A stretch of 64,000 nt of DNA from Occallatibacter riparius (GTDB taxonomy: Bacteria > Acidobacteriota > Terriglobia > Terriglobales > Acidobacteriaceae), in assembly GCF_025264625.1 (NCBI RefSeq), contig NZ_CP093313.1, positions 1,674,001 through 1,738,000 on the forward strand. Direction: 5' to 3'. A program made the position numbers and the translations under genes. Position 1 is the first letter of the stretch, and each line of letters begins with the position of its first letter. Of the stretch, positions 1 to 64,000 are shown piece after piece. The notes under the pieces were generated by a model, which had not been told where the DNA came from, searched no databases, and was given only the letters and a program-made list of their open reading frames with translations.

Positions 1-386
1 ACTGCGTCGGACCGCGACGGCTGCGTGTGCAGCAGTCTCACTGGATCCTGATGGTTGCTGCTCGAGAAGAACTGCCCCAGGTCTTCCGGCGTGATGTTGG
101 GATAGCTGTTCTTCACATTCACTTCGGCCCCGGCGGCAATCAGCGCTTCGGCCACCTTGAGTTCCCCGTGAAGGGCGGCAACGTGAAGCGGCGTGTCGCC
201 GTTACTGTCTTTCGCCTTCACCGCATTGGGATCGGAAGCCAGGATCGCCTGGACCTTCTTCAGGTCTCCCTTGCGGGCTGCATCGTGAATCGGATCGGCA
301 AACGCCGAACCGGTAAAGGAAACAACGAGGGCCGCAACAAACAGGGCCCGATGAAAACGTCCACCTTCAAGCATGAAATTCATCAT
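1..386 (-). CDS. Exported ankyrin-repeat protein (3' part outside window)
   Basis: The minus strand is open from the window edge to an ATG at 386 (a second ATG at 383 lies at better spacing from the GGAGAAG Shine-Dalgarno). The first 30 or so residues are a signal peptide (hydrophobic ALFVAALVVSFTGSAFA, cleavage likely after AFA). One ankyrin repeat follows, with the signature DSNGDTPLHVAALHGELKVA and then EALIAAGAEVNVKN. A preceding half repeat (IHDAARKGDLKKVQAIL) caps it. The protein is therefore probably secreted or periplasmic and binds another protein, but no partner is visible. The C-terminus lies beyond base 1, so length and additional repeats are unknown. Family call is firm; biological role is unknown. 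Confidence 0.75.
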   Translation of the reverse strand, partial: MMNFMLEGGRFHRALFVAALVVSFTGSAFADPIHDAARKGDLKKVQAILASDPNAVKAKDSNGDTPLHVAALHGELKVAEALIAAGAEVNVKNSYPNITPEDLGQFFSSSNHQDPVRLLHTQPSRSDA

Positions 387-447
387 CTTCTCCGCGTGTC
401 AGACAGTTTAATCCATCACTGGCCGGCCATCCGCCGACCGGCGTCAC

Positions 448-1983
448 TCATTGTGGCGGTGCGTGTCCAATGAACTTATCTGCCCACTGGAGGAACCATT
501 TCATGTTCGGCGCGTCCGTGTGCCCGCCATCATGCTGCCGCCAGGCAAGCTGCCCGTCCAGCAGCCCCTGATTCATCGGCGGCATCGGCGTCGTATGCGG
601 ATCGCCTTCAATCCCCGCCGCCGGCTTCGCGCCCAGCAGCGTCCATACCCGGCTCGCATCCACGGTGGCCATCCAGCTACCCTGGTGGTCGAGCCACTTC
701 GCATCGCCCTTCGCTGGAATCCCGTAGCTGATGAACGTCAGCCGCGGCGCGCACAGCGCAATCAATTCATTCGAATCCACCGGCAGCTCTCCCGGCGTAT
801 GCGGTCCCGTTGTCGACTCAGACGCGCCGTACTTGATGAAGTTTCCGGCCATCCAGTAGTACTCGCCGCCCGTCAGGCTCTCCACCGCCTCGCCAAAATT
901 CCGCCGCAGCAGCGTCGCTCCGCCCTTGCCCGACGAGCCAACCAGCACCATCGCAAACCGCTGATCGAACGCCATCGTTACCAGCGCCGCTTTGCCGTAG
1001 CGCGACACACCTTCAATCGCAACATGCTTGGCATCCACGCCCGGCTCTGTCTCGAGATAGTCGAGCCCGCGTCCAGCGCCCCATGCCCACGCCCGCAACG
1101 CACCCCAGTCCTCCGGCTTGCGCGGCTGCCCCTTGTTCACCAACCCGATGATTCCGCGCGTGATCCCCGCGCCATCGTCAGCCTGCACGCTTGCGGGATC
1201 GAACCGCACGAAGCCCCAACCCGCAGCAATGAGCTGCCACTCATTCGGCGGATCGCCGTCCTCGTTCATCTGCGGAAAAGCAAACGGCGTTGCCTTGATC
1301 GGCTGCCACGCCGGATACTTCGCAAACACATCCTTCAGCGATGGATCCTGCTGCGTCAGCATCGCCTTATACGCAGCATTGATCCGTTCGAACTCATCCG
1401 GCGAAGGTTCATGCGGATTCGGAAACCCCGCACGCGTGAACTCCATCATCACCGGCACCGGCCCCTTCGCCATCGCCGGTGTCACCAGCGTCATGTGGAT
1501 CTTCACTGTGATCGACGGGCAATCCGCGTTGTCCACCTCGCCGATAAGATCTTTCGCCACAACCGGCGTAAACCCGATGAATTCGTGATCGACGGCGTTC
1601 ACCTTCCACGTCACCTTCGGCGTGTGTTCCGGCACGCGCCCATAGACGTACTTTGACAGCATCTCCACCAGCTCAGGCCGGCGCTTGTTCCACCACTGAT
1701 CAGCGGTTGTCACCTTCTGCCCGTCATTCATCGTCAACGGGTCTGGAATCTCCGGATACGGATTCGCCTTCGACTCGTCGTAGTTGGCATGATTCGGCGC
1801 TTTCTCATTGCCGCTCGGCCCCGGACGCAGCGCCTTCACCCCGAGCTGGTCCATCATGTTCTGATGATCCTGCTCTGCCGTGAAAGTGACAGGAGCAGGC
1901 GCAGTCTGCGCAAGGAGCGCCACCGGCGCCGCAGCCAACCCAACACACATCGCAAAGGCAAACCGCATCATGCAACCAGCCAC
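448..1983 (-). CDS. Exported CE15-type glucuronoyl esterase
   Basis: This 511-residue protein begins at a GTG (1983) with GGAG seven bases upstream; an in-frame ATG at 1971 would give an equally good signal peptide (FAFAMCVGLAAAPVALLAQ). The serine-hydrolase nucleophile lies in GVSRYGKAAL (Ser327), the G-x-S-R-x-G-K form typical of carbohydrate esterase family 15, and the C-terminal HDGGHTDAPNMKWF supplies the catalytic His (His488). CE15 enzymes cleave the ester between lignin alcohols and 4-O-methyl-glucuronic acid side chains of xylan, so the protein probably acts outside the cytoplasm on plant cell-wall material. It is divergent from a GDSL esterase across a 77-bp gap, consistent with a small polysaccharide-deacylation locus. 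Some homologues are annotated as acetyl xylan esterase; the R-x-G-K context favours CE15. Confidence 0.8.
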   Translation of the reverse strand: MAGCMMRFAFAMCVGLAAAPVALLAQTAPAPVTFTAEQDHQNMMDQLGVKALRPGPSGNEKAPNHANYDESKANPYPEIPDPLTMNDGQKVTTADQWWNKRRPELVEMLSKYVYGRVPEHTPKVTWKVNAVDHEFIGFTPVVAKDLIGEVDNADCPSITVKIHMTLVTPAMAKGPVPVMMEFTRAGFPNPHEPSPDEFERINAAYKAMLTQQDPSLKDVFAKYPAWQPIKATPFAFPQMNEDGDPPNEWQLIAAGWGFVRFDPASVQADDGAGITRGIIGLVNKGQPRKPEDWGALRAWAWGAGRGLDYLETEPGVDAKHVAIEGVSRYGKAALVTMAFDQRFAMVLVGSSGKGGATLLRRNFGEAVESLTGGEYYWMAGNFIKYGASESTTGPHTPGELPVDSNELIALCAPRLTFISYGIPAKGDAKWLDHQGSWMATVDASRVWTLLGAKPAAGIEGDPHTTPMPPMNQGLLDGQLAWRQHDGGHTDAPNMKWFLQWADKFIGHAPPQ

Positions 1984-2060
1984 GCGCTCGCTCCAGAATG
2001 ATATGCTTGCATCGCTTTTGAAAACCGATTTACTTCGGTCCCCATGCTAAACCGTCCCCT

Positions 2061-3314
2061 ATGACACAGCCAGCAAAAATCTTTGCCATTGCCGCTCTTG
2101 TACTTACAAGCGGATGGGTGTTTGCGCAAGCTCCAAAGAGCGCGCCAACACCGGAGAACTGGGTCGTAAGCTGGGGCGCCTCGCAGCAGATACCAGAGCC
2201 AAACAACGCGCTGCCCTCCGAAGACCTGCACGACGCCACGGTCCGCCAGATCTTCCACCTCTCCATTGGCGGCCCCGCAATCCGTGTCCATGTCTCCAAC
2301 GCGTTCGGCACCGAGGCACTTCACTTAACGGCGGTTCACATCGCGCGGCCAGTGTCGACCTCCTCGCCTGCCATCGATCCAGCGACCGACAAGACCCTCA
2401 CCTTCGCCGGGAAGACCGATGTATTGGTTCCTCCCGGCGCGGAGTTCCTCTCCGATCCGATCGACTTCGCAGTTGCGCCCTTATCCGACCTCGCGGTGAC
2501 GTTCCACCTCGACGCTCCACCGTCCCGCGAAACAGGCCATCCTGGCTCGCGCGCCACGTCGTACTACGTCCACGGCGACTTCACCGGAGCCGCCAATCTC
2601 ACCGAGCCCAAACACGTCGACCACTGGTACCAGGTCTCCGAAATTGACGTGCAGTCACCCCCCGGAGCAGCCGCCGTAGTTGCCTTCGGCGACTCCATCA
2701 CGGACGGCCATGGCGCAACCACAAATGGCAACGACCGCTGGACCGACGTTCTCGCCGCGCGTCTCCAGGCCTCGCTGGCAACGCGCAACATCGGCGTCTC
2801 CAATCAGGGCATCGGCGGCAATCATCTTCTCACCGACGGCCTGGGCCCCAACGCGCTCTCGCGATTCGACCACGACGTGCTCGCACCCACCGGCGTGCGC
2901 TGGGTCATCATCTTTGAGGGGGTGAACGACCTCGGCGCTCTCGCGCGCGAACACGAAGTCTCACCCGCCGATCACGCCGCTCTCGTCGAACGCGTCATCG
3001 CCGCCTATCAGCAGATCATCGCCCGAGCTCACGCCCACGGACTCCGCGTTTACGGGGCCACCATCACTCCGTACGTTGGCTCCGGCTATTACCATCCCGG
3101 CCCGCTCAGCGGAGCCGACCGTCAGGCAGTGAACGCGTGGATTCGCGCCGCCGGCCACTTCGACGCCGTCATCGATTTCGACGCGATTGTGCGTGACCCG
3201 CAGCATCCTGAGCAACTCTCGCCCGCCTACGACTGCGGCGATCACTTGCATCCATCCCCGGCTGGCTACAAAGCCATGGGAGAAGCCATCCCAACCAGCC
3301 TTTTCGTTCCCTAG
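2061..3314 (+). CDS. Exported SGNH/GDSL-family esterase
   Basis: A 417-residue protein with a signal peptide (IFAIAALVLTSGWVFAQ). The N-terminal 190 residues form an all-beta region starting VVSWGASQQIPEP. The SGNH catalytic domain follows: block I AFGDSITDG (nucleophile Ser212), block II glycine in NQGIGGNHLL, block III EGVNDLG, and block V DHLHP (Asp394, His397). Such two-part proteins hydrolyse acetyl or other acyl esters on polysaccharides or lipids; the substrate cannot be read from sequence. It is transcribed away from the CE15 gene, so both may share a regulatory region. A DUF4062-like gene begins 42 bases after the stop codon on the same strand. Confidence 0.85.
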   Translation: MTQPAKIFAIAALVLTSGWVFAQAPKSAPTPENWVVSWGASQQIPEPNNALPSEDLHDATVRQIFHLSIGGPAIRVHVSNAFGTEALHLTAVHIARPVSTSSPAIDPATDKTLTFAGKTDVLVPPGAEFLSDPIDFAVAPLSDLAVTFHLDAPPSRETGHPGSRATSYYVHGDFTGAANLTEPKHVDHWYQVSEIDVQSPPGAAAVVAFGDSITDGHGATTNGNDRWTDVLAARLQASLATRNIGVSNQGIGGNHLLTDGLGPNALSRFDHDVLAPTGVRWVIIFEGVNDLGALAREHEVSPADHAALVERVIAAYQQIIARAHAHGLRVYGATITPYVGSGYYHPGPLSGADRQAVNAWIRAAGHFDAVIDFDAIVRDPQHPEQLSPAYDCGDHLHPSPAGYKAMGEAIPTSLFVP

Positions 3315-3356
3315 TTGAGAACCGCTTGCGCGGTGGGCTATGCTTGGCTTTCCCTT

Positions 3357-3875
3357 ATGGCCCACGGATTCGATGACTACCGCATCTTCATCTCAGCTCC
3401 CGGCGATCTGGACCCGGATCGCCAGTCGTGCTACGACGCCATCTCCGCAGTCAATGAAAACTGCTCCATGCCGGCCAAGGTTCTGCTGGTTTCAGTAGGC
3501 CTGCGCGAGAACGTTCAGATCGAAGCCAACCGCAGCATCGTCTCCGACAACGTGCGCTGGAGCAGCTATTTCATCCAGCTCTTCCAGGACGACTGGGGTC
3601 CGCGCGATCTCTTCCGCAAGCTGCTCTTTGTTGCCCTCGAATGCAAAGACGATCCGGCCATGCCGATGCGTGATGTCCTGATCTGCCTGAAAGACGCGCC
3701 GCACGAAACCAACCCGCAGATCCTCGCATTTCGCGCCGAATTGGAAGCCCTCGAGAATGTGCGCCTGATTCGCTACAGCCGGCCGGAAGAGGCCAGGCAA
3801 CAAATCGCAGAGGTATGCACCGCCTGGGCCGAATCCATCATCGCAGCGAAGGCCGCAATAAGCCCTCAAGCCTGA
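3357..3875 (+). CDS. DUF4062-like (TIR-like fold) protein, standalone
   Basis: I chose the ATG at 3357 (protein starts MAHGFDDYRIFISAPGDL) because the domain begins right after it; an upstream start at 3315 would add 14 unlikely residues. The 172-residue protein resembles DUF4062: the opening beta strand and helix YRIFISAPGDLDPDRQSCYD matches the family pattern of a hydrophobic strand, FIS, then DL and a charged helix, and a later strand-loop SSYFIQLFQDDWGP fits the conserved second half. DUF4062 is usually an N-terminal recognition domain fused to NACHT or TPR modules and is related to nucleoside-deoxyribosyltransferase and TIR folds. Here it stands alone with no effector. No strong Shine-Dalgarno is visible. 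The function is unknown. Confidence 0.55.
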   Translation: MAHGFDDYRIFISAPGDLDPDRQSCYDAISAVNENCSMPAKVLLVSVGLRENVQIEANRSIVSDNVRWSSYFIQLFQDDWGPRDLFRKLLFVALECKDDPAMPMRDVLICLKDAPHETNPQILAFRAELEALENVRLIRYSRPEEARQQIAEVCTAWAESIIAAKAAISPQA

Positions 3876-3906
3876 CTCAGGCCAGCCTGTCTCTTACGCT
3901 CTTATT

Positions 3907-3936
3907 GGAAAAGGAAACGCGAACGGCAACGTTCGC
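3907..3936 (-). terminator. Intrinsic terminator of tRNA-Leu
   Basis: On the minus strand a 7-bp perfect stem (GCGAACG and CGTTCGC) closes a TTGC loop and is followed by GTTTCCTTTT. It starts 17 bases past the tRNA 3' end. Confidence 0.75.
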
Positions 3937-3952
3937 TCTGACTATCTGATCT

Positions 3953-4039
3953 TGGTGCCGAAGAAGGGACTCGAACCCCCACACCCTTGCGAGTACATGG
4001 ACCTGAACCATGCGCGTCTGCCAATTCCGCCACTTCGGC
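3953..4039 (-). tRNA. tRNA-Leu, anticodon CAG
   Basis: The minus strand folds as an 87-nt class II tRNA. The acceptor stem is GCCGAAG paired to CTTCGGC, followed by discriminator A and an encoded CCA end (3953-3955). The anticodon stem CATGG/CCATG holds loop TTCAGGT, giving anticodon CAG. The long variable arm expected for leucine and the T-loop GGTTCGAGTCC are present. It reads CUG codons, the dominant leucine codon in these GC-rich genes. Confidence 0.96.
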
Positions 4040-4167
4040 ACGGGTAATCCAAGACAAGAATTGTCTGGACTGACAGTAACTTCAATGTTCGCAGATGCCG
4101 CGGAACGTGTCAAACCAGAGACGGCCCTGCAGGCACCGGGCCACAAGTGAACTCTTTAGCCAATACC

Positions 4168-4207
4168 GCAAAAATCAAAGGGCCGATCCGCATGAGCGAA
4201 CCGGCCC
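4168..4207. terminator. Strong hairpin terminator after the OsmC gene
   Basis: Bases 4180-4191 pair with 4196-4207 over 12 bp (two G-T wobbles) around a 4-base loop. On the minus strand the stem is followed by TTTGATTTTT, ending the OsmC-type transcript; on the plus strand it is followed by CGTTTTT, so it may work both ways. Confidence 0.85.
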
Positions 4208-4228
4208 CGTTTTTACGCAGGGAGGAAA

Positions 4229-4660
4229 CTACACCAGCTTCGCGTCCAGCTCAATCTGCGTGTTGTTGGCGAACAGCTTCGAGATCGGGCAGCCTGTCTT
4301 GGCGTCCGCCGCGGCCTTGTCGAACTGCTCCTGGGTTGCGCCAGGAACGCTCGCCGTCGTGGTCAGCGCGATCTTCGTCACCGCAAATCCGCCGTCCGTC
4401 TTGGCCAGGGTCACTGCCGCCTGCGTCTCGATCTTCTCCGGCGTCAGGCCTGCTCCGCCCAGCTGCGCGCCAAGCGCCATCGAGAAGCAGCTTGCATGCG
4501 CCGCCGCAATCAGTTCTTCCGGAGTGGTGCCGGAAGCCGCGCCCTCAAAACGAGTCGCGAACGAGTAGTTGGCGTTCGAAAGCACGCCCGTTGCCGTCGA
4601 AATCGTTCCCTTGCCTTCCTTCAGTGACCCGGTCCAGACCGCACTTGCCTTGCTTGCCAT
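4229..4660 (-). CDS. OsmC-family peroxidase
   Basis: A 143-residue protein of normal OsmC length. Both redox cysteines are present: the peroxidatic Cys in AAAHASCFSMALG and the resolving Cys in KTGCPISKLF, in the OsmC family arrangement that reduces organic hydroperoxides with thiol reductants. The N-terminal ASAVWTGSLKEGKGTIST strand-turn is also typical of OsmC, not Ohr. A near-consensus AAGGAGG sits six bases before the ATG, so translation is probably strong. The gene is monocistronic, with its own terminator between it and the upstream-facing tRNA gene. It probably protects against organic peroxides or osmotic and stationary-phase stress; no regulator is adjacent. Confidence 0.9.
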   Translation of the reverse strand: MASKASAVWTGSLKEGKGTISTATGVLSNANYSFATRFEGAASGTTPEELIAAAHASCFSMALGAQLGGAGLTPEKIETQAAVTLAKTDGGFAVTKIALTTTASVPGATQEQFDKAAADAKTGCPISKLFANNTQIELDAKLV

Positions 4661-4826
4661 TCCAATCCTCCTTGGTGGGGGTTTCGTTTCGTGGTTGCTG
4701 CCGGGTGAAGCGCGCCCTGCGGGGAAGCGGTGGACGGCGCCGGGATCAGCCCGGAGTTGATTTCTGGGGCACCTGCCGCATTGTTCGGCGCAGTCAGAGC
4801 CCTCTCCTCCATGCTAACCTCTCAAA

Positions 4827-5027
4827 ATGCTCCCGCAGCGCCCCGCCGCTCTCGATCCCGACTTTGCCGCTGATTTTTCACAGAATGCGGCCGCGTGCGC
4901 CCTCGACGAGCCCATCGATCATCATTGCCAGATCTGCCCCACCTGCAGCGCCCGGCTCACCGGACATCGCTGCAAGCTGGTCTGCACCCAGTGCGGCTAT
5001 TACCTGAGCTGCGCGGATTACTACTGA
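4827..5027 (+). CDS. Zinc-ribbon miniprotein (66 aa)
   Basis: The C-terminal half has two Cys pairs, CPTC and CTQC, 16 residues apart, in the pattern C-x2-C...C-x2-C of a zinc ribbon, with a further upstream Cys (HHCQI) and a terminal GYYLSCADYY. The N-terminal 30 residues look disordered. Nothing hydrophobic suggests export. The start ATG lacks a good Shine-Dalgarno, but the intact zinc ribbon makes chance unlikely. Such miniproteins usually bind nucleic acid or act as small adaptors; I do not recognise this one. It sits between the OsmC gene (divergent) and the SDR gene 108 bases downstream. Confidence 0.6.
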   Translation: MLPQRPAALDPDFAADFSQNAAACALDEPIDHHCQICPTCSARLTGHRCKLVCTQCGYYLSCADYY

Positions 5028-5135
5028 AGACAGCGCTTCCAGCGAGCCGCGTTTGGGGACAGCCTCCTCGACATCTCCCCTGACGCCGTATGCATCGGAC
5101 TCACCGTGCGGCGGGACTGCCGCAGGAGGGAATCC

Positions 5136-5972
5136 ATGCCGTCGTCCAAAGCTCACAACCGAGACAGTTCTAAGACGCCCCTGGCCATAGTCACCGGCGC
5201 ATCCACCGGAATCGGCTTTCACCTGGCGCGGGTATTCGCCGACAACAACTTCGACGTGCTGATTACCGCCGATGAAGCCCGAGTCAAAGACGCCGCCGTA
5301 GAGATCGAAGCGCTGGGCGCGAAGGTCTACACCGTGCAGGCCGACTTGAGCCGGCCAGAAGAGGTCGAGCGCCTCTGGAAGGAAATCGAAGCGACCGGCC
5401 GTCCCGTCGACGCCATCGCCATCAACGCCGGCATTGGCACCTCCGGCGATTTCGCCACCGAGACCGACCTCGACCGCGAGCTCAAGATCATCGACTTGAA
5501 CGTGCGCTCCACGGTGCATCTCGCCAAGTTGGCTGCGCGCCAGATGGTGAGCCGCGGTGAAGGTAAGATCCTAATCACCGCGTCGATCGCCGGCACCATG
5601 CCCACGCCGCTGATGGCCGTCTACGGCGCCTCGAAAGCATTCGACCTCGAGTTCGCGCAAAGCCTGCATCACGAACTCAAAGACAAGGGCGTGACCGTAA
5701 CTGCCCTCAAGCCCGGCGCCACCGACACCGACTTTTTCAAGCGCGCCGACATGGAAGATACCAAGGTCGGCAGCGAGGGTAAGAGCACGAACGATCCCTC
5801 AGCAGTCGCAAAGCAGGGTTTCGACGCCCTCATGCGTGGCGACCAGGAAGTCTTTGCCGAAGCGTGGAGCACCAAGATTTCCGGCACCTTTGGCGGCATG
5901 GTGCCTAACACCGTGAAGGCCGCGCAGCACAAGAAGATGGCCGCGCACGGAACCGCGAAGAAGTCAGCCTAA
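5136..5972 (+). CDS. Classical short-chain dehydrogenase/reductase
   Basis: The ATG at 5136 is preferred over an upstream GTG because AGGAGG lies six bases before it. The 278-residue protein has the Rossmann glycine motif TGASTGIG near residue 25, the structural NAG (INAGIG), the catalytic Ser in ITASIAG and the catalytic YGASK. The Tyr and Lys spacing (Y-x3-K) is correct, so it should be an active NAD(P)-dependent oxidoreductase. No cofactor-specific basic residue follows the first strand clearly, and the substrate cannot be predicted. The C-terminal Lys-rich tail is typical of YqjQ/DltE-like SDRs. It ends in front of a near-perfect bidirectional terminator. Confidence 0.88.
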   Translation: MPSSKAHNRDSSKTPLAIVTGASTGIGFHLARVFADNNFDVLITADEARVKDAAVEIEALGAKVYTVQADLSRPEEVERLWKEIEATGRPVDAIAINAGIGTSGDFATETDLDRELKIIDLNVRSTVHLAKLAARQMVSRGEGKILITASIAGTMPTPLMAVYGASKAFDLEFAQSLHHELKDKGVTVTALKPGATDTDFFKRADMEDTKVGSEGKSTNDPSAVAKQGFDALMRGDQEVFAEAWSTKISGTFGGMVPNTVKAAQHKKMAAHGTAKKSA

Positions 5973-5984
5973 TCGGCATAAGAA

Positions 5985-6021
5985 AGGCCGGACGCTTCCA
6001 AGCGTCCGGCCTCTCGTTTTT
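5985..6021. terminator. Bidirectional intrinsic terminator
   Basis: A perfect 13-bp stem (5985-5997 with 6000-6012), closed by a 2-base loop at the centre, is followed by CTCGTTTTT on the plus strand and by TTCTTA on the minus strand. It separates the convergent SDR and M28 peptidase genes. Confidence 0.9.
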
Positions 6022-6027
6022 GCGCCT

Positions 6028-7713
6028 CTATTTGCCCGCTTCGCTCTTCTTCCGCGCAGCCTCGAACTCGTCCCCAGCGTTCCACTCTACCGAGTGCGGC
6101 TGTTCGCTGGCCAGCCAGCCCAGCACCAATCCGAACCGCGCCAGCTTCGCATTCCCGCGGAAGTCCCAGTCCGCCCTGTATTCGTCCGACGGCTGATGAT
6201 AGTGGTTCGCAACGAAATCCTTGAACTGCGCTTGTCCCCAGGCTTCGTCGTGCCCTTCGAACAGCTCGCCCTCGTCCACGCTGAACGCCGGAATCCCCAC
6301 CCGCGCCAGAGAGAAGTGATCGCTGCGGTAGTAGTGCCCAGCCATCGGATTCGGATCCGGGAGCAGTTGAATATCGAACGCCTTCGCCACCGCTTGCACC
6401 GTCGGGTAGAAGTCGATTCGGTCCGCTCCGCCCAGGTCTGCAGAGCGCGGCACCCCAATCGGCAGAATCATGTCGTAATTGAGATCAAGCGTGATGTCCT
6501 TCGCCGGCACCGGAGGATGCATTCCCAGGTACTGCGATCCCAGCAGCCCCTGTTCCTCCGCCGTTACTGCGGCAATGTATATATCGTGCGGCGGCTTCTG
6601 TGTCGATTGCGCAACCGCCCGCGCCATCTCCAGCAAAATGCCGCATCCCGTGCCGTTGTCAGCCGCGCCGTTGTAGATGTTATCGCCCTTGGCGTCAGGA
6701 TCGATCCCGAGATGATCGTAGTGCGCGCTGTAAAGCACGGCATTGCCGCTTGGAGCCGCTCCTGCAACCTTGCCCACAACGTTGGTCGAGTCATACTTCC
6801 GCACCCGGCTCTCGACGTGTCCCTTCAGCCGCACCGGCAGCTCCACAGCCTTGAATCCCGGCTTGCCGGCCTTTGCAATCTCGTCGTCCACGTTGCCCAG
6901 CCCGGCGGCCGTCAGCAGCTTCTGCGCCACGTCATGCTGAATCCACGCGGCAGCCCGCAGCGTCGCATCAGGATCGCCCTGCAGATAGCTCTTCTCAATC
7001 GCCTGCGAGTTGCGCACCACATCCCAGCCATAACTCGCCAGATCGGTGCGATGAATGATCAGCACTCCCGCCGCGCCCAGCCTCGCCGCCTGCTCGTACT
7101 TGTACGTCCAGCGACCGTAGTAGGTCAGCGCCTTACCCTTGAAGAACTTCTCATCTGTCGACGGCGGCTCGTTCACGATCACCAGCGCGATCTTGCCGTG
7201 CATATCCACGCCCGCGTAATCATTCCACTTGTACTCCGGCGAGACGATGCCGTATCCCACAAATACAATCGGCGCGTCGATTTCGGCCGCAGCCTGCCCC
7301 GTCTGATCCTTCGATACGATATCTGTCCCGTAAGCCAGATCAATTGCCTGCCCATTCTGCGGCGCAAACGAGAACTTCGTCTTGTCCTCGACGGTGTGCA
7401 CCGCCATCAGCGGCACCCTCTGGAAGTATCTTCCGCCATCGCCTGCAGGCTGCAGACCACTCAGCGCATACTGTGTGGCGATATATTCAGCGGCGAGCTG
7501 GTCGCCGCGCGTGCCGGGTCCGCGCCCTTCCAGCAGATCGAGCGAGAGGAACCGCACATGGGCGCGAATCCGTTCGGCATCGATCGAATTCGCGGCAGAG
7601 CGCGCCGCCGGCGGCAGCCCCGGTACAGCCGGTACGGAATTCTGCTGCGCACGAAGAGAAGGCAACGAGATAAGAGCTAGAGCAAGGGTCAGAAAGTAAC
7701 GTCTGGAATGCAT
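6028..7713 (-). CDS. Exported M28-family metallopeptidase with PA domain
   Basis: A 561-residue protein with a signal peptide (FLTLALALISLPSLRAQ). A protease-associated (PA) domain occupies about residues 140-270, including VFVGYGIVSPEYKWNDYAG. The M28 catalytic domain carries the zinc ligands and catalytic residues His331 (SAHYDHLG), Asp352 (GAADNGTGC) and the Glu pair at 386-387 (TAEEQGLLGS), with a later ligand in YRSDHFSL. These proteins are di-zinc aminopeptidases or related carboxypeptidases that release amino acids outside the cell. It fits the peptide-scavenging theme of the two S9 peptidases in this window. Convergent with the SDR gene; mutY lies upstream on the same strand after a 55-bp gap. 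Confidence 0.92.
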   Translation of the reverse strand: MHSRRYFLTLALALISLPSLRAQQNSVPAVPGLPPAARSAANSIDAERIRAHVRFLSLDLLEGRGPGTRGDQLAAEYIATQYALSGLQPAGDGGRYFQRVPLMAVHTVEDKTKFSFAPQNGQAIDLAYGTDIVSKDQTGQAAAEIDAPIVFVGYGIVSPEYKWNDYAGVDMHGKIALVIVNEPPSTDEKFFKGKALTYYGRWTYKYEQAARLGAAGVLIIHRTDLASYGWDVVRNSQAIEKSYLQGDPDATLRAAAWIQHDVAQKLLTAAGLGNVDDEIAKAGKPGFKAVELPVRLKGHVESRVRKYDSTNVVGKVAGAAPSGNAVLYSAHYDHLGIDPDAKGDNIYNGAADNGTGCGILLEMARAVAQSTQKPPHDIYIAAVTAEEQGLLGSQYLGMHPPVPAKDITLDLNYDMILPIGVPRSADLGGADRIDFYPTVQAVAKAFDIQLLPDPNPMAGHYYRSDHFSLARVGIPAFSVDEGELFEGHDEAWGQAQFKDFVANHYHQPSDEYRADWDFRGNAKLARFGLVLGWLASEQPHSVEWNAGDEFEAARKKSEAGK

Positions 7714-7768
7714 GTCCGCTTGTCCTTTTGAACTACCTTGCGATGGTAATCAATCGCAGCGGTCCAGT

Positions 7769-8845
7769 TCAAAGCAGCATCGCAGCGGCCTTGCTCCCCG
7801 AAGCCGCCACAAGCAGGTGCGCGCGGGTAAGCACCTTGCGCGCCAGGCCCGTGAGCGGCAATCCGGCAAGCTCGTCCGCTCGCACCCAGCGCCGCTTCCC
7901 AGCAGCCGGGCCCGCGAGCTCCGTTACCTCATCTTCGTTCACATCGCGGATCCGCACGAAGTAGTTCACCTGCATAATCGCGTGGCGCACTGCCATCCGC
8001 AAATGTTCTTCAGGCACGTCCGCATTCCCCAGCGCCGGAAGCTCCCACATTCCCGGCATCACCGTGACGCTCGCAGGCCGCTGCTCCAGCAGCACCTCAC
8101 GTTCGCCCCTGCGCGTCTGTACGCAAAGTGCATGCGCAATCTCGCGGCTCACCATGCGGGCCCGCGGAGCAGCCTTGTGTTCGCCACGGGTCACGCAATG
8201 TTCCGCGATCGGGCATACCAGGCACTGCGGATTGCGCGGCAGGCACACCGTCGCACCCAGCTCCATCATCCCCTGATTGAAGTCACCCGGACGCCGCGGA
8301 TCCACAAGCTCACTCGCCAGCCCGTCAATCTTCTTGCGCAGCGCCGTCGCGCCACTACCCGAACTCGCTTCCCATCCCGCCAGCCTGCACAGCACGCGCT
8401 CCACGTTGCCATCCACCACCGCAACGCGCTCGTCGTGCGCAATGCTGGCAATAGCCGCCGCCGTATAGGCGCCAATCCCCGGTAGCTTGCGCAGCTCCGC
8501 CGACGTTGTCGGCATCCTTCCGTTCAGATTCTCCGCAACATAGATCGCCGCTTGGTGCAGCATGCGGGCGCGACGGTAGTACCCCAGCCCGCTCCACAAC
8601 GCCAGAACATCCTCTTCCGCGGCGCAGGCGAGCGCATCAACTGTGGGAAACCGTTCAAGGAACACGCGGTGCCGGTCGATAACCACGGCAACGCGGGTCT
8701 GCTGCAGCATGATCTCCGACACCCAGATCGAGTAGGGATCCTTGTTCTGGCGCCACGGCAGCTCGCGCTGGTTCGCCTCATACCACTTCAACAAGCGGGC
8801 GCGCAGTGCCGGCGCGTTCCAATCGCGGGGATTCGATGGAGCCAT
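7769..8845 (-). CDS. mutY: A/G-specific adenine DNA glycosylase MutY
   Basis: A 358-residue MutY with the helix-hairpin-helix LPGIGAYTAAAI, the catalytic Glu44 (WVSEIMLQQT) and Asp145 (AVVDGNVERVLC), and the 4Fe-4S loop Cys201-x6-Cys208-x2-Cys211-x5-Cys217. The C-terminal third is the NUDIX-like domain that recognises 8-oxoguanine. It removes adenine mispaired with 8-oxoG in base-excision repair. Length matches E. coli MutY. The upstream outer-membrane protein gene is divergent across 137 bp. Confidence 0.96.
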   Translation of the reverse strand: MAPSNPRDWNAPALRARLLKWYEANQRELPWRQNKDPYSIWVSEIMLQQTRVAVVIDRHRVFLERFPTVDALACAAEEDVLALWSGLGYYRRARMLHQAAIYVAENLNGRMPTTSAELRKLPGIGAYTAAAIASIAHDERVAVVDGNVERVLCRLAGWEASSGSGATALRKKIDGLASELVDPRRPGDFNQGMMELGATVCLPRNPQCLVCPIAEHCVTRGEHKAAPRARMVSREIAHALCVQTRRGEREVLLEQRPASVTVMPGMWELPALGNADVPEEHLRMAVRHAIMQVNYFVRIRDVNEDEVTELAGPAAGKRRWVRADELAGLPLTGLARKVLTRAHLLVAASGSKAAAMLL

Positions 8846-8982
8846 ACGCCCAGCTTACGCGATGCGCCTTTTCGCATGCGGGATGTTCGCAAGTTCGACC
8901 CTTCCACTCCGTGCGGAACTCCAAGCCAGAGCGAACCACGAGGCCAAAAGTCGCATCCACCTTTACGTGAAGGAGTGCGGAA

Positions 8983-9864
8983 GTGAAGTGCTCTTCAGTA
9001 ACTCTCGCAGCAGCAGCATTGCTGGTCTTCGCCTGCCTCGCGAATGCCCAAGGCCCTAACGCCAGCGAAGCCTCGGCAGCGCTTCCGTCCGCGCCAACGC
9101 CCGCACTTACGTCCGTTAAGCCCACTCCCGCACCCATGCCGTCGCCCTATGCCCCGCCTCCGTTCGCGCGCATGTCGGTCGGCGTAGCGGGCTCGCTGCT
9201 GGGCATCGAGATGCAGCTCTCCACCAACGTCAGCCGCCACCTCACCCTCCGCGCTATCGGCAACACGTTCAACTACTCCAACAGCTTCACCATCAGCGGA
9301 GTCCCCACCAAGGCCAAGCTCAACCTCGCATCGGCGGGCGGCATGGTCGATTACTATCCGTTCAACTTCGCACTCCGCGTGAGCGGCGGTCTGCTCTTCA
9401 TCAATCGCAACCACATCGACTCAACAACCGACATCCCGGGCGGCGACTCCATCACCCTCAACGGCCAGGACTACTACTCGGCCGGCACCAACCCGCTCAC
9501 CGGCGCCACCCCACTGCATGGAAGCGGCCACATGGCCCTCAATACCACCACACCAAGTTGGGTGCTCTCCACCGGCTGGGGCAACCACGTCAAGCGCAGC
9601 GGACATTGGTCGTTCCCCGTCGAAATCGGCGTAGCCTTCGTCGGAACTCCTAAGGTCACCACCGGCATCAGCGGCTGGGCATGCACGGACGCGACACAAA
9701 CCCATTGCACGGACATCGCCAACCCCAACGATCCCATCGCGGCTCAGTTCCAGAGCAACCTCAACGCACAGGTCGCCAAGTGGAACAGCAATGTCGAGTG
9801 GCTGAAGACCTACCCCATCTTCACCTCGGGCGTCACCTACACCTTCAACCTCCGCCGCTACTAA
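8983..9864 (+). CDS. Outer-membrane beta-barrel-like protein
   Basis: Translation starts at a GTG with AAGGAG seven bases upstream. The signal peptide (SVTLAAAALLVFACLANAQ) is followed by an Ala/Pro-rich linker to about residue 60, then alternating amphipathic strands (such as MSVGVAGSLLGIEMQLSTN and HLTLRAIGNTFNYS) and a C-terminal aromatic residue two positions from the end (FNLRRY), features of a small outer-membrane barrel. Two Cys (residues near 230) may form a disulphide. No enzymatic motif is visible. A hairpin terminator follows. It is a single-gene unit; function unknown. Confidence 0.65.
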   Translation: MKCSSVTLAAAALLVFACLANAQGPNASEASAALPSAPTPALTSVKPTPAPMPSPYAPPPFARMSVGVAGSLLGIEMQLSTNVSRHLTLRAIGNTFNYSNSFTISGVPTKAKLNLASAGGMVDYYPFNFALRVSGGLLFINRNHIDSTTDIPGGDSITLNGQDYYSAGTNPLTGATPLHGSGHMALNTTTPSWVLSTGWGNHVKRSGHWSFPVEIGVAFVGTPKVTTGISGWACTDATQTHCTDIANPNDPIAAQFQSNLNAQVAKWNSNVEWLKTYPIFTSGVTYTFNLRRY

Positions 9865-9880
9865 ATCACCGACCAAAATC

Positions 9881-9913
9881 AGGGCCGCCCCATTCAGAAG
9901 CGGCCTTTGTTCC
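9881..9913 (+). terminator. Intrinsic terminator
   Basis: Bases 9881-9888 pair with 9900-9907 over 8 bp, followed by TTTGTT. It lies between the convergent outer-membrane protein gene and alaS. Confidence 0.6.
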
Positions 9914-9960
9914 CATGCACTTGCTTTTCTTGTTGTCTTTCCCGGAGGGAATCTGCTGTT

Positions 9961-12714
9961 CTATCCCAGCAACTCAGCCAGCAACTTCGGCGCAGCCTCA
10001 AGCGCAGCGCCAATCTGGGCCTGGTCCTTGCCGCCGGCTTCGGCTATCTCAGGCTTTCCGCCGCCCGATCCGCCCACGAGCTTCGCCACCGCGCCCACCA
10101 GCTTCCCAGCCTGGACACGCTTCGTCAGTCCCGGCGTAACCCCGGCAATAATCGCAACCTTGCCCTCCGGCTGCGCCGACGCCAGCACCACCACGCCCTC
10201 GCCCGCCTTCTGCTTCAGGTTATCGACCAGCGTCCTAAGCTGCCCGCGATCGAGCTGATCGGCGCGGTGCCGCAGGAGCTTCACGCCCTTCACATCCACA
10301 GCCTGCGACACGACATCATCCAGCCCGCCGGCCGCCGACTTCATCCGCATCTCGTCCAGCTCGCGCCGCAGCTTCTTCAGCTCGTCTTCCTGTGAAGCGA
10401 GCCGCGCACGCAGGCCATCCGACAAACTGCCCCCCGCCGGCGCGCCCGCAACCTGCGCCGCAACCTGCGCCACCTCCGCATCCCGCCGGAACGAATCCAG
10501 CGATCCCATTCCGCTGATCGCCTCCACGCGCCGCACACCCGAGGACACAGACGTCTCGCCCACCAGCTTCAGCAGCCCAATCTCACCCGTCGCGCCCGTG
10601 TGCGTACCGCCGCAAAGCTCCGTCGAAAATCCATCCGACAGCTTCACCACCCGAACCTTGTCGCCGTACTTCTCACCGAACAGCGCCATGGCGTGATACT
10701 CGTTCACCGCCACGTCAATCGGCACATCCTCCAGCGTCTCCACCTTCGCGTTCGAAAGCACTTCGCGGTTCACGATGTTCTCGATCTCCGCAAGCTCCTC
10801 ATCCGCCACCTGCGCAAAATGCGAAAAGTCGAAGCGCAGCCGCGTGGGATCAACCAGCGATCCCGCCTGCTTTACATGTGTCCCCAGCACCTGCCGCAGC
10901 GCCGCGTGAATCAGGTGCGTTCCCGTGTGGTTGCGCCGAATCGCATCGCGTCTGTCCCCGTCCACGACGGTGTTCACGTGATCGCCCACCGCCAGATCCT
11001 GCTTGAGCACAGCCTTGTGCGCGCGCACCCCCTGCACCGGCAGCACGCAGCCAATGATCTCGGCCACGGTAGAATTCCCGTCCAAAGCCAGGAAAAAACC
11101 GGTATCGCCCACCTGGCCGCCCGAGTCGCCGTAGAAGCTCGTATGATCGAGCACCACCTCGACCTGCTCGCCGGCCTTGGCCGCGGGCACGCCCACGCCG
11201 TCCTTCACAATCGCCAGCACTTCGGCGTCGGTGGAAGTAAGGGAGCGATACCCCTCGAACCCCGTCTTCGGCAGATCGCGGAACGCCGGGCTCGCCGTCT
11301 TCTGGCTCCCTCCCTTCCATGAGGCACGCGCCCGGGCTTTCTCTTCCTCTTTGGCAGCTTCAAACCCGGTTTTGTCGAAGGCTATTCCGGCATCGCGAGC
11401 GGCCATCATTATGAAATCTTCGGGTAAGCCGAAGGTCTCATAAAGGTGGAACGCGACCTCGCCTGAAAGCACAGGCGAGTCACCACTTTTGGCGGCAAGA
11501 ACCAACTCTTGATCCAGCTTAGCTGCACCGACCTTTAGGACCCGATCAAACTGCCTCTCTTCCGCTTCGACGGCCCTCGCAACACGCTCCGCGGATTCGT
11601 TCAGTTCAGGGTAGGCCCCAGCCATCAAGTCTCGAACTGCATAGACCATCTGAAAGAGAAAGGGCTTCTCATGACCGAGTAGCCGGCCGTGACGAATGGC
11701 GCGGCGCATGATCTTACGAAGAACCGAGCCACGCTCGTTCGGACCCGGCAACACACCATCCGAAATCAGGAACGTAGCCGCGCGCGCATGGTCCGCAATA
11801 ATGCGCAGGCTTGCCGCGTCCTCATCCGCCGTACGCGTCTCCCTGTCCAACTCGGCCTGCGAAACGCGCTTGCCCGTCAGCTCTTCCGCCCTCTCAATCA
11901 GCGGCGTAAACAAATCTGTATCGAAGTTCGAAATCTTCCCCTGCAGCACCGCCGACACGCGCTCCAGCCCCATGCCAGTATCCACGCACGGCTTGGGCAG
12001 CGGAGTCAGCTTGTAGCTCGTCGTCTTGCCCAGCGGATCGACCACGGCAGACCGGTCGAACTGCATAAACACCAGGTTCCAGATCTCCACGTAGCGCGCA
12101 TCGTCCTGTCCGAATGGCAGGTCCTTCCCGTGCTCGCTGGCCTCCAGGCCCATGTCGTAGAACAGCTCCGAGCACGGACCGCAAGGTCCCGTCTCGCCCA
12201 TCTGCCAGAAGTTGTCCTTGCGGCCATAGGTGAAAATGCGTTCCTTGGGAACGCCGGTCGCAATCCAGAACTGCTCGGCTTCGCTGTCGCGCGGCACCTC
12301 TTCATCGCCCTCGAAGATGGTCACGTAGAGCCGGTCTTTGGCAATGCCCATCCACTCCGGACTCGTCACCAGCTCCCATGCAAACGCAATCGCGTCCTTC
12401 TTGAAATAGTCGCCGAACGAGAAGTTCCCCAGCATCTCGAAGAACGTATGGTGCCGCCGCGTAAAGCCAACATTCTCCAGATCGTTGTGCTTGCCGCCCG
12501 CGCGCACGCACTTCTGCGATGTAGTCGCGCGGTTGTACTCGCGCTTCTCCGCGCCAAGGAAGACATCCTTGAACTGGTTCATTCCAGCATTGGTAAACAG
12601 CAGCGTCGGATCATTGGCCGGCACCAGCGAAGAAGAGTGCACCCTCCGGTGCCCCTTCGTCTCAAAAAAGCGCAGAAATAGCTCGCGTACTTCGTTCCCT
12701 GTGCGATATTGCAT
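9961..12714 (-). CDS. alaS: Alanyl-tRNA synthetase
   Basis: A full-length AlaS of 917 residues. The class II catalytic core starts immediately ([23 protein letters not shown], with [21 protein letters not shown] as motif 2 region). The editing domain has [11 protein letters not shown] and the zinc ligands in [13 protein letters not shown]. The C-terminal C-Ala/DHHA1 region is glycine-rich and ends LLAELLG. It charges tRNA-Ala and clears mis-charged Ser and Gly. No good Shine-Dalgarno precedes the ATG. It lies 55 bases after recX, an alaS-recX neighbourhood that is common in bacteria. Confidence 0.98.
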
Positions 12715-12768
12715 GGCTTTTTCAGTGTAAACTCGACGGCTCCGCCAGGAGTCCCCGCGTTGGCAGCC

Positions 12769-13335
12769 TCACTCAGATCCCGTGTCCTGCGCACTCTCGC
12801 CCAGATTGTCAAGCTGGCTCAGCGCCTCGTCCGGCACATCCCACTGCCGCAGAATCCGGTAGATTACGTCCGTCGCGAACCCCGCCGCCACCAGCCGCCG
12901 CATCACCCGCGCCGTCGCCTTCTCGTCCTCCGGCTTCCGGATCCGCTTGCGCTCCAGATACTGCCGCGCAAGAGCCTCCTCGTCCGTCCCGGCATAGCGC
13001 GCCTCGATCGTCTCCTCGACGATCCGAGCCGCCACGCCCTTCTGCTGCAGCTTCTGCCGCACCGTCCGCTGCCCCAGCTTCTCATTCTCCTGCCGCAGGC
13101 GCGTAAACGTTTCAGCGTAGGACTTGTCGTCGAGGTAACCGTACTCCTTGAGCCGCATCACCACCGCAGCAACCACGGCAGCGCCCGCCTCCCCCGGCTC
13201 CACGCGCCGATGCATCAGCCGGCGCAGCTCCACCTCCGTGCGCATCCGCCGACCCAGCGCCTTCACGGCATACTCATACAGCCCCGCCTCATTCAACGGA
13301 GCGCGCGCCTTCTTCGGCCTGGAACTGAATGACAT
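12769..13335 (-). CDS. recX: Regulatory protein RecX
   Basis: A 188-residue protein with three helical repeats of RecX: YAVKALGRRMRTEVELRRLM, then LKEYGYLDDKSYAETF, and RQKLQQKGVAARIVEETI. The sequence GYLDD-x-Y-A is the most diagnostic. RecX binds along the RecA filament and inhibits recombinase activity. recA is not adjacent; instead the gene follows a conserved-looking hypothetical gene by 15 bases and precedes alaS, so a three-gene transcript is likely. Confidence 0.9.
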   Translation of the reverse strand: MSFSSRPKKARAPLNEAGLYEYAVKALGRRMRTEVELRRLMHRRVEPGEAGAAVVAAVVMRLKEYGYLDDKSYAETFTRLRQENEKLGQRTVRQKLQQKGVAARIVEETIEARYAGTDEEALARQYLERKRIRKPEDEKATARVMRRLVAAGFATDVIYRILRQWDVPDEALSQLDNLGESAQDTGSE

Positions 13336-13350
13336 AGCCGTCGCCTGGAT

Positions 13351-13785
13351 TCAGACCGACGCCCGGGTGTGCTGCATCGCCTCAGGCTCGGCGAGCTGCT
13401 CAAGCGCGAGCGACTTGGCCTTCACCCGGATGGTCACAAAATCGCCGGAGCCCTCATGCAGCCCGGCGAGAACCAGCTCCACTCCCTGAGCGGAGCGCAG
13501 CGAAACGGGGAGGGTGTTTTCGTCGGGGCAGTCGGAGCAGTCGGCGTCGATCGTGTCCGCGGTGAAGGTGCCCTCCATCAGCCAGCTCGGCAGATTGGGG
13601 GAATCGACCGTGAGCGCCGCGCCGTCAAGCACCAGCCGGATCTCCTGGCGGTAGAGGATGGGGGGCAGCTCCTGGGCGGATCGTTCGGTTTCCACCCGGA
13701 CAGCGCGCAGCTTGATGGAGACGCGCTCTGCATCCTGCTCGATGGACTCAAGAAGGCTGTCGTTGAACTCGTAGAACTTCAGCAT
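13351..13785 (-). CDS. Hypothetical cytoplasmic protein, 144 aa
   Basis: No signal peptide or membrane segment. The sequence looks like an all-beta protein with many alternating hydrophobic strands (EIRLVLDGAALTV, GVELVLAGL, VTIRVKAKSLAL), similar in outline to small ligand- or lipid-binding barrels. A CSDCPDE pair of Cys could bind metal. GGGAG lies eight bases before the ATG. The gene heads the probable recX-alaS transcript and overlaps nothing. I do not recognise the family. Confidence 0.7.
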   Translation of the reverse strand: MLKFYEFNDSLLESIEQDAERVSIKLRAVRVETERSAQELPPILYRQEIRLVLDGAALTVDSPNLPSWLMEGTFTADTIDADCSDCPDENTLPVSLRSAQGVELVLAGLHEGSGDFVTIRVKAKSLALEQLAEPEAMQHTRASV

Positions 13786-13847
13786 GGGTGCGCTCCCGCC
13801 TTTCGAAAAGGTACCTCAAGCATACCCGCCGCTCAGACCAGCCTCAA

Positions 13848-13873
13848 ACTGATCCCTGATCACTGACCACTGG
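13848..13873. repeat. Heptamer tandem repeat spanning a stop codon
   Basis: Units CTGATCC, CTGATCA, CTGACCA, CTGG run head to tail and cover the last codons (SGQ) and TGA stop of the S9 peptidase gene. The same heptamer family recurs at 16091-16167. Confidence 0.7.
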
Positions 13874-16031
13874 CTTTGGTCCACTTGTCCACCCACGCAT
13901 TCACCGTCTTGTACCAGAGCTGCGAGTTCTGCGGCTTCAGCACCCAGTGCCCCTCGTCCGGGAAGTACAGCATCTGGCTCGGCACATGCCTCAGTTGCAG
14001 CGTATCGAAGAGTTGCAGCCCCTCGCTCACATCCAGCCGGTAGTCGAGCTGCCCATGCACCACCAGCGTCGGCGTCTTGAAATTCTTCGCATAGAGCGAC
14101 GGCGACCACTTTCGGAACGGGTTCTCCGAGTCTGGCTTCCCGTAGTAGTCCCACGGCGCGCCCTTGAACTCCCACGTATTGAACCAGTCCTCCTCGGTCG
14201 ATCCAAACGCCGACTCGGCATTGAACATCCCATCGTGGCTCACGATGCACTTGAAGCGGTCCGTGTGCCCCAGCACCCAGTTCGCCATATACCCGCCGTA
14301 GCTCGCCCCCAGCGCGCACTCCCGCGTCTTGTCGATGAACGGATAGTGCTGCTCGGCATAGTCGAGCCCGGTCATCAGGTCGGTATACGGCTTGCCGCCC
14401 CAGTCGCCGTTCACGCCATCAACAACCGCCTGCCCGTACCCCGTCGACCCCCGCGGATTGATCATCACCACCACATACCCGTTGGCCGCAAACAGCTCCG
14501 CATTCCAGCGGTACGACCACGAGTCGCCCCAGGCTCCCTGCGGCCCGCCATGAATCAGAAACTTCACCGGATACTTCTTCTGCGGGTCGTACCCCGGCGG
14601 CGGAATCACAAAACCCTGCAGCTTCGTCCCATCCTTGGCCGTGAACCAGAAGTCCTGCATCTTGGGGAGGTCGAGTTGCGCGAGCAGCGCGTCGTTGAGG
14701 TGAGTGAGCGGATGATCAATTACATGGTGGGTTGCGATCCACGTGAAAGAAAGTCCCTCGAGCGAGCCAGCGCCTTGTTTTGTGCCGGGTCGGAATGTTG
14801 CGGCTTCCCCAGGGCTCGCCACGGTCATCTTTGTGGCGATGAGGAGGCCGTCTGTCGTGGGATGCAGGTCCGAAAATTCACCCTCAGTGGGTTCGCTTGC
14901 AAATGGAAACGAAGTGCCGTCCAACCTAACAGCCGACACCGGAGCCTTACCCAAGCTGCCGGAAACAAAGAGAACTGTCTGCGAATCCGGCGCCCAGGCA
15001 AACTCGTCCACCCAGTTATCGAACTTCGGCAGCAGATCTTTGCCCGACTTCGCGCTCCGGTCATACAGCCACAGCCGGAACTTATCGCTCTCATACCCCG
15101 CCCGCGCTTGGCTCCGCCATGCAATGTACTTCCCGTCCGCCGAGTAAGCCGGATTGAAGTTCCCGCCCGCGCTCGTCGAAATCTTCACCGGCTTCGCCGC
15201 CGGATTCGTCAGATCCAGCGTCCATATCTGGGCACTGGTCGAGATCGCCGGCACCGGATCGGGATTCTCGGTAAACGCCAGCTCCTTCGAGTCAGGCGAA
15301 ATCGAGAATCCGCCGCCGCCACCCAGCGAGAACGGCGGCACATCGTGCGTATCCCCGGGGTTCAGGTCCCGTACCTTGCCCGAATCGACATCCACCACAA
15401 ACAGGTGCGACCGCTTCGGCCCGGTGTAGTGGTTCCAGTGCCGGTAGAGCAGCTCCGTCCAGATCTGCGCCTTCACCTTGCTCGCAGCCGCGGCCTTGTC
15501 GCGATCCGCGTTGCACTTGTCGCCGCTCGCGTCGTCAAACGAAATGGCTGGACAGTCTGGATAAACAGAAGAAGTAAAAACCACGGAGTGGCCATCCGGC
15601 GACCACTTCGCGTTATCCGCCTCCGTCGCAATCGAAGTCAGCTTCTTCGCATTGCTCGTAGCCCCTGTGGCCGCATCGAAATCCGCCACCCACACCTGCT
15701 GCGAACCATCACGGCTAGAAGTAAACAGAATCCGCTTACGATCCGCAGCAAAATCCACTCCACCATCCCCCGCCTGCGCAACCGCCAGCTTCAACGGCTC
15801 GCCGCCCTCGATCTTCTGCAGCCACAACTCCGCCGTCTTCGAGTTCTTCTGGAGATCGACCGTAGTCACCGAATAGACCAGCCACTTCCCATCCGGCGAA
15901 ACCGCCGTCTCGCCTAGCCGTTTCATGGCCATCATGTCCTCAAAGGTCAAGGGCCGCTTTGTCTGTGCGAATGTGGAGGGAAGGAGAGCTGCAAGAAGAG
16001 CGAAATAAAGGAGGGACCTGGATACGTTCAT
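13860..16031 (-). CDS. Exported S9-family peptidase (acylaminoacyl/dipeptidyl type)
   Basis: The ATG at 16031 gives a 723-residue protein with a clean signal peptide (SLLYFALLAALLPSTFAQ); an ATG at 16058 would add nine residues before it. About 480 residues of beta-propeller follow, with repeated SPDGKWLVYSV and SPDSKELAFTE blades. The alpha/beta-hydrolase domain has nucleophile Ser in GASYGGYMANW, Asp in HGQLDYRLDV and His in DEGHWVLKP. Such enzymes cleave short peptides or acyl-amino acids in the periplasm. The last three codons and stop are encoded by a heptamer repeat. Downstream genes of the same strand encode two amidohydrolases, suggesting a peptide or amide salvage cluster. Confidence 0.93.
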   Translation of the reverse strand: MNVSRSLLYFALLAALLPSTFAQTKRPLTFEDMMAMKRLGETAVSPDGKWLVYSVTTVDLQKNSKTAELWLQKIEGGEPLKLAVAQAGDGGVDFAADRKRILFTSSRDGSQQVWVADFDAATGATSNAKKLTSIATEADNAKWSPDGHSVVFTSSVYPDCPAISFDDASGDKCNADRDKAAAASKVKAQIWTELLYRHWNHYTGPKRSHLFVVDVDSGKVRDLNPGDTHDVPPFSLGGGGGFSISPDSKELAFTENPDPVPAISTSAQIWTLDLTNPAAKPVKISTSAGGNFNPAYSADGKYIAWRSQARAGYESDKFRLWLYDRSAKSGKDLLPKFDNWVDEFAWAPDSQTVLFVSGSLGKAPVSAVRLDGTSFPFASEPTEGEFSDLHPTTDGLLIATKMTVASPGEAATFRPGTKQGAGSLEGLSFTWIATHHVIDHPLTHLNDALLAQLDLPKMQDFWFTAKDGTKLQGFVIPPPGYDPQKKYPVKFLIHGGPQGAWGDSWSYRWNAELFAANGYVVVMINPRGSTGYGQAVVDGVNGDWGGKPYTDLMTGLDYAEQHYPFIDKTRECALGASYGGYMANWVLGHTDRFKCIVSHDGMFNAESAFGSTEEDWFNTWEFKGAPWDYYGKPDSENPFRKWSPSLYAKNFKTPTLVVHGQLDYRLDVSEGLQLFDTLQLRHVPSQMLYFPDEGHWVLKPQNSQLWYKTVNAWVDKWTKASGQ

Positions 16032-16090
16032 ACGAGCCTGCCTGCGCGCGAAAAACACCTGGTTTGCGCGAAGGGAAAGTGTACACCGGC

Positions 16091-16167
16091 CAGTGGTCAG
16101 TGATCAGTGGCCAGTGATCAAACCGCTTCCGCAAATCTGACCACTGACCACTGTTCACTGATCACTG
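16091..16167. repeat. Inverted pair of heptamer tandem repeats
   Basis: Left arm 16091-16120 is CAGTGGT, CAGTGAT, CAGTGGC, CAGTGAT, CA. Right arm 16137-16167 is the complementary type (ACCACTG, ACCACTG, TTCACTG, ATCACTG). The arms can pair across a 16-base loop into a long hairpin. The TGA of the upstream amidohydrolase (16162-16164) lies inside the right arm. Confidence 0.8.
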
Positions 16168-17466
16168 CTTCGCCTTGTACTCATCCCGCAGCCGCGTCTG
16201 CCGATCCACCATCGGAACCGCCACTCCCTGGATGTACACCTGCTTCACATCCGTCCGCACATCCAGAGGATCCCCGTTCGCGATCACCACGTTCGCCATC
16301 TTGCCCACATCCAGCGACCCCAGCTTGTCGCCGAATCCGAACATATCGGCAACATTTTGCGTGATCGCCTTCAGCCCCTCGTCATACGGCAGCCCATACG
16401 CGACCGCAAACCCTGCGGCATAGGGCAAATTGCGCACCGAGTGGCTGCTGACCGGCCCCTCGCCGTCCGCCGACGAAATCGCGACCTTCACTCCACGCTT
16501 CGCCAATTCCGCCGGCAGCGTGTAAACCGCGTCGAAGCGCTCATCCGCCCGCGGCGCATCATAGATCGACCCAATGATCACCGGCACCTTGTACGAGGCA
16601 ATCTTGTCCAGCACCTCCTGCGACTGCGTAACGTGGTTCAGGATCACCTTCAGGTGAAACTCCTTCGCCATCCCCATGATCACCTCGACGTCGTACCCCT
16701 CGTACACGCCGATCACCACCGGCTTCTCGCCCTTGAGATACGGAATCAACGCCTCCAACTTCAGATCGCGCTTGAACCCCTTATCGTCCTTCTTATTGGC
16801 CGCGGCATCGCGCTTGGCCATGTAGTCCTGCGCATCGAAGAAGCTCTGCCGCAGCTGCGTCACCAGCCCCATGCGCGTCGAAGGATACGTCCCGAACCCG
16901 CCGCCGCGTCCCCCGCGCCGCCGCTGCTCCGCGCCGTAGTTCATCGCCAGCGCCACGTCACGGCCCATGATCATGTCATCGCGGTCCTTGCCGTAAAGCT
17001 GGATGAAGATATCCTGTCCGGAGATCGAGTCCTCGCTCGCAGGAGCCACCACCGCATTCGTCACGCCATTGAGCCGCGCCACCGGAATCAGTTCCGTCTC
17101 CGAGTGGAACGCGTCGTAAACATGCATGTGCGGCATGATCTCGTCCGAGCGCTCCACCAGATCATTCGTCATCTGGTCAGCCGAAATCTCCGTCAGCCCG
17201 AAGTTCGTCTCGGGATCGATCAGCCCCGGATACACTGTCATCCCCTTGGCGTCCACGATCTGCGCATCGCCCGGAACCTTCACCTCGCCGGCCTTGCCCA
17301 CTGCCGCGATCTTGCCGTCAGCAATCACCAGCACTCCGTTCTCAATCGTGCCGTGAGATACAGTAAGCAGCTTCCCGCCTTCAATCGCTATGGTCTTAGA
17401 GGCGTCAGCGGCATGCAGCGCCAGCGAAGCCGTCAAAAGAGCTACAAATACAAAAGGCTTTCTCAC
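16162..17466 (-). CDS. Exported amidohydrolase-like protein lacking metal ligands
   Basis: A 434-residue protein with a signal peptide (FVFVALLTASLALHAADA) and the composite-domain start GGKLLTVSHGTIENGVLVIADGKIAAVG of imidazolonepropionase-like amidohydrolases. The usual PGLIDxHxH is PGLIDPETNF here, so the first two His ligands are missing; the region matching the third ligand is VIGVYEGYD, also without His. Only NHVTQS and SSADGEG resemble ligand positions. It overlaps the next gene by four bases (ATGA), so the two are translationally coupled. It may be a catalytically inactive partner of that gene. A Gly/Arg-rich loop (RRRGGRGGGFG) near residue 190 is unusual. Confidence 0.88.
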   Translation of the reverse strand: MRKPFVFVALLTASLALHAADASKTIAIEGGKLLTVSHGTIENGVLVIADGKIAAVGKAGEVKVPGDAQIVDAKGMTVYPGLIDPETNFGLTEISADQMTNDLVERSDEIMPHMHVYDAFHSETELIPVARLNGVTNAVVAPASEDSISGQDIFIQLYGKDRDDMIMGRDVALAMNYGAEQRRRGGRGGGFGTYPSTRMGLVTQLRQSFFDAQDYMAKRDAAANKKDDKGFKRDLKLEALIPYLKGEKPVVIGVYEGYDVEVIMGMAKEFHLKVILNHVTQSQEVLDKIASYKVPVIIGSIYDAPRADERFDAVYTLPAELAKRGVKVAISSADGEGPVSSHSVRNLPYAAGFAVAYGLPYDEGLKAITQNVADMFGFGDKLGSLDVGKMANVVIANGDPLDVRTDVKQVYIQGVAVPMVDRQTRLRDEYKAKQ

Positions 17467-18833
17467 CGGCCATCCTCCGCGCTTCCAATTTCATCGTCCG
17501 ATCCGAACCCACCGCCATCATGCATCACGCCGCTGAAATGCGTTGTACCCCATCCCGGCAGCGCCGCGTCAAAGAACAGTTCGCCGTCGATATACACCTT
17601 CTGCGCGCGCGCATACGTCGACAGCGGATCGTGATTCCACAGAACCAGGTCAGCATCCTTGCCTACGTCGATGGAGCCCGTGCGGTCGTCCACGCCAATA
17701 ATCCACGCAGGATTCAGCGTGATCATGCGGATGGCCTCATCTTCGGTCGCGCCCCCATAGTGCACCATCTTCCCCGCCTCCTGGTTCAGGCGCCGGATGT
17801 GATCGTCCGAGTCCGACTTGAGCGCGACCTTCACGCCCTCGCGCATCGACAACACCGCGTTCCACGGAATCGCATCGCGTGCCTCATCCTTGAAGCCCCA
17901 CCAGTCCGCGAACGTCGCAATCGCAGTCCCATCCGCCGCAATCTTGTCGCCCACCTTATACATCTCCAGCGCATGATGGAACGCGCGGATTTTGTACCCG
18001 TACTCCTTCGCAATCGCCTCTTCTGTCAGAAACTCATCCGCGCGATAGCAATGAATCTGCACATATAACTTCCCGCGCAGCACGTCCGCCAGGGCTTCCA
18101 GCTTGAGATCGCGCTTAGGTGCAACGGCGTCCTTATCGCCCTTCTTCACCTTGGCGTCGTAGGCGTCCCACTCCGCCATGTAGTGCTTCGCATCCTCGAA
18201 TGCCATGCGCATCACTTCGAAGTTCCCCATGCGCGTCGAAGGAAGCTGGTCGCGGCTGCCGTAAACGCGCTTGGGATTCTCGCCGCTCGCAAACTTGATC
18301 GAGCCCGGTGCATTCGGAAACAGCATTGCATCGCGGTCCAAGCCAAACTTGTTCTTGATCACCACGGCTTGCCCGCCGATCATGTTCGCCGACCCGTGCA
18401 GCAGCAACTCCGTCGTCACACCGCCGGCCAGAGCGCGATACAGATCGGCGCTGCGGTTATCGAACGCGTCGATCATGTGCATCGACGGCGTTACCGGGCT
18501 AGTGGCCTCGTTCACGTCGCCATCCAGGGCCGAATGCGAGTGCGGGTCGATGATGCCGGGCGTGAGCCACATGCCCGATGCATCCACCACCTGCGCAGAA
18601 GAGGGCGCATTCACGCTCTCGCCCACACCTGCAATCTTGCCTGTGTGCACCCACACCGAGCCATGCTCGATCGTGCCGTGGCTCGCGGTCATCACGGTTG
18701 CGTTCTTGAATACGAGATCCTGCGGCGGAGCTGACGAAGACGTCTGCGCACCGGCAATAACGGAGCACAGCAGCATGGGAATGGCACAGCCCGCGGTTCG
18801 CAGGGCGCGCCGGGGCGTAGGCAGAGAATCCAA
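17463..18833 (-). CDS. Exported amidohydrolase, metal site intact
   Basis: A 456-residue protein with an N-terminal export signal (TAGCAIPMLLCSVIAGAQ). It has the family start KNATVMTASHGTIEHGSVWVHTGKIAGVG, then PGIIDPHSHSALDGDVNE with both N-terminal His ligands, further His in YVQIHCYRADEF and IRAFHHALEM, and the catalytic Asp region LKSDSDDHIRRL. It should therefore bind metal and hydrolyse amide, cyclic amide or similar bonds in the periplasm. Compared with its neighbour it shares the same layout and many blocks, such as STRMG near the middle, so the two arose by duplication. No substrate can be assigned. Confidence 0.9.
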   Translation of the reverse strand: MDSLPTPRRALRTAGCAIPMLLCSVIAGAQTSSSAPPQDLVFKNATVMTASHGTIEHGSVWVHTGKIAGVGESVNAPSSAQVVDASGMWLTPGIIDPHSHSALDGDVNEATSPVTPSMHMIDAFDNRSADLYRALAGGVTTELLLHGSANMIGGQAVVIKNKFGLDRDAMLFPNAPGSIKFASGENPKRVYGSRDQLPSTRMGNFEVMRMAFEDAKHYMAEWDAYDAKVKKGDKDAVAPKRDLKLEALADVLRGKLYVQIHCYRADEFLTEEAIAKEYGYKIRAFHHALEMYKVGDKIAADGTAIATFADWWGFKDEARDAIPWNAVLSMREGVKVALKSDSDDHIRRLNQEAGKMVHYGGATEDEAIRMITLNPAWIIGVDDRTGSIDVGKDADLVLWNHDPLSTYARAQKVYIDGELFFDAALPGWGTTHFSGVMHDGGGFGSDDEIGSAEDGR

Positions 18834-18963
18834 GGGAGACCTCCGGAAAAAGAAAATGCAGTCAGTTTTCAGCGCTTATCGGGGAAGATCGCGCAGCATT
18901 GATCGGCTCAAATCCTTATGCGGGATGCTACAGCATCAACCGTGAGGTTGCCATGGAGTTTCC

Positions 18964-19869
18964 TTAGAACGCATAGAGCGCGGCGTCGGCAATCCGCGCA
19001 GCCTCAGCGGCAGCGCGCACGGAGTGCACTCGAACAATCGAGGCACCCTGCAGAATCGCCGCTACCATTGCGGCCAGCGACGCATTCTCGCGCTGATTCA
19101 CCGGCGCAGGTTCACCGTCATGCAGCGGTGCGAGAGTGTGCCCCAGGAATGATTTGCGTGACACGCCGGCCAGCAGCGGACACCCCAGCGAAAGCAACTC
19201 TGCCTGTCGCGCCAGCAAGCTGTAGTTCTCTCCGAATCGCTTGCCGAAACCATATCCTGGATCAAGCACAATGGCATTGCGCCGAATACCCGCTCTCTCT
19301 GCCACGGAAAGGCTCTCGCTCAATCCGTCGCGAACCAGCCTCAGCACCGCATGGCCACCCAACCGCTCCTGTCCTCGCCACTGATCGGGCTTCCCGCGCG
19401 TGTGCATCAGGATCACGCCTGCACCAGTTTCAGCGCAGACGCGCGGCATATCTGCATCCCATGTGAATCCGCTGACGTCGTTGATAATCTCCGCACCCGC
19501 GGCGAGCGCCTCGCTCGCGGTCGCTGCCTTGTAGGTATCCACCGACAACACCGCGTCCGGCCGCGCTCTGCGAATCCCCTCAATCACCGGCAGCAACCGC
19601 GCCTGCTCCTCCTCCGCGCTTACTGCCGCATCCGCTCCGCCAGCTCGCGATCCCGGCCGCGTGCTCTCCGCGCCGAGATCGAGAAGATCCGCGCCCTCAT
19701 CCATCAATTGCAGAGCCCGGCCCACCGCATCCGCATGCGAAAACGAAACACCGCCGTCGCTGAAAGAGTCCGGCGTAATATTCACCACGCCCATCACGAG
19801 CGTGCGCGCGCCCACCTCAAGGCTGCGCGTGCGCAGGTGCCATTCCGAAACTGTGCGGCGAACGTACAT
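18964..19869 (-). CDS. folP: Dihydropteroate synthase
   Basis: A 301-residue DHPS with the two signature regions: [15 protein letters not shown] and [11 protein letters not shown]. Pterin-binding residues continue in [23 protein letters not shown] and the sulpha-loop [11 protein letters not shown]. It condenses p-aminobenzoate with hydroxymethyl-dihydropterin diphosphate in folate synthesis. An N-terminal extension (about 20 residues) precedes the barrel. Other folate genes are not adjacent. The 130 bp upstream of the amidohydrolase gene holds nothing I can identify. Confidence 0.96.
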
Positions 19870-19959
19870 GTTCTCTACAGCGCAACGCGAGGCTGCGGCG
19901 ACAACTCGATTCTATGTGCGCCGCCCAAGCCCGTCCTCGCCCCCTGCTACACTCGCGCC

Positions 19960-21597
19960 ATGCATTCTTCTTCATGGCTGTTGGCGGCCGCTCTCGGTTG
20001 CGCTCTCACGCCGGTGCCGCCTCTCGGCGCGCAGCGCGCGCCACACCGGCCCGCACCGCGCGCCGTCGCCAAAACCAACACGCTCGCCGATAGCATCAAC
20101 GCGATCCTCGCCGAGCCTTCGCTGAGCCATGCGCATTTCGGCATTAGCGTGACCACGCTCGATGGCCAACAGCTCTACGGCCTGAACGATGGCCGCCTCT
20201 TCGTGCCCGCCTCCAACGCCAAGCTGCTCACCACCGCCACCGCGTACGCTCTGCTCCCGGTGGACACACTGACCTGGACAACAAATATCGTCGCCGGCGG
20301 CGAAGTCGACGCATCCGGTGTTCTGCATGGCGACCTCATCATCCTCGGCTCAGGCGACCCAACACTGAACGTGCACAAGTACCCCTACCAACCGCCCGCG
20401 CCGCCCCCACCTCCCGGCACTCCACCGGCGCCGCCGGCCCCCCGCCCTCGCGCAATCGCCGTCCTCGAGCAACTCGCCGAGCAAATCGAGCAGTCCGGCA
20501 TCCGGGAGATAACCGGCAACGTCGTCGGCGACGACTCCTTCTACCTCGATGACCCGTACGGCGCCTCTTGGGCCTGGGACGATCTACAGTGGCAATACGG
20601 CGCGCCGGTGTCCGCCCTCACGTTCAACGACAACACAACCGGCCTGATCATCGAAGCCGATCCCGATGCCTCGAAGCCCGGCCAGACCGCTGTCTCCTGG
20701 AACCCGCCCATCGACTACTACCAGGTCGACAACGCCATGACCATCGCCGCTCCCGGCGAGCAGCCGCATCCTGGGCTCGACCGCCGTCCGGGGAGCCGCC
20801 TCATCCGAGCCTTCGGCACCGTCGCTCAGAGCGGTCTTCACGATCCTGTTGCCATCGAGGATCCGGCCGAGTTCACCGCCCTCACCTTCAAGGAAGCTCT
20901 GCGCAGCCGCGGCATCAAGACTGACGGCGTTGCCACCGCCGCGCACCGGTATTCCATTGCCACGGGCGAGTTCTCTGCGGAGCGCTCGATGCCCCTCGCC
21001 TCCTTGGTGCCGTCGACCCAGAACGCCATCGCCGCTCCGCTCGAAGGCCGCAAGGTACTGGCCCACCGCACCTCGGTTCCGCTCGCGCAGGACATCATGC
21101 TGACCAACAAGGTCAGTCAGAACCTCCATGCTGAACTGCTCCTTCGCCTCCTCGGCAAGACCTTCGGCACGGACGGTAGCTTCGCTGAAGGCGCCCGCGT
21201 AGTGCGCCAGTTCATGCTTTCAGCGGGCGTGGACGACAACGACTTCTTCTTTTACGACGGCAGCGGCATGAGCATGGACGATCGCATCACGCCCCGTGCG
21301 ATAACCCGGCTCCTCACCTATGCCGCGCGCCAGCCGTGGGGCGAGGCCTGGCGTCAGACGTTCCCCATCGCAGGCGTGGACGGTACCCTATCCGGTCGTT
21401 TCAAAACATCGCCGCTGAAAGGCCGTATGTTCGCCAAGACCGGCACCCTTGCGGAGAGCAACGCGCTCTCCGGGTACCTGACCACCGCATCCGGGAAAAC
21501 TCTCGCCTTTTCCATCATGGTCAACGGCCACAAGCCCTCCTCCAACGACGAGTACAAGGCCATTGACCGCATCGCCGAAGCCATCGCCGCCGACTAA
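19960..21597 (+). CDS. dacB: D-alanyl-D-alanine carboxypeptidase/endopeptidase (PBP4 type)
   Basis: The ATG at 19960 starts a signal peptide ([22 protein letters not shown]); the open frame extends upstream to 19351 but those residues are antisense to folP. The 545-residue S13-family protein has Ser85-x-x-Lys88 (PASNAKLL), the middle motif DGSGMS, and the KTG motif at Lys493 ([10 protein letters not shown]). It trims or cross-cleaves peptidoglycan stem peptides in the periplasm. Residues 142-165 are an unusual proline-rich insert just after the [14 protein letters not shown] segment. The start is 91 bases from the divergent folP start. Confidence 0.93.
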
Positions 21598-21693
21598 GGA
21601 TGAATCTTTTGTACTTAGCCATCTCCGGCTCAAATGTCGTGCATCGAACCAAAACAGCGGTTGCTCGAGGACCCATCCCCAGGGGGCTCGAAG

Positions 21694-21990
21694 ATGTTTT
21701 TTACGGAAGTGGTCGGCAAACTCCGCGGAAGAGGCTACGAAGTAGCGTGTGCCCTGCTCATCAGCCGCTGCGATAACGGCGCGCCGGCCATGCGATGCGC
21801 TGTGCAGGATGCGCCATATTGGCTGCCCGACGGATACTACGAAGTCCTGTTCGACGATCAGTCCGCCTTCCTCCGTCGCTGTAATGGCGCCTGGAGCACA
21901 GGCATCGCATGGGCAGCAATTCCGCGCAAAGTATCCAGGCCGGAGGGAGAGCGGTTCATCGCTGAATGGACCCGCAGCATCGCCGGCTGA
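21694..21990 (+). CDS. Small protein of unknown family, paralogue A
   Basis: The start at 21694 is chosen by alignment with the neighbouring paralogue: MFFTEVVGKLRGRGYEV matches MGTTEIVSGTLKGMSFLV. An upstream ATG at 21634 would add 20 residues with no counterpart. GGGGG precedes by eight bases. The 98-residue product shares the core RCAVQDAP..LPDGYYEVLF..AFLRR..G.W..G..W with the next gene. It has no signal peptide or transmembrane segment and looks like a small beta domain. It lies 97 bases after dacB and may be co-transcribed. Function unknown. Confidence 0.65.
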   Translation: MFFTEVVGKLRGRGYEVACALLISRCDNGAPAMRCAVQDAPYWLPDGYYEVLFDDQSAFLRRCNGAWSTGIAWAAIPRKVSRPEGERFIAEWTRSIAG

Positions 21991-22125
21991 TAGCATCGCC
22001 GGCTGATCAGGTCCGTCTCTTACCTGAAATGATTCTCCTTTTGCAGGTTTGGCTTGCCCCATAGCCGCATCGGCGTCTCTGCTGATATTGTTTCCTCCTC
22101 GAACAAAATCAAACGGGGACCGAAC

Positions 22126-22449
22126 ATGGGGACCACGGAGATCGTCAGCGGCACTCTAAAGGGAATGAGCTTTTTGGTTGAGTGCCGGCTTATGGCGAAG
22201 CGAAGCGAAGTCAAAACCGACTCTGGACCGGCATACACCCGCTGTGCGGTCCTGGATGCACCACTCTCCTTGCCGGACGGATACTACGAAGCCTCCTTCT
22301 GTGGCCATACCGCCTTCCTGCACAAAACTGACGGCGGATGGACCATCGGCGTCCCGTGGCGCGAACTTCGTCAGCCAGGGGAGCCAGTGCACCCAAAACG
22401 GCTCGATTCCGACCCGAATGCCATAACGGAACTCCCCGAATTCCCCTGA
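22126..22449 (+). CDS. Small protein of unknown family, paralogue B
   Basis: A 107-residue protein starting MGTTEIVSGTLKGM, with GGGGAC upstream of the ATG. The central block RCAVLDAPLSLPDGYYEASF, then TAFLHKTDGGWTIGVPW, matches paralogue A at about half of positions, while the C-terminal 20 residues differ (rich in Pro and Asp). The LPDGYYE core is the clearest family mark. The duplicated pair is separated by 135 bases. No known domain recognised; the product is probably cytoplasmic. Confidence 0.7.
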   Translation: MGTTEIVSGTLKGMSFLVECRLMAKRSEVKTDSGPAYTRCAVLDAPLSLPDGYYEASFCGHTAFLHKTDGGWTIGVPWRELRQPGEPVHPKRLDSDPNAITELPEFP

Positions 22450-22488
22450 GCCGCGTTTCAATAGCGCCGCCTAGTATCATCGAGCTAG

Positions 22489-22848
22489 ATGCTCATCCGT
22501 ACGTTTGCTGCCTTTATCGCCGTGATTTCCGCGGCCGGCCTTTTCCTGGCTCTCGGCTGCAAGTCCCTGCCCCCCTCCAAGCCCGAGTCGCAATGGACCC
22601 CGCAGGAGGCGCGCGGCGCCGCGGTTTATCACACTGCCTGCGCCCGCTGCCATTACCCCACCAACACGCGCGGACTCAACGGCCCCGGGCTTCAGGCCAT
22701 CACCAAGGTGCCCGCCATGCCCTCCGGAGCGCCGCCGACTGACGAGCGCCTGACCAACGTGATCCTGCACGGCCGCAACATGATGCCCGGAACCTCCTTG
22801 GACGATCAGCAGCTTCAAGACCTGCTGGCGTATCTGCACACGCTATGA
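22489..22848 (+). CDS. Cytochrome c lipoprotein
   Basis: A 119-residue protein with a lipoprotein signal (FAAFIAVISAAGLFLALGC, lipobox LALGC) and one haem-binding motif CARCH with a downstream methionine in NMMPGTS as the likely sixth ligand. This is a small class I cytochrome c tethered to a membrane. It overlaps the next gene by four bases (ATGA), so the two are translationally coupled. It may carry electrons for a periplasmic oxidase or dehydrogenase, but no partner enzyme is adjacent. Confidence 0.9.
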   Translation: MLIRTFAAFIAVISAAGLFLALGCKSLPPSKPESQWTPQEARGAAVYHTACARCHYPTNTRGLNGPGLQAITKVPAMPSGAPPTDERLTNVILHGRNMMPGTSLDDQQLQDLLAYLHTL

Positions 22849-23216
22849 CCAGCGAGCCAACGCGGCATCCCGAGCCAGGTAAGCAGCCAGCGCGACGCCT
22901 GCCACTGCCCGGCGTGGCGGCCATTGCCTTCTACCTGCTGCTCGTCTCGGGAACCATTGCAATCGGCGTGGTGGGAAGCCACTACCCTCCGCTCTACCTG
23001 CTCTTCTCCGTCGCCTTCTTCACGGCGAGCGCCGGCCTGATTGCCGGATTTCGCTGGGCATGGGCGCTGAGTCTGGGCGCGGTCTTCTCCCTCACGGCGT
23101 ACAACGCGTGGGTATTCTCGCAGCAGCATTCCATTCCGCCGGCGGTGCAGGGGTTGCTGAATCTGGTCTTCTTCCTCTACCTGATCCGCCCTGAAGTCCG
23201 CGCCGGCCTCCGCTAG
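22845..23216 (+). CDS. Integral membrane protein, coupled to cytochrome c
   Basis: A 123-residue protein with a short basic N-terminus and four hydrophobic segments (AIAFYLLLVSGTIAIGVVG, LYLLFSVAFFTASAGLIAG, WALSLGAVFSLTAYNAW, GLLNLVFFLYLI). Its ATG overlaps the cytochrome stop codon, so the products are made together. It has no recognised cofactor ligand, although His in GSHYPP could bind haem. The role is unknown; partnership with the cytochrome is inferred from coupling only. Confidence 0.75.
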   Translation: MTSEPTRHPEPGKQPARRLPLPGVAAIAFYLLLVSGTIAIGVVGSHYPPLYLLFSVAFFTASAGLIAGFRWAWALSLGAVFSLTAYNAWVFSQQHSIPPAVQGLLNLVFFLYLIRPEVRAGLR

Positions 23217-23262
23217 CGACTGCTCATACGGAGCTTATGACTCGTTTGATAAGCTTCCTGCC

Positions 23263-25302
23263 ATGCCCCTTGCGTTCCGGAAAACCCTTGTTCCTCTGCT
23301 TCTTTCCTGTGCGTCCCTCAACTTCGCCTCTGCCGCAGATGCTCCCAAGAAACGCGCCATCACGCTCGACGATCTCGCCCGGCTGCAGCGTGTCGGATCG
23401 CCAGCCATCTCGCCCGACGGCGAGTGGGTCGTCTACTCCGTCTCGCAAATCGACACGAAGGAAGACAAGTCGCACACCCACCTCTGGATGGTGAAGTGGG
23501 ACGGTTCGGCTGATTTGCAGCTCACCTATGACAAGGAAGGCGCCTCCTCGGCCAAGTTCTCGCCCGACAGCAAATACATCAGCTTCATGAGCTCGCGCCC
23601 CGGCCCCGCAAAGGGATCACAAATCTGGGTCATGGATCGCCGGGGCGGCGAGGCCCAGCAGCTCACGGGCATCACCGATCGGGACATCGAGGGCTATGCT
23701 TGGTCTCCCGACGGTAAGAAGCTCCTGCTCACCCTGCATCCCAAGTCAGAGCCCGAACCAGAGGAAGGCAAGAAACCCGAGCCTCCCAAGCCCATCGTCA
23801 TCGATCGCTACCACTTCAAGCAGGATGTGCATGGCTACATCCGCAATGACGACTACGACGCGCTCTATCTCTACGATCTCGCCACCAAGAAGCCCGAGAA
23901 GCTCACGACCGACAAGAACGTGAGCGAAGAAAACCCCGTTTGGTCGCCTGATGGCCAGTGGATCGCGTTCGTCAGTAATCACGACCAGGACCCCGACCGC
24001 ACCAACAACACCGACATCTTCCTCGCCCCAGCCAAGGCTGGCTCCGCAGCGAAGAAGCTCACCACATTTAACGGGGCCGACGGCGGCCGTCTAGCCTGGT
24101 CGCCCGATTCGAAGTCCATCGCCTTCACGCAGGGCCTCGACCTCAAGCTGTTCGAGTACGCGCAGTCCAAGCCCGCAGTCGTCACTCTCGACGGCAAGGT
24201 GACCTATCCCGCCGCCAAGCTCGATCGCGCGGTCAGCCAGCCCATCTTCACGCCCGACGGCAAGCTCGGCTACCTGGTCAATGACGACCGCAACGAGTAC
24301 CCCGCGGAAGTTGATCTATCCGGCGACGGCGTGAAGCGCCTCGAAGATCAGCAGGGCGTGGTCCAGACATGGGAGTCCGAGAAGAAACACACCGTCGTCG
24401 TCTACAGCAACGACTCCGACCCGTCCGAGGTCTATGCGCTCGAAGGCGGCAAGCTGCGCAAGCTCACCACCCACAACGACGCGCTCATGGCAGAACTTGC
24501 TCTTGTCCCAACCGAGGACATCGCCGCCACGAGCAAGGACGGCACCGACGTTCACTCGCTGCTGACCAAGCCGGCTGACACCAAATCGCCCGTACCCATG
24601 ATCCTCTTCATTCACGGCGGCCCCAACGGGCAGGACGCTCACAGCTTCGACTTCCTGCGCCAGTGGCTCGCCTCCAAAGGTTATGCCGAGCTCAATGTGA
24701 ACTACCGTGGCGGCTCCGGCCGCGGCCAGGATTACGCCAAGGCCATTGCCGGGGACTGGGGCCACTACGAGGTGATCGACCTCCAGGCCAGCGTCGATAA
24801 AGCTGTCTCCATGGGCGTCGCCGATCCGAACAAAATGTGCGTCACCGGCTGGAGCTACGGCGGCATCCTGACCGACTACATGATCGCCTCCACCGATCGC
24901 TTCAAGTGCGCCATCAGCGGAGCCGGCACAGCCAACACCATGTCCTTCTACGGCGTCGACCAGTACATCCTGCAATACGACAACGAGCTCGGACCCCCAT
25001 GGAAGGACCTGCAGACCTACATCAAGGTCGGCTATCCGTTCTTCGAGGTCGACAAGCGCGTTCACACCCCCACCATGTTCATGGGCGGCACCTCCGACAT
25101 GAATGTCCCTCTCCTCGGCGGCGAGCAGATGTACGAGGCGCTCAAGTCTATCGGAGTGCCCACGGAACTCGTCGTCTACCCCGGCCAGTTCCACGGATTC
25201 ACGCGTCCCAGCTACATCAAAGACCGCTATGAAAAATGGCTCGGTTGGTGGGACAAGTACCTGAAACCAGAGGCCGCCAAGCCGGCCGAGACAAAGAAAT
25301 AA
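23263..25302 (+). CDS. Exported S9-family peptidase (second copy)
   Basis: A 679-residue protein with signal peptide (TLVPLLLSCASLNFASA). The beta-propeller repeats SPDGEWVVYSVSQ, FSPDSKYISFMSSRPG and SPDGKKLLLTL fill the first 430 residues. The hydrolase domain has Ser531 (GWSYGGIL), Asp612 (GTSDMNVP) and His644 (QFHGFTRPS), an intact triad. It is related to but clearly diverged from the S9 protein at 13860-16031 and lacks its downstream amidohydrolases. It probably releases dipeptides or acyl-amino acids outside the cytoplasm. Confidence 0.93.
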   Translation: MPLAFRKTLVPLLLSCASLNFASAADAPKKRAITLDDLARLQRVGSPAISPDGEWVVYSVSQIDTKEDKSHTHLWMVKWDGSADLQLTYDKEGASSAKFSPDSKYISFMSSRPGPAKGSQIWVMDRRGGEAQQLTGITDRDIEGYAWSPDGKKLLLTLHPKSEPEPEEGKKPEPPKPIVIDRYHFKQDVHGYIRNDDYDALYLYDLATKKPEKLTTDKNVSEENPVWSPDGQWIAFVSNHDQDPDRTNNTDIFLAPAKAGSAAKKLTTFNGADGGRLAWSPDSKSIAFTQGLDLKLFEYAQSKPAVVTLDGKVTYPAAKLDRAVSQPIFTPDGKLGYLVNDDRNEYPAEVDLSGDGVKRLEDQQGVVQTWESEKKHTVVVYSNDSDPSEVYALEGGKLRKLTTHNDALMAELALVPTEDIAATSKDGTDVHSLLTKPADTKSPVPMILFIHGGPNGQDAHSFDFLRQWLASKGYAELNVNYRGGSGRGQDYAKAIAGDWGHYEVIDLQASVDKAVSMGVADPNKMCVTGWSYGGILTDYMIASTDRFKCAISGAGTANTMSFYGVDQYILQYDNELGPPWKDLQTYIKVGYPFFEVDKRVHTPTMFMGGTSDMNVPLLGGEQMYEALKSIGVPTELVVYPGQFHGFTRPSYIKDRYEKWLGWWDKYLKPEAAKPAETKK

Positions 25303-25325
25303 AGCTAACCCGCGGAGCGTGATCC

Positions 25326-25880
25326 ATGCGGTTGATCTTCCTCTATGGTCTGCCGGCCACTGGCAAGCTTACCGTGGCGCAGGAGCTGAAAGCCCTCAGC
25401 GGGTTTCAGCTCTTTCACAATCACCTCGTCGTGGACCTCCTGTTGTCCACTTTTGCATTCGGCAGCGAGCCGTTCATCCTGCTGCGCGAGCAGATCTGGC
25501 TATCGGTCCTCGAACACGCCTGCCGCGCCGGCCTGCCGGGCCTCATCTTCACCTTCGCACCGGAAGCCACAGTTCGCGATTCCTTCATCCCCGAGACGCT
25601 AAAAACCGTGGAATCCGCGGGCGGCACAGTCGATTTCGCCGCGCTCACCTGTCCCATCGATGAAATACGCAAGCGGCTTGCGCATCCTTCGCGGGCTCGC
25701 TTCGGCAAACTCACTTCGGTTGAATTATTCGATCAGCTCCTCGCAGCAGACACATTCAACCGGCCTCGGATGCCCGAGCCCATCATCAGCGTCGATACCA
25801 GCATCAGCAGCCCGGCCCGTGCTGCCCTCGAAATCGCCCGCGCCCTTGGAATCATGCCCGGCGCACCGGCTACTCCATAG
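25326..25880 (+). CDS. P-loop kinase-like ATPase (shikimate/adenylate-kinase type fold)
   Basis: The protein starts directly with a Walker A, MRLIFLYGLPATGKLTVAQ, 184 residues total. A second conserved stretch FHNHLVVDLLLS and a Walker B-like GLIFTFAP follow, and RARFGKLTS resembles the lid region. It is the AAA_33 or chloramphenicol-phosphotransferase-like type of small kinase; the substrate is unknown. It is 24 bases after the S9 peptidase. Its last 11 bases overlap the 3' end of the convergent gene at 25870. Confidence 0.75.
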   Translation: MRLIFLYGLPATGKLTVAQELKALSGFQLFHNHLVVDLLLSTFAFGSEPFILLREQIWLSVLEHACRAGLPGLIFTFAPEATVRDSFIPETLKTVESAGGTVDFAALTCPIDEIRKRLAHPSRARFGKLTSVELFDQLLAADTFNRPRMPEPIISVDTSISSPARAALEIARALGIMPGAPATP

Positions 25881-26166
25881 GAATCCTCAGCCGCGTCACG
25901 GAGTCTGGCTCCGCCTCATCCGGCCGGTGAAACTGCGCAATCACCGCAGTCACGAGGGCCGCTGCCATCAGAAGCACTCCCACGATCACCAGAGGCACTC
26001 CGGTGATTACGGGCCAGCCGGTCGTCGTTACGTTGATAGCCAGCTTTGTGCCTTCGGCGGGGAAAACAACATTCAATCCCGCATTGCCGTGACCCCACTC
26101 GAACGTGAGCCACAGCCCTCCCACTAAAAACAAAAGCGCTGCAATCAGCCAACGGTCGGTTCTCAT
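25870..26166 (-). CDS. Small membrane protein, unknown function
   Basis: A 98-residue protein with two hydrophobic segments (WLIAALLFLVGGLWLTF and TGVPLVIVGVLLMAAALVTAVIA). The sequence between them probably faces the periplasm (GHGNAGLNVVFPAEGTKLAIN). It converges with, and overlaps, the P-loop kinase gene by 11 bases, which is tight for two active genes. No Shine-Dalgarno of note beyond GGAGATC. No family recognised. Confidence 0.6.
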   Translation of the reverse strand: MRTDRWLIAALLFLVGGLWLTFEWGHGNAGLNVVFPAEGTKLAINVTTTGWPVITGVPLVIVGVLLMAAALVTAVIAQFHRPDEAEPDSVTRLRIPME

Positions 26167-26285
26167 TCATGATCTCCTTGCCGTCGTGCTCCATCTGGTC
26201 CTGACGGGCAGATTCTAACTCACAGCGAATGCTGCCGTTGCGGTGATAGCCTTCCCGATAGCACGAAAAACAAGGAGCAAATCCT

Positions 26286-29177
26286 GTGCGTACTTCCTTG
26301 CTTCACTTTGCCGCAGTCATCCTCCTCGCAGGAGGAACCGCAATCGAAGGCCAGGGCCCGGTGCAACATACGATGCCCGCCGCGCCTGTTCTGGCCGCTG
26401 CCGCCACCAAATCCGCAGGCCTGGCCGCCGAGCCAATAGCCGCTTCGAATCCTGAAAACGCCTCTGACCCGGTCGCTGAACCCAAAGCAGTCGTTACGCT
26501 TGGCCACGCTCGCTTCACCGTCCTCACCTCCCGTCTCATCCGCATGGAATGGGCCGCGGACGGCCATTTCGAAGACCATGCCAGCTTCGTGTTCCTCAAC
26601 CGCAAGCTTCCAGTTCCCAAGTTCGACAGCATTCTCTCCGATACCAAAGACAAGCTCACCATCCGCACCAACGCCCTGACACTCGTCTACTCGCTCAATC
26701 CGGGTGACAAGGCAAACTCTGACGGCCGCTTCACGCCAGAGAACCTGACCGTGAATCTCTCTGTCGGCAACAAGCTTGTGGTCTGGCGTCCCGGCATGGT
26801 CGACGACCAGAACCTGATGGGGACCACCCGTACTCTCGACGGCGCTGTGGGCGAAAAGACCAAAGAGCCAATGGAGGAGGGCCTGATATCCCGGGCTGGA
26901 TGGGCCGTCGTTGACGATTCATCTCGGCCCTTGTTCGATTCCTCCGATTTCAGCTTCCGCCAGAGCGAGAACAGCCCCTGGCCGTGGGTCATGCAGCGCC
27001 CCGCCGGCGATCGACAGGATTGGTATTTCTTCGGCTATGCCCACGACTATAAGGCGGCCCTCGGCGACTACGTCAAAGTAGCCGGTCGCATCCCGCTACC
27101 GCCGCGTTTTGCCTTTGGAACATGGTGGTCGCGCTACTGGGCCTACTCGGACCAGGAGATCGAGCAGATCATTCGCGGCTTCCATGAAAACGATGTCCCG
27201 CTTGATGTCTTCGTCATCGACATGGACTGGCACCCCACCTTCGGCATGCACTTCAACGTCATGGACGCCAGCAATCACTCCAAGGGCTGGACCGGCTATA
27301 GCTGGAACAAGCTGCTATTCCCCGATCCCGACCAGTTCCTCGCCAAGCTGCACGCCGACAGTCTCAAGACGAGCCTGAACCTGCATCCGGCTTCCGGCAT
27401 TCAGCCCTGGGAGGACGCGTATCCCGCCATGGCCAAGGCCATGGGAATCGACCCAGCCACTAAGCAGTATGTCCCCTTCGACATTACGGACAAGAAGTTC
27501 ACGACCAACTACTTCAACCTTGTCCTTCACCCGCTCGAGAAGCAGGGCATCGACTTCTGGTGGCTCGACTGGCAGCAAGAGAAGAACACCAAGATCCCCG
27601 GCGTGAACCCCACCTGGTGGCTCAACTACGTCCACTTCACCGATCAGCAGCGCGAAGGACGCCGCCCGCTGCTCTTCCATCGCTGGGGCGGCCTCGGCAA
27701 TCACCGCTACCAGATCGGCTTCTCGGGCGACACCGTCTCCGTGTGGCCCTCGCTGGCGTTCCAGCCCTGGTTCACTGCCACCGCGGCCAACGTGGGCTAC
27801 GCCTACTGGAGCCACGACATCGGGGGCCACATGCCAGGCGCGGTCGATCCCGAGTTGTTCACCCGCTGGGTCCAGTTCGGCGCATTCAGCCCAATCCTGC
27901 GCACTCACACCACCAAGAATCCGGACTCCGAGCGCCGCATATGGGCGTATCCCGAACCCTTCTCGTCCATCCTTCGCGACACCTTCCAGCTGCGCTACGC
28001 CATGCAGCCCTACATCTACACCGAGGCGCGCCGCACCTACGACACCGGCGTCGCGTTCCTGCGTCCTCTCTACTACGACTGGGCGGACCAGGATCAGGCT
28101 TACACAGCGAAAGGCGAATACCAGTTCGGCGACCAGCTCATCGTCGCGCCTGTGGTGACGCCCTCAGACAAAGCTACTGGCCTGGCAACCGAAGACGTCT
28201 GGCTGCCGAAAGGCGACTGGATGGAAATGGCCACGGGCAAGCATCTATCCGGCGGAGAAACGTACAAGCGCAGCTTCGCCATCAGCGAGATCCCGGTTTA
28301 CGTGAAAGCAGGCGCCATCACTCCTATGCAGCCGCCCATGCAGTACACCGGCCAGAAGCCTGTCGATCCGCTCATCCTCAGCATCTGGCCCCTCACGCCG
28401 GGCGACAGCAGCAGCTACTCGGTTTATGAGGATTCAGGCGTCGCTACTGACTACCAGCGCGGCGCCTTCACTCGACTGCCCGTCAAGGCGTCGCAGAAAG
28501 AAGAAACACTCCGCGTCGAGATCGGACCCATCGAAGGAAGCTTCAGCGGCATGCTCCGTAACCGTGCCTACGAACTGCGCCTGCCCGCCGACTGGCCGCC
28601 CGAGAGTGTATCGGTCAACGGAGTTTCGATCCGTAAGGCTGGCCCCACCGGCAAAGGCGGCTGGAGCTACGAGGGCAACACCCTCGCCACCGTCATCCCT
28701 GTGCCGGCGTCCAGCGTGGAATCGCACGTCGTCATCGAAGTCCGCCGCGCGCAGGGTCTCACCGCTCGGCGGCTGGAGCTAGATGGCTACACCGGCGCCA
28801 TGAACCGTCTGCGCGCAGCCTACGACTCAATGCAACAGACATGGCCCGCCTCCTATCCTCCCGATGCGCTAGTCGACGCCATGCAATCCGGAGACCGCAT
28901 GGGCTACCACCCGGAGAAGGCAACCGACGAGATGATTCACTTCCGTGCCACGGTTCCGGCTGCCCAGGAAGCCGTGGATGCGGTGGCGAAGGACTTCGCG
29001 CAGCATCTCAACGAAGTCGCGCGCACCATGAACCCGAACAATAAGCCTGCCGATATAGACGTCCAGAAGCAGCGCAGAATGGATGCCGTGGCCAAAGCCC
29101 AGAAGCTTATCGGCGAAGCCGCGGATCAATCCGGAAAGCAGCCCGTCAAATCCGCTCCGGCTCAAGCCGGCAGATAA
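26286..29177 (+). CDS. Exported GH31-family alpha-glycosidase
   Basis: The GTG at 26286 has AAGGAG eight bases upstream. The 963-residue protein has a signal peptide (LLHFAAVILLAGGTAIEGQ), an N-terminal beta-sandwich (VTLGHARFTVLTSRLIRMEW), the TIM barrel with nucleophile Asp428 (FWWLDWQQE) and acid/base Asp482 (GFSGDTVSVWP), and C-terminal beta domains. A longer C-terminal helical tail with Lys/Gln-rich sequence follows. GH31 covers alpha-glucosidases and alpha-xylosidases; the enzyme-specific residues cannot fix which. It fits the plant-polymer degradation theme. A strong terminator follows. Confidence 0.92.
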   Translation: MRTSLLHFAAVILLAGGTAIEGQGPVQHTMPAAPVLAAAATKSAGLAAEPIAASNPENASDPVAEPKAVVTLGHARFTVLTSRLIRMEWAADGHFEDHASFVFLNRKLPVPKFDSILSDTKDKLTIRTNALTLVYSLNPGDKANSDGRFTPENLTVNLSVGNKLVVWRPGMVDDQNLMGTTRTLDGAVGEKTKEPMEEGLISRAGWAVVDDSSRPLFDSSDFSFRQSENSPWPWVMQRPAGDRQDWYFFGYAHDYKAALGDYVKVAGRIPLPPRFAFGTWWSRYWAYSDQEIEQIIRGFHENDVPLDVFVIDMDWHPTFGMHFNVMDASNHSKGWTGYSWNKLLFPDPDQFLAKLHADSLKTSLNLHPASGIQPWEDAYPAMAKAMGIDPATKQYVPFDITDKKFTTNYFNLVLHPLEKQGIDFWWLDWQQEKNTKIPGVNPTWWLNYVHFTDQQREGRRPLLFHRWGGLGNHRYQIGFSGDTVSVWPSLAFQPWFTATAANVGYAYWSHDIGGHMPGAVDPELFTRWVQFGAFSPILRTHTTKNPDSERRIWAYPEPFSSILRDTFQLRYAMQPYIYTEARRTYDTGVAFLRPLYYDWADQDQAYTAKGEYQFGDQLIVAPVVTPSDKATGLATEDVWLPKGDWMEMATGKHLSGGETYKRSFAISEIPVYVKAGAITPMQPPMQYTGQKPVDPLILSIWPLTPGDSSSYSVYEDSGVATDYQRGAFTRLPVKASQKEETLRVEIGPIEGSFSGMLRNRAYELRLPADWPPESVSVNGVSIRKAGPTGKGGWSYEGNTLATVIPVPASSVESHVVIEVRRAQGLTARRLELDGYTGAMNRLRAAYDSMQQTWPASYPPDALVDAMQSGDRMGYHPEKATDEMIHFRATVPAAQEAVDAVAKDFAQHLNEVARTMNPNNKPADIDVQKQRRMDAVAKAQKLIGEAADQSGKQPVKSAPAQAGR

Positions 29178-29201
29178 AACCTATTTCAATCCTGAAAGAA
29201 A

Positions 29202-29242
29202 AAGCGGGATGCGTACCAAGGTCCGCATCCCGCTTCTCTGTT
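29202..29242. terminator. Bidirectional terminator between GH31 and gdhA
   Basis: Bases 29202-29213 pair with 29224-29235 over a perfect 12-bp stem around a 10-base loop. CTCTGTT follows on the plus strand and TTTCTTTC on the minus strand. It serves both convergent genes. Confidence 0.85.
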
Positions 29243-29263
29243 ACCTGGTGCCTGTTCCTGCCT

Positions 29264-30529
29264 TTACGGGTAGATCCCTCTCACCCGCACCGCGTCCGCC
29301 ACGCGGCCAATGCCGAGCATGTTGGCGGCGATCCGCATGTCCACCTTGTGGTCCAGCCGGATCTTCAGCACGTCATTGAAGGCGATCTTCATTACCTTCT
29401 CCAGCCGGTCGTAGATGTCCTGCTCCTGCCAGAACAGGTGCTGCTCGTCCTGCACCCACTCGAAGTAGGAGACCGTGACGCCACCCGCGTTGCATAGGAT
29501 GTCGGGAATGATAAACACTCCCTTGTCCTCGAGAACGCGATCAGCTGCCGGAGTCAGCGGACCGTTGGCAGCTTCAGCCACCACCTTCGCCTTCACCTTC
29601 GCAGCGTTATCCACGTGCACTGCATTTTCAAGCGCTGCCGGCACCAGGATGTCGCACTCCAACGCCAGCAGGTCCTCCGGCGTAATCGGCTCGGCTTCGG
29701 GGAATCCCTCCACCTTGCCGGTCAGCGACTTCAAATGCATCAGCTCGGGAATGTTCAGCCCGTTGCGGTTGTAAACGCCGCTGCTCGAGTCATTGACTGC
29801 GATGACCTTGGCTCCGGCCGCATGCAGAAGCTGGGCAGCAATTGAACCGGCATTGCCGAACCCCTGCACCACCACCGACGCGCCTTTGAGCGGCAGCCCG
29901 AGGTGCTGGCACGCGCATTCGATTGTGTAGAAAACGCCGCGACCAGTAGCCTCATTGCGTCCCAGCGATCCACCCAGATTCAGCGGCTTGCCCGTCACCA
30001 CGCCCGGGACCGCATAGCCCTTCATCATGCTGAAGGTATCCATAATCCAGGCCATGGTTTGCGAGTTGGTATAGACATCGGGCGCCGGGATGTCCTTTTC
30101 CGGCCCGATCAGAGGAAGGATTGCGCTGGTGTAGCGCCGGGTCAGCCGCTCCAGCTCATGCGCCGACATGTGCTTCGGATCGCACGTCACGCCGCCCTTG
30201 GCGCCGCCGAACGGAATATTCACCACTGCGCACTTCCACGTCATCCACGTAGCCAGCGCCTTCACTTCGTCGAGGGTGACCTGGGGGTGATAGCGGATGC
30301 CGCCCTTGCCCGGCCCGCGCGCCGAGCTGTGCTGTACGCGATACGCTTCGAACCTTCGGATACGCCCGTCGTCCATGCGCACGGGAACGCTCACGGTGAG
30401 CACCCGCTCCGGGAACTTGATCATCTCCCGCGTATCGTTATCCAGGCCCAGAACATCCGCTGCCGCGTCAAAGTTCTGCAGCGCGAGTTCGTAGGCGTTT
30501 TCTGTTCTTGTAGTCGTCAGCATCGCCAT
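29264..30529 (-). CDS. gdhA: Glutamate dehydrogenase
   Basis: A 421-residue hexameric-type GDH with the catalytic region KCAVVNIPFGGAKGG (catalytic Lys in the family), and the Rossmann motif VVVQGFGNAGSIAAQLL. It interconverts glutamate with 2-oxoglutarate and ammonia using NAD(P)H. An AGGAGG lies just before two in-frame ATGs (30529 and 30523); the second gives better spacing. The ilvE gene lies upstream on the same strand 114 bases away. Both are amino-acid metabolism genes. Confidence 0.95.
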   Translation of the reverse strand: MAMLTTTRTENAYELALQNFDAAADVLGLDNDTREMIKFPERVLTVSVPVRMDDGRIRRFEAYRVQHSSARGPGKGGIRYHPQVTLDEVKALATWMTWKCAVVNIPFGGAKGGVTCDPKHMSAHELERLTRRYTSAILPLIGPEKDIPAPDVYTNSQTMAWIMDTFSMMKGYAVPGVVTGKPLNLGGSLGRNEATGRGVFYTIECACQHLGLPLKGASVVVQGFGNAGSIAAQLLHAAGAKVIAVNDSSSGVYNRNGLNIPELMHLKSLTGKVEGFPEAEPITPEDLLALECDILVPAALENAVHVDNAAKVKAKVVAEAANGPLTPAADRVLEDKGVFIIPDILCNAGGVTVSYFEWVQDEQHLFWQEQDIYDRLEKVMKIAFNDVLKIRLDHKVDMRIAANMLGIGRVADAVRVRGIYP

Positions 30530-30643
30530 TTTCCTCCTCGGCCCTGGCGGGCCGCACTGCCGCCGTTCCGTAGGAGATTCTCGAGCCGACTATTCCATCA
30601 CGGCCCGAAACTGCGGAACCGCGTTCAAGCCCGGTACAGGATT

Positions 30644-31627
30644 CTACGCCTTCGAACCGGCCAGCGCAGGCTCCTGCTCCTGGGGTTGTTTCTGCACGTC
30701 ATAGGCCGGCCTCAGCCAGTCGCGGTAGTCGCGCAGCCGGCCATGCACCGCATCTGCGTACAGGTGTTGAATGCCCCGCGTCACCGGCCCAATCGCACCA
30801 TCTCCAACCCGCCGGTGATTGATGCGCACAACCGGCCCGATCCCCACCGCCGTTCCCGTGAAAAATGCTTCGTCGCATACAAACAATTCGCTGCGATCAA
30901 TCGAGCGCTCAACAACGTCTAATCGCATCTCCCGCCGCGCCAGCTGCATGACACAGTTCCGCGTAATGCCTTCAAGGACGTTGTCGTGCACCGGCGGGGT
31001 GATCAGCCGGCGGTCGCGCACCATGAACAGGTTGCAGGTAGCGCCCTCCGCGACGTGTCCGTCCTGGTTCAGTAGAATCGCCTCATCAAAACCACTGCTC
31101 CGCGCCTCATCGCTAGCCAAAGCGCTATTCACATAGGCCCCGCAGATCTTGGCGCGCGCGGGGATGGCGTTATCGTCGATCCGCCTCCACGAACTGATGC
31201 CCGCATGCAAGCCGTTGGCGGCGTGCAAATACTCCCCGAACGGCAGCGCCACAATCGCGAACGCATCCTGATCATCAGGAACCACGCCCACACGCTCGGC
31301 GCACTTGTAAGCCAATGGCCTCACGTAGACATTGGTCTCCATGCGGTTGCGCCGCATCAGTTCCAGCGTGATCTCGGTCAACTGTTCCGGCGACAGCGGC
31401 ACGCCGATTCGCATGATGCCGCAGTTGCGCTTCCATCGCTCGTAATGCTCCATCGGCCGGAGCACAAAGAGCTGCTTCTGCGCGTCGTTCCAGTGCGCGC
31501 GGATACCCTCGAAGACTCCCGTCCCATAGTGCAGAGCGTGCGTGAGGATCCCGACCTTGGCTTCGCCCAGCCGCATGTATTGCCCGTTGAAATAGACAAT
31601 CAGGTTCTGATCTGCTTCCAGTTGCAT
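30644..31627 (-). CDS. ilvE: Branched-chain amino acid aminotransferase
   Basis: The ATG at 31627 is chosen because GGGAG lies seven bases upstream and the homologous start is LIVYFNGQYMRLGEAKV; an upstream ATG at 31831 adds 68 low-complexity residues. The 327-residue class IV aminotransferase has the PLP-lysine region ARAKICGAYVNSALASDEA and the cofactor loop HVAEGATCNLFMV. It makes or degrades leucine, isoleucine and valine using glutamate, which matches the neighbouring gdhA. D-amino-acid transferases of the same fold are an alternative, but length and the N-terminal motif favour IlvE. Confidence 0.93.
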   Translation of the reverse strand: MQLEADQNLIVYFNGQYMRLGEAKVGILTHALHYGTGVFEGIRAHWNDAQKQLFVLRPMEHYERWKRNCGIMRIGVPLSPEQLTEITLELMRRNRMETNVYVRPLAYKCAERVGVVPDDQDAFAIVALPFGEYLHAANGLHAGISSWRRIDDNAIPARAKICGAYVNSALASDEARSSGFDEAILLNQDGHVAEGATCNLFMVRDRRLITPPVHDNVLEGITRNCVMQLARREMRLDVVERSIDRSELFVCDEAFFTGTAVGIGPVVRINHRRVGDGAIGPVTRGIQHLYADAVHGRLRDYRDWLRPAYDVQKQPQEQEPALAGSKA

Positions 31628-31848
31628 CGCAATCTCCCTGGCACTCGCGGAAACGCGGAGAGAACCAGGGCCGTTCTCTCCGCGTACTGTTCTCCCGCGT
31701 ATTGCCGCCGGCGTTCTTCTGCCTTGAGCCGGCTTACGCTCCGGAGGCGCTTCCGCAACGCGGCGGAGCCACTCTCCGGGCCCGCAGTATCCTCCGCCCG
31801 CGCCCCACGACCCGGCAGTGACCGCCATCACGAACCCTTGCGGGTAGA

Positions 31849-32130
31849 ATGGTTGCGGAGCTCGAAGCCAAGATGAACCTTGACCTGCGCATCCCCATGG
31901 GACTGATGTTCTCCTTCGTTGGCATCATCCTCACGGCCTTTGGACTGGCCACCAACCACGATGCGACGCTGTATGCCAAAAGCCTCGGCATCAACGCCAA
32001 TCTCTGGTGGGGAATCGTTCTGCTCATCTTTGGGCAGACCATGTTTCACATGGGCCGCCGCGGTCAGAAGCGCTTGGCATCCCAGCCTCCGGTGCCGATC
32101 GACGAGGGCCGGCCGCACGTGGGCCACTGA
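31849..32130 (+). CDS. Small two-helix membrane protein
   Basis: A 93-residue protein; an ATG at 31873 (MNLDLRIPMG) is an equally good start. Two hydrophobic helices (IPMGLMFSFVGIILTAFGL and LWWGIVLLIFGQTMFHM) flank a short loop, with a basic and proline-rich tail. Such proteins are widespread and unassigned. A TAGAAT-like -10 box (31845-31850) lies just upstream of the later start. The larE gene starts 177 bases downstream. Confidence 0.6.
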   Translation: MVAELEAKMNLDLRIPMGLMFSFVGIILTAFGLATNHDATLYAKSLGINANLWWGIVLLIFGQTMFHMGRRGQKRLASQPPVPIDEGRPHVGH

Positions 32131-32226
32131 GGCCGGCGCCTGGTGCTGTACTGCCCAAATGTCGCGTGCCGGGCACCACATCTTGGCAACGAAGGCGGGA
32201 GACCTCAACCGCTGACCACAGCACGA

Positions 32227-32300
32227 ATGGCGAGCTAAGCCCGCAGACGGCCGCACCGCAGGTGCCTCGCAGTTGGCCGCACCGCAAGTGCCGTATAATC
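32227..32300 (+). promoter_or_regulatory. Repeat-containing promoter of larE
   Basis: GGCGAGCTAAGCCCGCAG is followed by GCCGCACCGCAGGTGCC, then by a near second copy GCCGCACCGCAAGTGCC and a TATAAT (32294-32299) eight bases before the ATG. TTGGCC at 32273-32278 could be a weak -35. The same block with TATAAT lies upstream of the FmdB gene at 43680-43730. Confidence 0.5.
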
Positions 32301-32306
32301 GGACCC

Positions 32307-33185
32307 ATGTCGGCGCCGGCAGCCAATCTCCCCGACGGTCTCCCCATCGGACCTGAAACTTGCGCCAGGCTGCGCGACCTTGAAGCCCGCTTGAGCGGGC
32401 TCGATCGCATAATGGTCGCCTATTCCGGTGGCGTCGATTCTGCGTTTCTTGCCGCCATCGCCCACCGCATCCTCGGCGACCGGATGCTCGCCGTTCTGGC
32501 TGATTCACCCTCCTTGGCCCGCCGAGACATGGAGCAGGCGATCGCTTTCGCTGAGTCGCAGAGCATCCCACTTCGTGTCATTCAGACCGAGGAGCTCGAA
32601 AAGGCCGAGTACCAGCGCAACGACGCCAACCGCTGCTTCCACTGCAAGACCGAACTCTTCACCGGCATGGAAGCCCTGCGCGCCGAGCTCGGCTATGTTC
32701 ACCTCGCCTACGGCATGAACGCCGATGACACCCGAGACTACCGCCCCGGTCAGCGAGCCGCCAAGGAGCATGAGGTGCTGGCCCCGCTGGCTGATTCCGG
32801 CATGACCAAGGCGGACGTCCGCGTGCTCGCCCGCGCCGCCGGATACACCCTCTGGGATCGTCCCGCGGCCCCCTGCCTCTCATCGCGTGTGGAATATGGG
32901 CGGACCGTGACGCGCGAAGTGCTCACCCAAGTGGAGCGTGCCGAAGAGAGCATGCGGCAACTCGGCTTCCGCGAATTCCGGGTTCGCCACCACGGCGAGC
33001 TCGCTCGGGTTGAAATTGCGCGCTCCGAAATGCCCCGCGCTCTCACCATGGATACGCTCGATGCCATTACCGCGGCGCTACGCGAGGCTGGCTACCAGTA
33101 CGTCACGCTGGATGCCGCCGGTTTCCGGTCGGGATCGCTCAATGCGCTGCTGCCGGCCGACGTGCTGCGGCGGCGTGGCGCTTAG
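32307..33185 (+). CDS. larE: Sacrificial sulfur transferase LarE
   Basis: The ATG at 32307 gives a 292-residue LarE; the frame extends upstream without a start that makes sense. PP-loop SGGVDS at residues 40-45 binds ATP, NRCFHCKTELF follows, and the sacrificial Cys is Cys190 in PCLSSR. LarE donates its cysteine sulfur to the nickel-pincer nucleotide precursor. The operon continues with larC and larB. The larA racemase is not in the window. A second Cys in the RCFHCK segment is usual in multi-cysteine LarE forms that use a 4Fe-4S cluster, so this copy could be recycled, but I cannot confirm that. Confidence 0.94.
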   Translation: MSAPAANLPDGLPIGPETCARLRDLEARLSGLDRIMVAYSGGVDSAFLAAIAHRILGDRMLAVLADSPSLARRDMEQAIAFAESQSIPLRVIQTEELEKAEYQRNDANRCFHCKTELFTGMEALRAELGYVHLAYGMNADDTRDYRPGQRAAKEHEVLAPLADSGMTKADVRVLARAAGYTLWDRPAAPCLSSRVEYGRTVTREVLTQVERAEESMRQLGFREFRVRHHGELARVEIARSEMPRALTMDTLDAITAALREAGYQYVTLDAAGFRSGSLNALLPADVLRRRGA

Positions 33186-33236
33186 ATCGAGCGAGCCCTC
33201 AAACAGCTACGACGGCCGCGATTTAGAATCACACCG

Positions 33237-34565
33237 ATGCGGATTGCATATCTCGATTGCTTCTCCGGAATCAGCGGCGACATGCTGCTCGGCGCAATGG
33301 TCGACTCCGGCCTTCCTCTCGAAGTTCTTGAGCGGACTGCGGCAACGCTGAATATCGGAGCGCGCCTTGAGGCCCGCAAAGTCATGCGCGGCGGCATCAC
33401 GGGAACGAAGGTGGATGTCGTGACTGCGGATACGCCCAGTCACGCCGACGACCATACACACGCGCCTGCTCATGAGCATCCGCACGAGCATGGCCACCCA
33501 CACGAACACGGCCATCACCATCATCACCACGATCAAGGCCACAGCCATACCCACGAACACCATGCGCACGAGCTCCATCGCTCACTCTCCACGATCCTCA
33601 GCATCATCGCTGCTGCGCCGCTCGCCGAGGCCGTAAAGACGCGCGCCTCAGCCGCATTCCGCCTGCTCGGTGAAGCCGAAGCTGCCATCCACTCCATTCC
33701 TGTCGAACAGGTCCATTTCCACGAGGTCGGCGCGGTCGATACGATTGTCGACATCGTTTGCGCTGCTGCGGGAGCGGCCCACCTGGAAATCGATCGCTGG
33801 ATGGCATCGCCGTTGAACGTGGGCAGCGGCACAGTGGAGTGCGCGCATGGAACGCTTCCGATCCCCGCGCCGGCGACCCTGAAATTGCTGGGCGACGCCC
33901 CGGTGTATGCCGCAGGCCGGCCGATGGAGCGGGTCACGCCGACCGGCGCTACTATTCTGCGCATGCTCGGCATTAAATACGGCGCACTGCCGCAACTCCG
34001 CGTCCAGTCCTCGGGATACGGCGCGGGTGGGCGCGACACTCCGGGGCAGCCCAACCTGCTGCGCCTGATCGTCGGCGAAAGCGAAGCAGCCCATGCAGCA
34101 ACAGAACCCGGGACCGAGCCAATCGCGATCCTGGAGACTGTTATCGACGATTCGACGCCGCAGCTACTCGCCTACGTGAGCGAACGGCTGCTCGAATCCG
34201 GAGCGTGGGACGTCTATCGCATCCCCCTGCAGATGAAGAAGGGTCGAACGGGCGTGCAGCTCACCGTTTTGTGCGCTCCGCATCGGCTCGCCCAGCTCCG
34301 TGAGATCCTCTTCCGCGAAACGACGACGATCGGCGCGCATTGGCGCATCGAAAGCAAGATGGCACTCGAGCGCGAGATTGTGGAGATCGACACGCAATGG
34401 GGCACGATACACATGAAGATCGCCCGCTCAGCAGCCGGTAGCGTGCTCAACGCTGCGCCTGAATACGAAGACTGCCGGCGAATTGCTGACGAGAATAAGG
34501 TTCCGCTCAAGCAGGTGATGCAGCAGGCGGCACAGGCCTGGGCTGCATCGCGCAAAGGAGAATGA
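33237..34565 (+). CDS. larC: Nickel insertion protein LarC, His-rich
   Basis: A 442-residue full-length LarC starting YLDCFSGISGDMLLGAM. In Lactobacillus the gene needs a programmed frameshift; here it is one open frame. It cyclometallates the pincer cofactor by inserting nickel (CTP-dependent). Residues 69-114 contain 23 His in 46 residues, a probable nickel-storage or binding strip. Conserved EQVHFHEVGAVDTIVDI lies around residue 160. The stop overlaps the next start by four bases. The order larE-larC-(x)-larB suggests one transcript. Confidence 0.95.
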   Translation: MRIAYLDCFSGISGDMLLGAMVDSGLPLEVLERTAATLNIGARLEARKVMRGGITGTKVDVVTADTPSHADDHTHAPAHEHPHEHGHPHEHGHHHHHHDQGHSHTHEHHAHELHRSLSTILSIIAAAPLAEAVKTRASAAFRLLGEAEAAIHSIPVEQVHFHEVGAVDTIVDIVCAAAGAAHLEIDRWMASPLNVGSGTVECAHGTLPIPAPATLKLLGDAPVYAAGRPMERVTPTGATILRMLGIKYGALPQLRVQSSGYGAGGRDTPGQPNLLRLIVGESEAAHAATEPGTEPIAILETVIDDSTPQLLAYVSERLLESGAWDVYRIPLQMKKGRTGVQLTVLCAPHRLAQLREILFRETTTIGAHWRIESKMALEREIVEIDTQWGTIHMKIARSAAGSVLNAAPEYEDCRRIADENKVPLKQVMQQAAQAWAASRKGE

Positions 34566-34927
34566 TCATGAAGTTCGTTCGATTCTCCGCCGTCTCCCTC
34601 TTGGCTATTGTTGTCGCTTCAGGCGCTCTCGCCCAGCAGCAGCCTGAAATCCCCAAACCCCAGCCCGAGCCGAAGAAGGTTCATGGCGAGGGCTGTGTCG
34701 AAGCCGGCGTGGAGCCGCGCTGTCTAGTGGTCCGCGATGTGCGCGCGGGGAAGCTGTACAACATCATCGTTGGCGACCCCAGGCCGACACCCGGCGAGGG
34801 CATCGAATTCACAGGCACATTGCGCCCGGGTGCAAACGTTTGCATGCAGGGCGCGGCTATCGAAGTGGAACGCTGGGCGCGCAAGGACACCATCAAATGC
34901 CGCCACACGCCCGCGCCGCGCAAATGA
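34562..34927 (+). CDS. Exported small protein embedded in the lar operon
   Basis: A 121-residue protein with signal peptide (FSAVSLLAIVVASGALAQ) and a Pro/Lys-rich linker, then a small beta domain with four Cys (EGCVEAG, EPRCLVV, NVCMQGA, IKCRH), which may form two disulphides. Its ATG overlaps the larC stop, so it is translated with larC, and larB starts 41 bases on. The coupling suggests a link with nickel-pincer enzymes or with periplasmic nickel or lactate handling, but nothing in the sequence shows this. Family unknown. Confidence 0.75.
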   Translation: MIMKFVRFSAVSLLAIVVASGALAQQQPEIPKPQPEPKKVHGEGCVEAGVEPRCLVVRDVRAGKLYNIIVGDPRPTPGEGIEFTGTLRPGANVCMQGAAIEVERWARKDTIKCRHTPAPRK

Positions 34928-34967
34928 AAGCATTCCAAAACGAGTTACTTCTCAAGGAGACGCCTGG

Positions 34968-35714
34968 ATGGAACGCGCCCAGCTTGAAGCGCTGCTCAAC
35001 GAGGTTCGTGAAGGCCGCACCGATATCCCCGATGCGCTGGAGCGTTTGCGCGTGTTGCCGTTTGAGGACATGGGCTTCGCCAAGCTTGATCACCATCGCC
35101 CCCTGCGCACCGGCATGCCCGAGGTGATCTTCGCTTCCGGCAAGACCATCGAGCACGTCACCGCGATCTTCGTCCGCATGGCGCAGGCTGGGGGCAACGT
35201 GCTGGCCACACGTGTCTCTCCGGAGTGCGCCCAGGCCGTGCTGGCCGCCGAGCCCCGCGCTGTGCATCACGTAACCGCCCGCTGCATCACGCTGGAACAG
35301 GCTGTCCCGCCGCAGGGCAAAGGCACCGTGGCCGTAGTTTGCGCCGGAACCAGCGACCTTGCCGTGGCAGAAGAGGCTGCTGTGACCGCCCGGTTGATGG
35401 GCAATACTGTCGAGCTCATCGCAGACGTCGGCGTCGCCGGGATTCATCGACTCCTCGCTCAGCGCGGATCGCTGCAGTCGGCGCGCGTCCTCATCGTGTG
35501 CGCGGGCATGGAGGGCGCGCTGCCGACCGTCGTGGGAGGACTGGTCAACGCGCCGGTCATCGCCGTGCCCACCAGCATTGGCTACGGAGCCAGCTTTGGC
35601 GGGCTGGCTGCGCTCCTGGGAATGCTTAACACCTGCTCGCCCAATGTGTGCGTGGTCAATATCGACAATGGCTTCGGCGCAGCCTGCATCGCCACCCTGA
35701 TCAACCGCATGTAG
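34968..35714 (+). CDS. larB: Pyridinium-3,5-bisthiocarboxylate synthase LarB
   Basis: A 248-residue protein with AAGGAG eight bases before the ATG. LarB hydrolyses and carboxylates nicotinic acid adenine dinucleotide; the AIRC/PurE-like core is seen in VAVVCAGTSDLAVAEEAA, LIADVGVAGIHRLL and NAPVIAVPTSIGYGASFGG. The N-terminal ELLL-type segment is DFAKLDHHRPLRTGMPEV-like (residues 30-45). It acts first in the pathway, before LarE and LarC. The gene completes the cofactor set; the target enzyme may be larA or another LarA homologue elsewhere in the genome. Confidence 0.93.
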   Translation: MERAQLEALLNEVREGRTDIPDALERLRVLPFEDMGFAKLDHHRPLRTGMPEVIFASGKTIEHVTAIFVRMAQAGGNVLATRVSPECAQAVLAAEPRAVHHVTARCITLEQAVPPQGKGTVAVVCAGTSDLAVAEEAAVTARLMGNTVELIADVGVAGIHRLLAQRGSLQSARVLIVCAGMEGALPTVVGGLVNAPVIAVPTSIGYGASFGGLAALLGMLNTCSPNVCVVNIDNGFGAACIATLINRM

Positions 35715-35745
35715 CTCTGCAGGTGTGCTCAAGCAAAAGGAAAGG

Positions 35746-35775
35746 GGCCGCGCGGCGTCCCACCGGCGCGCGGCC
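35746..35775. terminator. Possible transcript end after larB (hairpin)
   Basis: A 9-bp stem (GGCCGCGCG with CGCGCGGCC) closes a 12-base loop 31 bases past the larB stop. No T-tract follows, so it may be a pause or Rho-dependent end; a second, weaker hairpin (ACCTAG/CTAGGT) lies at about 35840-35860. Confidence 0.4.
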
Positions 35776-35908
35776 ACGTTACGTGCACAGACCATTGCGG
35801 CCTGTGAAAGGGATATTACCCGGAGATGGACCGAGAAACACCTAGGATTGTTGCTAGGTTTCACGGCTCGTAGATTGTGATTTCTCCGATTTCGGCTCTT
35901 TTTGTTCC

Positions 35909-36703
35909 ATGGGAAGGACTTGGGCAGCGATTCATGCCTTTCACAGCGGCCATTGCAGAGGCCCAACGACCAGCATCCAACTCGGAGTGAGCTTTTCCTT
36001 TCTGGAGTCTGGCGCCGCTGCAGCAGGCGGAAAGAAATCGTCTACTTTCCACTGGCTTGCCCGTCTGGGCGCGCCCGGGGTATTCGCCGTTTCGCTGGTG
36101 GATGCGACGATCATTCCGCTGGCGGTCCCAGGAAGTACCGATTTGCTCCTGCTTTGGCTGATCTCCAGGGGTAGCAATCCCTACCTGCTGGTGAGCTGCG
36201 GGGTCATAGGCAGCCTGATCGGTGGGTGGACCACGTGGCGGCTGGGCAAGAAAGGCGGAGAAGCGGCAATTGGCCGCTACGTGCCGCCCCGGCTCCAGAA
36301 ACGCGTTCAGGGCTGGGCGCAGAAGCATCCTATGCTCGCCGTGTTCCTGCCGGCCATTCTGCCTCCGCCGATCCCGCTGTGGCCGTTCCTGCTGGCCGCG
36401 GGTGCTTTGGGAGCAACTGCCAGACGCTTTCTACTCGCATTTGGAGCGGGGCGGACGCTTCGCTACTCGCTGATGGGGTGGTTAGCGATACGGTATGGCA
36501 GGCACATCATCAAAGCCTGGTCCGCGACGCTTGAAAAGTGGTCTGCTCCGATTATGTGGACTTTCACCATTCTGACCGTCGCCGGGCTGGCCTTCAGTAT
36601 CTGGAAATTGCGCCGCTCGGCCGCTCGCGAGGCCAACCGGCCGGGAAACGCGAACGATTCTGAGCAACCGCTACCCCGTAAAAACTACTCTCAACTGACA
36701 TGA
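35909..36703 (+). CDS. DedA/VTT-domain membrane protein
   Basis: A 264-residue protein. After a 45-residue soluble N-terminus it has GVFAVSLVDATIIPLAVPGSTDLLLLW, then GGWTTWRLGKKGGEAAI, and the proline-rich LPAILPPPIPLWPFLLAAGALG that is typical of VTT (SNARE-associated) domain proteins with re-entrant loops. These are membrane proteins linked to lipid scrambling or proton-dependent stress resistance. The start is uncertain; GTG at 35987 is a poorer alternative. The last bases overlap the DUF4262 start by four, so the two genes are coupled. Confidence 0.82.
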   Translation: MGRTWAAIHAFHSGHCRGPTTSIQLGVSFSFLESGAAAAGGKKSSTFHWLARLGAPGVFAVSLVDATIIPLAVPGSTDLLLLWLISRGSNPYLLVSCGVIGSLIGGWTTWRLGKKGGEAAIGRYVPPRLQKRVQGWAQKHPMLAVFLPAILPPPIPLWPFLLAAGALGATARRFLLAFGAGRTLRYSLMGWLAIRYGRHIIKAWSATLEKWSAPIMWTFTILTVAGLAFSIWKLRRSAAREANRPGNANDSEQPLPRKNYSQLT

Positions 36704-37185
36704 CGCGCTCGATCGAAGACGCCAACGAACTCTCCTCGCTCGACGCCCAAGTCCTGCGGGAGATCCACACCGATGGCTGGCAGATCACCGGCGTGCTGGA
36801 CCGCGAACCGGACACCGACTCCGGATTCGCTTATTCGATTGGCTTCTTCCATTCCCTGGGCCATCCTGAAGTGATTCTCTTTGGCCTGCCGCTCGATACA
36901 TGCATGAGCGCGGTCAACGTCATCGGTATCGACGTCCAGAACGGCATGCACTTCGAGCAGGATCGCGCCTACGAGGGCATCCTGCGGCAGCCTCACCGGG
37001 TGTGCTTCAAGGAAATCGACCGCAAGCACTACCGCGACTATGTGGGCTACGCGCTCTGGTTCTATGAGGCCGATCCGTTCCCGCTTTACCAGTGCATCTG
37101 GAGCGATGAGATGGGCCGGTTTCCGTGGGAACCCGGCTGTAGCGCGTACTGCAGAGATGGCCAACCACTTTTGTTTCTGCGTTGA
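36700..37185 (+). CDS. DUF4262 protein
   Basis: A 161-residue soluble protein with HTDGWQITGV, YSIGFFHSLGHPEVILFGLP and the C-terminal YALWFYEADPFPLYQCIWSD, the layout of DUF4262. The family is widespread and its function is unknown. It starts in the stop codon of the DedA-like gene (ATGA overlap). The 218-bp gap to the efflux pump holds no recognisable element. Confidence 0.85.
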   Translation: MTRSIEDANELSSLDAQVLREIHTDGWQITGVLDREPDTDSGFAYSIGFFHSLGHPEVILFGLPLDTCMSAVNVIGIDVQNGMHFEQDRAYEGILRQPHRVCFKEIDRKHYRDYVGYALWFYEADPFPLYQCIWSDEMGRFPWEPGCSAYCRDGQPLLFLR

Positions 37186-37403
37186 AAACGCCTCAAACAA
37201 CGCTTCGACTTCGTCCCATCGGGTTCACGATGCAAAACGTGCAGCAGCAGATTGCATGAACCTCGCGGCGCACATCCTGAATCTAAAGCGGTGAAACGGT
37301 ATCCGGTTCAAGGGGACTGGCCGGGCCAGAACGCTCCGCAGGCTTCCCTCTGACGAGTCCCTGACTCTCTTTGAGCTGCACGACCCATTATTGAGGAGAC
37401 ATT

Positions 37404-39020
37404 TTGGCTGCATCGCAAACTACGGCGGCACCTGCGCCCGCCGCGCTCCAGGCGGCCTGGAAGCCGCGATCGAACCCGTGGCTGATTGCCGCGACCGTCG
37501 CGCTGGCGGCCTTTATGGAGGTGCTGGATACCTCCATTGCCAACGTGGCCCTGCCTCACATTGCTGGGAGTCTCGGCGCCAGCATCGACCAGGGTACCTG
37601 GGTGCTGACCAGCTACCTGGTCTCGAACGCCATCGTGCTTCCCCTCGGCGCCTGGGCCTCGAACGTGATGGGGCGTAAGAACTTCTTTCTAACCTGTCTT
37701 GTCATCTTCACGATTTCGAGTTTTCTCTGCGGCATCGCGCCTACGCTTCCCCTGCTGATTGTCTTCCGCATTCTGCAGGGCGCCGGGGGCGGCGGCTTGC
37801 AGCCGATGGCGCAGGCCATCATGGCCGACTCCTTCGAACCGCATAAGCGCGGACAGGCATTCGCCCTTTACGGCTTGGTGGCCGTTCTCGCCCCGTCGAT
37901 CGGTCCCACGCTGGGCGGCTGGATCACAGACAACTACTCGTGGCGCTGGATCTTCTTCATCAACATTCCGGTCGGTCTTCTGGCGTTCCTGCTGGTCACC
38001 CGCCTCATTGAGGATCCACCGTGGATCAAGCCGGACCGCAAGCTGCTGGGGCAGATGGACTACCTCGGTCTAAGCTTCCTTTCGATCGCCATGGGCGGTA
38101 TGCAGATCATGCTGGACAAAGGCGAAGAGAACGACTGGTTCTCCTCGGGCTTCATTCAGTTCTTCGCGGTGCTGTTTGTGGGCGGCATGATTGCGCTGGT
38201 GCTGTGGGAACTGCATACAGACAAGCCGATCATCAACCTGCGCCTGTTCCGGTTCAAGAACTTTGCCATCTGCTGCTTCCTGATGGCCTTAGTCGGCGGC
38301 GTGCTGAACGCGAATACCGTGCTGCAGCCGCAGTTCATGCAGGAGCTGCTGGGCTATACGGCAACTTCGGCGGGCGAGGCGCTGACCGCGGGAGGCATCG
38401 CTCTGGTGGTGGTGATGCCGCTGGCGGGGTTTGCAACCGGAAAGATATCCGCGCGCACTCTGGCGGTTGTTGGCTTCATCATGTTCACCTTCACCTTCCG
38501 CTACGCGGCGCAGGTGACGAGCCTGCAGATGACGTTCAGCCAGGCGTCGTGGCTGCGCGTGATCCAGATGCTGCCGCTGCCGTTCTGCTTCATTTCGATC
38601 ACGAATGCAGCGTACGTGGGCATGCCGAAGGAGGAGTCGAACCAGGTCTCGGGCCTAATCAACTTCGCCCGCAACATCGGCGGAAGCATCCTGATCGCCA
38701 TCACTAGCGCGCAGGTGACCAGCCGGACGATGTGGCATGAGCAGCATTTGCAGAACTTCATGCAGCCCGGCCAGCCGGGATACGACGCACATCGAGGCGC
38801 GCTGCAGGGCTTCCTAAGTGGGCAGTTTGGAGGCCCGAACGGCGGCGGTCTCGCACTGGGATCGCTGTATCAGCAGCTCAACATGCAGGCCCGCATGCAG
38901 GGCTACCAGGATGTGTATATCGAGCTGTCATGGATGTCGGTGTGCCTCGTCCTTCTGGCCTTCCTGCTGAGCAAGAACCGTCCCGGTCAGAGCGCGGCTC
39001 CGGAGGGGGCAGTGCACTAA
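37404..39020 (+). CDS. DHA2-family (EmrB/QacA-like) efflux pump
   Basis: Starts at TTG with GAGGAG five bases upstream. The 538-residue protein has 14 hydrophobic segments and the DHA2 signature ALPHIAGSLGASIDQGTWVLTSYLVS, followed by PLGAWASNVMGRKNFF (motif A) and GAGGGGLQPMAQAIMAD (motif C region). It exports lipophilic or anionic drugs with protons. The usual HlyD/EmrA adaptor and TolC partner are not adjacent. Its 3' end is duplicated as a decayed fragment at 39449-39535. Confidence 0.93.
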   Translation: MAASQTTAAPAPAALQAAWKPRSNPWLIAATVALAAFMEVLDTSIANVALPHIAGSLGASIDQGTWVLTSYLVSNAIVLPLGAWASNVMGRKNFFLTCLVIFTISSFLCGIAPTLPLLIVFRILQGAGGGGLQPMAQAIMADSFEPHKRGQAFALYGLVAVLAPSIGPTLGGWITDNYSWRWIFFINIPVGLLAFLLVTRLIEDPPWIKPDRKLLGQMDYLGLSFLSIAMGGMQIMLDKGEENDWFSSGFIQFFAVLFVGGMIALVLWELHTDKPIINLRLFRFKNFAICCFLMALVGGVLNANTVLQPQFMQELLGYTATSAGEALTAGGIALVVVMPLAGFATGKISARTLAVVGFIMFTFTFRYAAQVTSLQMTFSQASWLRVIQMLPLPFCFISITNAAYVGMPKEESNQVSGLINFARNIGGSILIAITSAQVTSRTMWHEQHLQNFMQPGQPGYDAHRGALQGFLSGQFGGPNGGGLALGSLYQQLNMQARMQGYQDVYIELSWMSVCLVLLAFLLSKNRPGQSAAPEGAVH

Positions 39021-39447
39021 CGCGACTTTCTGAGAAGGAAGTCCGCAGTCCGTAAACAGAGGGCGCTGCTGTTTACCAGGAACTAACTTTTGGCCTTGAG
39101 CCCCAAAAACTCAGGCCAAATAATTTATGGATTTTCATATACGAATAAGTTATGTGAAGTGAGATATTTATCGAAAAGCGATGCCGAAAAAGCGAAGGTA
39201 AGGAGAAGTAAAAACAGGGGGAGGGGTAGCTAATTTTCTAGTAACTCCCCGCTGATACTGGTGAAGGGCCGTGTTCCGTAGACGAAACACAGCCCTCAAG
39301 GGAAGAGTAGCGTTCTGAGAGGGCGAGGTCTGTGATGGCTATCACGGGCGTGCGGTGCGGCCATCGCGCCTTCGGCGCCAGACTGAAGCGGAGCGGGGAT
39401 CGTGCCTTCCAGCCTTGCGGCAGAAAGAAGCCGCAATGGCGTTCCAG
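39021..39447. other. Non-coding gap downstream of the efflux pump
   Basis: No gene with support. 39100-39240 is markedly AT-rich compared with the window. A 39266-39296 hairpin pairs AGGGCCGTGTT with AACACAGCCCT (one mismatch). Minus-strand and plus-strand open frames here look like chance. Confidence 0.5.
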
Positions 39448-39448
39448 G

Positions 39449-39535
39449 CAGGTGTACCTGATCATCCTGGCGTTCTTTTGCTGAGCAAGAACCGTTCTGG
39501 ACAGAGCTCTGCTCCGGAAGGGCCTGTCCCCTAAC
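39449..39535 (+). pseudogene. Remnant of a DHA2 transporter 3' end
   Basis: The sequence aligns with the last about 85 bases of the intact pump gene (38937-39025). Read with one shift, it encodes VYLIILAF then LLSKNRSGQSSAPEGPVP and a stop, against VCLVLLAF LLSKNRPGQSAAPEGAVH. Two extra bases break the frame after TTCTTTT. No other part of the gene is recognisable upstream. It looks like the tail of a deleted paralogue or a tandem duplication. Confidence 0.75.
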
Positions 39536-39573
39536 ACGCAAGCCGTGCAAGTCTTGTCAGGAGGAGTCTCAGC

Positions 39574-40164
39574 ATGGCGATACCACTCCCAGACTTGCAA
39601 CGTGCCGCATTGCTCAGCATGGACTTGCACAGCTCCATCGTGTCCATCTACACGCAAAATGATCCCGAGTACATAACCAGAGTGGCGGCGGTTCTGCATA
39701 CCGCAAGAAAACGCGGCATGCAGATCATCCACGTCCGGGTAGGATTTCGGCCGGGCATGCCTGAGATCAGCGAGCGCAACGTGCTGTTCGCGGCCGTGAA
39801 AGCAAACCCGCAGTGGCAACAGCTTTTCTCCGGACCCAACAGCGCCATTCATTCCGCGGCGGCGCCGGTCGGCGATGAGACCGTCATTACAAAGCACCGG
39901 GGAAGCGCGTTCACCGGCACCGATCTTGAGATGATTCTGCGCGCCAACGACATCGATACGCTGGTTCTTCTTGGCATCGCCACCAGCGGCGTGGTGCTGG
40001 CTACCCTTCTGCATGCAGCCGATGCGGACTACCAGCTGGCTGTAGTGGGGGACTGCTGCGCCGATCGCGACCCTGATTTGCATGCGGCGCTGATCGAAAG
40101 ATACTTCCCGCGCATGGCCGCCGTAATAGACGCTGCCGGTTTCTGCGAAGCTGCCGCGCAATGA
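39574..40164 (+). CDS. Isochorismatase-like hydrolase with no catalytic cysteine
   Basis: A 196-residue protein of the isochorismatase-like superfamily. The catalytic Asp is in LLSMDLHSS, the Lys in VITKHRGSAFTGTDLE. In the third motif, GIATSGVVLATLLHAADA, the position that holds Cys in nicotinamidases is Gly, as in true isochorismatases (EntB, PhzD). So amide hydrolysis by a thiol is unlikely; vinyl-ether hydrolysis or a binding role is possible. AGGAGG lies seven bases upstream (CAGGAGGAGTCTCAGC). A terminator follows 19 bases past the stop. Confidence 0.85.
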   Translation: MAIPLPDLQRAALLSMDLHSSIVSIYTQNDPEYITRVAAVLHTARKRGMQIIHVRVGFRPGMPEISERNVLFAAVKANPQWQQLFSGPNSAIHSAAAPVGDETVITKHRGSAFTGTDLEMILRANDIDTLVLLGIATSGVVLATLLHAADADYQLAVVGDCCADRDPDLHAALIERYFPRMAAVIDAAGFCEAAAQ

Positions 40165-40182
40165 TTTAGCTGCTCTGAAGGC

Positions 40183-40218
40183 GAAAACGCCAGGAGCCTT
40201 GCGGCCTCTGGCGTTTTC
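40183..40218. terminator. Symmetrical hairpin terminator
   Basis: GAAAACGCCAG (40183-40193) pairs with CTGGCGTTTTC (40208-40218) and the inner GAGCC/GGCCT extends it. The arms carry A-run and T-run at the ends, so it can stop both the hydrolase transcript and any minus-strand RNA from 40219-41200. Confidence 0.85.
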
Positions 40219-41201
40219 TGGGTGCCTCGTATCTCTTCGGTCCGAACACCATCCAGCAATGCCGGGCGATGAATCTTCAGTAGTACCGGTTGACCCGCCT
40301 CGCTGTGACTCACTGCCAGCTGCTTTTCCGCTTTCCGTCGAAGATCGTCTCCGGCGAACCGTTTACGATCCTCGCCTTCCCACGGACGCTACGCTCGCAA
40401 CGAGCGGCGAGATAACCTGACCCTCTGCGCGAACCCTGCCCCGGCTACGGCCGTAGTCGCAGACTCTGGGTTCTGCTCAGTTCAAGTTACATCTCCTTGC
40501 TGAACCGTTGACTAACTTCCAATCTCCGCCGGTTATCTACCTTTCGGCAAACTGCCAGCATGCCTTGAATGCTACCCGTTCGGCCCAGTCGGATTCGCTC
40601 GCCTCAGCTCCCTACGCGGGCTCACCCTCGGCCGAGGATGACTCCTGCGTTGTCAACCGAGCTTCGCGTTTCCACTTCGGGCTGGCGTTCGCTTCCGGCT
40701 TTCCCAGAGTTCCCGCGCCTGCGGCAAGCCGCCTGTGCGTTCCCTCAAGTTCCGCTGGACCCTTGCGCTGCCCATGGAGACGAGTTCCAAATACTTCCGA
40801 ACTTTGCATCGCTTGCCTTGCCAGGGATGAGTGCCCGACTTCCTTCGAATCTTTGCTTCGGCGGCTTGCGCGCACCGTTGCGAATTTCCGCTCTCGATCG
40901 AACTTTCATCTTCCTGCGCGGGCAGGAAATGCTCGTTTCCAATTCGCTACTTGGCTACCAACTGACGGGACTATGCGCCTGCTCAATCTGTGAATGCAAG
41001 TGCAAAACTTGATGAAATTTGTGGATATCACCAGAGTTGGTGCAATCAGGCAAACATTCTGCGGTGAGGGCGATTCTATCGAGTAAGCGGGATGGTTGTT
41101 TCGTGCTTTGTCGCCGTTATTGGCCAGGCATTAAGGAGTTTTTGCGATCTAGTCACAAGCCTTTGTTCGCGCGAAAGCGGCATCGCTCAGCCGGTGCTAC
41201 T
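40219..41201. other. About 1 kb with no supportable protein gene
   Basis: Open frames here on both strands (up to about 160 codons on the plus strand, 87 on the minus) have irregular codon use, overlap each other and match nothing I know. The block is bounded on its left by a strong hairpin terminator. It contains several potential stems, including a palindrome CTACGGCCGTAG near 40448 and a nested stem near 40375-40415 (CTCGCC/GGCGAG outside GCTCG/CGAGC). GC is lower than in the genes around. A long structured RNA on the minus strand is possible; decayed DNA is the simpler explanation. Confidence 0.4.
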
Positions 41202-41696
41202 ATGCTGCGCATGAACACGACAGCAGAACTCTACGACTATGCAGCGCAGGTACTCGCAGGTAAGGAGTTCTTCGAGCGCTCGACCCAGGTTCTGGACGAG
41301 AGCGACTCGCAGTTTCGGCCCTGCGAGGGGATGATGACAGTGGCGCAGCAGGTGGCGCACGCTGCGCAGACGATCGAGTGGTTCGTCGAGGGCGCAACTC
41401 GACCAGAGGGCTTCGACCTCGACTTCGCTGAACACGCGCGGGCGCTTGCCGAGGTGCGTTCGCTCACGGAAGCACGGCACCGGCTGGAGAATGCGTTTAT
41501 CCATGCAGCGGATTTTTTGCGCGGGAAGACTCCGGAGGAGCTGGCGCGGCCACTGCCGGCAGGACCGGTGATGGGCGGCCGACCGACTTACGAGATTATC
41601 GGCGCGATGGTGGAGCATACCGCGCATCATCGCGGTGCGCTGACGGTCTACTCGCGGCTGCTGGGGAAGGTTCCGCCCATGCCGTACGGAGGCTGA
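41202..41696 (+). CDS. DinB-superfamily protein
   Basis: A 164-residue four-helix protein; start at ATG 41202 or 41211 (a longer start at 41019 would add unrelated residues). The metal-binding His are at TVAQQVAHAAQT and in the C-terminal VEHTAHHRGALTVY, the DinB arrangement of three His. Family members are thiol transferases such as bacillithiol S-transferases or of unknown function. No Shine-Dalgarno is obvious. A divergently read ncRNA-like region precedes it and the convergent GH127 gene follows. Confidence 0.85.
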   Translation: MLRMNTTAELYDYAAQVLAGKEFFERSTQVLDESDSQFRPCEGMMTVAQQVAHAAQTIEWFVEGATRPEGFDLDFAEHARALAEVRSLTEARHRLENAFIHAADFLRGKTPEELARPLPAGPVMGGRPTYEIIGAMVEHTAHHRGALTVYSRLLGKVPPMPYGG

Positions 41697-41726
41697 ACCT
41701 CGGGACTGGGGTATCCGCCGTGGCGG

Positions 41727-43577
41727 TTACGATGGCAGCGCCAGGTAAAGCCGGTAGTGTTCGTCGTTGATGGCGGTGAAGGGGCGGAGGGTTAGCGCGC
41801 CTGTTGCAGTTTTCGTCTGCCAGTCGGTAGAGCCCCGCGCGACCTGGGTCATGCGCAATAGATCCTCGCGGCGCAGATCGGTGGGAATGGGGCCGACGCT
41901 GAAGAGCGCCAGCGGGCCGTGCATGGGGGCGAGCAGGTTGGGGTGCTGCGGATCGACTGCCTCGAGGGTCGTGGGCATGTCGAACTCGATCTCGATGCGG
42001 TCGCCGTTCGACCAGGTGCGCTGCAGGGTTGCGAAGACGCCCGGCTCGGCGCCGGACAAGAAGCGCTTGCCGTTAACGGCGACGGTAGTCTTCGGCCCGG
42101 CCCACTCGGGAATTCGCACATAGATGGGGAAAGCTGTGGGCGCGTCGAGCGCAACGGCAATGCTGGTGGTGGGGTGGTGGGGATAGCGTGTCTGCTGGGT
42201 GAGAGTCACGCGGCCGGCGGCGCGTCGCCAGTAGACGCGTGAGGGGACGTAGAGGTTCACATAGACGCCGTTGCCGTCGTTGAAATAGGCGCTGATGCCG
42301 TAATCGGCGGTGATCTGCGAGAACGTGCCGGTGCAGCAGTGCCACTTGTAGGGGTGGTAGAACTTGGAGCCGTCGTTGCTGTAGTCGGAGTAGTAGAAGC
42401 CGTGGCCGTCGGCCTGGATGGGGCGGACGCCGAGAATGCAGTTGTAGAGCACGCGCTCCATGGAATCGCTGTAGCGGCTGTCCTTGGTGGCTCGAATCAG
42501 ATAGCGCGTGATCTTGAAGTGCGCATACGAGCCGCAGGGCGTCTCAAAGCTGGAGTGGGTTTTGCCGAGGCTCTCGCCCACTTCGCCGCTGCCGGGCACG
42601 CGGAAGTTTTCGTCTGGACCCCAGCCGCCGGTGGCAAAGCTCTGCGTAGTGCGCAGGAATTCGAAGGCGTTCTGCGCGGCGCGGAGGTGCTTCTGGTTGC
42701 CGAGCACGAAGTATGCCTGCATGGCCGAGCTGAGGCAATTGACGTGGCTGTAGGCGTGTTTGCCGGATAGGACGTTTTCGCCGGCGGCGAGCGGATCGTA
42801 GTACCAGGAGTCGGCGAGGAAACGCATCGCCAGGCCGCGGTAGCGCTGGCCCGCGCCGCGCTGCCAGGCGATGAAGGCATTCTCCGGGAGAGTGTAGGGC
42901 TCGTCCCAGCAGAAGCTCTCGTCACGATGCGGGCGGGCATACTGCTCGGCGCGCGAGATGCCGCCGGGAGGCAGGTGCTTCTGGACGGAGTCGAGGGTCT
43001 TGTCGAGGATCTTGAGGGCGTCAGGCGCGCCGGTGAGGGTGTGCGCATCGAGCAGGCCGATGGAGATCTTGTCGTAGGTGTAGGCGGGGAAACGATTGTC
43101 ACGCCAGAAGTCTTCAGAGATTGCCGGACCGAAGGCTTTCACGATGTTGTGGACCTTCTCGCGCGTGGAAGGCAGGCCGCTAGCGGCGTAGTCGCGCGAG
43201 AGGCCGGAAAGATACTGGCCGAAACTGTGGCCGGGAGCGAAGCCGTTGTTGGGGAGCTTATCGAGGTCGCCGAGGGGGGCCCAGCTGTACCAGCCGCCCA
43301 TGTCGTCGCCGGGTGCGGGAAGGCCGGCGCGCTGCCGGAAAGGCTTGAGGAGACGGTCGACGTCGAGCGCGGCATAGAAGGCGTGGTTGCGCTCAAACTG
43401 GTCGCGCAGAGGACCGGCCAGCAGCTCCACTTCGCCATAACCGAATTGCTGAAGCGCAGGGGGCGCAGCCAGGGCGGATGGAGCGTCTGCGAAGGACAGC
43501 TTTCGCGACGCGGCGGCTCCCGCAACGGCAAGCGAGGTGCTCTTGAGAAACGACCGCCGTGATCGTGAACGGAACAT
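41727..43577 (-). CDS. GH127 beta-L-arabinofuranosidase, Tat-exported
   Basis: A 616-residue protein with a Tat signal (SRRSFLKSTSLAVAGAAA). The GH127 core includes HVNCLSSAMQAYFVLGNQ and the KWHCCTGTFSQ block, where Cys414 and Cys415 supply the zinc-bound thiol nucleophile. GH127 removes beta-L-arabinofuranose from plant glycoproteins and pectin. Tat export implies folding with zinc before transport. It stands alone in its transcription unit and joins GH31 and CE15 in a plant-polymer repertoire. Confidence 0.92.
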   Translation of the reverse strand: MFRSRSRRSFLKSTSLAVAGAAASRKLSFADAPSALAAPPALQQFGYGEVELLAGPLRDQFERNHAFYAALDVDRLLKPFRQRAGLPAPGDDMGGWYSWAPLGDLDKLPNNGFAPGHSFGQYLSGLSRDYAASGLPSTREKVHNIVKAFGPAISEDFWRDNRFPAYTYDKISIGLLDAHTLTGAPDALKILDKTLDSVQKHLPPGGISRAEQYARPHRDESFCWDEPYTLPENAFIAWQRGAGQRYRGLAMRFLADSWYYDPLAAGENVLSGKHAYSHVNCLSSAMQAYFVLGNQKHLRAAQNAFEFLRTTQSFATGGWGPDENFRVPGSGEVGESLGKTHSSFETPCGSYAHFKITRYLIRATKDSRYSDSMERVLYNCILGVRPIQADGHGFYYSDYSNDGSKFYHPYKWHCCTGTFSQITADYGISAYFNDGNGVYVNLYVPSRVYWRRAAGRVTLTQQTRYPHHPTTSIAVALDAPTAFPIYVRIPEWAGPKTTVAVNGKRFLSGAEPGVFATLQRTWSNGDRIEIEFDMPTTLEAVDPQHPNLLAPMHGPLALFSVGPIPTDLRREDLLRMTQVARGSTDWQTKTATGALTLRPFTAINDEHYRLYLALPS

Positions 43578-43679
43578 GTTGCACTCCGACGAGCATTGTA
43601 CGACCGGAGCGCACGCTCTCTATTCTGTCGTTTCTTTTCCGTCGACGTGGAGAAGACCTCGACGCTTGCCAAAGCAAGG

Positions 43680-43730
43680 ATGGCGAGCGAAGCTCGCAGC
43701 CAGCCGCACCGCAGGTGCCGTTCGTATAAT
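43680..43730 (+). promoter_or_regulatory. Repeat-containing promoter of the FmdB gene
   Basis: TGGCGAGCGAAGCTCGCAG, then GCCGCACCGCAGGTGCCG, and TATAAT at 43725-43730, 23 bases before the ATG. The block matches that at 32227-32300 before larE. No clear -35 box. Confidence 0.5.
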
Positions 43731-43753
43731 TGAAACAAGCGAGGAGATGGCCC

Positions 43754-44002
43754 ATGCCCGCGTATGAGTACAGTTGCCGCGATTGCGGCGCACATTTCGA
43801 GCGGCGACAGAAGATGTCGGAGCCGGAGATCAGCTCGTGTCCTTCCTGCGGCGGAGCCGTCAAACGTCTCATCAGCGGCGGCGCGGGGGCGATCACGAAA
43901 GGCGCATCGGCCTCAGCGGCTCGCCCTTGCGGCATGGGCGGCGGCGCATGCGAGATGCCTACGCAAATGGGCTGCGGCGGGGGCTGCGCCTGCGCGCACT
44001 AG
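43754..44002 (+). CDS. FmdB-family zinc-ribbon protein
   Basis: Starts at ATG 43754 with GAGGAG seven bases upstream. The 82-residue product has the FmdB zinc ribbon MPAYEYSCRDCGAHFE and ISSCPSCGGAVKRLISGGAG, followed by a Cys/Gly-rich tail (CGMGGGACEM, GCGGGCACAH). FmdB-family proteins are linked to regulation of formamidase and amide use, but many are unassigned. The Cys-rich tail could bind more metal. It is followed by the M29 peptidase gene 100 bases on. Confidence 0.9.
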   Translation: MPAYEYSCRDCGAHFERRQKMSEPEISSCPSCGGAVKRLISGGAGAITKGASASAARPCGMGGGACEMPTQMGCGGGCACAH

Positions 44003-44101
44003 CAGCGTTTCAACCTGATCGACCTGCAACACTTCCGGTACGGCCAATTTCGTACGCTCCATGCCTTGAAAATTCAAATTCCCCTGAAGGTCGAAACCAC
44101 T

Positions 44102-45349
44102 ATGGCGACGGTAGCGCAGGAACTCTCGTTTGAACAGAAACTCGATCAGCTGGCACGCGTGGCCATTGAAGTGGGCCTGGGCCTTGCCCGCGGGCAGGAA
44201 CTGGTGATGACCGCTCCGCTCGACGCGGTGCCGCTGGCGCGGAAGATCACCGAGCAGGCCTATCGCGCCGGCGCATCGCTGGTGACCACACTCTACGCCG
44301 ACGACGAAGCCACGCTGCTTAGGTATCGGCATGCGCCCGACGACGCGTTCGACACGGCCGCGGGATGGCTCTACGACGGCATGGGAGCGGCCTACAAGCG
44401 CGGTGCGGCGCGCCTGGCGATTACGGGTGCCAGCCCGCTGCTGCTTTCGAATGAGGATCCGGGGAAAGTGGGACGCGCCAACCAGGCGGTCTCGAAGGCT
44501 TACCGGCCCGCGCTGGAGCTGATTACGCGCCACGAGATCAACTGGACGATTGTGGCTGCGGCAACTCCCGCGTGGGCGGCAACGATGTTTCCCGAGGATG
44601 CGCCGGAAGCGGCCTTGGCGAAGCTGTGGGATGCCATCTTCCGCACCTCGCGCGTGGATGGCGATGATCCCGTTGCCAACTGGAAGGCTCACGACGCCGG
44701 ACTGCAGAGCCGCGCGGCTTACATGAACGAAAAGCGCTACTCGGCGCTGCAGTATCGCGGACCCGGCACCGACTTCCGTCTGGGATTATCCGACGACCAC
44801 CTGTGGATGGGCGGCGGGACGCGGGCGGGCAACGGGCTCTACTGCATTCCCAACATGCCCACGGAGGAGATCTTCACCACTCCGCATAAAGACCGCGCGG
44901 ACGGTATTGTGCGCGCTTCGAAGCCGCTGAGCTACCAGGGCACGATGATTGAGGGGATTGAAGTGCGCTTCGAGGCAGGGCGCATTGTGCAGGCGAACGC
45001 CAGCCGCGGGCTCGAGGTGCTGGAAAAGCTCATTTCCACGGACGACGGGGCGCGGCGGCTGGGTGAAGTGGCGCTGGTGCCGCATTCGTCGCCCATTGCG
45101 GCGAGCGGGCTGCTGTTCTACAACACGCTGTTCGACGAGAACGCCGCCAGCCACATTGCGCTGGGCCAGGCTTACACGTCGTGCCTGAAGGATGGCGACA
45201 AGCTGACACCCGAGGAACTTGCGGCTAAGGGCGCCAACGACAGCCTGATCCACGTTGACTGGATGATCGGCTCGGGCGAGCTCGACATCGACGGCATCAC
45301 CTCAACCGGCGCGGCCGAGCCGGTGATGCGAAAAGGCGAGTGGGTTTAG
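44102..45349 (+). CDS. M29-family aminopeptidase
   Basis: The ATG at 44102 gives a 415-residue protein; a TTG at 44066 is possible but lacks support. Metal ligands of the M29 family are visible: Glu in NMPTEEIFTTP, Glu in LGEVALVPHSS, His and Tyr in ASHIALGQAYTS, and His and Asp in LIHVDWMIGSGE. These are cytosolic di-metal aminopeptidases, often thermostable, that release N-terminal residues. No signal peptide. It completes the peptide salvage genes in this window: exported S9/M28 enzymes and this cytosolic one. Confidence 0.94.
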   Translation: MATVAQELSFEQKLDQLARVAIEVGLGLARGQELVMTAPLDAVPLARKITEQAYRAGASLVTTLYADDEATLLRYRHAPDDAFDTAAGWLYDGMGAAYKRGAARLAITGASPLLLSNEDPGKVGRANQAVSKAYRPALELITRHEINWTIVAAATPAWAATMFPEDAPEAALAKLWDAIFRTSRVDGDDPVANWKAHDAGLQSRAAYMNEKRYSALQYRGPGTDFRLGLSDDHLWMGGGTRAGNGLYCIPNMPTEEIFTTPHKDRADGIVRASKPLSYQGTMIEGIEVRFEAGRIVQANASRGLEVLEKLISTDDGARRLGEVALVPHSSPIAASGLLFYNTLFDENAASHIALGQAYTSCLKDGDKLTPEELAAKGANDSLIHVDWMIGSGELDIDGITSTGAAEPVMRKGEWV

Positions 45350-45437
45350 GATCGGGAGCGGTTGCGCATCCAAAGAGGATGCAGGTGAACCCCAGGGCTT
45401 GTGCAGCGGGCGAGCTTTCGCGGCGCGCGCAGGCCCA

Positions 45438-46214
45438 ATGAGAGTGAGTCCCATGCGAATCTTTCAGACCGTATTGCGTCTCTTCCTCGGAACCATCTTC
45501 ATCGGAGCTTTCTCAATCGCCGGGAACGCGCAGCCAGCGGCGGCCCCGGCCTCTGCTGTGGGCCAGAACCCGGCGGCAGCTCCTGTGTCCGCGGAGGCCG
45601 CGCCAGCGACCGCTCCCGGCACTCCGGCCGCGGCCGCCATCACGGCATCTTCAGTGCTCCAGCCTGCGCTCACGCAGGCGCAGGCGACGCTTGCGACGAT
45701 CAAGACCGACAAGTGGAAGAAGGGCAGCGTGCGCGATGAGGCGAGCCAGAATGTCGCCGCGCTGCTCCACGACCTGCAGAGCAACATTCCGACGCTGATG
45801 ACCGCGGCCGATGCGGAGCCCACCGCGCTGAGCCGTTCCCTTCCGCTGATGAAGCATCTCGACGCGTTCTATGACGTGCTGCTGCGCGTGGAAGAGGCCG
45901 CGCGCGTCTCCGCGCCCAGCGAGCAGATCACCGCCCTGCAGCAAACAATGCTCGACGTGAACAAGGCTCGCAACACCTACGACGACCAGATGCAGGCCTA
46001 CGCCGCCACCCACGAGAAGCAGATTTTCGAACTGCAGAAAGAGCTGAAGGCGCAGCAGGAAGCCGCTTCCAAGGCGAAGGAGACTGCCGCGGTCGCGCCA
46101 GCACCATGCAAGCCGGCGACTCCCGTACACAAGAAGAAAAGGACCACTACAGGCTCGAGTACGACGACCGCCAAGCCCAGCGCCGGGACTCCTGCTGCGA
46201 CAAAGCCGCAATGA
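45438..46214 (+). CDS. Exported Ala-rich coiled-coil protein
   Basis: Start 45438 or 45453; both give a signal peptide (IFQTVLRLFLGTIFIGAFSIAGNAQ). An Ala/Pro-rich linker (to about residue 75) precedes a helical region with heptad-like leucines (VLQPALTQAQATLATIKT, DVLLRVEEAARV, QTMLDVNKARNTYDD) and a Lys/Thr/Ala-rich C-terminal tail that could bind peptidoglycan or acidic polymers. No enzymatic motif. The next gene (MFS) lies 36 bases on, possibly in the same transcript. Function unknown. Confidence 0.7.
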   Translation: MRVSPMRIFQTVLRLFLGTIFIGAFSIAGNAQPAAAPASAVGQNPAAAPVSAEAAPATAPGTPAAAAITASSVLQPALTQAQATLATIKTDKWKKGSVRDEASQNVAALLHDLQSNIPTLMTAADAEPTALSRSLPLMKHLDAFYDVLLRVEEAARVSAPSEQITALQQTMLDVNKARNTYDDQMQAYAATHEKQIFELQKELKAQQEAASKAKETAAVAPAPCKPATPVHKKKRTTTGSSTTTAKPSAGTPAATKPQ

Positions 46215-46249
46215 CCATCCCGGGACCCATCCGTTAGGCTAGTTGTCAG

Positions 46250-47599
46250 ATGTCTTCCCCTCCTCAACCGGCGTCGCGCCGCGGACTGGAAGCTTTTGAC
46301 TCGCGCGACTTCCGCCGCTACCAACTGGCGCGCGTCATGGCGATCCTGGGCGCCGAGGCGCAGGCCGTCGCTGTGGCCTGGCAGGTGTATTCCATCACGC
46401 ATCGCGCGCTCGACCTTGGATACACGGGGCTGGCGTTGTTTCTCCCGGGACTCCTTTTCCTGCTTCCGGCAGGGCACGTGGCCGACCGCTTCGACCGTCG
46501 GCAGGTCATCCTGGTCTGCTACTCGCTTCAGATGATTTGCACAGCCGCGCTGCTGGCCATCACGGTGGCGGGATATCACGGCGTGTTCGCCATTTACGCA
46601 ATTCTGTTTCTGGTCGGATCGGGGCGGTCGTTCTCCGGGCCGGCCAGCTCCGCGCTGATTCCTCACCTCGTTCCGGAGAAGCACTTCGTCAACGCCGTGA
46701 CATGGGGCGGCGCCATCTTCCAGTTCGCCAACACCACGGGGCCGGCGCTCGGCGGAATTCTCTTTACGTTGCCGCTGACCCAGCTATTCCCGCACGAGCC
46801 GCATCTGATGGACTTCACAGGAGCGGGGATCGTCTACTGCTTTACGCTGCTTTCGCTGGTGTGGTTCATCGTTCTGATCAGCACTCTCAAGGTGCGGCCG
46901 GGGCGCATGGAGCACCGGGCGGCATCGCTCAAGGTGGTGCTGGCGGGGTTCCAGTATGTGCGCAGCATGCCCATGCTGCTGGGCTCGTTCTCGCTGGACC
47001 TGTTCGTGGTGTTGCTGGGTGGCGCAGTGGCTCTCATGCCGATCTTCGCCAATGAGGTGTTGCAAACCGGGCCGCGGGGGCTGGGCATGCTGCGTGCGGC
47101 GCCGGCGGTCGGTGCGCTGTGCATGTCGCTGACGCTGGCGCGGTTTCCGCTGCAGCGCAAGGCGGGAATCAAGCTGTTTATTTCGGTCTTCATCTTCGGC
47201 GTGGCGACCATCGTGTTCGGGCTATCGCGGGATTTGTGGCTTTCGCTGGTGGCACTGGCGATCCTGGGCGCGGCCGACTGCATAAGCGTGATTATTCGCG
47301 GATCGCTGCTGCAACTGGCGACGCCTCCGGAGATGCGGGGGCGCGTGTCCGCGGTCAATTCGCTGTTCATCGGGGCATCGAATGAGTTGGGCGAGTTCGA
47401 GAGCGGGCTGACAGCGCAATGGCTGGGAGCAGTGCGAGCGACGGTGTTTGGCGGCATTGGAGCGCTGGTGGTGGCAGGGGTGTGGTCGGTGATGTTCCCG
47501 AGCCTGCGGCAGGCCGATGAGCTGACCTCGGCCGCACTGCGGAAGCAGGCGCCCACGCCCGAGCCGGAAGAGGCTGAAGCGGACGCTACGCTGCTCTAA
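46250..47599 (+). CDS. MFS transporter (EntS/MFS_3-like)
   Basis: A 449-residue 12-helix transporter. RDFRRYQLARVMAILGAEAQAVAVAWQVY is the usual first helix of MFS_3; motif A appears as GHVADRFDRRQVIL and a symmetric region in the second half PPEMRGRVSAVNSLF. MFS_3 members export siderophores or drugs. A related gene in the window is the DHA2 pump (unrelated subfamily). It may be co-transcribed with the preceding exported protein. Confidence 0.92.
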   Translation: MSSPPQPASRRGLEAFDSRDFRRYQLARVMAILGAEAQAVAVAWQVYSITHRALDLGYTGLALFLPGLLFLLPAGHVADRFDRRQVILVCYSLQMICTAALLAITVAGYHGVFAIYAILFLVGSGRSFSGPASSALIPHLVPEKHFVNAVTWGGAIFQFANTTGPALGGILFTLPLTQLFPHEPHLMDFTGAGIVYCFTLLSLVWFIVLISTLKVRPGRMEHRAASLKVVLAGFQYVRSMPMLLGSFSLDLFVVLLGGAVALMPIFANEVLQTGPRGLGMLRAAPAVGALCMSLTLARFPLQRKAGIKLFISVFIFGVATIVFGLSRDLWLSLVALAILGAADCISVIIRGSLLQLATPPEMRGRVSAVNSLFIGASNELGEFESGLTAQWLGAVRATVFGGIGALVVAGVWSVMFPSLRQADELTSAALRKQAPTPEPEEAEADATLL

Positions 47600-47713
47600 C
47601 AACAAGGGCAGGCGATTTGCCTTGGATGTGCATCAGATTCTCTGGCTCGCTATTTCGCTGGCGCGGCCCTGCTATCCTGACGCAGCAATCGCATCTACTC
47701 GGAGATCTCCGCT

Positions 47714-48433
47714 TTGAAAACGTGGAAGAAGATCCTCATCCCTACTGTCATCACGTTGCTGATCGGCGGCATTTATCTAGCATTCGTCTTCCATCAGCGT
47801 TCTCAGCAAGGTGTTCAGCATAACCAGCCGGAGCAGCAGTTGACCGCGGATCAGATCGCCGTGGACCGGCAGGAATTCCCGCAGCACTTCAACGATGTGA
47901 AGGACCTCGAAGGCAAGCCGGTTTGGATGCGCAACGGCTACTCGATGCCCTACTACCCTTACGCGAGCGGCAAGGTAGAGTGGATGAAGCCGGCTGGACT
48001 GATTCCGCCGGCGCAGCGGCTCGATATCAAGAAGGCGATCAAGGCAGTCGCGCCCGCTTCGGTGCGCAACAATATTTCGCACGGGTCGCAGCAGGCGCTG
48101 GTGGTGTTCACGCTGCCCAATGAGAAGACGCAATATGCTACTCCGGTGGGTGTGCTGGAGGGCCAAGAGGAGCAGTACTTCGACGACCTGCTGTTCTTCT
48201 ACGACGATCCCCACACGATCTATGCGCACTGGCCCAAGGACGTGTGGGCGGCGATCGATGCGCACCAGGTGAAGCCCGGCTTCAGCGAGTTGCAGACGCG
48301 GATGGCGATCGGCTCAAAGGCCCAATACGACGGCCAAACCGAGGGCGAGCGCACGGCCGATTACGACGTGAACGGGAAGCACATCAAGGTCACGTTCAGC
48401 CACGATAAAGCGACGAAGATTGAGGGGCAATAG
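47714..48433 (+). CDS. Membrane-anchored protein of unknown function
   Basis: Starts at TTG with GGAG nine bases upstream. The 239-residue protein has one N-terminal helix (ILIPTVITLLIGGIYLAFVF) and a soluble extracytoplasmic domain with YSMPYYPYASGKVEWMKPAG, TPVGVLEGQEEQYFDDLLFFYDDP and a C-terminal DYDVNGKHIKVTFSH. No known motif. The stop codon (48431-48433) abuts the REP/RAYT island directly. I do not recognise the family. Confidence 0.75.
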   Translation: MKTWKKILIPTVITLLIGGIYLAFVFHQRSQQGVQHNQPEQQLTADQIAVDRQEFPQHFNDVKDLEGKPVWMRNGYSMPYYPYASGKVEWMKPAGLIPPAQRLDIKKAIKAVAPASVRNNISHGSQQALVVFTLPNEKTQYATPVGVLEGQEEQYFDDLLFFYDDPHTIYAHWPKDVWAAIDAHQVKPGFSELQTRMAIGSKAQYDGQTEGERTADYDVNGKHIKVTFSHDKATKIEGQ

Positions 48434-48438
48434 GGTAG

Positions 48439-48458
48439 GCCGGGCTTTTAAGCCCGGC
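48439..48458. repeat. REP palindrome, left outer
   Basis: GCCGGGCTTTTAAGCCCGGC folds into a perfect hairpin. Confidence 0.8.
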
Positions 48459-48480
48459 AACTGCGCCGATCACAAGGACT

Positions 48481-48502
48481 GGGCTTTAGCCCCTGAGGTA
48501 TT
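48481..48502. repeat. Left 22-bp inverted repeat
   Basis: Inverted copy of 48999-49020; contains a GGGCTTTAGCCC hairpin and the RAYT stop codon. Confidence 0.9.
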
Positions 48503-48926
48503 CGGGAGCCAGACCGGCCGGCATCGAATCAATCCTGTCGAGATGCCGTGTATGGACGAACTCGTATTCCCGAAGACCTCGCCGCTCCGGGTTCGCTGCG
48601 ACATACGCGAGCTGATTCCTGAAGTCCTCTTCATCGCGAATTCGATGCTCATGAAATCCTGTTTGCCAGATCTCACCTTTGAATGATTGACGGACCTGAA
48701 ATGAGAATCCACCTTTGATGCACTGTGCGCAGCGTTCGACGGTCTGATCGCGCGAAGGCGTGAGCAGCACGTGCAGATGATCGGGCATGATGGCAAAGCC
48801 GTGAAGCAAAAATCTACCTTGATCGCGATAGTGGAACAGGATCTGCATCAGGAGTTCGGCGTTAGCCCTTCGCATGAAGAGGGCTCTGCGTTGATGCGTG
48901 GCGGTGGTCAGAGCGTAGGTTGGCAT
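48486..48926 (-). CDS. REP-associated tyrosine transposase (RAYT)
   Basis: A 146-residue protein of the Y1/IS200-like superfamily. The HUH motif is His50-x-His52 in AIMPDHLHVLLTP and the catalytic Tyr is Tyr108 in NQLAYVAANP, both intact. RAYTs are single-copy or low-copy relatives of IS200/IS605 transposases that bind and cut REP hairpins, and they are not self-mobilising IS elements. The C-terminus is encoded inside the left inverted repeat. The gene is probably functional, since nothing in it is decayed. Confidence 0.92.
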   Translation of the reverse strand: MPTYALTTATHQRRALFMRRANAELLMQILFHYRDQGRFLLHGFAIMPDHLHVLLTPSRDQTVERCAQCIKGGFSFQVRQSFKGEIWQTGFHEHRIRDEEDFRNQLAYVAANPERRGLREYEFVHTRHLDRIDSMPAGLAPEYLRG

Positions 48927-48998
48927 GAGGCGAGAAGCATATCGCGAACGCAGATCGTACGCATGTGACGGCGGATGCAGCCGTCCGGCGTAGTTGCA

Positions 48999-49020
48999 AA
49001 TACCTCAGGGGCTAAAGCCC
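48999..49020. repeat. Right 22-bp inverted repeat
   Basis: Exact inverted copy of 48481-48502. Confidence 0.9.
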
Positions 49021-49043
49021 GAAGAGTTTTGGGCATCCGAATT

Positions 49044-49063
49044 GCCGGGCCTGAAGGCCCGGC
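49044..49063. repeat. REP palindrome, right inner
   Basis: GCCGGGCCTGAAGGCCCGGC, a hairpin of the same class as the left outer copy. Confidence 0.8.
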
Positions 49064-49083
49064 CTGCCCAGAAGCCGGCGGTT

Positions 49084-49103
49084 GTCCGGGCTAAAGCCCG
49101 GAC
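49084..49103. repeat. REP palindrome, right outer
   Basis: GTCCGGGCTAAAGCCCGGAC, seven bases before the thyX stop codon. Confidence 0.8.
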
Positions 49104-49109
49104 CTACCC

Positions 49110-50717
49110 TCACCGCTGCAACAAGTCGATCGGCTTGTCGAAATCCGTCGCGCGGATGTGCTTGGCCAAACTCGGGTGTTGCCGCTCGATGGCCTTGTAC
49201 ATCTCCCAGGCGACTTTGCGATAGCTGAAGTGACCGGCGGGGGCGGAGCGGAGCTCGCTGATGTACTGCGCTTCGGCGAAATCCATTTTGAAGAGGCAGC
49301 GGACCTTTGTCGCCAGCGGATAGGCATAAATCGCGTTGAGAGCGGCCTCGGGCGCCGTGCCTTGGGCGATCCTGGCCGCGGCAGCGTGGGCGCCTTCGAC
49401 CGTACGCTGGTAATCGGCAAGGATTCCGGCTTCAGCGAGGCCGGCGGCATCGCCGGACTCGGGCGTATCGTAGCCGTGGACGGCGGTGAATCCCTGCTGG
49501 ATCTGGGTGACGCGGCGGTGGCGGTGCATGTCTCGGAAGCCGCCGATGTCCATGAGAATGTCGAAGCGGAGCGCGGCGCCGGCGTGGAAGGCGCGGAGCG
49601 CCTCATCGTGGCGGCCGCGCTGCCTCAGGCCCAATTCGATGATCTCGTTGACGCGCGCCTCGGGCAGCGTGGCTACGATATCGCGCACCTGCCGATAGGG
49701 GTAATCGCTGGCCCAGTAAAGGAGCGTGGCGGCGAGTTCAACTTCGAGTGTCTCGGTGCGCTCGACCAGGTCGACCACAGGCGCCGGCGCGATCTTGACT
49801 CCGGCGAAGAGCTCGGCAGCGGCCTGCTCGAGTGCTTTGCGGGTCTCGATTAGATATTGGTTCGGCTCGGCGTACTTCACCAGCGTGGGGGCGGTGCGGA
49901 TTTCGCGGGTGAGCATGGCTCCGGCTTGCTCGCCGAGCGCGGGGTCGATTTTGGCGATATCCGTCACGAGGGCAGAGGCAGCCTGAGAGCCCGCGGCCCA
50001 TGCGGGACCGGTGGCGGCGTCGCGCAGCTTGCGCCCGAGTTCGCGGATCTCCGCGGCCGGATGCGACAACAGGCGCGAGACCTGGGTCTCGAGCGTGCGG
50101 GCGTTGACGATCTGGCCGAGCGAAGTGTTGGTCGCGAGCGGCAGCAGGTAGCGAGCTACGTCGAAGGCGCGGGCGCGCAGCGTGCGGTCGTAGGCTTCCT
50201 GCTTCATCTCGTCAGGCCGTCTAACGCGCTGGCGCAGCGCATCGAGCACCGCCGCGGTGGTGTTCTGGTAGGCGGTGAAGAGGCCATCCACGGTTTCGAT
50301 GTAGAGCTTGCGGGAGCCGGTGTCTTCGCCGAAATCCGGCAGATACCAGCCCGATTTCATGAAGTTCTGGTAGCGCGTGGAGCGTTCCTGGCCGTCCCAG
50401 CGCTGCTCGTCCACGAGGACGATGGCAGCCAGCAGGCTGAGCCGCTCAACTGCGAAGGCGATGTGCGCCAGATCGGCGATCGACCGGTGGCCATACTGGA
50501 AATAAAAGGTGTTCAGGAACTGCTCGGCGCGCTGGGCGCTGATCTCGGCAAGCGACTCGCGCATGGAGAGAGCGGAGCGCGAATACTTGGCCATGGCATA
50601 GGCCAGAACTTCGGGGTCGGCCCCGTGAACGGCATATACGTCTGTTTGATTGTGGGCACCGGCGGGCAACAAAGATTCACTGGACATGTCGAAGGACTCG
50701 CGACCAGAATACGGCAT
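49110..50717 (-). CDS. thyX: FAD-dependent thymidylate synthase, two fused ThyX domains
   Basis: A 535-residue protein, about twice the length of ThyX. The first domain has YGHRSIADLAHIAF, then ERSTRY, and LPLATNTSLGQIVNARTLETQ. The second has DMHRHRRVTQIQQGF, then YPLATKVRCLFKMDFAEAQYISELR and APAGHFSYRKVAWEMY. The signature RHRxxSxNExSxRY is split: the first domain keeps the ExSxRY half, the second the RHR half. ThyX makes dTMP from dUMP with methylene-THF and FAD. An in-frame ATG at 50687 is an alternative start. Long two-domain ThyX-like proteins are known; whether this one makes dTMP alone is not certain. Confidence 0.85.
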   Translation of the reverse strand: MPYSGRESFDMSSESLLPAGAHNQTDVYAVHGADPEVLAYAMAKYSRSALSMRESLAEISAQRAEQFLNTFYFQYGHRSIADLAHIAFAVERLSLLAAIVLVDEQRWDGQERSTRYQNFMKSGWYLPDFGEDTGSRKLYIETVDGLFTAYQNTTAAVLDALRQRVRRPDEMKQEAYDRTLRARAFDVARYLLPLATNTSLGQIVNARTLETQVSRLLSHPAAEIRELGRKLRDAATGPAWAAGSQAASALVTDIAKIDPALGEQAGAMLTREIRTAPTLVKYAEPNQYLIETRKALEQAAAELFAGVKIAPAPVVDLVERTETLEVELAATLLYWASDYPYRQVRDIVATLPEARVNEIIELGLRQRGRHDEALRAFHAGAALRFDILMDIGGFRDMHRHRRVTQIQQGFTAVHGYDTPESGDAAGLAEAGILADYQRTVEGAHAAAARIAQGTAPEAALNAIYAYPLATKVRCLFKMDFAEAQYISELRSAPAGHFSYRKVAWEMYKAIERQHPSLAKHIRATDFDKPIDLLQR

Positions 50718-50810
50718 GAGACGGCGGCCTGGTTTGCAATGAGGCGGGCCGGGGCGTAGCCTCTTCTTTGTACGAATCCTGTTCTTGAACGACTGTGGGA
50801 ACGGAAGGCC

Positions 50811-51620
50811 ATGCGGGAATACCAGGTAAGAACGTCACACCGGCCGCGGCCATTACCTTCCGGCCGCTGGGTAATGACCCAGAGGTGGAACGACCTGCTG
50901 TTTGCGCATTGGCCGGTTCCGCCGGCGGCTATAGCTCCGCTGATTCCTGAGGGAGTGCAGGTCGACACGTTCCATGGGTCGGCATGGCTCGGCGTAGTTC
51001 CGTTCTGGATGGACCGCATCAAATTCCGCGGAGTTCCGCCGATTCCCTTTACCAGCGGTTTCCCCGAACTCAATTTGCGCACCTATGTGCGTGAGCCGCA
51101 CAGCGGCGCTCCAGGCGTCTATTTTCTTTCTCTCGATGCTTCAAGCCTGCTGGGGGTGCTGTTCGGCCGCGCCATGTACCGGCTGCCCTACCACTGGGCG
51201 GACATGCGCATTGAACAGCGGCGGGAGCGCGAGTTCTGGTTTGCGAGCCGCCGCCGCATGACGGCGCCCCCGGTGCTCTTCTCGGCGCGTTATCGGGGCC
51301 TTGGACCGACGCGGCGGCTGGTGGAGAGCCGTCCCGGATCGCTCGAGTACTTCCTCACCGAGCGCTATTCCCTCTTCACACGCGATCGCGACGGCCACGC
51401 TATGCGCGCCAATATTCACCATGTTCCCTGGCCGCTTGAAGAGGCTGAAGCTGAGATCGAGCACAACGACCTGGCCGCGGCGATAGGGATCCGGCTGCCC
51501 GACATACCGCCGGTGCTGCACTATTCGCGGCGTCTGGCCGTCTACGTGTGGCAGCTCGATCGCGTGCGCGCCGCGCGAAGCCCTCGACCTATTCCGGCCG
51601 CAGCGGTGCCATCCACTTAA
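50811..51620 (+). CDS. DUF2071 (YqjF-like) protein
   Basis: A 269-residue soluble protein with TQRWNDLLFAHWPVPPAAI, the ALIPEGVQVDTF strand, GSAWLGVVPFWMD, and YFLSLDASSLLGVLFGR, the layout of DUF2071 (acetoacetate-decarboxylase-like fold). No catalytic lysine is obvious. A role in small-molecule metabolism or stress is guessed for the family. It is divergent from thyX across 93 bases. Confidence 0.88.
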   Translation: MREYQVRTSHRPRPLPSGRWVMTQRWNDLLFAHWPVPPAAIAPLIPEGVQVDTFHGSAWLGVVPFWMDRIKFRGVPPIPFTSGFPELNLRTYVREPHSGAPGVYFLSLDASSLLGVLFGRAMYRLPYHWADMRIEQRREREFWFASRRRMTAPPVLFSARYRGLGPTRRLVESRPGSLEYFLTERYSLFTRDRDGHAMRANIHHVPWPLEEAEAEIEHNDLAAAIGIRLPDIPPVLHYSRRLAVYVWQLDRVRAARSPRPIPAAAVPST

Positions 51621-51658
51621 AGCGCGAACACATCGCCAGCGGAGATCCCCGTCTGTCG

Positions 51659-52567
51659 TTACTGCTTAGGCTGCTTGGGGGATGCTGGTTTCTGCCCCGG
51701 ATTCGAGGGCTGCTCGGTCTTCACTTCCTGGCCGTCGTAGATGATCCTCGAACTTGAGCCGAACTGCTTGTAATCGCTGTACTTGATGACGTCGCGGATG
51801 TGGACGTCTTCTCCCATCGAACCCTTTTGGCCGGCGAAGTGAAGAATGCCCTCGCCCTTGGTGTAGACCGGGAACCAATAATGGCCGTCCACCTGGGCAC
51901 GCCAGGTCATGAACGGGGGATGCAGGTCCTCACTGTTTCTGCGGGTGTCGTCCGGGACCATGCGGCCGTTGGTTACGACGATCTGGAGCGCGACGGTGTC
52001 GACCCAGACGCGCCCGAGCAGGTAGCGGTGGCCCTTCACAATCTGCTTGGGGCTGACATCGAAGACGTAGGTGTCGATCTCATCCACCTTTTGCTTGCCT
52101 ACGTACTTGATGTTGTACGAGGGAAGCTCGGCTGTGGTGAGCACGAACGGGTAGCCGTGCTGGATATCCTGCAGGTCGGAGGGGCTCATCATGACGCGCT
52201 CCAGGGTGCTCTCCGGGGCGAAAACGGTTTTCTCCGTGCGGCGGCCGTCGGGCGTAAAGATCACGTCATCTACCTGGTACCATTCGCCGTCGACCTTCTT
52301 CGTGTCGTCGTCGATGGTCTGTACACGCGCCTGGCGGCGGTAGGTGTAGTGGTTCAGCGCCTCCTGGAATTCGCTTTCTTTCGCGGCAAACTGCTTGATG
52401 ATGTCATCGGGCGGAGTGCTGGGCGGCGTTACGTCCATTTTCCCGAAGCCAGCGTCGAGCGGCATGGGCGTAAACGAGTCCTTCTCCTGCGCTGAGGCGG
52501 GGCGACTACCTGCGGCTAAGGCGGCAATGAGAAGAAGGCCGAGGGCCAGGCGGTGGTGGGGATACAT
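51659..52567 (-). CDS. Exported lipoprotein-carrier-like protein (LolA/LolB fold suspected)
   Basis: A 302-residue protein with a signal peptide (LALGLLLIAALAAGSRPASAQ). The core has long beta strands (TYRRQARVQTIDDDTKKVDGE, YNIKYVGKQKVDEIDTYVFDV, HRYLLGRVWVDTVALQIV), then a Pro/Gln-rich C-terminal tail. The strand pattern with a hydrophobic cavity resembles LolA-type or outer-membrane lipoprotein-sorting proteins, but no key residue proves it. It stands as a single gene, convergent with the DUF2071 gene. Confidence 0.6.
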   Translation of the reverse strand: MYPHHRLALGLLLIAALAAGSRPASAQEKDSFTPMPLDAGFGKMDVTPPSTPPDDIIKQFAAKESEFQEALNHYTYRRQARVQTIDDDTKKVDGEWYQVDDVIFTPDGRRTEKTVFAPESTLERVMMSPSDLQDIQHGYPFVLTTAELPSYNIKYVGKQKVDEIDTYVFDVSPKQIVKGHRYLLGRVWVDTVALQIVVTNGRMVPDDTRRNSEDLHPPFMTWRAQVDGHYWFPVYTKGEGILHFAGQKGSMGEDVHIRDVIKYSDYKQFGSSSRIIYDGQEVKTEQPSNPGQKPASPKQPKQ

Positions 52568-52757
52568 ACTTCTTTTACTCCAAGGTAACGAGCCAGCTCA
52601 GCGGCGCAGGACGCCGGTGAGGTCTTATGATACGCGCTCTGCTAAATCGTTAGACGGCGACCGCCTTGAAAGCGATACCCGGCCCGCCGCCTGCCAAACA
52701 GCATGGCTGCTTGCGTCAGAGCAACGACACTCGCAAAACTGACTGGTACGGTCGTGA

Positions 52758-52946
52758 GTGATGAATTCCCCAGCGCAACTGCCTAAGGTCGGAGGTCGCG
52801 TCCAAATCGAAGGGCGCGATGAAACGTTTGTCATCGTCGAGGTCGATGAAGAGACCCAGACCGTATCCGTCATCCCCGAGAGCGAAGTCTTCCGGAGATC
52901 ACTGGACGAGCTCACCCCCGCGCATCCCCTGCGCTCCGACGACTGA
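52758..52946 (+). CDS. Small SH3/Tudor-like beta protein, 62 aa
   Basis: The protein has PKVGGRVQIEGRDETFVIVEVDEETQTVSVIP, five short strands with VGxRV at the start, as in small SH3-like barrels. An acidic tail follows. The same VGxRV, DxETQ/DHETG and strand pattern is found in the neighbour at 53040, so they are probable paralogues. Too short for function assignment; the ATG has no strong Shine-Dalgarno. Confidence 0.55.
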   Translation: MMNSPAQLPKVGGRVQIEGRDETFVIVEVDEETQTVSVIPESEVFRRSLDELTPAHPLRSDD

Positions 52947-53039
52947 AGTCTGCTGAATCCACAATGGAAACAGGCACAGCTGGAGGGAACTAAGACCGCC
53001 CTCTCGAGACGGTCGCAGCCCTGTTCGCAGCAGGGTGAT

Positions 53040-53279
53040 CTAGTTCTCTTCGCTGTTGTCGACCAGATGCAGGCCGCTCTCGACGATCCTCCGCACGTTG
53101 GAAACTGGGATGTCGGCCTCGATCCGCCCCGGCTTGAGACGAAGGAGTTCCAGGCGTCCGGTTTCATGGTCTACATTGACCACCACAAACTCCGTTTCGG
53201 AGTCTCCGACCGTGACGCGCTGGCCCACGGACACCGAAAGAGCGGAGTTCGCCCTCTCTGCCTTCAACTCTGAAGCCAT
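53040..53279 (-). CDS. Small SH3/Tudor-like beta protein, 79 aa
   Basis: ATG 53279 has AAGGA nine bases upstream; an upstream start at 53351 lacks support. The core SVGQRVTVGDSETEFVVVNVDHETGRLELLRL aligns with the protein at 52758. A C-terminal segment (DIPVSNVRRIVESGLHLV) is an extra helix. The two genes converge across a 93-bp gap. Function unknown. Confidence 0.55.
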   Translation of the reverse strand: MASELKAERANSALSVSVGQRVTVGDSETEFVVVNVDHETGRLELLRLKPGRIEADIPVSNVRRIVESGLHLVDNSEEN

Positions 53280-53695
53280 ATCTTCGAATCCTTTATGTAT
53301 GAATGCGGATCGTTCTCGCGTGCTTGCTTGGATGCCTCCGGAACCGCGCAAAGTTGCATGAGCGACATAGTGGCCGCTGAGGAAGCGAACACGGGCCCAA
53401 ACGAGTAAATGGGGAAATGCGCAGCAAATTGATCGAACTTTCAGGAATCAGTGCTACGCTGTGGATATCCCACAATCGTTAACTCAACAAAATCATAGGC
53501 TTCCGCACAAGACTGTTCCGGGTATCCCTCGACTCCGCCTTGCGCGGCCCTCCTGATGCCGCCGAATACAACGTTCGTCGCATGGACAGGTCTGCCGGTC
53601 AGCACGAGAATCAGGCCGGAGGCGACTAGCTCCGGGTTTTCCTGGGCCCCCGCAATGTACTTTCCCACGAAGGATAGAAGGAAGGGATTCGCCCA
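53280..53695. other. 416-bp gap upstream of the sensor kinase
   Basis: A minus-strand open frame (53441-53764) with a stretch LTGRPVHATNVVFGG slightly like DUF433 antitoxins overlaps the kinase start by 69 bases and has no good start; I do not call it. The rest has no clear element. Confidence 0.4.
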
Positions 53696-55708
53696 GTGAT
53701 GCCAGATTGGTATCAAATGCCGGCGCTTATCATGACGGCGCTGCTGCTTCCGGCGTTCGGACATCTCTATTGGCGCACGCGTGACACCCGCAACCTGCTC
53801 TGGTTCCTGGCTTTCTTCTTTGTCCTTTTGCGGATGGCGCTTCTATACCCCGGCTCAGTATGGGAGATGTGGGACAGCCGACAGCCGTGGATGGCAGCCT
53901 GGGCCCAGGCCTGCGCCATGTTGGCGTCGGGACTGTTTCTTGGGTCCCTCTCGCCGCTTTCCTTTCGGTTGGGCAAGGTGCGGATCTTGTATGCAGTTCC
54001 TTTCATCCTGCCGCTGATCGTCTACGCATTGCTGGGATACGGCGTGTATCACCAGGCCACGCCGCATGGAATTGCGTTCTGGACTTTTCCGGCGTTGGCT
54101 GTGATTTCCGTAGTCGTGGGCCTGTTCTGGGGGAACGCGAAGGGCTCACTGCCACCAATGGTTGGTATTGGGATGTGCGCCGTCTTCGGGGCGGCCGCGG
54201 TCTGGCTCTATTTCAAGCAGGGTGTGTTCTGGCCGCTGGTACTTGCCGAGAGCGGCAATCACATCATGACCGCGCTGCTGGTGGTGTCGGTGTTTCGCCG
54301 GCTCTCGCCGGGCGTGGCAATCAGCGTCCTGGGCTTCACAGTCTGGTCCTTCCCTTTCCTGCTCATGTTCCCGCTGTCGCAGATGCCGTTGTTGGCTCTC
54401 TGGCTGATGCGCGCAATCGTGATGGCCAAGGTGGCGGCTGCGCTGGGGCTCATCCTGCTGGCCCTGGAGACGGAATTGGCGACGAACCAGGCGGCAGGAG
54501 AACGCGAGCGGCGGGCGCGGCGCGAGATGGAGGCTTACAGCAGCCTGATGCTGTCGCGCCAACGCGTGGAGGACTTCGATCGGCAGGCCAGCCAGATCTG
54601 CGCGACGGTCGTGGAGAACAGCCGATTCAGCCAGGCCGCGCTTCTGCTGCTGCATCCGGTCGGCATGTACCGGGTCATGGGTTCGGCGGGCATGGACAGC
54701 GCCACCGAACGGGCGCTTGGGTCCCTGGCGCTGCGCATTCCTGTCGCGGAGTTTCTGACTTTCCCAAAGCCTGTGGCGGACGGCGTCACGGTCCACCTCG
54801 ACCTCAGCCAGTGGTTGACGCCCGGTGATGACCTGACCCGACTGCATTTCACCTCGACTATGGCGACACCCATGCAGGGGAGGACGGCGACGGAGGGCGC
54901 GTTGCTGCTGGCGGGAATGCGCAGGCCCGAAGAACCGCTGCGGCAGGACGACCTTGCGCCCATCGAAATCTTGGCGGCGCGGCTACAATCGGTACGCAGC
55001 CAGACGCGCATGCTCGAGAAGCTGATTGATTCAGAGCGCTTTGCGGGCCTCGGCCAGTTGGCGGGAAACGTAACTACGCAGCTAAATAATCCGCTGACAG
55101 TGATCCTGGGCTATGCATCGCTGCTGGATGAGTCTTCGCAGCTCGAAGCGCATGAACACAAGGCAGTGGAGTCGATCCTGGCAGCGGCTCGCACCATGCG
55201 CTCGACACTGGAGAGCCTGCACCGCGTGGCGCGGGGCCCAAGCGCGCAGCTCGCCAAAGTTTCAGTATCAGAGATGCTGGTGGACATGGAGCGCCTGCAC
55301 CGGTCTGAGTTTTTGCAGCGTTCGATCGAATTCCGCTTGAACGTCGATCCTGAACTGCCGCAGGTGCAGGCACACGCGCAACAGTTGCGGCAGGCTGTGC
55401 TGCATTGCCTGCAGTTTGCGATGGATGCCGTGGAGCATGTGGAAGAAGCAAGCGACCGCACCGTGACGCTGGAAGCGAAGAAGGAGGGGAATCGCGTTGA
55501 GATCACGATTTCACACAGCGGGCCGGCCTTTGAGCACCCCGATCGCGCGTTCGATCCCTTCGTGCCGCCGCAAGCGGGAAGCGGCGAAGCCGCGGGGCTG
55601 GGCCTGAGCCTGTGCGCCACCATTCTGCAGGACAACAACGGACGCGCGTCGGCCGCAAACCTCGTGCCGCGAGGGGCGGCGATCCTGCTGGAGCTGCAAG
55701 CAGCGTAA
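53696..55708 (+). CDS. Membrane sensor histidine-kinase-like protein, degenerate H-box
   Basis: GTG/ATG start at 53696/53699 with AAGGAAGGG upstream. The 670-residue protein has about eight N-terminal membrane helices (to residue 260), a GAF-like region (about 280-430), a DHp region GQLAGNVTTQLNNPLTVILGYASLL and an ATPase-like C-terminus. Compared with GVAHEINNPL, the phospho-acceptor His is Thr461. In the N-box, HCLQFAMDAVEHVEE lacks the usual Asn; the G1 Asp-x-Gly is replaced by HSGPAFEHPD. The G2 box AAGLGLSLC remains. It may be a pseudokinase or scaffold. No response regulator is adjacent. Confidence 0.85.
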   Translation: MMPDWYQMPALIMTALLLPAFGHLYWRTRDTRNLLWFLAFFFVLLRMALLYPGSVWEMWDSRQPWMAAWAQACAMLASGLFLGSLSPLSFRLGKVRILYAVPFILPLIVYALLGYGVYHQATPHGIAFWTFPALAVISVVVGLFWGNAKGSLPPMVGIGMCAVFGAAAVWLYFKQGVFWPLVLAESGNHIMTALLVVSVFRRLSPGVAISVLGFTVWSFPFLLMFPLSQMPLLALWLMRAIVMAKVAAALGLILLALETELATNQAAGERERRARREMEAYSSLMLSRQRVEDFDRQASQICATVVENSRFSQAALLLLHPVGMYRVMGSAGMDSATERALGSLALRIPVAEFLTFPKPVADGVTVHLDLSQWLTPGDDLTRLHFTSTMATPMQGRTATEGALLLAGMRRPEEPLRQDDLAPIEILAARLQSVRSQTRMLEKLIDSERFAGLGQLAGNVTTQLNNPLTVILGYASLLDESSQLEAHEHKAVESILAAARTMRSTLESLHRVARGPSAQLAKVSVSEMLVDMERLHRSEFLQRSIEFRLNVDPELPQVQAHAQQLRQAVLHCLQFAMDAVEHVEEASDRTVTLEAKKEGNRVEITISHSGPAFEHPDRAFDPFVPPQAGSGEAAGLGLSLCATILQDNNGRASAANLVPRGAAILLELQAA

Positions 55709-55754
55709 AGAAAGGGAACAGGCAATAGGGATTAGAAAGCGGCCCTCCCGACAC

Positions 55755-57092
55755 TCAGAAAGTGACCGCGCGGGGTATGAGCCGAAGCCCATAGGCTTCC
55801 CGCTCCAGTTCCTCACGAAAATCAGGATGCGCAATGGAGATCAGCGCCCTTGCGCGTTCGCCCACCGATTTTCCCTTGAGATTGACCTTCCCGTATTCGG
55901 TCACTACATACATCACGTCGGATCGCGGCGTGGTGACAATGTTGCCGGGGGTAAGTTCGAGAACAATCCGGCTGCGGTGCTCGCCATGTTTTTCGTAGGT
56001 AGACGCCAGGCAGATGAACGACTTGCCGCAATGCGAACTATAGGCGCCGCGCACAAACTGCAGTTGCCCGCCCGTGCCGCTGAGGTGCCGGTGGCCATCG
56101 GACTCCGATGCGGCCTGGCCCTGCAGATCAATTTGGGTGGTGTTATTGATGGAAATCACATTGTCGTTCTGCATGATGACTTGCGGCGAGTTGGTGTAGT
56201 CGACCCCGCAGCAGAGGAAATCGGCGTTGCGGTGGGTGGCCGCATAGAGTTGGCGAGAACCGAGGGTGAACGAGTAGACAATCTTGCCGGTATCGATAGC
56301 TTTGCGGGAGCCGGTAACACAGCCTGCCCGATAAAGTTCGCCAAGGCCGTCCGTCAGCATTTCGGTATGCACGCCCAGATCGCGAATGCCGCTTTCGAGC
56401 AGCAGGGAACAGACCGCGTTGGGCATGCCGCCGATGCCGATCTGCAGGCAGGCGCCGTCGTCCACTTCACCGGCTATATGTCTAGCGACCGCCCGGTCAA
56501 CTTCGTTGGGTGCCGGGTTGGGCAGTTCGGGAGCCTCCTGGTCATCGCCCTCGACCAGAAAGTCAATCTCCCCTGCATCCACCCAGTTCTCGGTACCGCA
56601 GGCACACGGCAGGGTGGAGGTGACCTCCACTATGACGGTCTTTGCCCTCTCGATGATTGCGCGGTGCCACATGCTGGTCGGACCAAAAATGAAGCGTCCG
56701 TTTTCGTCCATGGGGCGCGCCTTGAGGATGGCTATGTCCACCGGCGGGAGAAAGCGGCGATAGTAGCCCGGCACCTCGCCAAGGTTCAGCGGAATATAGT
56801 TGCAGCGGCCACAATCGTGCATCTTGCGGTCGTAGGAGGAGAAGTGCCAGCTGAACCAGCAGAAATGTTCCCCGGTTGGATCGGCTTCCACAACGGCACG
56901 CGGGCTCATGGTCAGGCAGGAGCGAATCTTAACGTTGCTGAGTGAATCCCGCCGGGCTGCCAGTGCCCTGTCGAAGACGTCGGGCTGGCAAAGGGCGGTG
57001 CCGTAATCGAGCCACATCCCGGACCTTACGAAGCTGGCAGCTTCATCGCCCGAGATCGTTCGTGCAGGAGCACGGGCTGTCCTTGTGAACAT
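55755..57092 (-). CDS. Acetyl-CoA hydrolase/CoA-transferase family enzyme
   Basis: ATG 57092 gives 445 residues. The family fold is seen in LQIGIGGMPNAVCSLLLES and the active-site Glu region DLGVHTEMLTDGLGEL, then FTLGSRQLYAATHRN and INNTTQIDLQGQAASES. It is of the 4-hydroxybutyrate or acetate CoA-transferase type, using a glutamyl-CoA intermediate. The substrate cannot be chosen. Start alternative 57110. It converges with the sensor gene (46-bp gap). Confidence 0.9.
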   Translation of the reverse strand: MFTRTARAPARTISGDEAASFVRSGMWLDYGTALCQPDVFDRALAARRDSLSNVKIRSCLTMSPRAVVEADPTGEHFCWFSWHFSSYDRKMHDCGRCNYIPLNLGEVPGYYRRFLPPVDIAILKARPMDENGRFIFGPTSMWHRAIIERAKTVIVEVTSTLPCACGTENWVDAGEIDFLVEGDDQEAPELPNPAPNEVDRAVARHIAGEVDDGACLQIGIGGMPNAVCSLLLESGIRDLGVHTEMLTDGLGELYRAGCVTGSRKAIDTGKIVYSFTLGSRQLYAATHRNADFLCCGVDYTNSPQVIMQNDNVISINNTTQIDLQGQAASESDGHRHLSGTGGQLQFVRGAYSSHCGKSFICLASTYEKHGEHRSRIVLELTPGNIVTTPRSDVMYVVTEYGKVNLKGKSVGERARALISIAHPDFREELEREAYGLRLIPRAVTF

Positions 57093-57217
57093 CGCTCGCC
57101 AATGTAGCACGGCTTGAGTCGTGCGAGAGGGAAAAAGCGGTTTCCACTTCCTAGCCCCGTTCCACTCGCCCGTCTAGCCAACGGTGCGAATCCACCGGAT
57201 CGCCGCAAGACTGAACC

Positions 57218-58012
57218 CTACGAGCCCGGGACCTTATTCAAACCGCCGGTCCTGCCGATCCACCACGCCTTAATAAACTTCCAGTGGATGTAAACGGAGT
57301 GGTTGAGGTGCAGCAGCAGCCCTTCGCGGCCGTCGAGGAAACCGAGGCGGAAAACATAGTTGTAGACGAAGGTGGCCCAGGGGTTGAGCAGGCAATTCCA
57401 GAGGAATGCGGGGAGCGACTGGCTGGTTTTGCCTTTGGCCGCGAGCAGCTGCGCAATCTCTGAGCTGTAGCGGTTCATGTGCTCGAGATAGACGACGAGG
57501 TTGGGGTAGGCGTAGTGAAGCATGTCGTGCTTCAGCGTGCCTTTGGGTCCCTGGTGCTGCGGCGTGGAGTGCGGACCGACGCCCTCACTGAGCCGCGCTG
57601 AGCCGCGCTTGAACAAGCGCAGCTTGTGGTCGGGATAGAAGCCGCCATGACGCATCCAGCGGCCAATGATCAGGTTCAGGCGTGGAATCCAGTAGGCAGT
57701 GTACTTCGGCTCCGAGGCGAGCAGAGCCTGGATTTCCTTCTGGAGTTCGGGCGTCAGCGGCTCGTCGGCATCCTGCAACAGGATCCAGTCACTGGTGCAG
57801 AGGTCGAGAGCGACGTTCTTCTGCTCTCCGTGACCGCCGAAGGCGTGGTAGCTGGTCTTTGCGCCGTAGGATTGTGCGATCTCGAGGGTGCGATCTTTAG
57901 AGCCGGAATCGACCACGATGATCTCGTCGGCCCACTTCACGGTTTCGAGCGTGCGGGCCAGATTCGTCTCTTCGTTCATGGCGATCATCGCGACGGAGAG
58001 TGTTTGGCGCAT
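57218..58012 (-). CDS. GT2 glycosyltransferase (WaaE/KdtX type)
   Basis: A 264-residue protein with the GT2 start SVAMIAMNEETNLARTLETVKWADEIIVVDSGSKDRTLEIA, the metal-binding DADE in LLQDADEPLTP, and a C-terminal membrane-proximal region (FVYNYVFRLGFLDGREGLLLHLNHSVYIHWKF). WaaE/KdtX transfers a sugar to the lipopolysaccharide inner core. The partner genes for LPS are absent here, so the acceptor is open. It is divergent from the GT87 gene over 69 bases. Confidence 0.88.
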   Translation of the reverse strand: MRQTLSVAMIAMNEETNLARTLETVKWADEIIVVDSGSKDRTLEIAQSYGAKTSYHAFGGHGEQKNVALDLCTSDWILLQDADEPLTPELQKEIQALLASEPKYTAYWIPRLNLIIGRWMRHGGFYPDHKLRLFKRGSARLSEGVGPHSTPQHQGPKGTLKHDMLHYAYPNLVVYLEHMNRYSSEIAQLLAAKGKTSQSLPAFLWNCLLNPWATFVYNYVFRLGFLDGREGLLLHLNHSVYIHWKFIKAWWIGRTGGLNKVPGS

Positions 58013-58081
58013 TGTTGAAAGGATAACTGCTGGGCCAAAGCTATAATTGGCTGAACTTTCCAGAGACCTTCGTGATCAGCC

Positions 58082-59254
58082 ATGCTTAAAGGCCCCTTGG
58101 TACGGCACGTCAGCCAGATTGTTTTCGCGTGCTTCGTCCTGCTCGGTTGTATTCACGCGGTCCTTAATGTATTCACAGCCGTTCGGCCGAAGGCAGCGGC
58201 GCAAGCTGACTTCATCCAATTCTGGGCCACCGGCCATCTGCTGGCTGCGCGCCAGAGCCCATACGATCTCGACAAACTGATGAAAATCGAGCAGGACGCC
58301 GGCATGGTGCACGCCTATCCCAGGCTGAGCAACAGTCCTCCGCTTTTGCTGCCGCTCTTTCTTCCACTGGGATTCGTGAGCGCCGGGTTGGGCTTCTTCG
58401 TATGGTTCGCTGCTCAGCTCGCCTGCCTGTACTGTTCCGCCCAGCTTCTCAACGCGATGTACGGCAAGCAGCTTGGATATTTGCGCTGGATCGTCTTCCT
58501 CTTCGGCCCGGTTCTATTGTGTGAACGCACCGGCCAGCTGGGCGTTTTCTTTCTGATGTGCCTGGTGCTGTTTCTCTATCTGCACCGCAGGCACCCGTTC
58601 CTCGCTGGCGTGTGCCTGGCTCCTCTGGCCCTGAAACCGCACCTCATTCTGCCGTTCGGCCTCGTGCTTCTGATGTGGATCATCCTCGATCGCCGTTGGA
58701 AGATTCTACTTGGCGCGGTTACGGTGCTGGCTTGCAGCGCCGGCCTGCTGTTCACGCTTGATCCCGGAGCCTGGCAGCAGTATTCCGCGCTAATGCGCAA
58801 AATGCACCTGATGGACTGGGCTGCTCCCTGCCTGAGCGTCTATCTGCGGCGGCTTACCGGAGCTCCAGCGGTAGTTCAGTTCATCCCCACCATGATGGCG
58901 GCAGGCGCCGCTGCGGTCTGGTACCTCAGGAAACGCAAGGAGTGGGAATGGCAGACCGACGGGGCGATGCTTCTCGCCCTCGGCCTGATCACGGCTCCCT
59001 ATGCGTGGGTGATGGATGAAGCGATCGCGCTGCCCGCCATCCTGCTGGCGGTTACACGCTGCCGGAGCTCGTGGAACTGGCTAGCCTGTCTGGCTCTGCT
59101 CAACCTGGTTTTCATGATCGAGGAAATGCGTGGTGTCGGCGTGCTCACACCCGCGTATCTCTGGACGGCTCCGGCATGGTTTCTGTGGTGTTTTCTGGCA
59201 AGCCGTACGCCCTCTGAGATCCCGGACGCGAATCTGGTTCTGGCGGCTGAGTAA
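58082..59254 (+). CDS. GT87-family (DUF2029) integral-membrane glycosyltransferase
   Basis: A 390-residue protein with about ten hydrophobic segments. The GT87 feature is DFIQFWATGHLLAARQSPYDL near residue 43, after the first helix, and a conserved GQLGVFFLMCLVLFLYLHRR and KPHLILPFGLVLL. GT87 uses polyprenyl-phosphate mannose or arabinose donors outside the membrane. A TATAAT lies at 58042-58047. It may cooperate with the divergent GT2 gene in envelope glycan synthesis. Confidence 0.88.
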   Translation: MLKGPLVRHVSQIVFACFVLLGCIHAVLNVFTAVRPKAAAQADFIQFWATGHLLAARQSPYDLDKLMKIEQDAGMVHAYPRLSNSPPLLLPLFLPLGFVSAGLGFFVWFAAQLACLYCSAQLLNAMYGKQLGYLRWIVFLFGPVLLCERTGQLGVFFLMCLVLFLYLHRRHPFLAGVCLAPLALKPHLILPFGLVLLMWIILDRRWKILLGAVTVLACSAGLLFTLDPGAWQQYSALMRKMHLMDWAAPCLSVYLRRLTGAPAVVQFIPTMMAAGAAAVWYLRKRKEWEWQTDGAMLLALGLITAPYAWVMDEAIALPAILLAVTRCRSSWNWLACLALLNLVFMIEEMRGVGVLTPAYLWTAPAWFLWCFLASRTPSEIPDANLVLAAE

Positions 59255-59357
59255 CGCTCAAACCAGCCCTCAGCCCAGCCAGATCAGCCGAAGGGTGGAG
59301 ATGATTCCCAGAGGCTGCATGCTATAGTGCGATCACTCAGAGATTCCCCTGCGAACA

Positions 59358-59939
59358 ATGTCTGAAAACGAACTCAAAATTCCTGTCATAGAAGATCGCG
59401 ACGCGGCTGGCGATGTGGCCGAGGTCTACGACGTTTGGCGCGCCAAGTCAGGGCGGCAGAACATGCCGGGAATCCTGAAGTGCTTCAGCCATCGTCCCGA
59501 CTTCTTGCGCGACGTGATGAAGTTCGGAGACACCGTCCACTTCAGCGAAGGCCACCTGACCCGAAAGACCAAGGAAGCCATCGCGAGCTGGGTGTCGTAC
59601 CTGAACCGGTGTCCATATTGACTGGACTCACATGCCTACTTCCTGCGTGTTCAGGGAGCCGAAGAGACAACAGTACAAGCGATCGCCAGAGGCGATCTGG
59701 ATGGCGCGGGCCTGAGCCCGGCCGAGCGGGCGCTGCTCGATTACGTGACCAAGGTGACGCAGGCCGCCTACAAGACCACGCATGAGGATGTTCAGCAACT
59801 GCGCGAGCATGGCTGGACGGATCCGCAGATTGCCGAGGCCGTCTACATCACGGCGATGTTCGCCTTCTTTAATCGCGTAGCTGATGCATTCGGGATTGCG
59901 CCGCAGGGCTATCTGGAAATGAATGCGGTGACGAAGTGA
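59358..59939 (+). CDS. Selenoprotein: AhpD/carboxymuconolactone-decarboxylase-like, C-P-Y-Sec
   Basis: Bases 59358-59618 encode MSENELKIPVIEDRDAAGDV... through SYLNRCPY, then TGA at 59619-59621. The frame continues to a stop at 59939 without other stops: LDSHAYFLRVQGAEETTVQ and so on. The TGA falls on the second Cys of the C-x-x-C motif of AhpD-like proteins (CPYCxxxH), giving Cys85-Pro-Tyr-Sec88 and His92. In M. tuberculosis AhpD that Cys is the peroxidatic one, so Sec there makes chemical sense. A 7-bp hairpin with loop CGTGTT starts 17 bases past the TGA. The 193-residue protein is full length. It is followed 86 bases later by a second TGA-containing gene. Alternative: a nonsense mutation, less likely because both halves are intact. 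Confidence 0.87.
59639..59658 (+). promoter_or_regulatory. Candidate bacterial SECIS of the AhpD-like gene
   Basis: CTTCCTG (59639-59645) pairs with CAGGGAG (59652-59658) over 7 bp with one G-T wobble, loop CGTGTT. The stem starts 17 bases after the TGA. The apical loop contains GT, as SelB-binding loops usually do. Within coding sequence. Confidence 0.6.
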
Positions 59940-59943
59940 CGAT

Positions 59944-60018
59944 GAGTTCTTAGTTCGTAGTTCACAGAATGGACACTGCGGACCGGGAGCTGTGAACTAA
60001 GAACTACGAACTGAGAAC
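59944..60018. repeat. Inverted heptamer repeats between the two selenoprotein genes
   Basis: Left arm 59944-59967 holds AGTTCTT, AGTTCGT, AGTTCAC units; right arm 59990-60018 holds GTGAACT, AAGAACT, ACGAACT. The unit family differs in sequence from that at 16091 but has the same heptamer length and inverted layout, and follows the stop codon by five bases. Confidence 0.75.
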
Positions 60019-60025
60019 CAAAGAT

Positions 60026-60778
60026 ATGAGCACCACGACGGCAAACACGGTCCCCACACAGAAGCCGCGCAGGCGCTGGAAGCGCTGGCTGGGCACGATC
60101 GCCGCCGTCTGCTTCGTCGCGTGGGTCGGCTTCGTCGCCTACATCAACTGGGCCATGCACCAGCCGCCCGAGGCGTTTGCCGCCGTGATGGCAAAGATGC
60201 CGATGCCGGCGTATTTCGTGATTCCCTTCGAGACACTCTGGAATCCCGCCCGCGCCGGCCATCTCAACCCCGGCGATCAGGCCCCGTCTTTCACCGTTAA
60301 GCAGCTCCAGGGTGCTGAAGCCCCCGTCGAAATGGCGGGTCTGTGGAAGGACCGCCCCGTAGTTCTCGTCTTCGGGAGCTATACCTGACCGCCTTTTCGG
60401 CGGGAGGTTCCCGCCCTGAACAAGCTGGCAGCTCAGTACCAAGGCAAGATCGATTTCTACGCGATCTACATCCTTGAGGCGCACCCCACCGACGTCTGGC
60501 AGATGCAGTCCAACGTTCGCGACAACGTACTTTTCGCCACCCCCAAGAACGATCTTGAGCGGGTGAACGTGGCCAATGCCTGCTGGCGCAAGCTGGGAAT
60601 CAAATTCCCGGCCCTGGTCGACAGCATGGATAACCGCGTCGAAGGCGCCTACACCGGCTGGCCCGACCGCCTCTATCTAATCGACCGTGGCGGCCGCGTG
60701 ATCTTCAAGACCAAACCCGGCCCCTTCGGGTTCGATCCCGACGAGCTGGCCAAGGCGATGCAAGGCCTGCATCAGTAG
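60026..60778 (+). CDS. Selenoprotein: membrane-anchored iodothyronine-deiodinase-like protein
   Basis: The frame runs from ATG 60026 to the TAG at 60778 with one in-frame TGA at 60386-60388. The first half has an N-terminal helix (TIAAVCFVAWVGFVAYINWAM) and ends RPVVLVFGSYT; after the TGA it continues PPFRREVPALNKLAAQYQG, then FYAIYILEAHPTDVWQM and EGAYTGWPDRLYLIDRGG. The read-through gives FGSYT-Sec121-PPF, the catalytic motif of deiodinases (GSxTUPPF), and YIxEAHPxDxW, the other deiodinase hallmark. Vertebrate DIO also has an N-terminal anchor. A hairpin 10 bases past the TGA has loop AGGTT, very close to fdhF of E. coli. It is 250 residues. The thioredoxin-fold enzyme may reduce or dehalogenate; iodothyronine is unlikely to be its natural substrate. 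Translation start lacks a strong Shine-Dalgarno. Confidence 0.92.
60399..60415 (+). promoter_or_regulatory. Candidate bacterial SECIS of the deiodinase-like gene
   Basis: GGCGGG (60399-60404) pairs perfectly with CCCGCC (60410-60415), loop AGGTT. The loop begins 17 bases past the TGA; in E. coli fdhF the AGGUCU loop begins 18 bases past the UGA. Within coding sequence. Confidence 0.8.
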
Positions 60779-60910
60779 AGAACTGACTCATTCGATTCGC
60801 TCAGGAAGTTGAACCCGGGGCGCACCGTCCACGGTGCGCCTACCGCGCTTGTGCTATTTCCTAGTCACACTTTGCGCGTGATAGATTGAACTTCCACAGG
60901 AGTCGAGTGC

Positions 60911-62074
60911 ATGGGGACGGATATCCGGCTTCCGGATCATAACGACACCATCGACCTGCAGCAGCAGGTCTTCCGGTTGCAGGCACTGCTCGAGGCGTCA
61001 CGCCAAGTGCACGCGACGATCCGGGAAGAGGAAGTCCTCGAATCGGTGCTGCGCATCGTGGTCCGCGAACTGGAGATGGCGGGAGCGGCGTTTCCCGGCA
61101 CGAGTCTCGAGTCTGGCGAAGGTGTGGATGCCGGCCGGCCTGGGCTACGCAGTTTTCCGCTCAATGACCGCGACGGAAAGCAGATGGCCGAACTGGTGGT
61201 GTCATCGCCCGACGGCCGCGATCTCACCATCTACGAGACGGATTTTCTTGAGGGTTTAGCGCTGCAAGCTGCGGTTGCGCTAGAAAATGCGCGCAACCAC
61301 AAGCGCAACGTGGAATACGCCCGCGTGCAGCAGGATCTGGATTCGGCCCGCGAGATTCAGCGGTCGCTGTTGCCGCAGCATCTGCCCGATATTCCGGGCT
61401 ACTCGGTTGGTTTTAAATCAGCTACCTGCTACGAGGTAGGCGGCGATTACCTGGACATCCTCTCGCTGCCGGACGGAAGCGTTGTGATGGCAGTGGCCGA
61501 CGTGGCCGGCAAGGGACTGGCGTCGGCCATGATGTCGACCAGCTTCCGCGCGGCTTTCCGAGCGATGGCGGTGAGCGGGGTTCCCCTGGACGAGTTGGCC
61601 ACACGCATGAACCAGCATCAGTGGCTGGAGGGCGAAGAAGCCCGCCGCCGGTATGTGACGGCGATTTTTTTGCGGCTCTATCCGGAAAAGGGCGAGATGG
61701 AGTTCGTGAACGCCGGGCACAATCCGGGGTATGTGCTGCACCAGGATGGAAGCCGGTGCGAGATCGAGTCGAGCGGAACGCCACTGGGCCTTCTGCCGGG
61801 CATGCAATACACCATCGAACGCTGCAACTTTCCCGCCGGATCGCGGTTATTGTTCTATACAGACGGCTTAACGGAGGCCTTCTGCGGGGATGAGGAGTTT
61901 GGTCCGGAGCGGCTTTGGGAGAATTTTTCCCAATGCGACATGTTAAAAGCCGATGGTATCCTCGATGCATTGTGGACAGCCATACAATCCTTTGTTAAGG
62001 ACGGCCCTCAGGGGGACGACATGACAGCACTGGTGTTGTGCCGCAAGGCCCCGGTCTTGGAGCCGGTGGCATGA
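60911..62074 (+). CDS. PP2C/SpoIIE-type phosphatase with N-terminal GAF-like region (RsbU-like)
   Basis: AGGAG lies eight bases before the ATG. The 387-residue protein has a coiled N-terminus (QQQVFRLQALLEASRQVHA) and a GAF-like sensor region to about residue 130. The phosphatase follows: EIQRSLLPQHLPDIPGYSV, metal Asp in EVGGDYLDI and VADVAGKG, and GDDMTALVL at the C-terminus. It should dephosphorylate an STAS anti-anti-sigma protein, as RsbU does. The next gene starts inside its stop (ATGA overlap). Confidence 0.92.
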   Translation: MGTDIRLPDHNDTIDLQQQVFRLQALLEASRQVHATIREEEVLESVLRIVVRELEMAGAAFPGTSLESGEGVDAGRPGLRSFPLNDRDGKQMAELVVSSPDGRDLTIYETDFLEGLALQAAVALENARNHKRNVEYARVQQDLDSAREIQRSLLPQHLPDIPGYSVGFKSATCYEVGGDYLDILSLPDGSVVMAVADVAGKGLASAMMSTSFRAAFRAMAVSGVPLDELATRMNQHQWLEGEEARRRYVTAIFLRLYPEKGEMEFVNAGHNPGYVLHQDGSRCEIESSGTPLGLLPGMQYTIERCNFPAGSRLLFYTDGLTEAFCGDEEFGPERLWENFSQCDMLKADGILDALWTAIQSFVKDGPQGDDMTALVLCRKAPVLEPVA

Positions 62075-62523
62075 CGGTCACCACGCGGAAGTCGGCGAAC
62101 GTTGAGGTCCGGCTGCCCTCGCGGCTAGGCTATGAGAAGGTAGCCATGAGCACGGCGGCATCGGTCGCCAAGCTGATGGGCTTTCGCGAAGACCGGATTG
62201 AGGACCTGAAGACTGCGGTGGCCGAGGCATGCATCAATGCGATTGAGCACGGCAACCGATTGAACGAAGGGCTGAGCGTCGGCGTAGTACTTTCAGCGGG
62301 AGAAGACGCGCTGGAAGTGAAGGTCATCGACGACGGGAAGGGCTTGAAGAGCCTCCCCCCCAAGCCTGATATTGATAAAAAGATCCACGGCGAAGAAGAC
62401 CCCCGCGGCATGGGAATGTTTTTGATCCAGGCGCTTGTGGACGAAGCGGAGTGGGTCGCCGGAGGCAACGGCAAAAGCAGCTATGTCCGCCTGGTGATCC
62501 GGCTGGATCCCCCGACTGAATAA
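62071..62523 (+). CDS. RsbW-like anti-sigma/serine kinase
   Basis: ATG 62071 overlaps the phosphatase stop, giving 150 residues. The GHKL ATPase has N-box EACINAIEHGNRL, G1 VIDDGKGL and G2 DPRGMGMFLI. RsbW-family kinases bind a sigma factor and phosphorylate the STAS partner. The STAS gene is next. No sigma factor gene is adjacent, so the bound target is unknown. Confidence 0.9.
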   Translation: MTVTTRKSANVEVRLPSRLGYEKVAMSTAASVAKLMGFREDRIEDLKTAVAEACINAIEHGNRLNEGLSVGVVLSAGEDALEVKVIDDGKGLKSLPPKPDIDKKIHGEEDPRGMGMFLIQALVDEAEWVAGGNGKSSYVRLVIRLDPPTE

Positions 62524-62540
62524 CGTAATCTACGGAGACT

Positions 62541-62906
62541 TTGACAGTGCAAACCGAAACCAAAACGCGTGTCGACCAGATCACTTCCCCTGCCGGGCAC
62601 CCGGTGTCTGTCCTTCGGTTCGAGGGCGATATCGCCAGCACGTCAAAGGAGGCGGTGCTGGGAAGTTACCAGGCGCTGCCCAAGGCGACGGTGAAGCTGA
62701 TCCTTTTGGATTTCACCAAGGTGGACTACATCAACTCGAGCGGCATCGCGCTCGTCATCCAGATGCTGATCGAAGCTGCCAATTCGGGCCAGAAGGTATT
62801 CGCCTACGGCCTGTCGCAGCACTTCACCAAGGTGTTCACCATGGTGGGGATTACGAAGTATGCGGGCCTGTTCCCTGATCAGGCCTCGGCTATGGCCGCA
62901 CTGTAA
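62541..62906 (+). CDS. STAS-domain anti-anti-sigma factor (RsbV-like)
   Basis: Start TTG 62541 or GTG 62547 (GGAG nine bases before the GTG). The 121-residue protein has the STAS core KLILLDFTKVDYINSSGIALVIQML; the phosphorylated Ser is in the NSSG segment. It is the switch partner of the kinase just upstream and of the phosphatase. An RsbT-like activator is missing. Together the three genes are one partner-switching module, probably for stress or developmental control. Confidence 0.92.
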   Translation: MTVQTETKTRVDQITSPAGHPVSVLRFEGDIASTSKEAVLGSYQALPKATVKLILLDFTKVDYINSSGIALVIQMLIEAANSGQKVFAYGLSQHFTKVFTMVGITKYAGLFPDQASAMAAL

Positions 62907-62928
62907 GCTCCAAACGAAGCACGAACAA

Positions 62929-62952
62929 AGAGGCGCGGGAAACCGCGTCTCT
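62929..62952 (+). terminator. GNRA hairpin after the STAS gene
   Basis: A 10-bp stem (AGAGGCGCGG with CCGCGTCTCT, one G-T) closes a GAAA loop. CTCGTCGTC follows, with no long T-run, so it is a likely but not certain terminator. Confidence 0.55.
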
Positions 62953-63011
62953 CGTCGTCTAAGTGAGGCTATACTGCTCTGTGCCCTGTCCAGCACTTCC
63001 GGAGGGGATCG

Positions 63012-63986
63012 ATGAAAGCCATCGTCTACGAGCAGTACGGCCCGCCTGATGTTCTTTCCCTCAAAGAAATCGATAAGCCTTTACCCGGCAAAGGCGAAGT
63101 GCTGGTTCGCGTGCACGCCGCCTCAGTGAACCCTTACGACTGGCACTTCCTGCGCGGCAAACCTGCGCTCCTTCAGCTGTTCACCGGGATCGGGAAACCG
63201 CGCTACCCCCGGCTGGGGGCAGACTGTGCCGGCGTGGTGGAAGCCGTAGGCTCCGGAACCACCCGGTTCAAGCCCGGAGATGCGGTCTTCGGCGTCTGCA
63301 AAGGCTCGTTCGCAGAGTTTGCCTGCGGGAAGGAGACGCAGCTTGCCCTAAGGCCCGCGGGGGTCTCATTTGAGCAGGCGGCTTCGCTGCCGATCGCGGC
63401 GACCACTGCCCTGCAGGGGCTGCGCGACCGCGCGAAGATCAAGGCCGGCCAGCAGCTCCTGATCAACGGGGCAGCTGGCGGCGTGGGGACGTTCGCGGTG
63501 CAGATCGAGCGGGAGATGGGGGCACACGTGACCGCAGTTTGCAGTGGAAGAAACGCCGATCTGATGCGTTCTCTCGGCGCCGAGTGCGTGATCGACTACA
63601 TGCAGGAAGACTTCACCCGATCGCCGCAGAAGTGGGATGCCATCTTCGATCTGGTGGGGAATCGCACCCTTGCCGAATTTCGCAGCGCCCTTCAGCCAAA
63701 GGGAGTTTTTGTGAGCTGCGGTGGAGGCGGTCCGGATAAGAAGGCGACCGAACTGGCCGGCGTGATGTTCGGAAAGATGCTGATTGCCCCTTTCGTGAGC
63801 CAGCGGCTCACCGGCGTGTTGGCGAAGATCAACGGAGCTGACCTGAGCACTCTGGCGGCGATGGTGGAGTCCGGCAAGATCAAGCCGGTTCTCGATCGGA
63901 CGTACCCCCTCGCCGAAACGGCCGAAGCCGTGCGGTATGTGGAAGCATGCCACGCGCGCGGCAAGGTGATTATTGCCCTCGGCTAA
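63012..63986 (+). CDS. MDR-family NAD(P)-dependent oxidoreductase (quinone-reductase type)
   Basis: A 324-residue medium-chain dehydrogenase without the structural zinc Cys cluster. It has the N-terminal GroES-like fold (YEQYGPPDVLSLKEIDKP, VHAASVNPYDWHFLRG), GADCAGVVEAVG, and the Rossmann motif NGAAGGVGTFAVQ, as in quinone oxidoreductases and enoyl reductases of the QOR group. It uses NAD(P)H to reduce alpha,beta-unsaturated carbonyls or quinones. The gene is complete within the window, ending 14 bases before the edge. Confidence 0.93.
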   Translation: MKAIVYEQYGPPDVLSLKEIDKPLPGKGEVLVRVHAASVNPYDWHFLRGKPALLQLFTGIGKPRYPRLGADCAGVVEAVGSGTTRFKPGDAVFGVCKGSFAEFACGKETQLALRPAGVSFEQAASLPIAATTALQGLRDRAKIKAGQQLLINGAAGGVGTFAVQIEREMGAHVTAVCSGRNADLMRSLGAECVIDYMQEDFTRSPQKWDAIFDLVGNRTLAEFRSALQPKGVFVSCGGGGPDKKATELAGVMFGKMLIAPFVSQRLTGVLAKINGADLSTLAAMVESGKIKPVLDRTYPLAETAEAVRYVEACHARGKVIIALG

Positions 63987-64000
63987 GTTCGCGGAACAGG

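Follow-up and report, generated by a model that had tools for sequence, protein, structure and literature searches.

A 2005 study of the Sargasso Sea reported bacterial deiodinase-like selenoproteins, some with selenocysteine (Sec) and some with Cys, and suggested a redox role for them (PMC1088965), and the GOS survey of 2008 contains 22 Sec forms and 21 Cys forms (PMC2398784). Reviews list these proteins with the motif given as UxxC (PMC9312934, PMC13188914). The same two surveys contain AhpD-like CxxU selenoproteins (TIGR01926/COG2128), 27 in PMC1088965 and 299 in PMC2398784, and in Sec operons the gene fdhA adjoins selA-selB-selC (PMC1794560; PMC4807772). The original prediction of a deiodinase-like selenoprotein at the locus analysed here called the bacterial proteins scarcely characterised. 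That is fair, although catalogues of bacterial selenoproteins have included the family since 2005 (PMC1088965). In the portions of the literature that were available, no measured function was found for any bacterial deiodinase-like selenoprotein.

The genome of the soil bacterium Occallatibacter riparius (6,794,547 bases in one contig, C1) encodes a member of the deiodinase-like family, here called dio. The window analysed is a stretch of 64,000 nucleotides of this genome (positions 1,674,001 to 1,738,000 of NZ_CP093313.1), and coordinates given without a contig or locus name are positions within it. The features of dio are as follows.

60026..60778, + strand: dio, deiodinase-like selenoprotein gene, 250 aa across a TGA codon (reading frame, PF00837 profile, structure match)
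60386..60388, + strand: TGA codon, predicted Sec121 of the deiodinase active site FGSYT-U-PPF (motif, conservation in relatives)
60399..60415, + strand: predicted bacterial SECIS hairpin GGCGGG-AGGTT-CCCGCC (codon freeze, pair changes on both sides)

The frame from 60026 to 60775 contains the TGA at 60386-60388 as the sole stop in 250 codons, compared with 8 and 5 stops per 249 codons in the other two frames, and the G+C profile over codon positions looks like that of a gene both before and after the TGA (0.60/0.51/0.83 and 0.64/0.39/0.81), bearing out the single continuous frame that had been predicted. The two deiodinase hallmarks, FGSYT-U-PPF at the TGA and YILEAHPTDVW after it, are both present as claimed. 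The product passes the Pfam T4_deiodinase model (PF00837) with 104.2 bits against a curated cut-off of 27 (E 8.6e-30), and falls below the cut-off of the NCBIfam model NF038285, deiodinase_rel (187.5 bits versus 250). The expectation that gene callers would break dio was also correct: automatic ORF listing yields two pieces, 60026-60388 and 60503-60778.

A search for relatives of dio found at least 574 encoding stretches, of which the best 80 were taken (79 with acidobacterial titles and one titled Nevskia soli). TGA occupies the Sec column in all of these best 80 (79 by script, and L108 by eye as FGSYTU), and every match extends to residue 236 or beyond; 77 have no other stop in the match, and L072, L087 and L114 have one more, near the N-terminus in two of the three. 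In a sample of the phylum, 36 of 396 genomes match dio at E <= 1e-15, with 42 matches comprising 29 with an in-frame TGA and 13 free of stops; 30 loci were kept, 24 with TGA at the motif and six with Cys, and residue counts for this sample refer to 28 usable loci, L152 (parsed in a wrong frame, although its TGA motif is present) and L160 (cut off) being left out. The protein database contains 516 homologues, and the 120 listed divide at the Sec column into 67 with Cys, 49 with Trp, two with Arg, and one each with Gly and Leu; Cys homologues are as close as 59-60% identity (P0006, P0009). The 49 Trp homologues among those 120 (P0003 and 48 others) all come from JGI and from contigs no longer than 2.8 kb, and their Trp is apparently a TGA translated as Trp, a systematic mislabelling of selenoproteins. 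The alignment of homologues at the TGA column, proposed beforehand as a check, gave Sec (TGA) or Cys, as expected for a selenoprotein.

The hairpin had been described as 6 bp with the loop AGGTT, 17 bases beyond the TGA. It is present, with arms at 60399-60404 and 60410-60415; the stem begins 10 nt after the TGA, and the loop (60405-60409) begins at the 17th base. Taken alone it is modestly unusual, since 77 of 2000 shuffles score as well in a free hairpin search, and the folding energy of one dio stretch is equalled by 56 of 200 shuffles (z -0.57) and that of another by 9 of 200 (z -2.04); three of four single stretches, including both AhpD stretches, fold no better than shuffles. The case for the hairpin is therefore made by conservation and not by the folding of single sequences. 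Across 83 loci, with known duplicates removed, the codons after the dio TGA are CGG at +5 (82/82), GAG at +6 (83/83), GTT at +7 (79/80) and CCC at +8 (71/83); for comparison, three further conserved Val positions in these genes have GTT in 8/81, 16/81 and 12/79, and of the 169 Val codons in six window genes 30 are GTT. Among 60 distinct sequences, five of the six stem pairs are changed on both sides and 92.2% of pair cells are standard, in an alignment that omits 11 of 71 distinct stretches (distant clades, with the register shifted or unmatchable). None of 500 shuffles reaches any of five pair measures, a count that is not a probability, the sequences being related. One control speaks against the stem: with the 3' arm slid by +1, there are 15 cells changed on both sides versus 10 and covariation is 0.227 versus 0.189, although pairing is 64.4% versus 92.2%. 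In locus L061 the entire stem is swapped (GTCACC-AGGTG-GGTGAC) with its position unchanged.

Among distant Sec forms, hairpins in the scanned span are good relative to shuffles in L154, L156, L161 and L162 and poor in L151, L153 and L155, and one of the six Cys forms (L169) has a hairpin as good as those of several Sec forms; the contrast between the 17 Sec and six Cys forms is not clean, and distant clades are in a shifted register. No SECIS family was found in the whole window by Rfam at gathering thresholds, the one tRNA that was found being tRNA-Leu according to ARAGORN; the coverage of bacterial SECIS elements in Rfam is thin, and so this negative result says little. As judged from codons and stem pairs, the dio hairpin appears to be maintained by selection, as predicted for a SECIS element just after the UGA.

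A search of the genome for selA, selB, selC and selD, which had been suggested, found all four above cut-offs: tRNA-Sec scores 70.4 bits against a cut-off of 47 and has the anticodon tca according to ARAGORN, and selD, selA and selB score 387, 535 and 345 bits, respectively. These genes are located together at C1:6043022-6047562, 4.3 Mb away from dio on the contig, whereas the clusters of most relatives adjoin dio. The SelB protein of O. riparius is 45-53% identical to those of relatives. Foreign replacement of the sel cluster was considered and dropped, because the SelB proteins of the relatives also differ strongly among themselves. A further TGA-bearing gene was found elsewhere in the genome.

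C1, approximately 362-366 kb (L173): formate-dehydrogenase-like gene whose matched stretch contains a single TGA, NQARIUHSASVPGLG (TIGR01591, partial match)

The match to TIGR01591 is below the cut-off (151 bits versus 666). The TGA lies within NQARIUH, which we take to be the motif of FDH-N enzymes; a hairpin, GGTGCCC-GGTCT-GGGCGCC, was noted by eye after the TGA, and counterparts of the gene exist in genomes G001, G008 and G009. This gene is independent sequence evidence that O. riparius decodes UGA as Sec. Together with the machinery and the TGA or Cys codons of relatives, it supports the view that dio encodes a real selenoprotein, and the TGA of dio is very likely read as selenocysteine. 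Among the families searched, three selenoprotein genes were found in O. riparius: the formate-dehydrogenase-like, AhpD-like and deiodinase-like genes. Table 2 of the deep-Sep paper (PMC12013277, 2025) gives three known selenoprotein genes and no new ones for O. riparius DSM 25168 (GCA_025264625.1), and the available main text names the species once, in that table, with the genes unnamed. With three found and three counted, the core of the finding has probably been published already, in the form of a count (PMC12013277).

The AhpD-like gene lies directly upstream of dio; neither this second selenoprotein nor the link to sel genes in relatives was part of the original prediction.

59358..59939, + strand: ahpD-like selenoprotein gene, TIGR01926 (peroxidase-related), CMD domain, 193 aa, motif CPYU (profile, motif)
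59619..59621, + strand: TGA codon, predicted Sec88 of the AhpD-like protein (motif CPYULDSHAYF)
59639..59658, + strand: predicted SECIS hairpin CTTCCTG-CGTGTT-CAGGGAG of the ahpD-like gene (centroid fold, frozen codons)
59945..60012, no strand assigned: palindromic repeat between the ahpD-like gene and dio, outside the selenoproteins (resembles other sites in the genome)

The AhpD-like protein scores 106.9 against the curated TIGR01926 cut-off of 81.8 and has the CxxU-H site (CPYULDSH), and its best solved relative is an AhpD-core protein, 2prr. Ordinary ORF calling splits this gene too. Codons +6, +7, +8, +10 and +11 after its TGA are identical in 14 of 14 loci (duplicates removed), and its hairpin appears in the centroid fold of a 57-nt stretch that is no better than shuffles (z 0.45). 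The AhpD-like protein has no obvious export signal, so it and the dio product may lie on different sides of the membrane and do not have to cooperate. The palindrome that follows the gene has 23-nt arms that are 91% complementary and 15 matches in the genome including itself, mostly partial, and is apparently a dispersed repeat. The gap between ahpD and dio is 89 nt in O. riparius; in the 13 other paired loci it ranges from -18 to 52 nt, as measured between match ends.

Gene order was examined in 15 loci of close relatives whose deiodinase-like proteins are 60-72% identical, after removal of duplicates. The CPYU gene is directly upstream of dio in 12 of these and missing there in three. The sel genes adjoin the dio region in 12, upstream on the same strand in 11 and divergently in one (Edaphobacter lichenicola, L074), and the order selD-selA-selB-ahpD-dio in one direction is found in eight. 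Contig ends conceal part of the gene order in L070, L071 and L072, and there are no sel genes within the 16-21 kb examined around dio in L058 and L073. SelD reads GGCASK in all 11 clusters examined, the Cys of which is presumably the Sec/Cys site of SelD; in-frame stops in some SelA, SelB and SelD matches sit at match ends, apparently outside the genes proper. In a larger set of 86 loci, an AhpD-family gene is found just upstream on the same strand in 17 (14 with CPYU and three others), with 12 other matches in 1.37 Mb, as detected by a profile built from sequences of the same loci. The three without CPYU (L073 with CRFC, L120 with CPFU and L125 with CKFC) are too few to lean on; the CPFU gene (L120:9324-9833) is a distinct member of the AhpD family, approximately 27% identical, and immediately precedes a deiodinase-like selenoprotein gene. 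When neighbours were clustered over the loci and judged by eye from one representative each, nothing recurrent near dio beyond sel and ahpD looked functional, the largest clusters being fragments of dio itself and shadow frames, antisense or shifted.

Among 36 genomes of the same genus, including O. riparius, selA above the cut-off, dio with TGA and ahpD with TGA are present in exactly the same seven. Genomes of the genus without selA have no clear homologue of dio, and six of them have AhpD relatives at E <= 1e-30, none with an internal stop. The link among sel, ahpD and dio fades farther out from the genus: selA is above the cut-off in 11 of 14 genomes of the same order and nine of 10 of the same class, clear dio genes with TGA are present in only three of these 24 (G054, G058 and G059), and no AhpD match lies in the 14-19 kb examined around dio in those three. 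In G002, a single contig of 99% completeness, TGA is present in none of five FDH matches and none of 17 redoxin matches (a search that was not exhaustive, its own dio being missing from the matches), and SelD is a Cys form; thus ahpD and dio are the only clients found in G002 among the families searched. Three other sel-positive relatives contain redoxin-family (PF00578) frames with a single in-frame TGA (G008:C22:513760-514131, G007:C73:3118-3411 and G014:C271:34064-34438), which are possible further selenoproteins.

On account of the co-occurrence in seven of 36 genomes, the shared order in eight of 15 loci and the lack of other TGA clients found in G002, it may be proposed, tentatively and with considerable doubt, that selC, selD, selA and selB constitute one cassette with a cytoplasmic AhpD-CPYU protein and an external enzyme of the deiodinase fold, that the two enzymes form a trans-membrane couple for peroxide defence, and that this pair, not formate dehydrogenase, sustains Sec decoding in these acidobacteria. 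Against this proposal, the pair in O. riparius is not adjacent to the sel genes, and of the 24 genomes from the same order and class, 20 have selA above the cut-off and only three a clear dio gene with TGA.

The dio product has a predicted N-terminal membrane anchor at approximately residues 22-40 and a thioredoxin-fold domain at residues 79-250. Its N-terminus has six net positive charges followed by the hydrophobic helix 22-40, from which an anchor with the catalytic domain outside is predicted. Among distant relatives, L030 has an apparent signal peptide and L031 an apparent lipobox (by eye). The model of the dio product has a deiodinase-type thioredoxin fold, and its nearest solved structures are Dio2 and Dio3, with none nearer in a VIA-align comparison that hardly covers residues before 77. 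The proton relay of Dio2 comprises Ser127, Thr129, Tyr157, Glu160, His162 and His182 (PMC11592359); five of these six positions are kept in dio, as Ser118 (129/130 near relatives) and as Thr120, Tyr148, Glu151 and His153 (130/130 each), and the sixth, His182, is Pro173, with His in nine of 130. Dio3 Arg275/Dio2 Lys241 aligns with Pro231 (117/130), the neighbouring residue 230 being Arg or Lys in 97/130, and Dio2 Phe224 aligns with Pro213 (130/130). By the structural roles of Dio2 His182, Lys241/Dio3 Arg275 and Phe224 (PMC11592359), three thyronine-side positions of deiodinases are not kept. With most of the relay kept and the substrate-side residues changed, deiodinase-like catalysis is expected on another substrate, most likely peroxides.

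The observation that Tyr stands two residues before Sec, with no nearby Cys, was confirmed and extends to the relatives (Tyr119 in 126/130), and Phe occupies position 124 of the active site UPPF in 128/130. In DIO1 the proximal Cys bonds the catalytic residue, as shown in the Sec-to-Cys enzyme, and the distal Cys showed no kinetic role (PMC9141512). Cys186 of the dio product is invariant in 130 of 130 near relatives, but 19 of the 28 usable loci of the phylum sample, Sec forms among them, have F, L, S, A or M there instead, and Cys186 is therefore a candidate resolving residue for the near clade only.

The dio product is probably an extracytoplasmic selenol redox enzyme of the peroxide type, its fold and its neighbour being the two observations that suggest a peroxidase activity. 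The N-terminal helix would anchor the protein with its catalytic domain in the periplasm, where the selenolate of Sec121 would attack a peroxide or another oxidised or polarised substrate, served by the network of Ser118, Thr120, Tyr148, Glu151 and His153 kept from deiodinases. The oxidised selenium would then be reduced by thiols, with Cys186 as the candidate resolving residue, and the AhpD-like partner may act on cytoplasmic peroxides by means of its CPYU/His site.

Overall we consider it rather likely that dio, beside a TGA-interrupted AhpD-like gene, encodes a membrane-anchored enzyme of peroxiredoxin-like redox chemistry outside the cytoplasm, with the TGA very likely encoding Sec. An alternative that we regard as unlikely is a Sec thiol-disulfide oxidoreductase of the ResA/TlpA/CcmG kind, acting on periplasmic protein disulfides and not on peroxides. 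Next to the deiodinases in the structure comparison of the model come DsbE, ResA, CcmG and AhpE-type proteins, with similar Z scores of 14 to 15.6, the NCBIfam ResA subfamily model matches the dio product at E 2.5e-6 (27.5 versus a cut-off of 170), and a membrane anchor with a periplasmic domain, the layout of ResA, is what is predicted for dio. However, the ResA/TlpA/CcmG group is defined by a CxxC pair, and the corresponding UxxC is missing from the dio product, where Phe124 closes the motif UPPF; the deiodinase structures also match clearly better than those of the ResA type.

The deiodinase fold and the five conserved relay positions would also suit a true reductive dehalogenase, in which the selenolate strips I or Br from halogenated soil aromatics as in animal deiodinases, but such an activity seems rather improbable: the thyronine-binding and relay positions that are now Pro173, Pro231 and Pro213 differ, and the clusters examined (first residues of one representative each) showed no recurring neighbour related to halogens. 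That the TGA is an ordinary stop, followed by a decayed or separately started gene, would account for the two pieces in the automatic ORF listing, but is very improbable given the TGA kept in the best 80 of at least 574 loci with matches that run on beyond it, the substitution of Cys at its position in homologues, and the absence of clear dio homologues from genomes of the genus that lack selA.

As far as the searches reach, the ahpD-dio pair, the way it closes the sel cluster in relatives and the way it occurs together with the Sec trait across the genus are new within the literature searched; no mention of an AhpD-deiodinase pair was found in that open-licence literature, including the available parts of PMC1088965, PMC2398784, PMC9312934 and PMC13188914. 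The order sel-ahpD-dio bears on the question of which selenoprotein retains the Sec system, where attention has so far been on formate dehydrogenase (PMC1794560). ORF calling splits both dio and the ahpD-like gene, and 49 among 120 listed homologues are apparently stored with Trp. With a culture-collection strain (DSM 25168), a conserved partner and three selenoprotein genes, function is directly testable.

Compared with known systems, dio shares with the bacterial deiodinase-like selenoproteins already described the PF00837 domain, an active-site Sec, a predicted SECIS element just after the UGA and the existence of Cys homologues. Its motif is UPPF, whereas reviews give UxxC (PMC9312934, PMC13188914), and whereas the 2005 and 2008 surveys were marine, the near clade of dio is acidobacterial, predicted to be membrane-anchored, invariant at Cys186, and located next to ahpD and sel genes in relatives. 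The animal deiodinases DIO1-3 (PDB 4tr3, 9h48) resemble the dio product in their thioredoxin/peroxiredoxin-like fold, the motifs FGSxT-U-PPF and EAHP-D-W, five of six relay residues and an N-terminal membrane segment, at 26-30% identity over structure alignments; the dio product differs in having Tyr119 in place of the proximal Cys, Phe194 at the distal-Cys column, the invariant Cys186 and changed thyronine-side positions. The upstream CPYU gene is like known AhpD-like selenoproteins and differs in having a deiodinase-like partner gene. Finally, the Sec operons of PMC1794560 and the relatives of O. riparius both place a selenoprotein gene beside the machinery genes, but where fdhA occupies that place in known Sec operons, the clients that end the sel cluster in the relatives of O. 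riparius are ahpD and dio.
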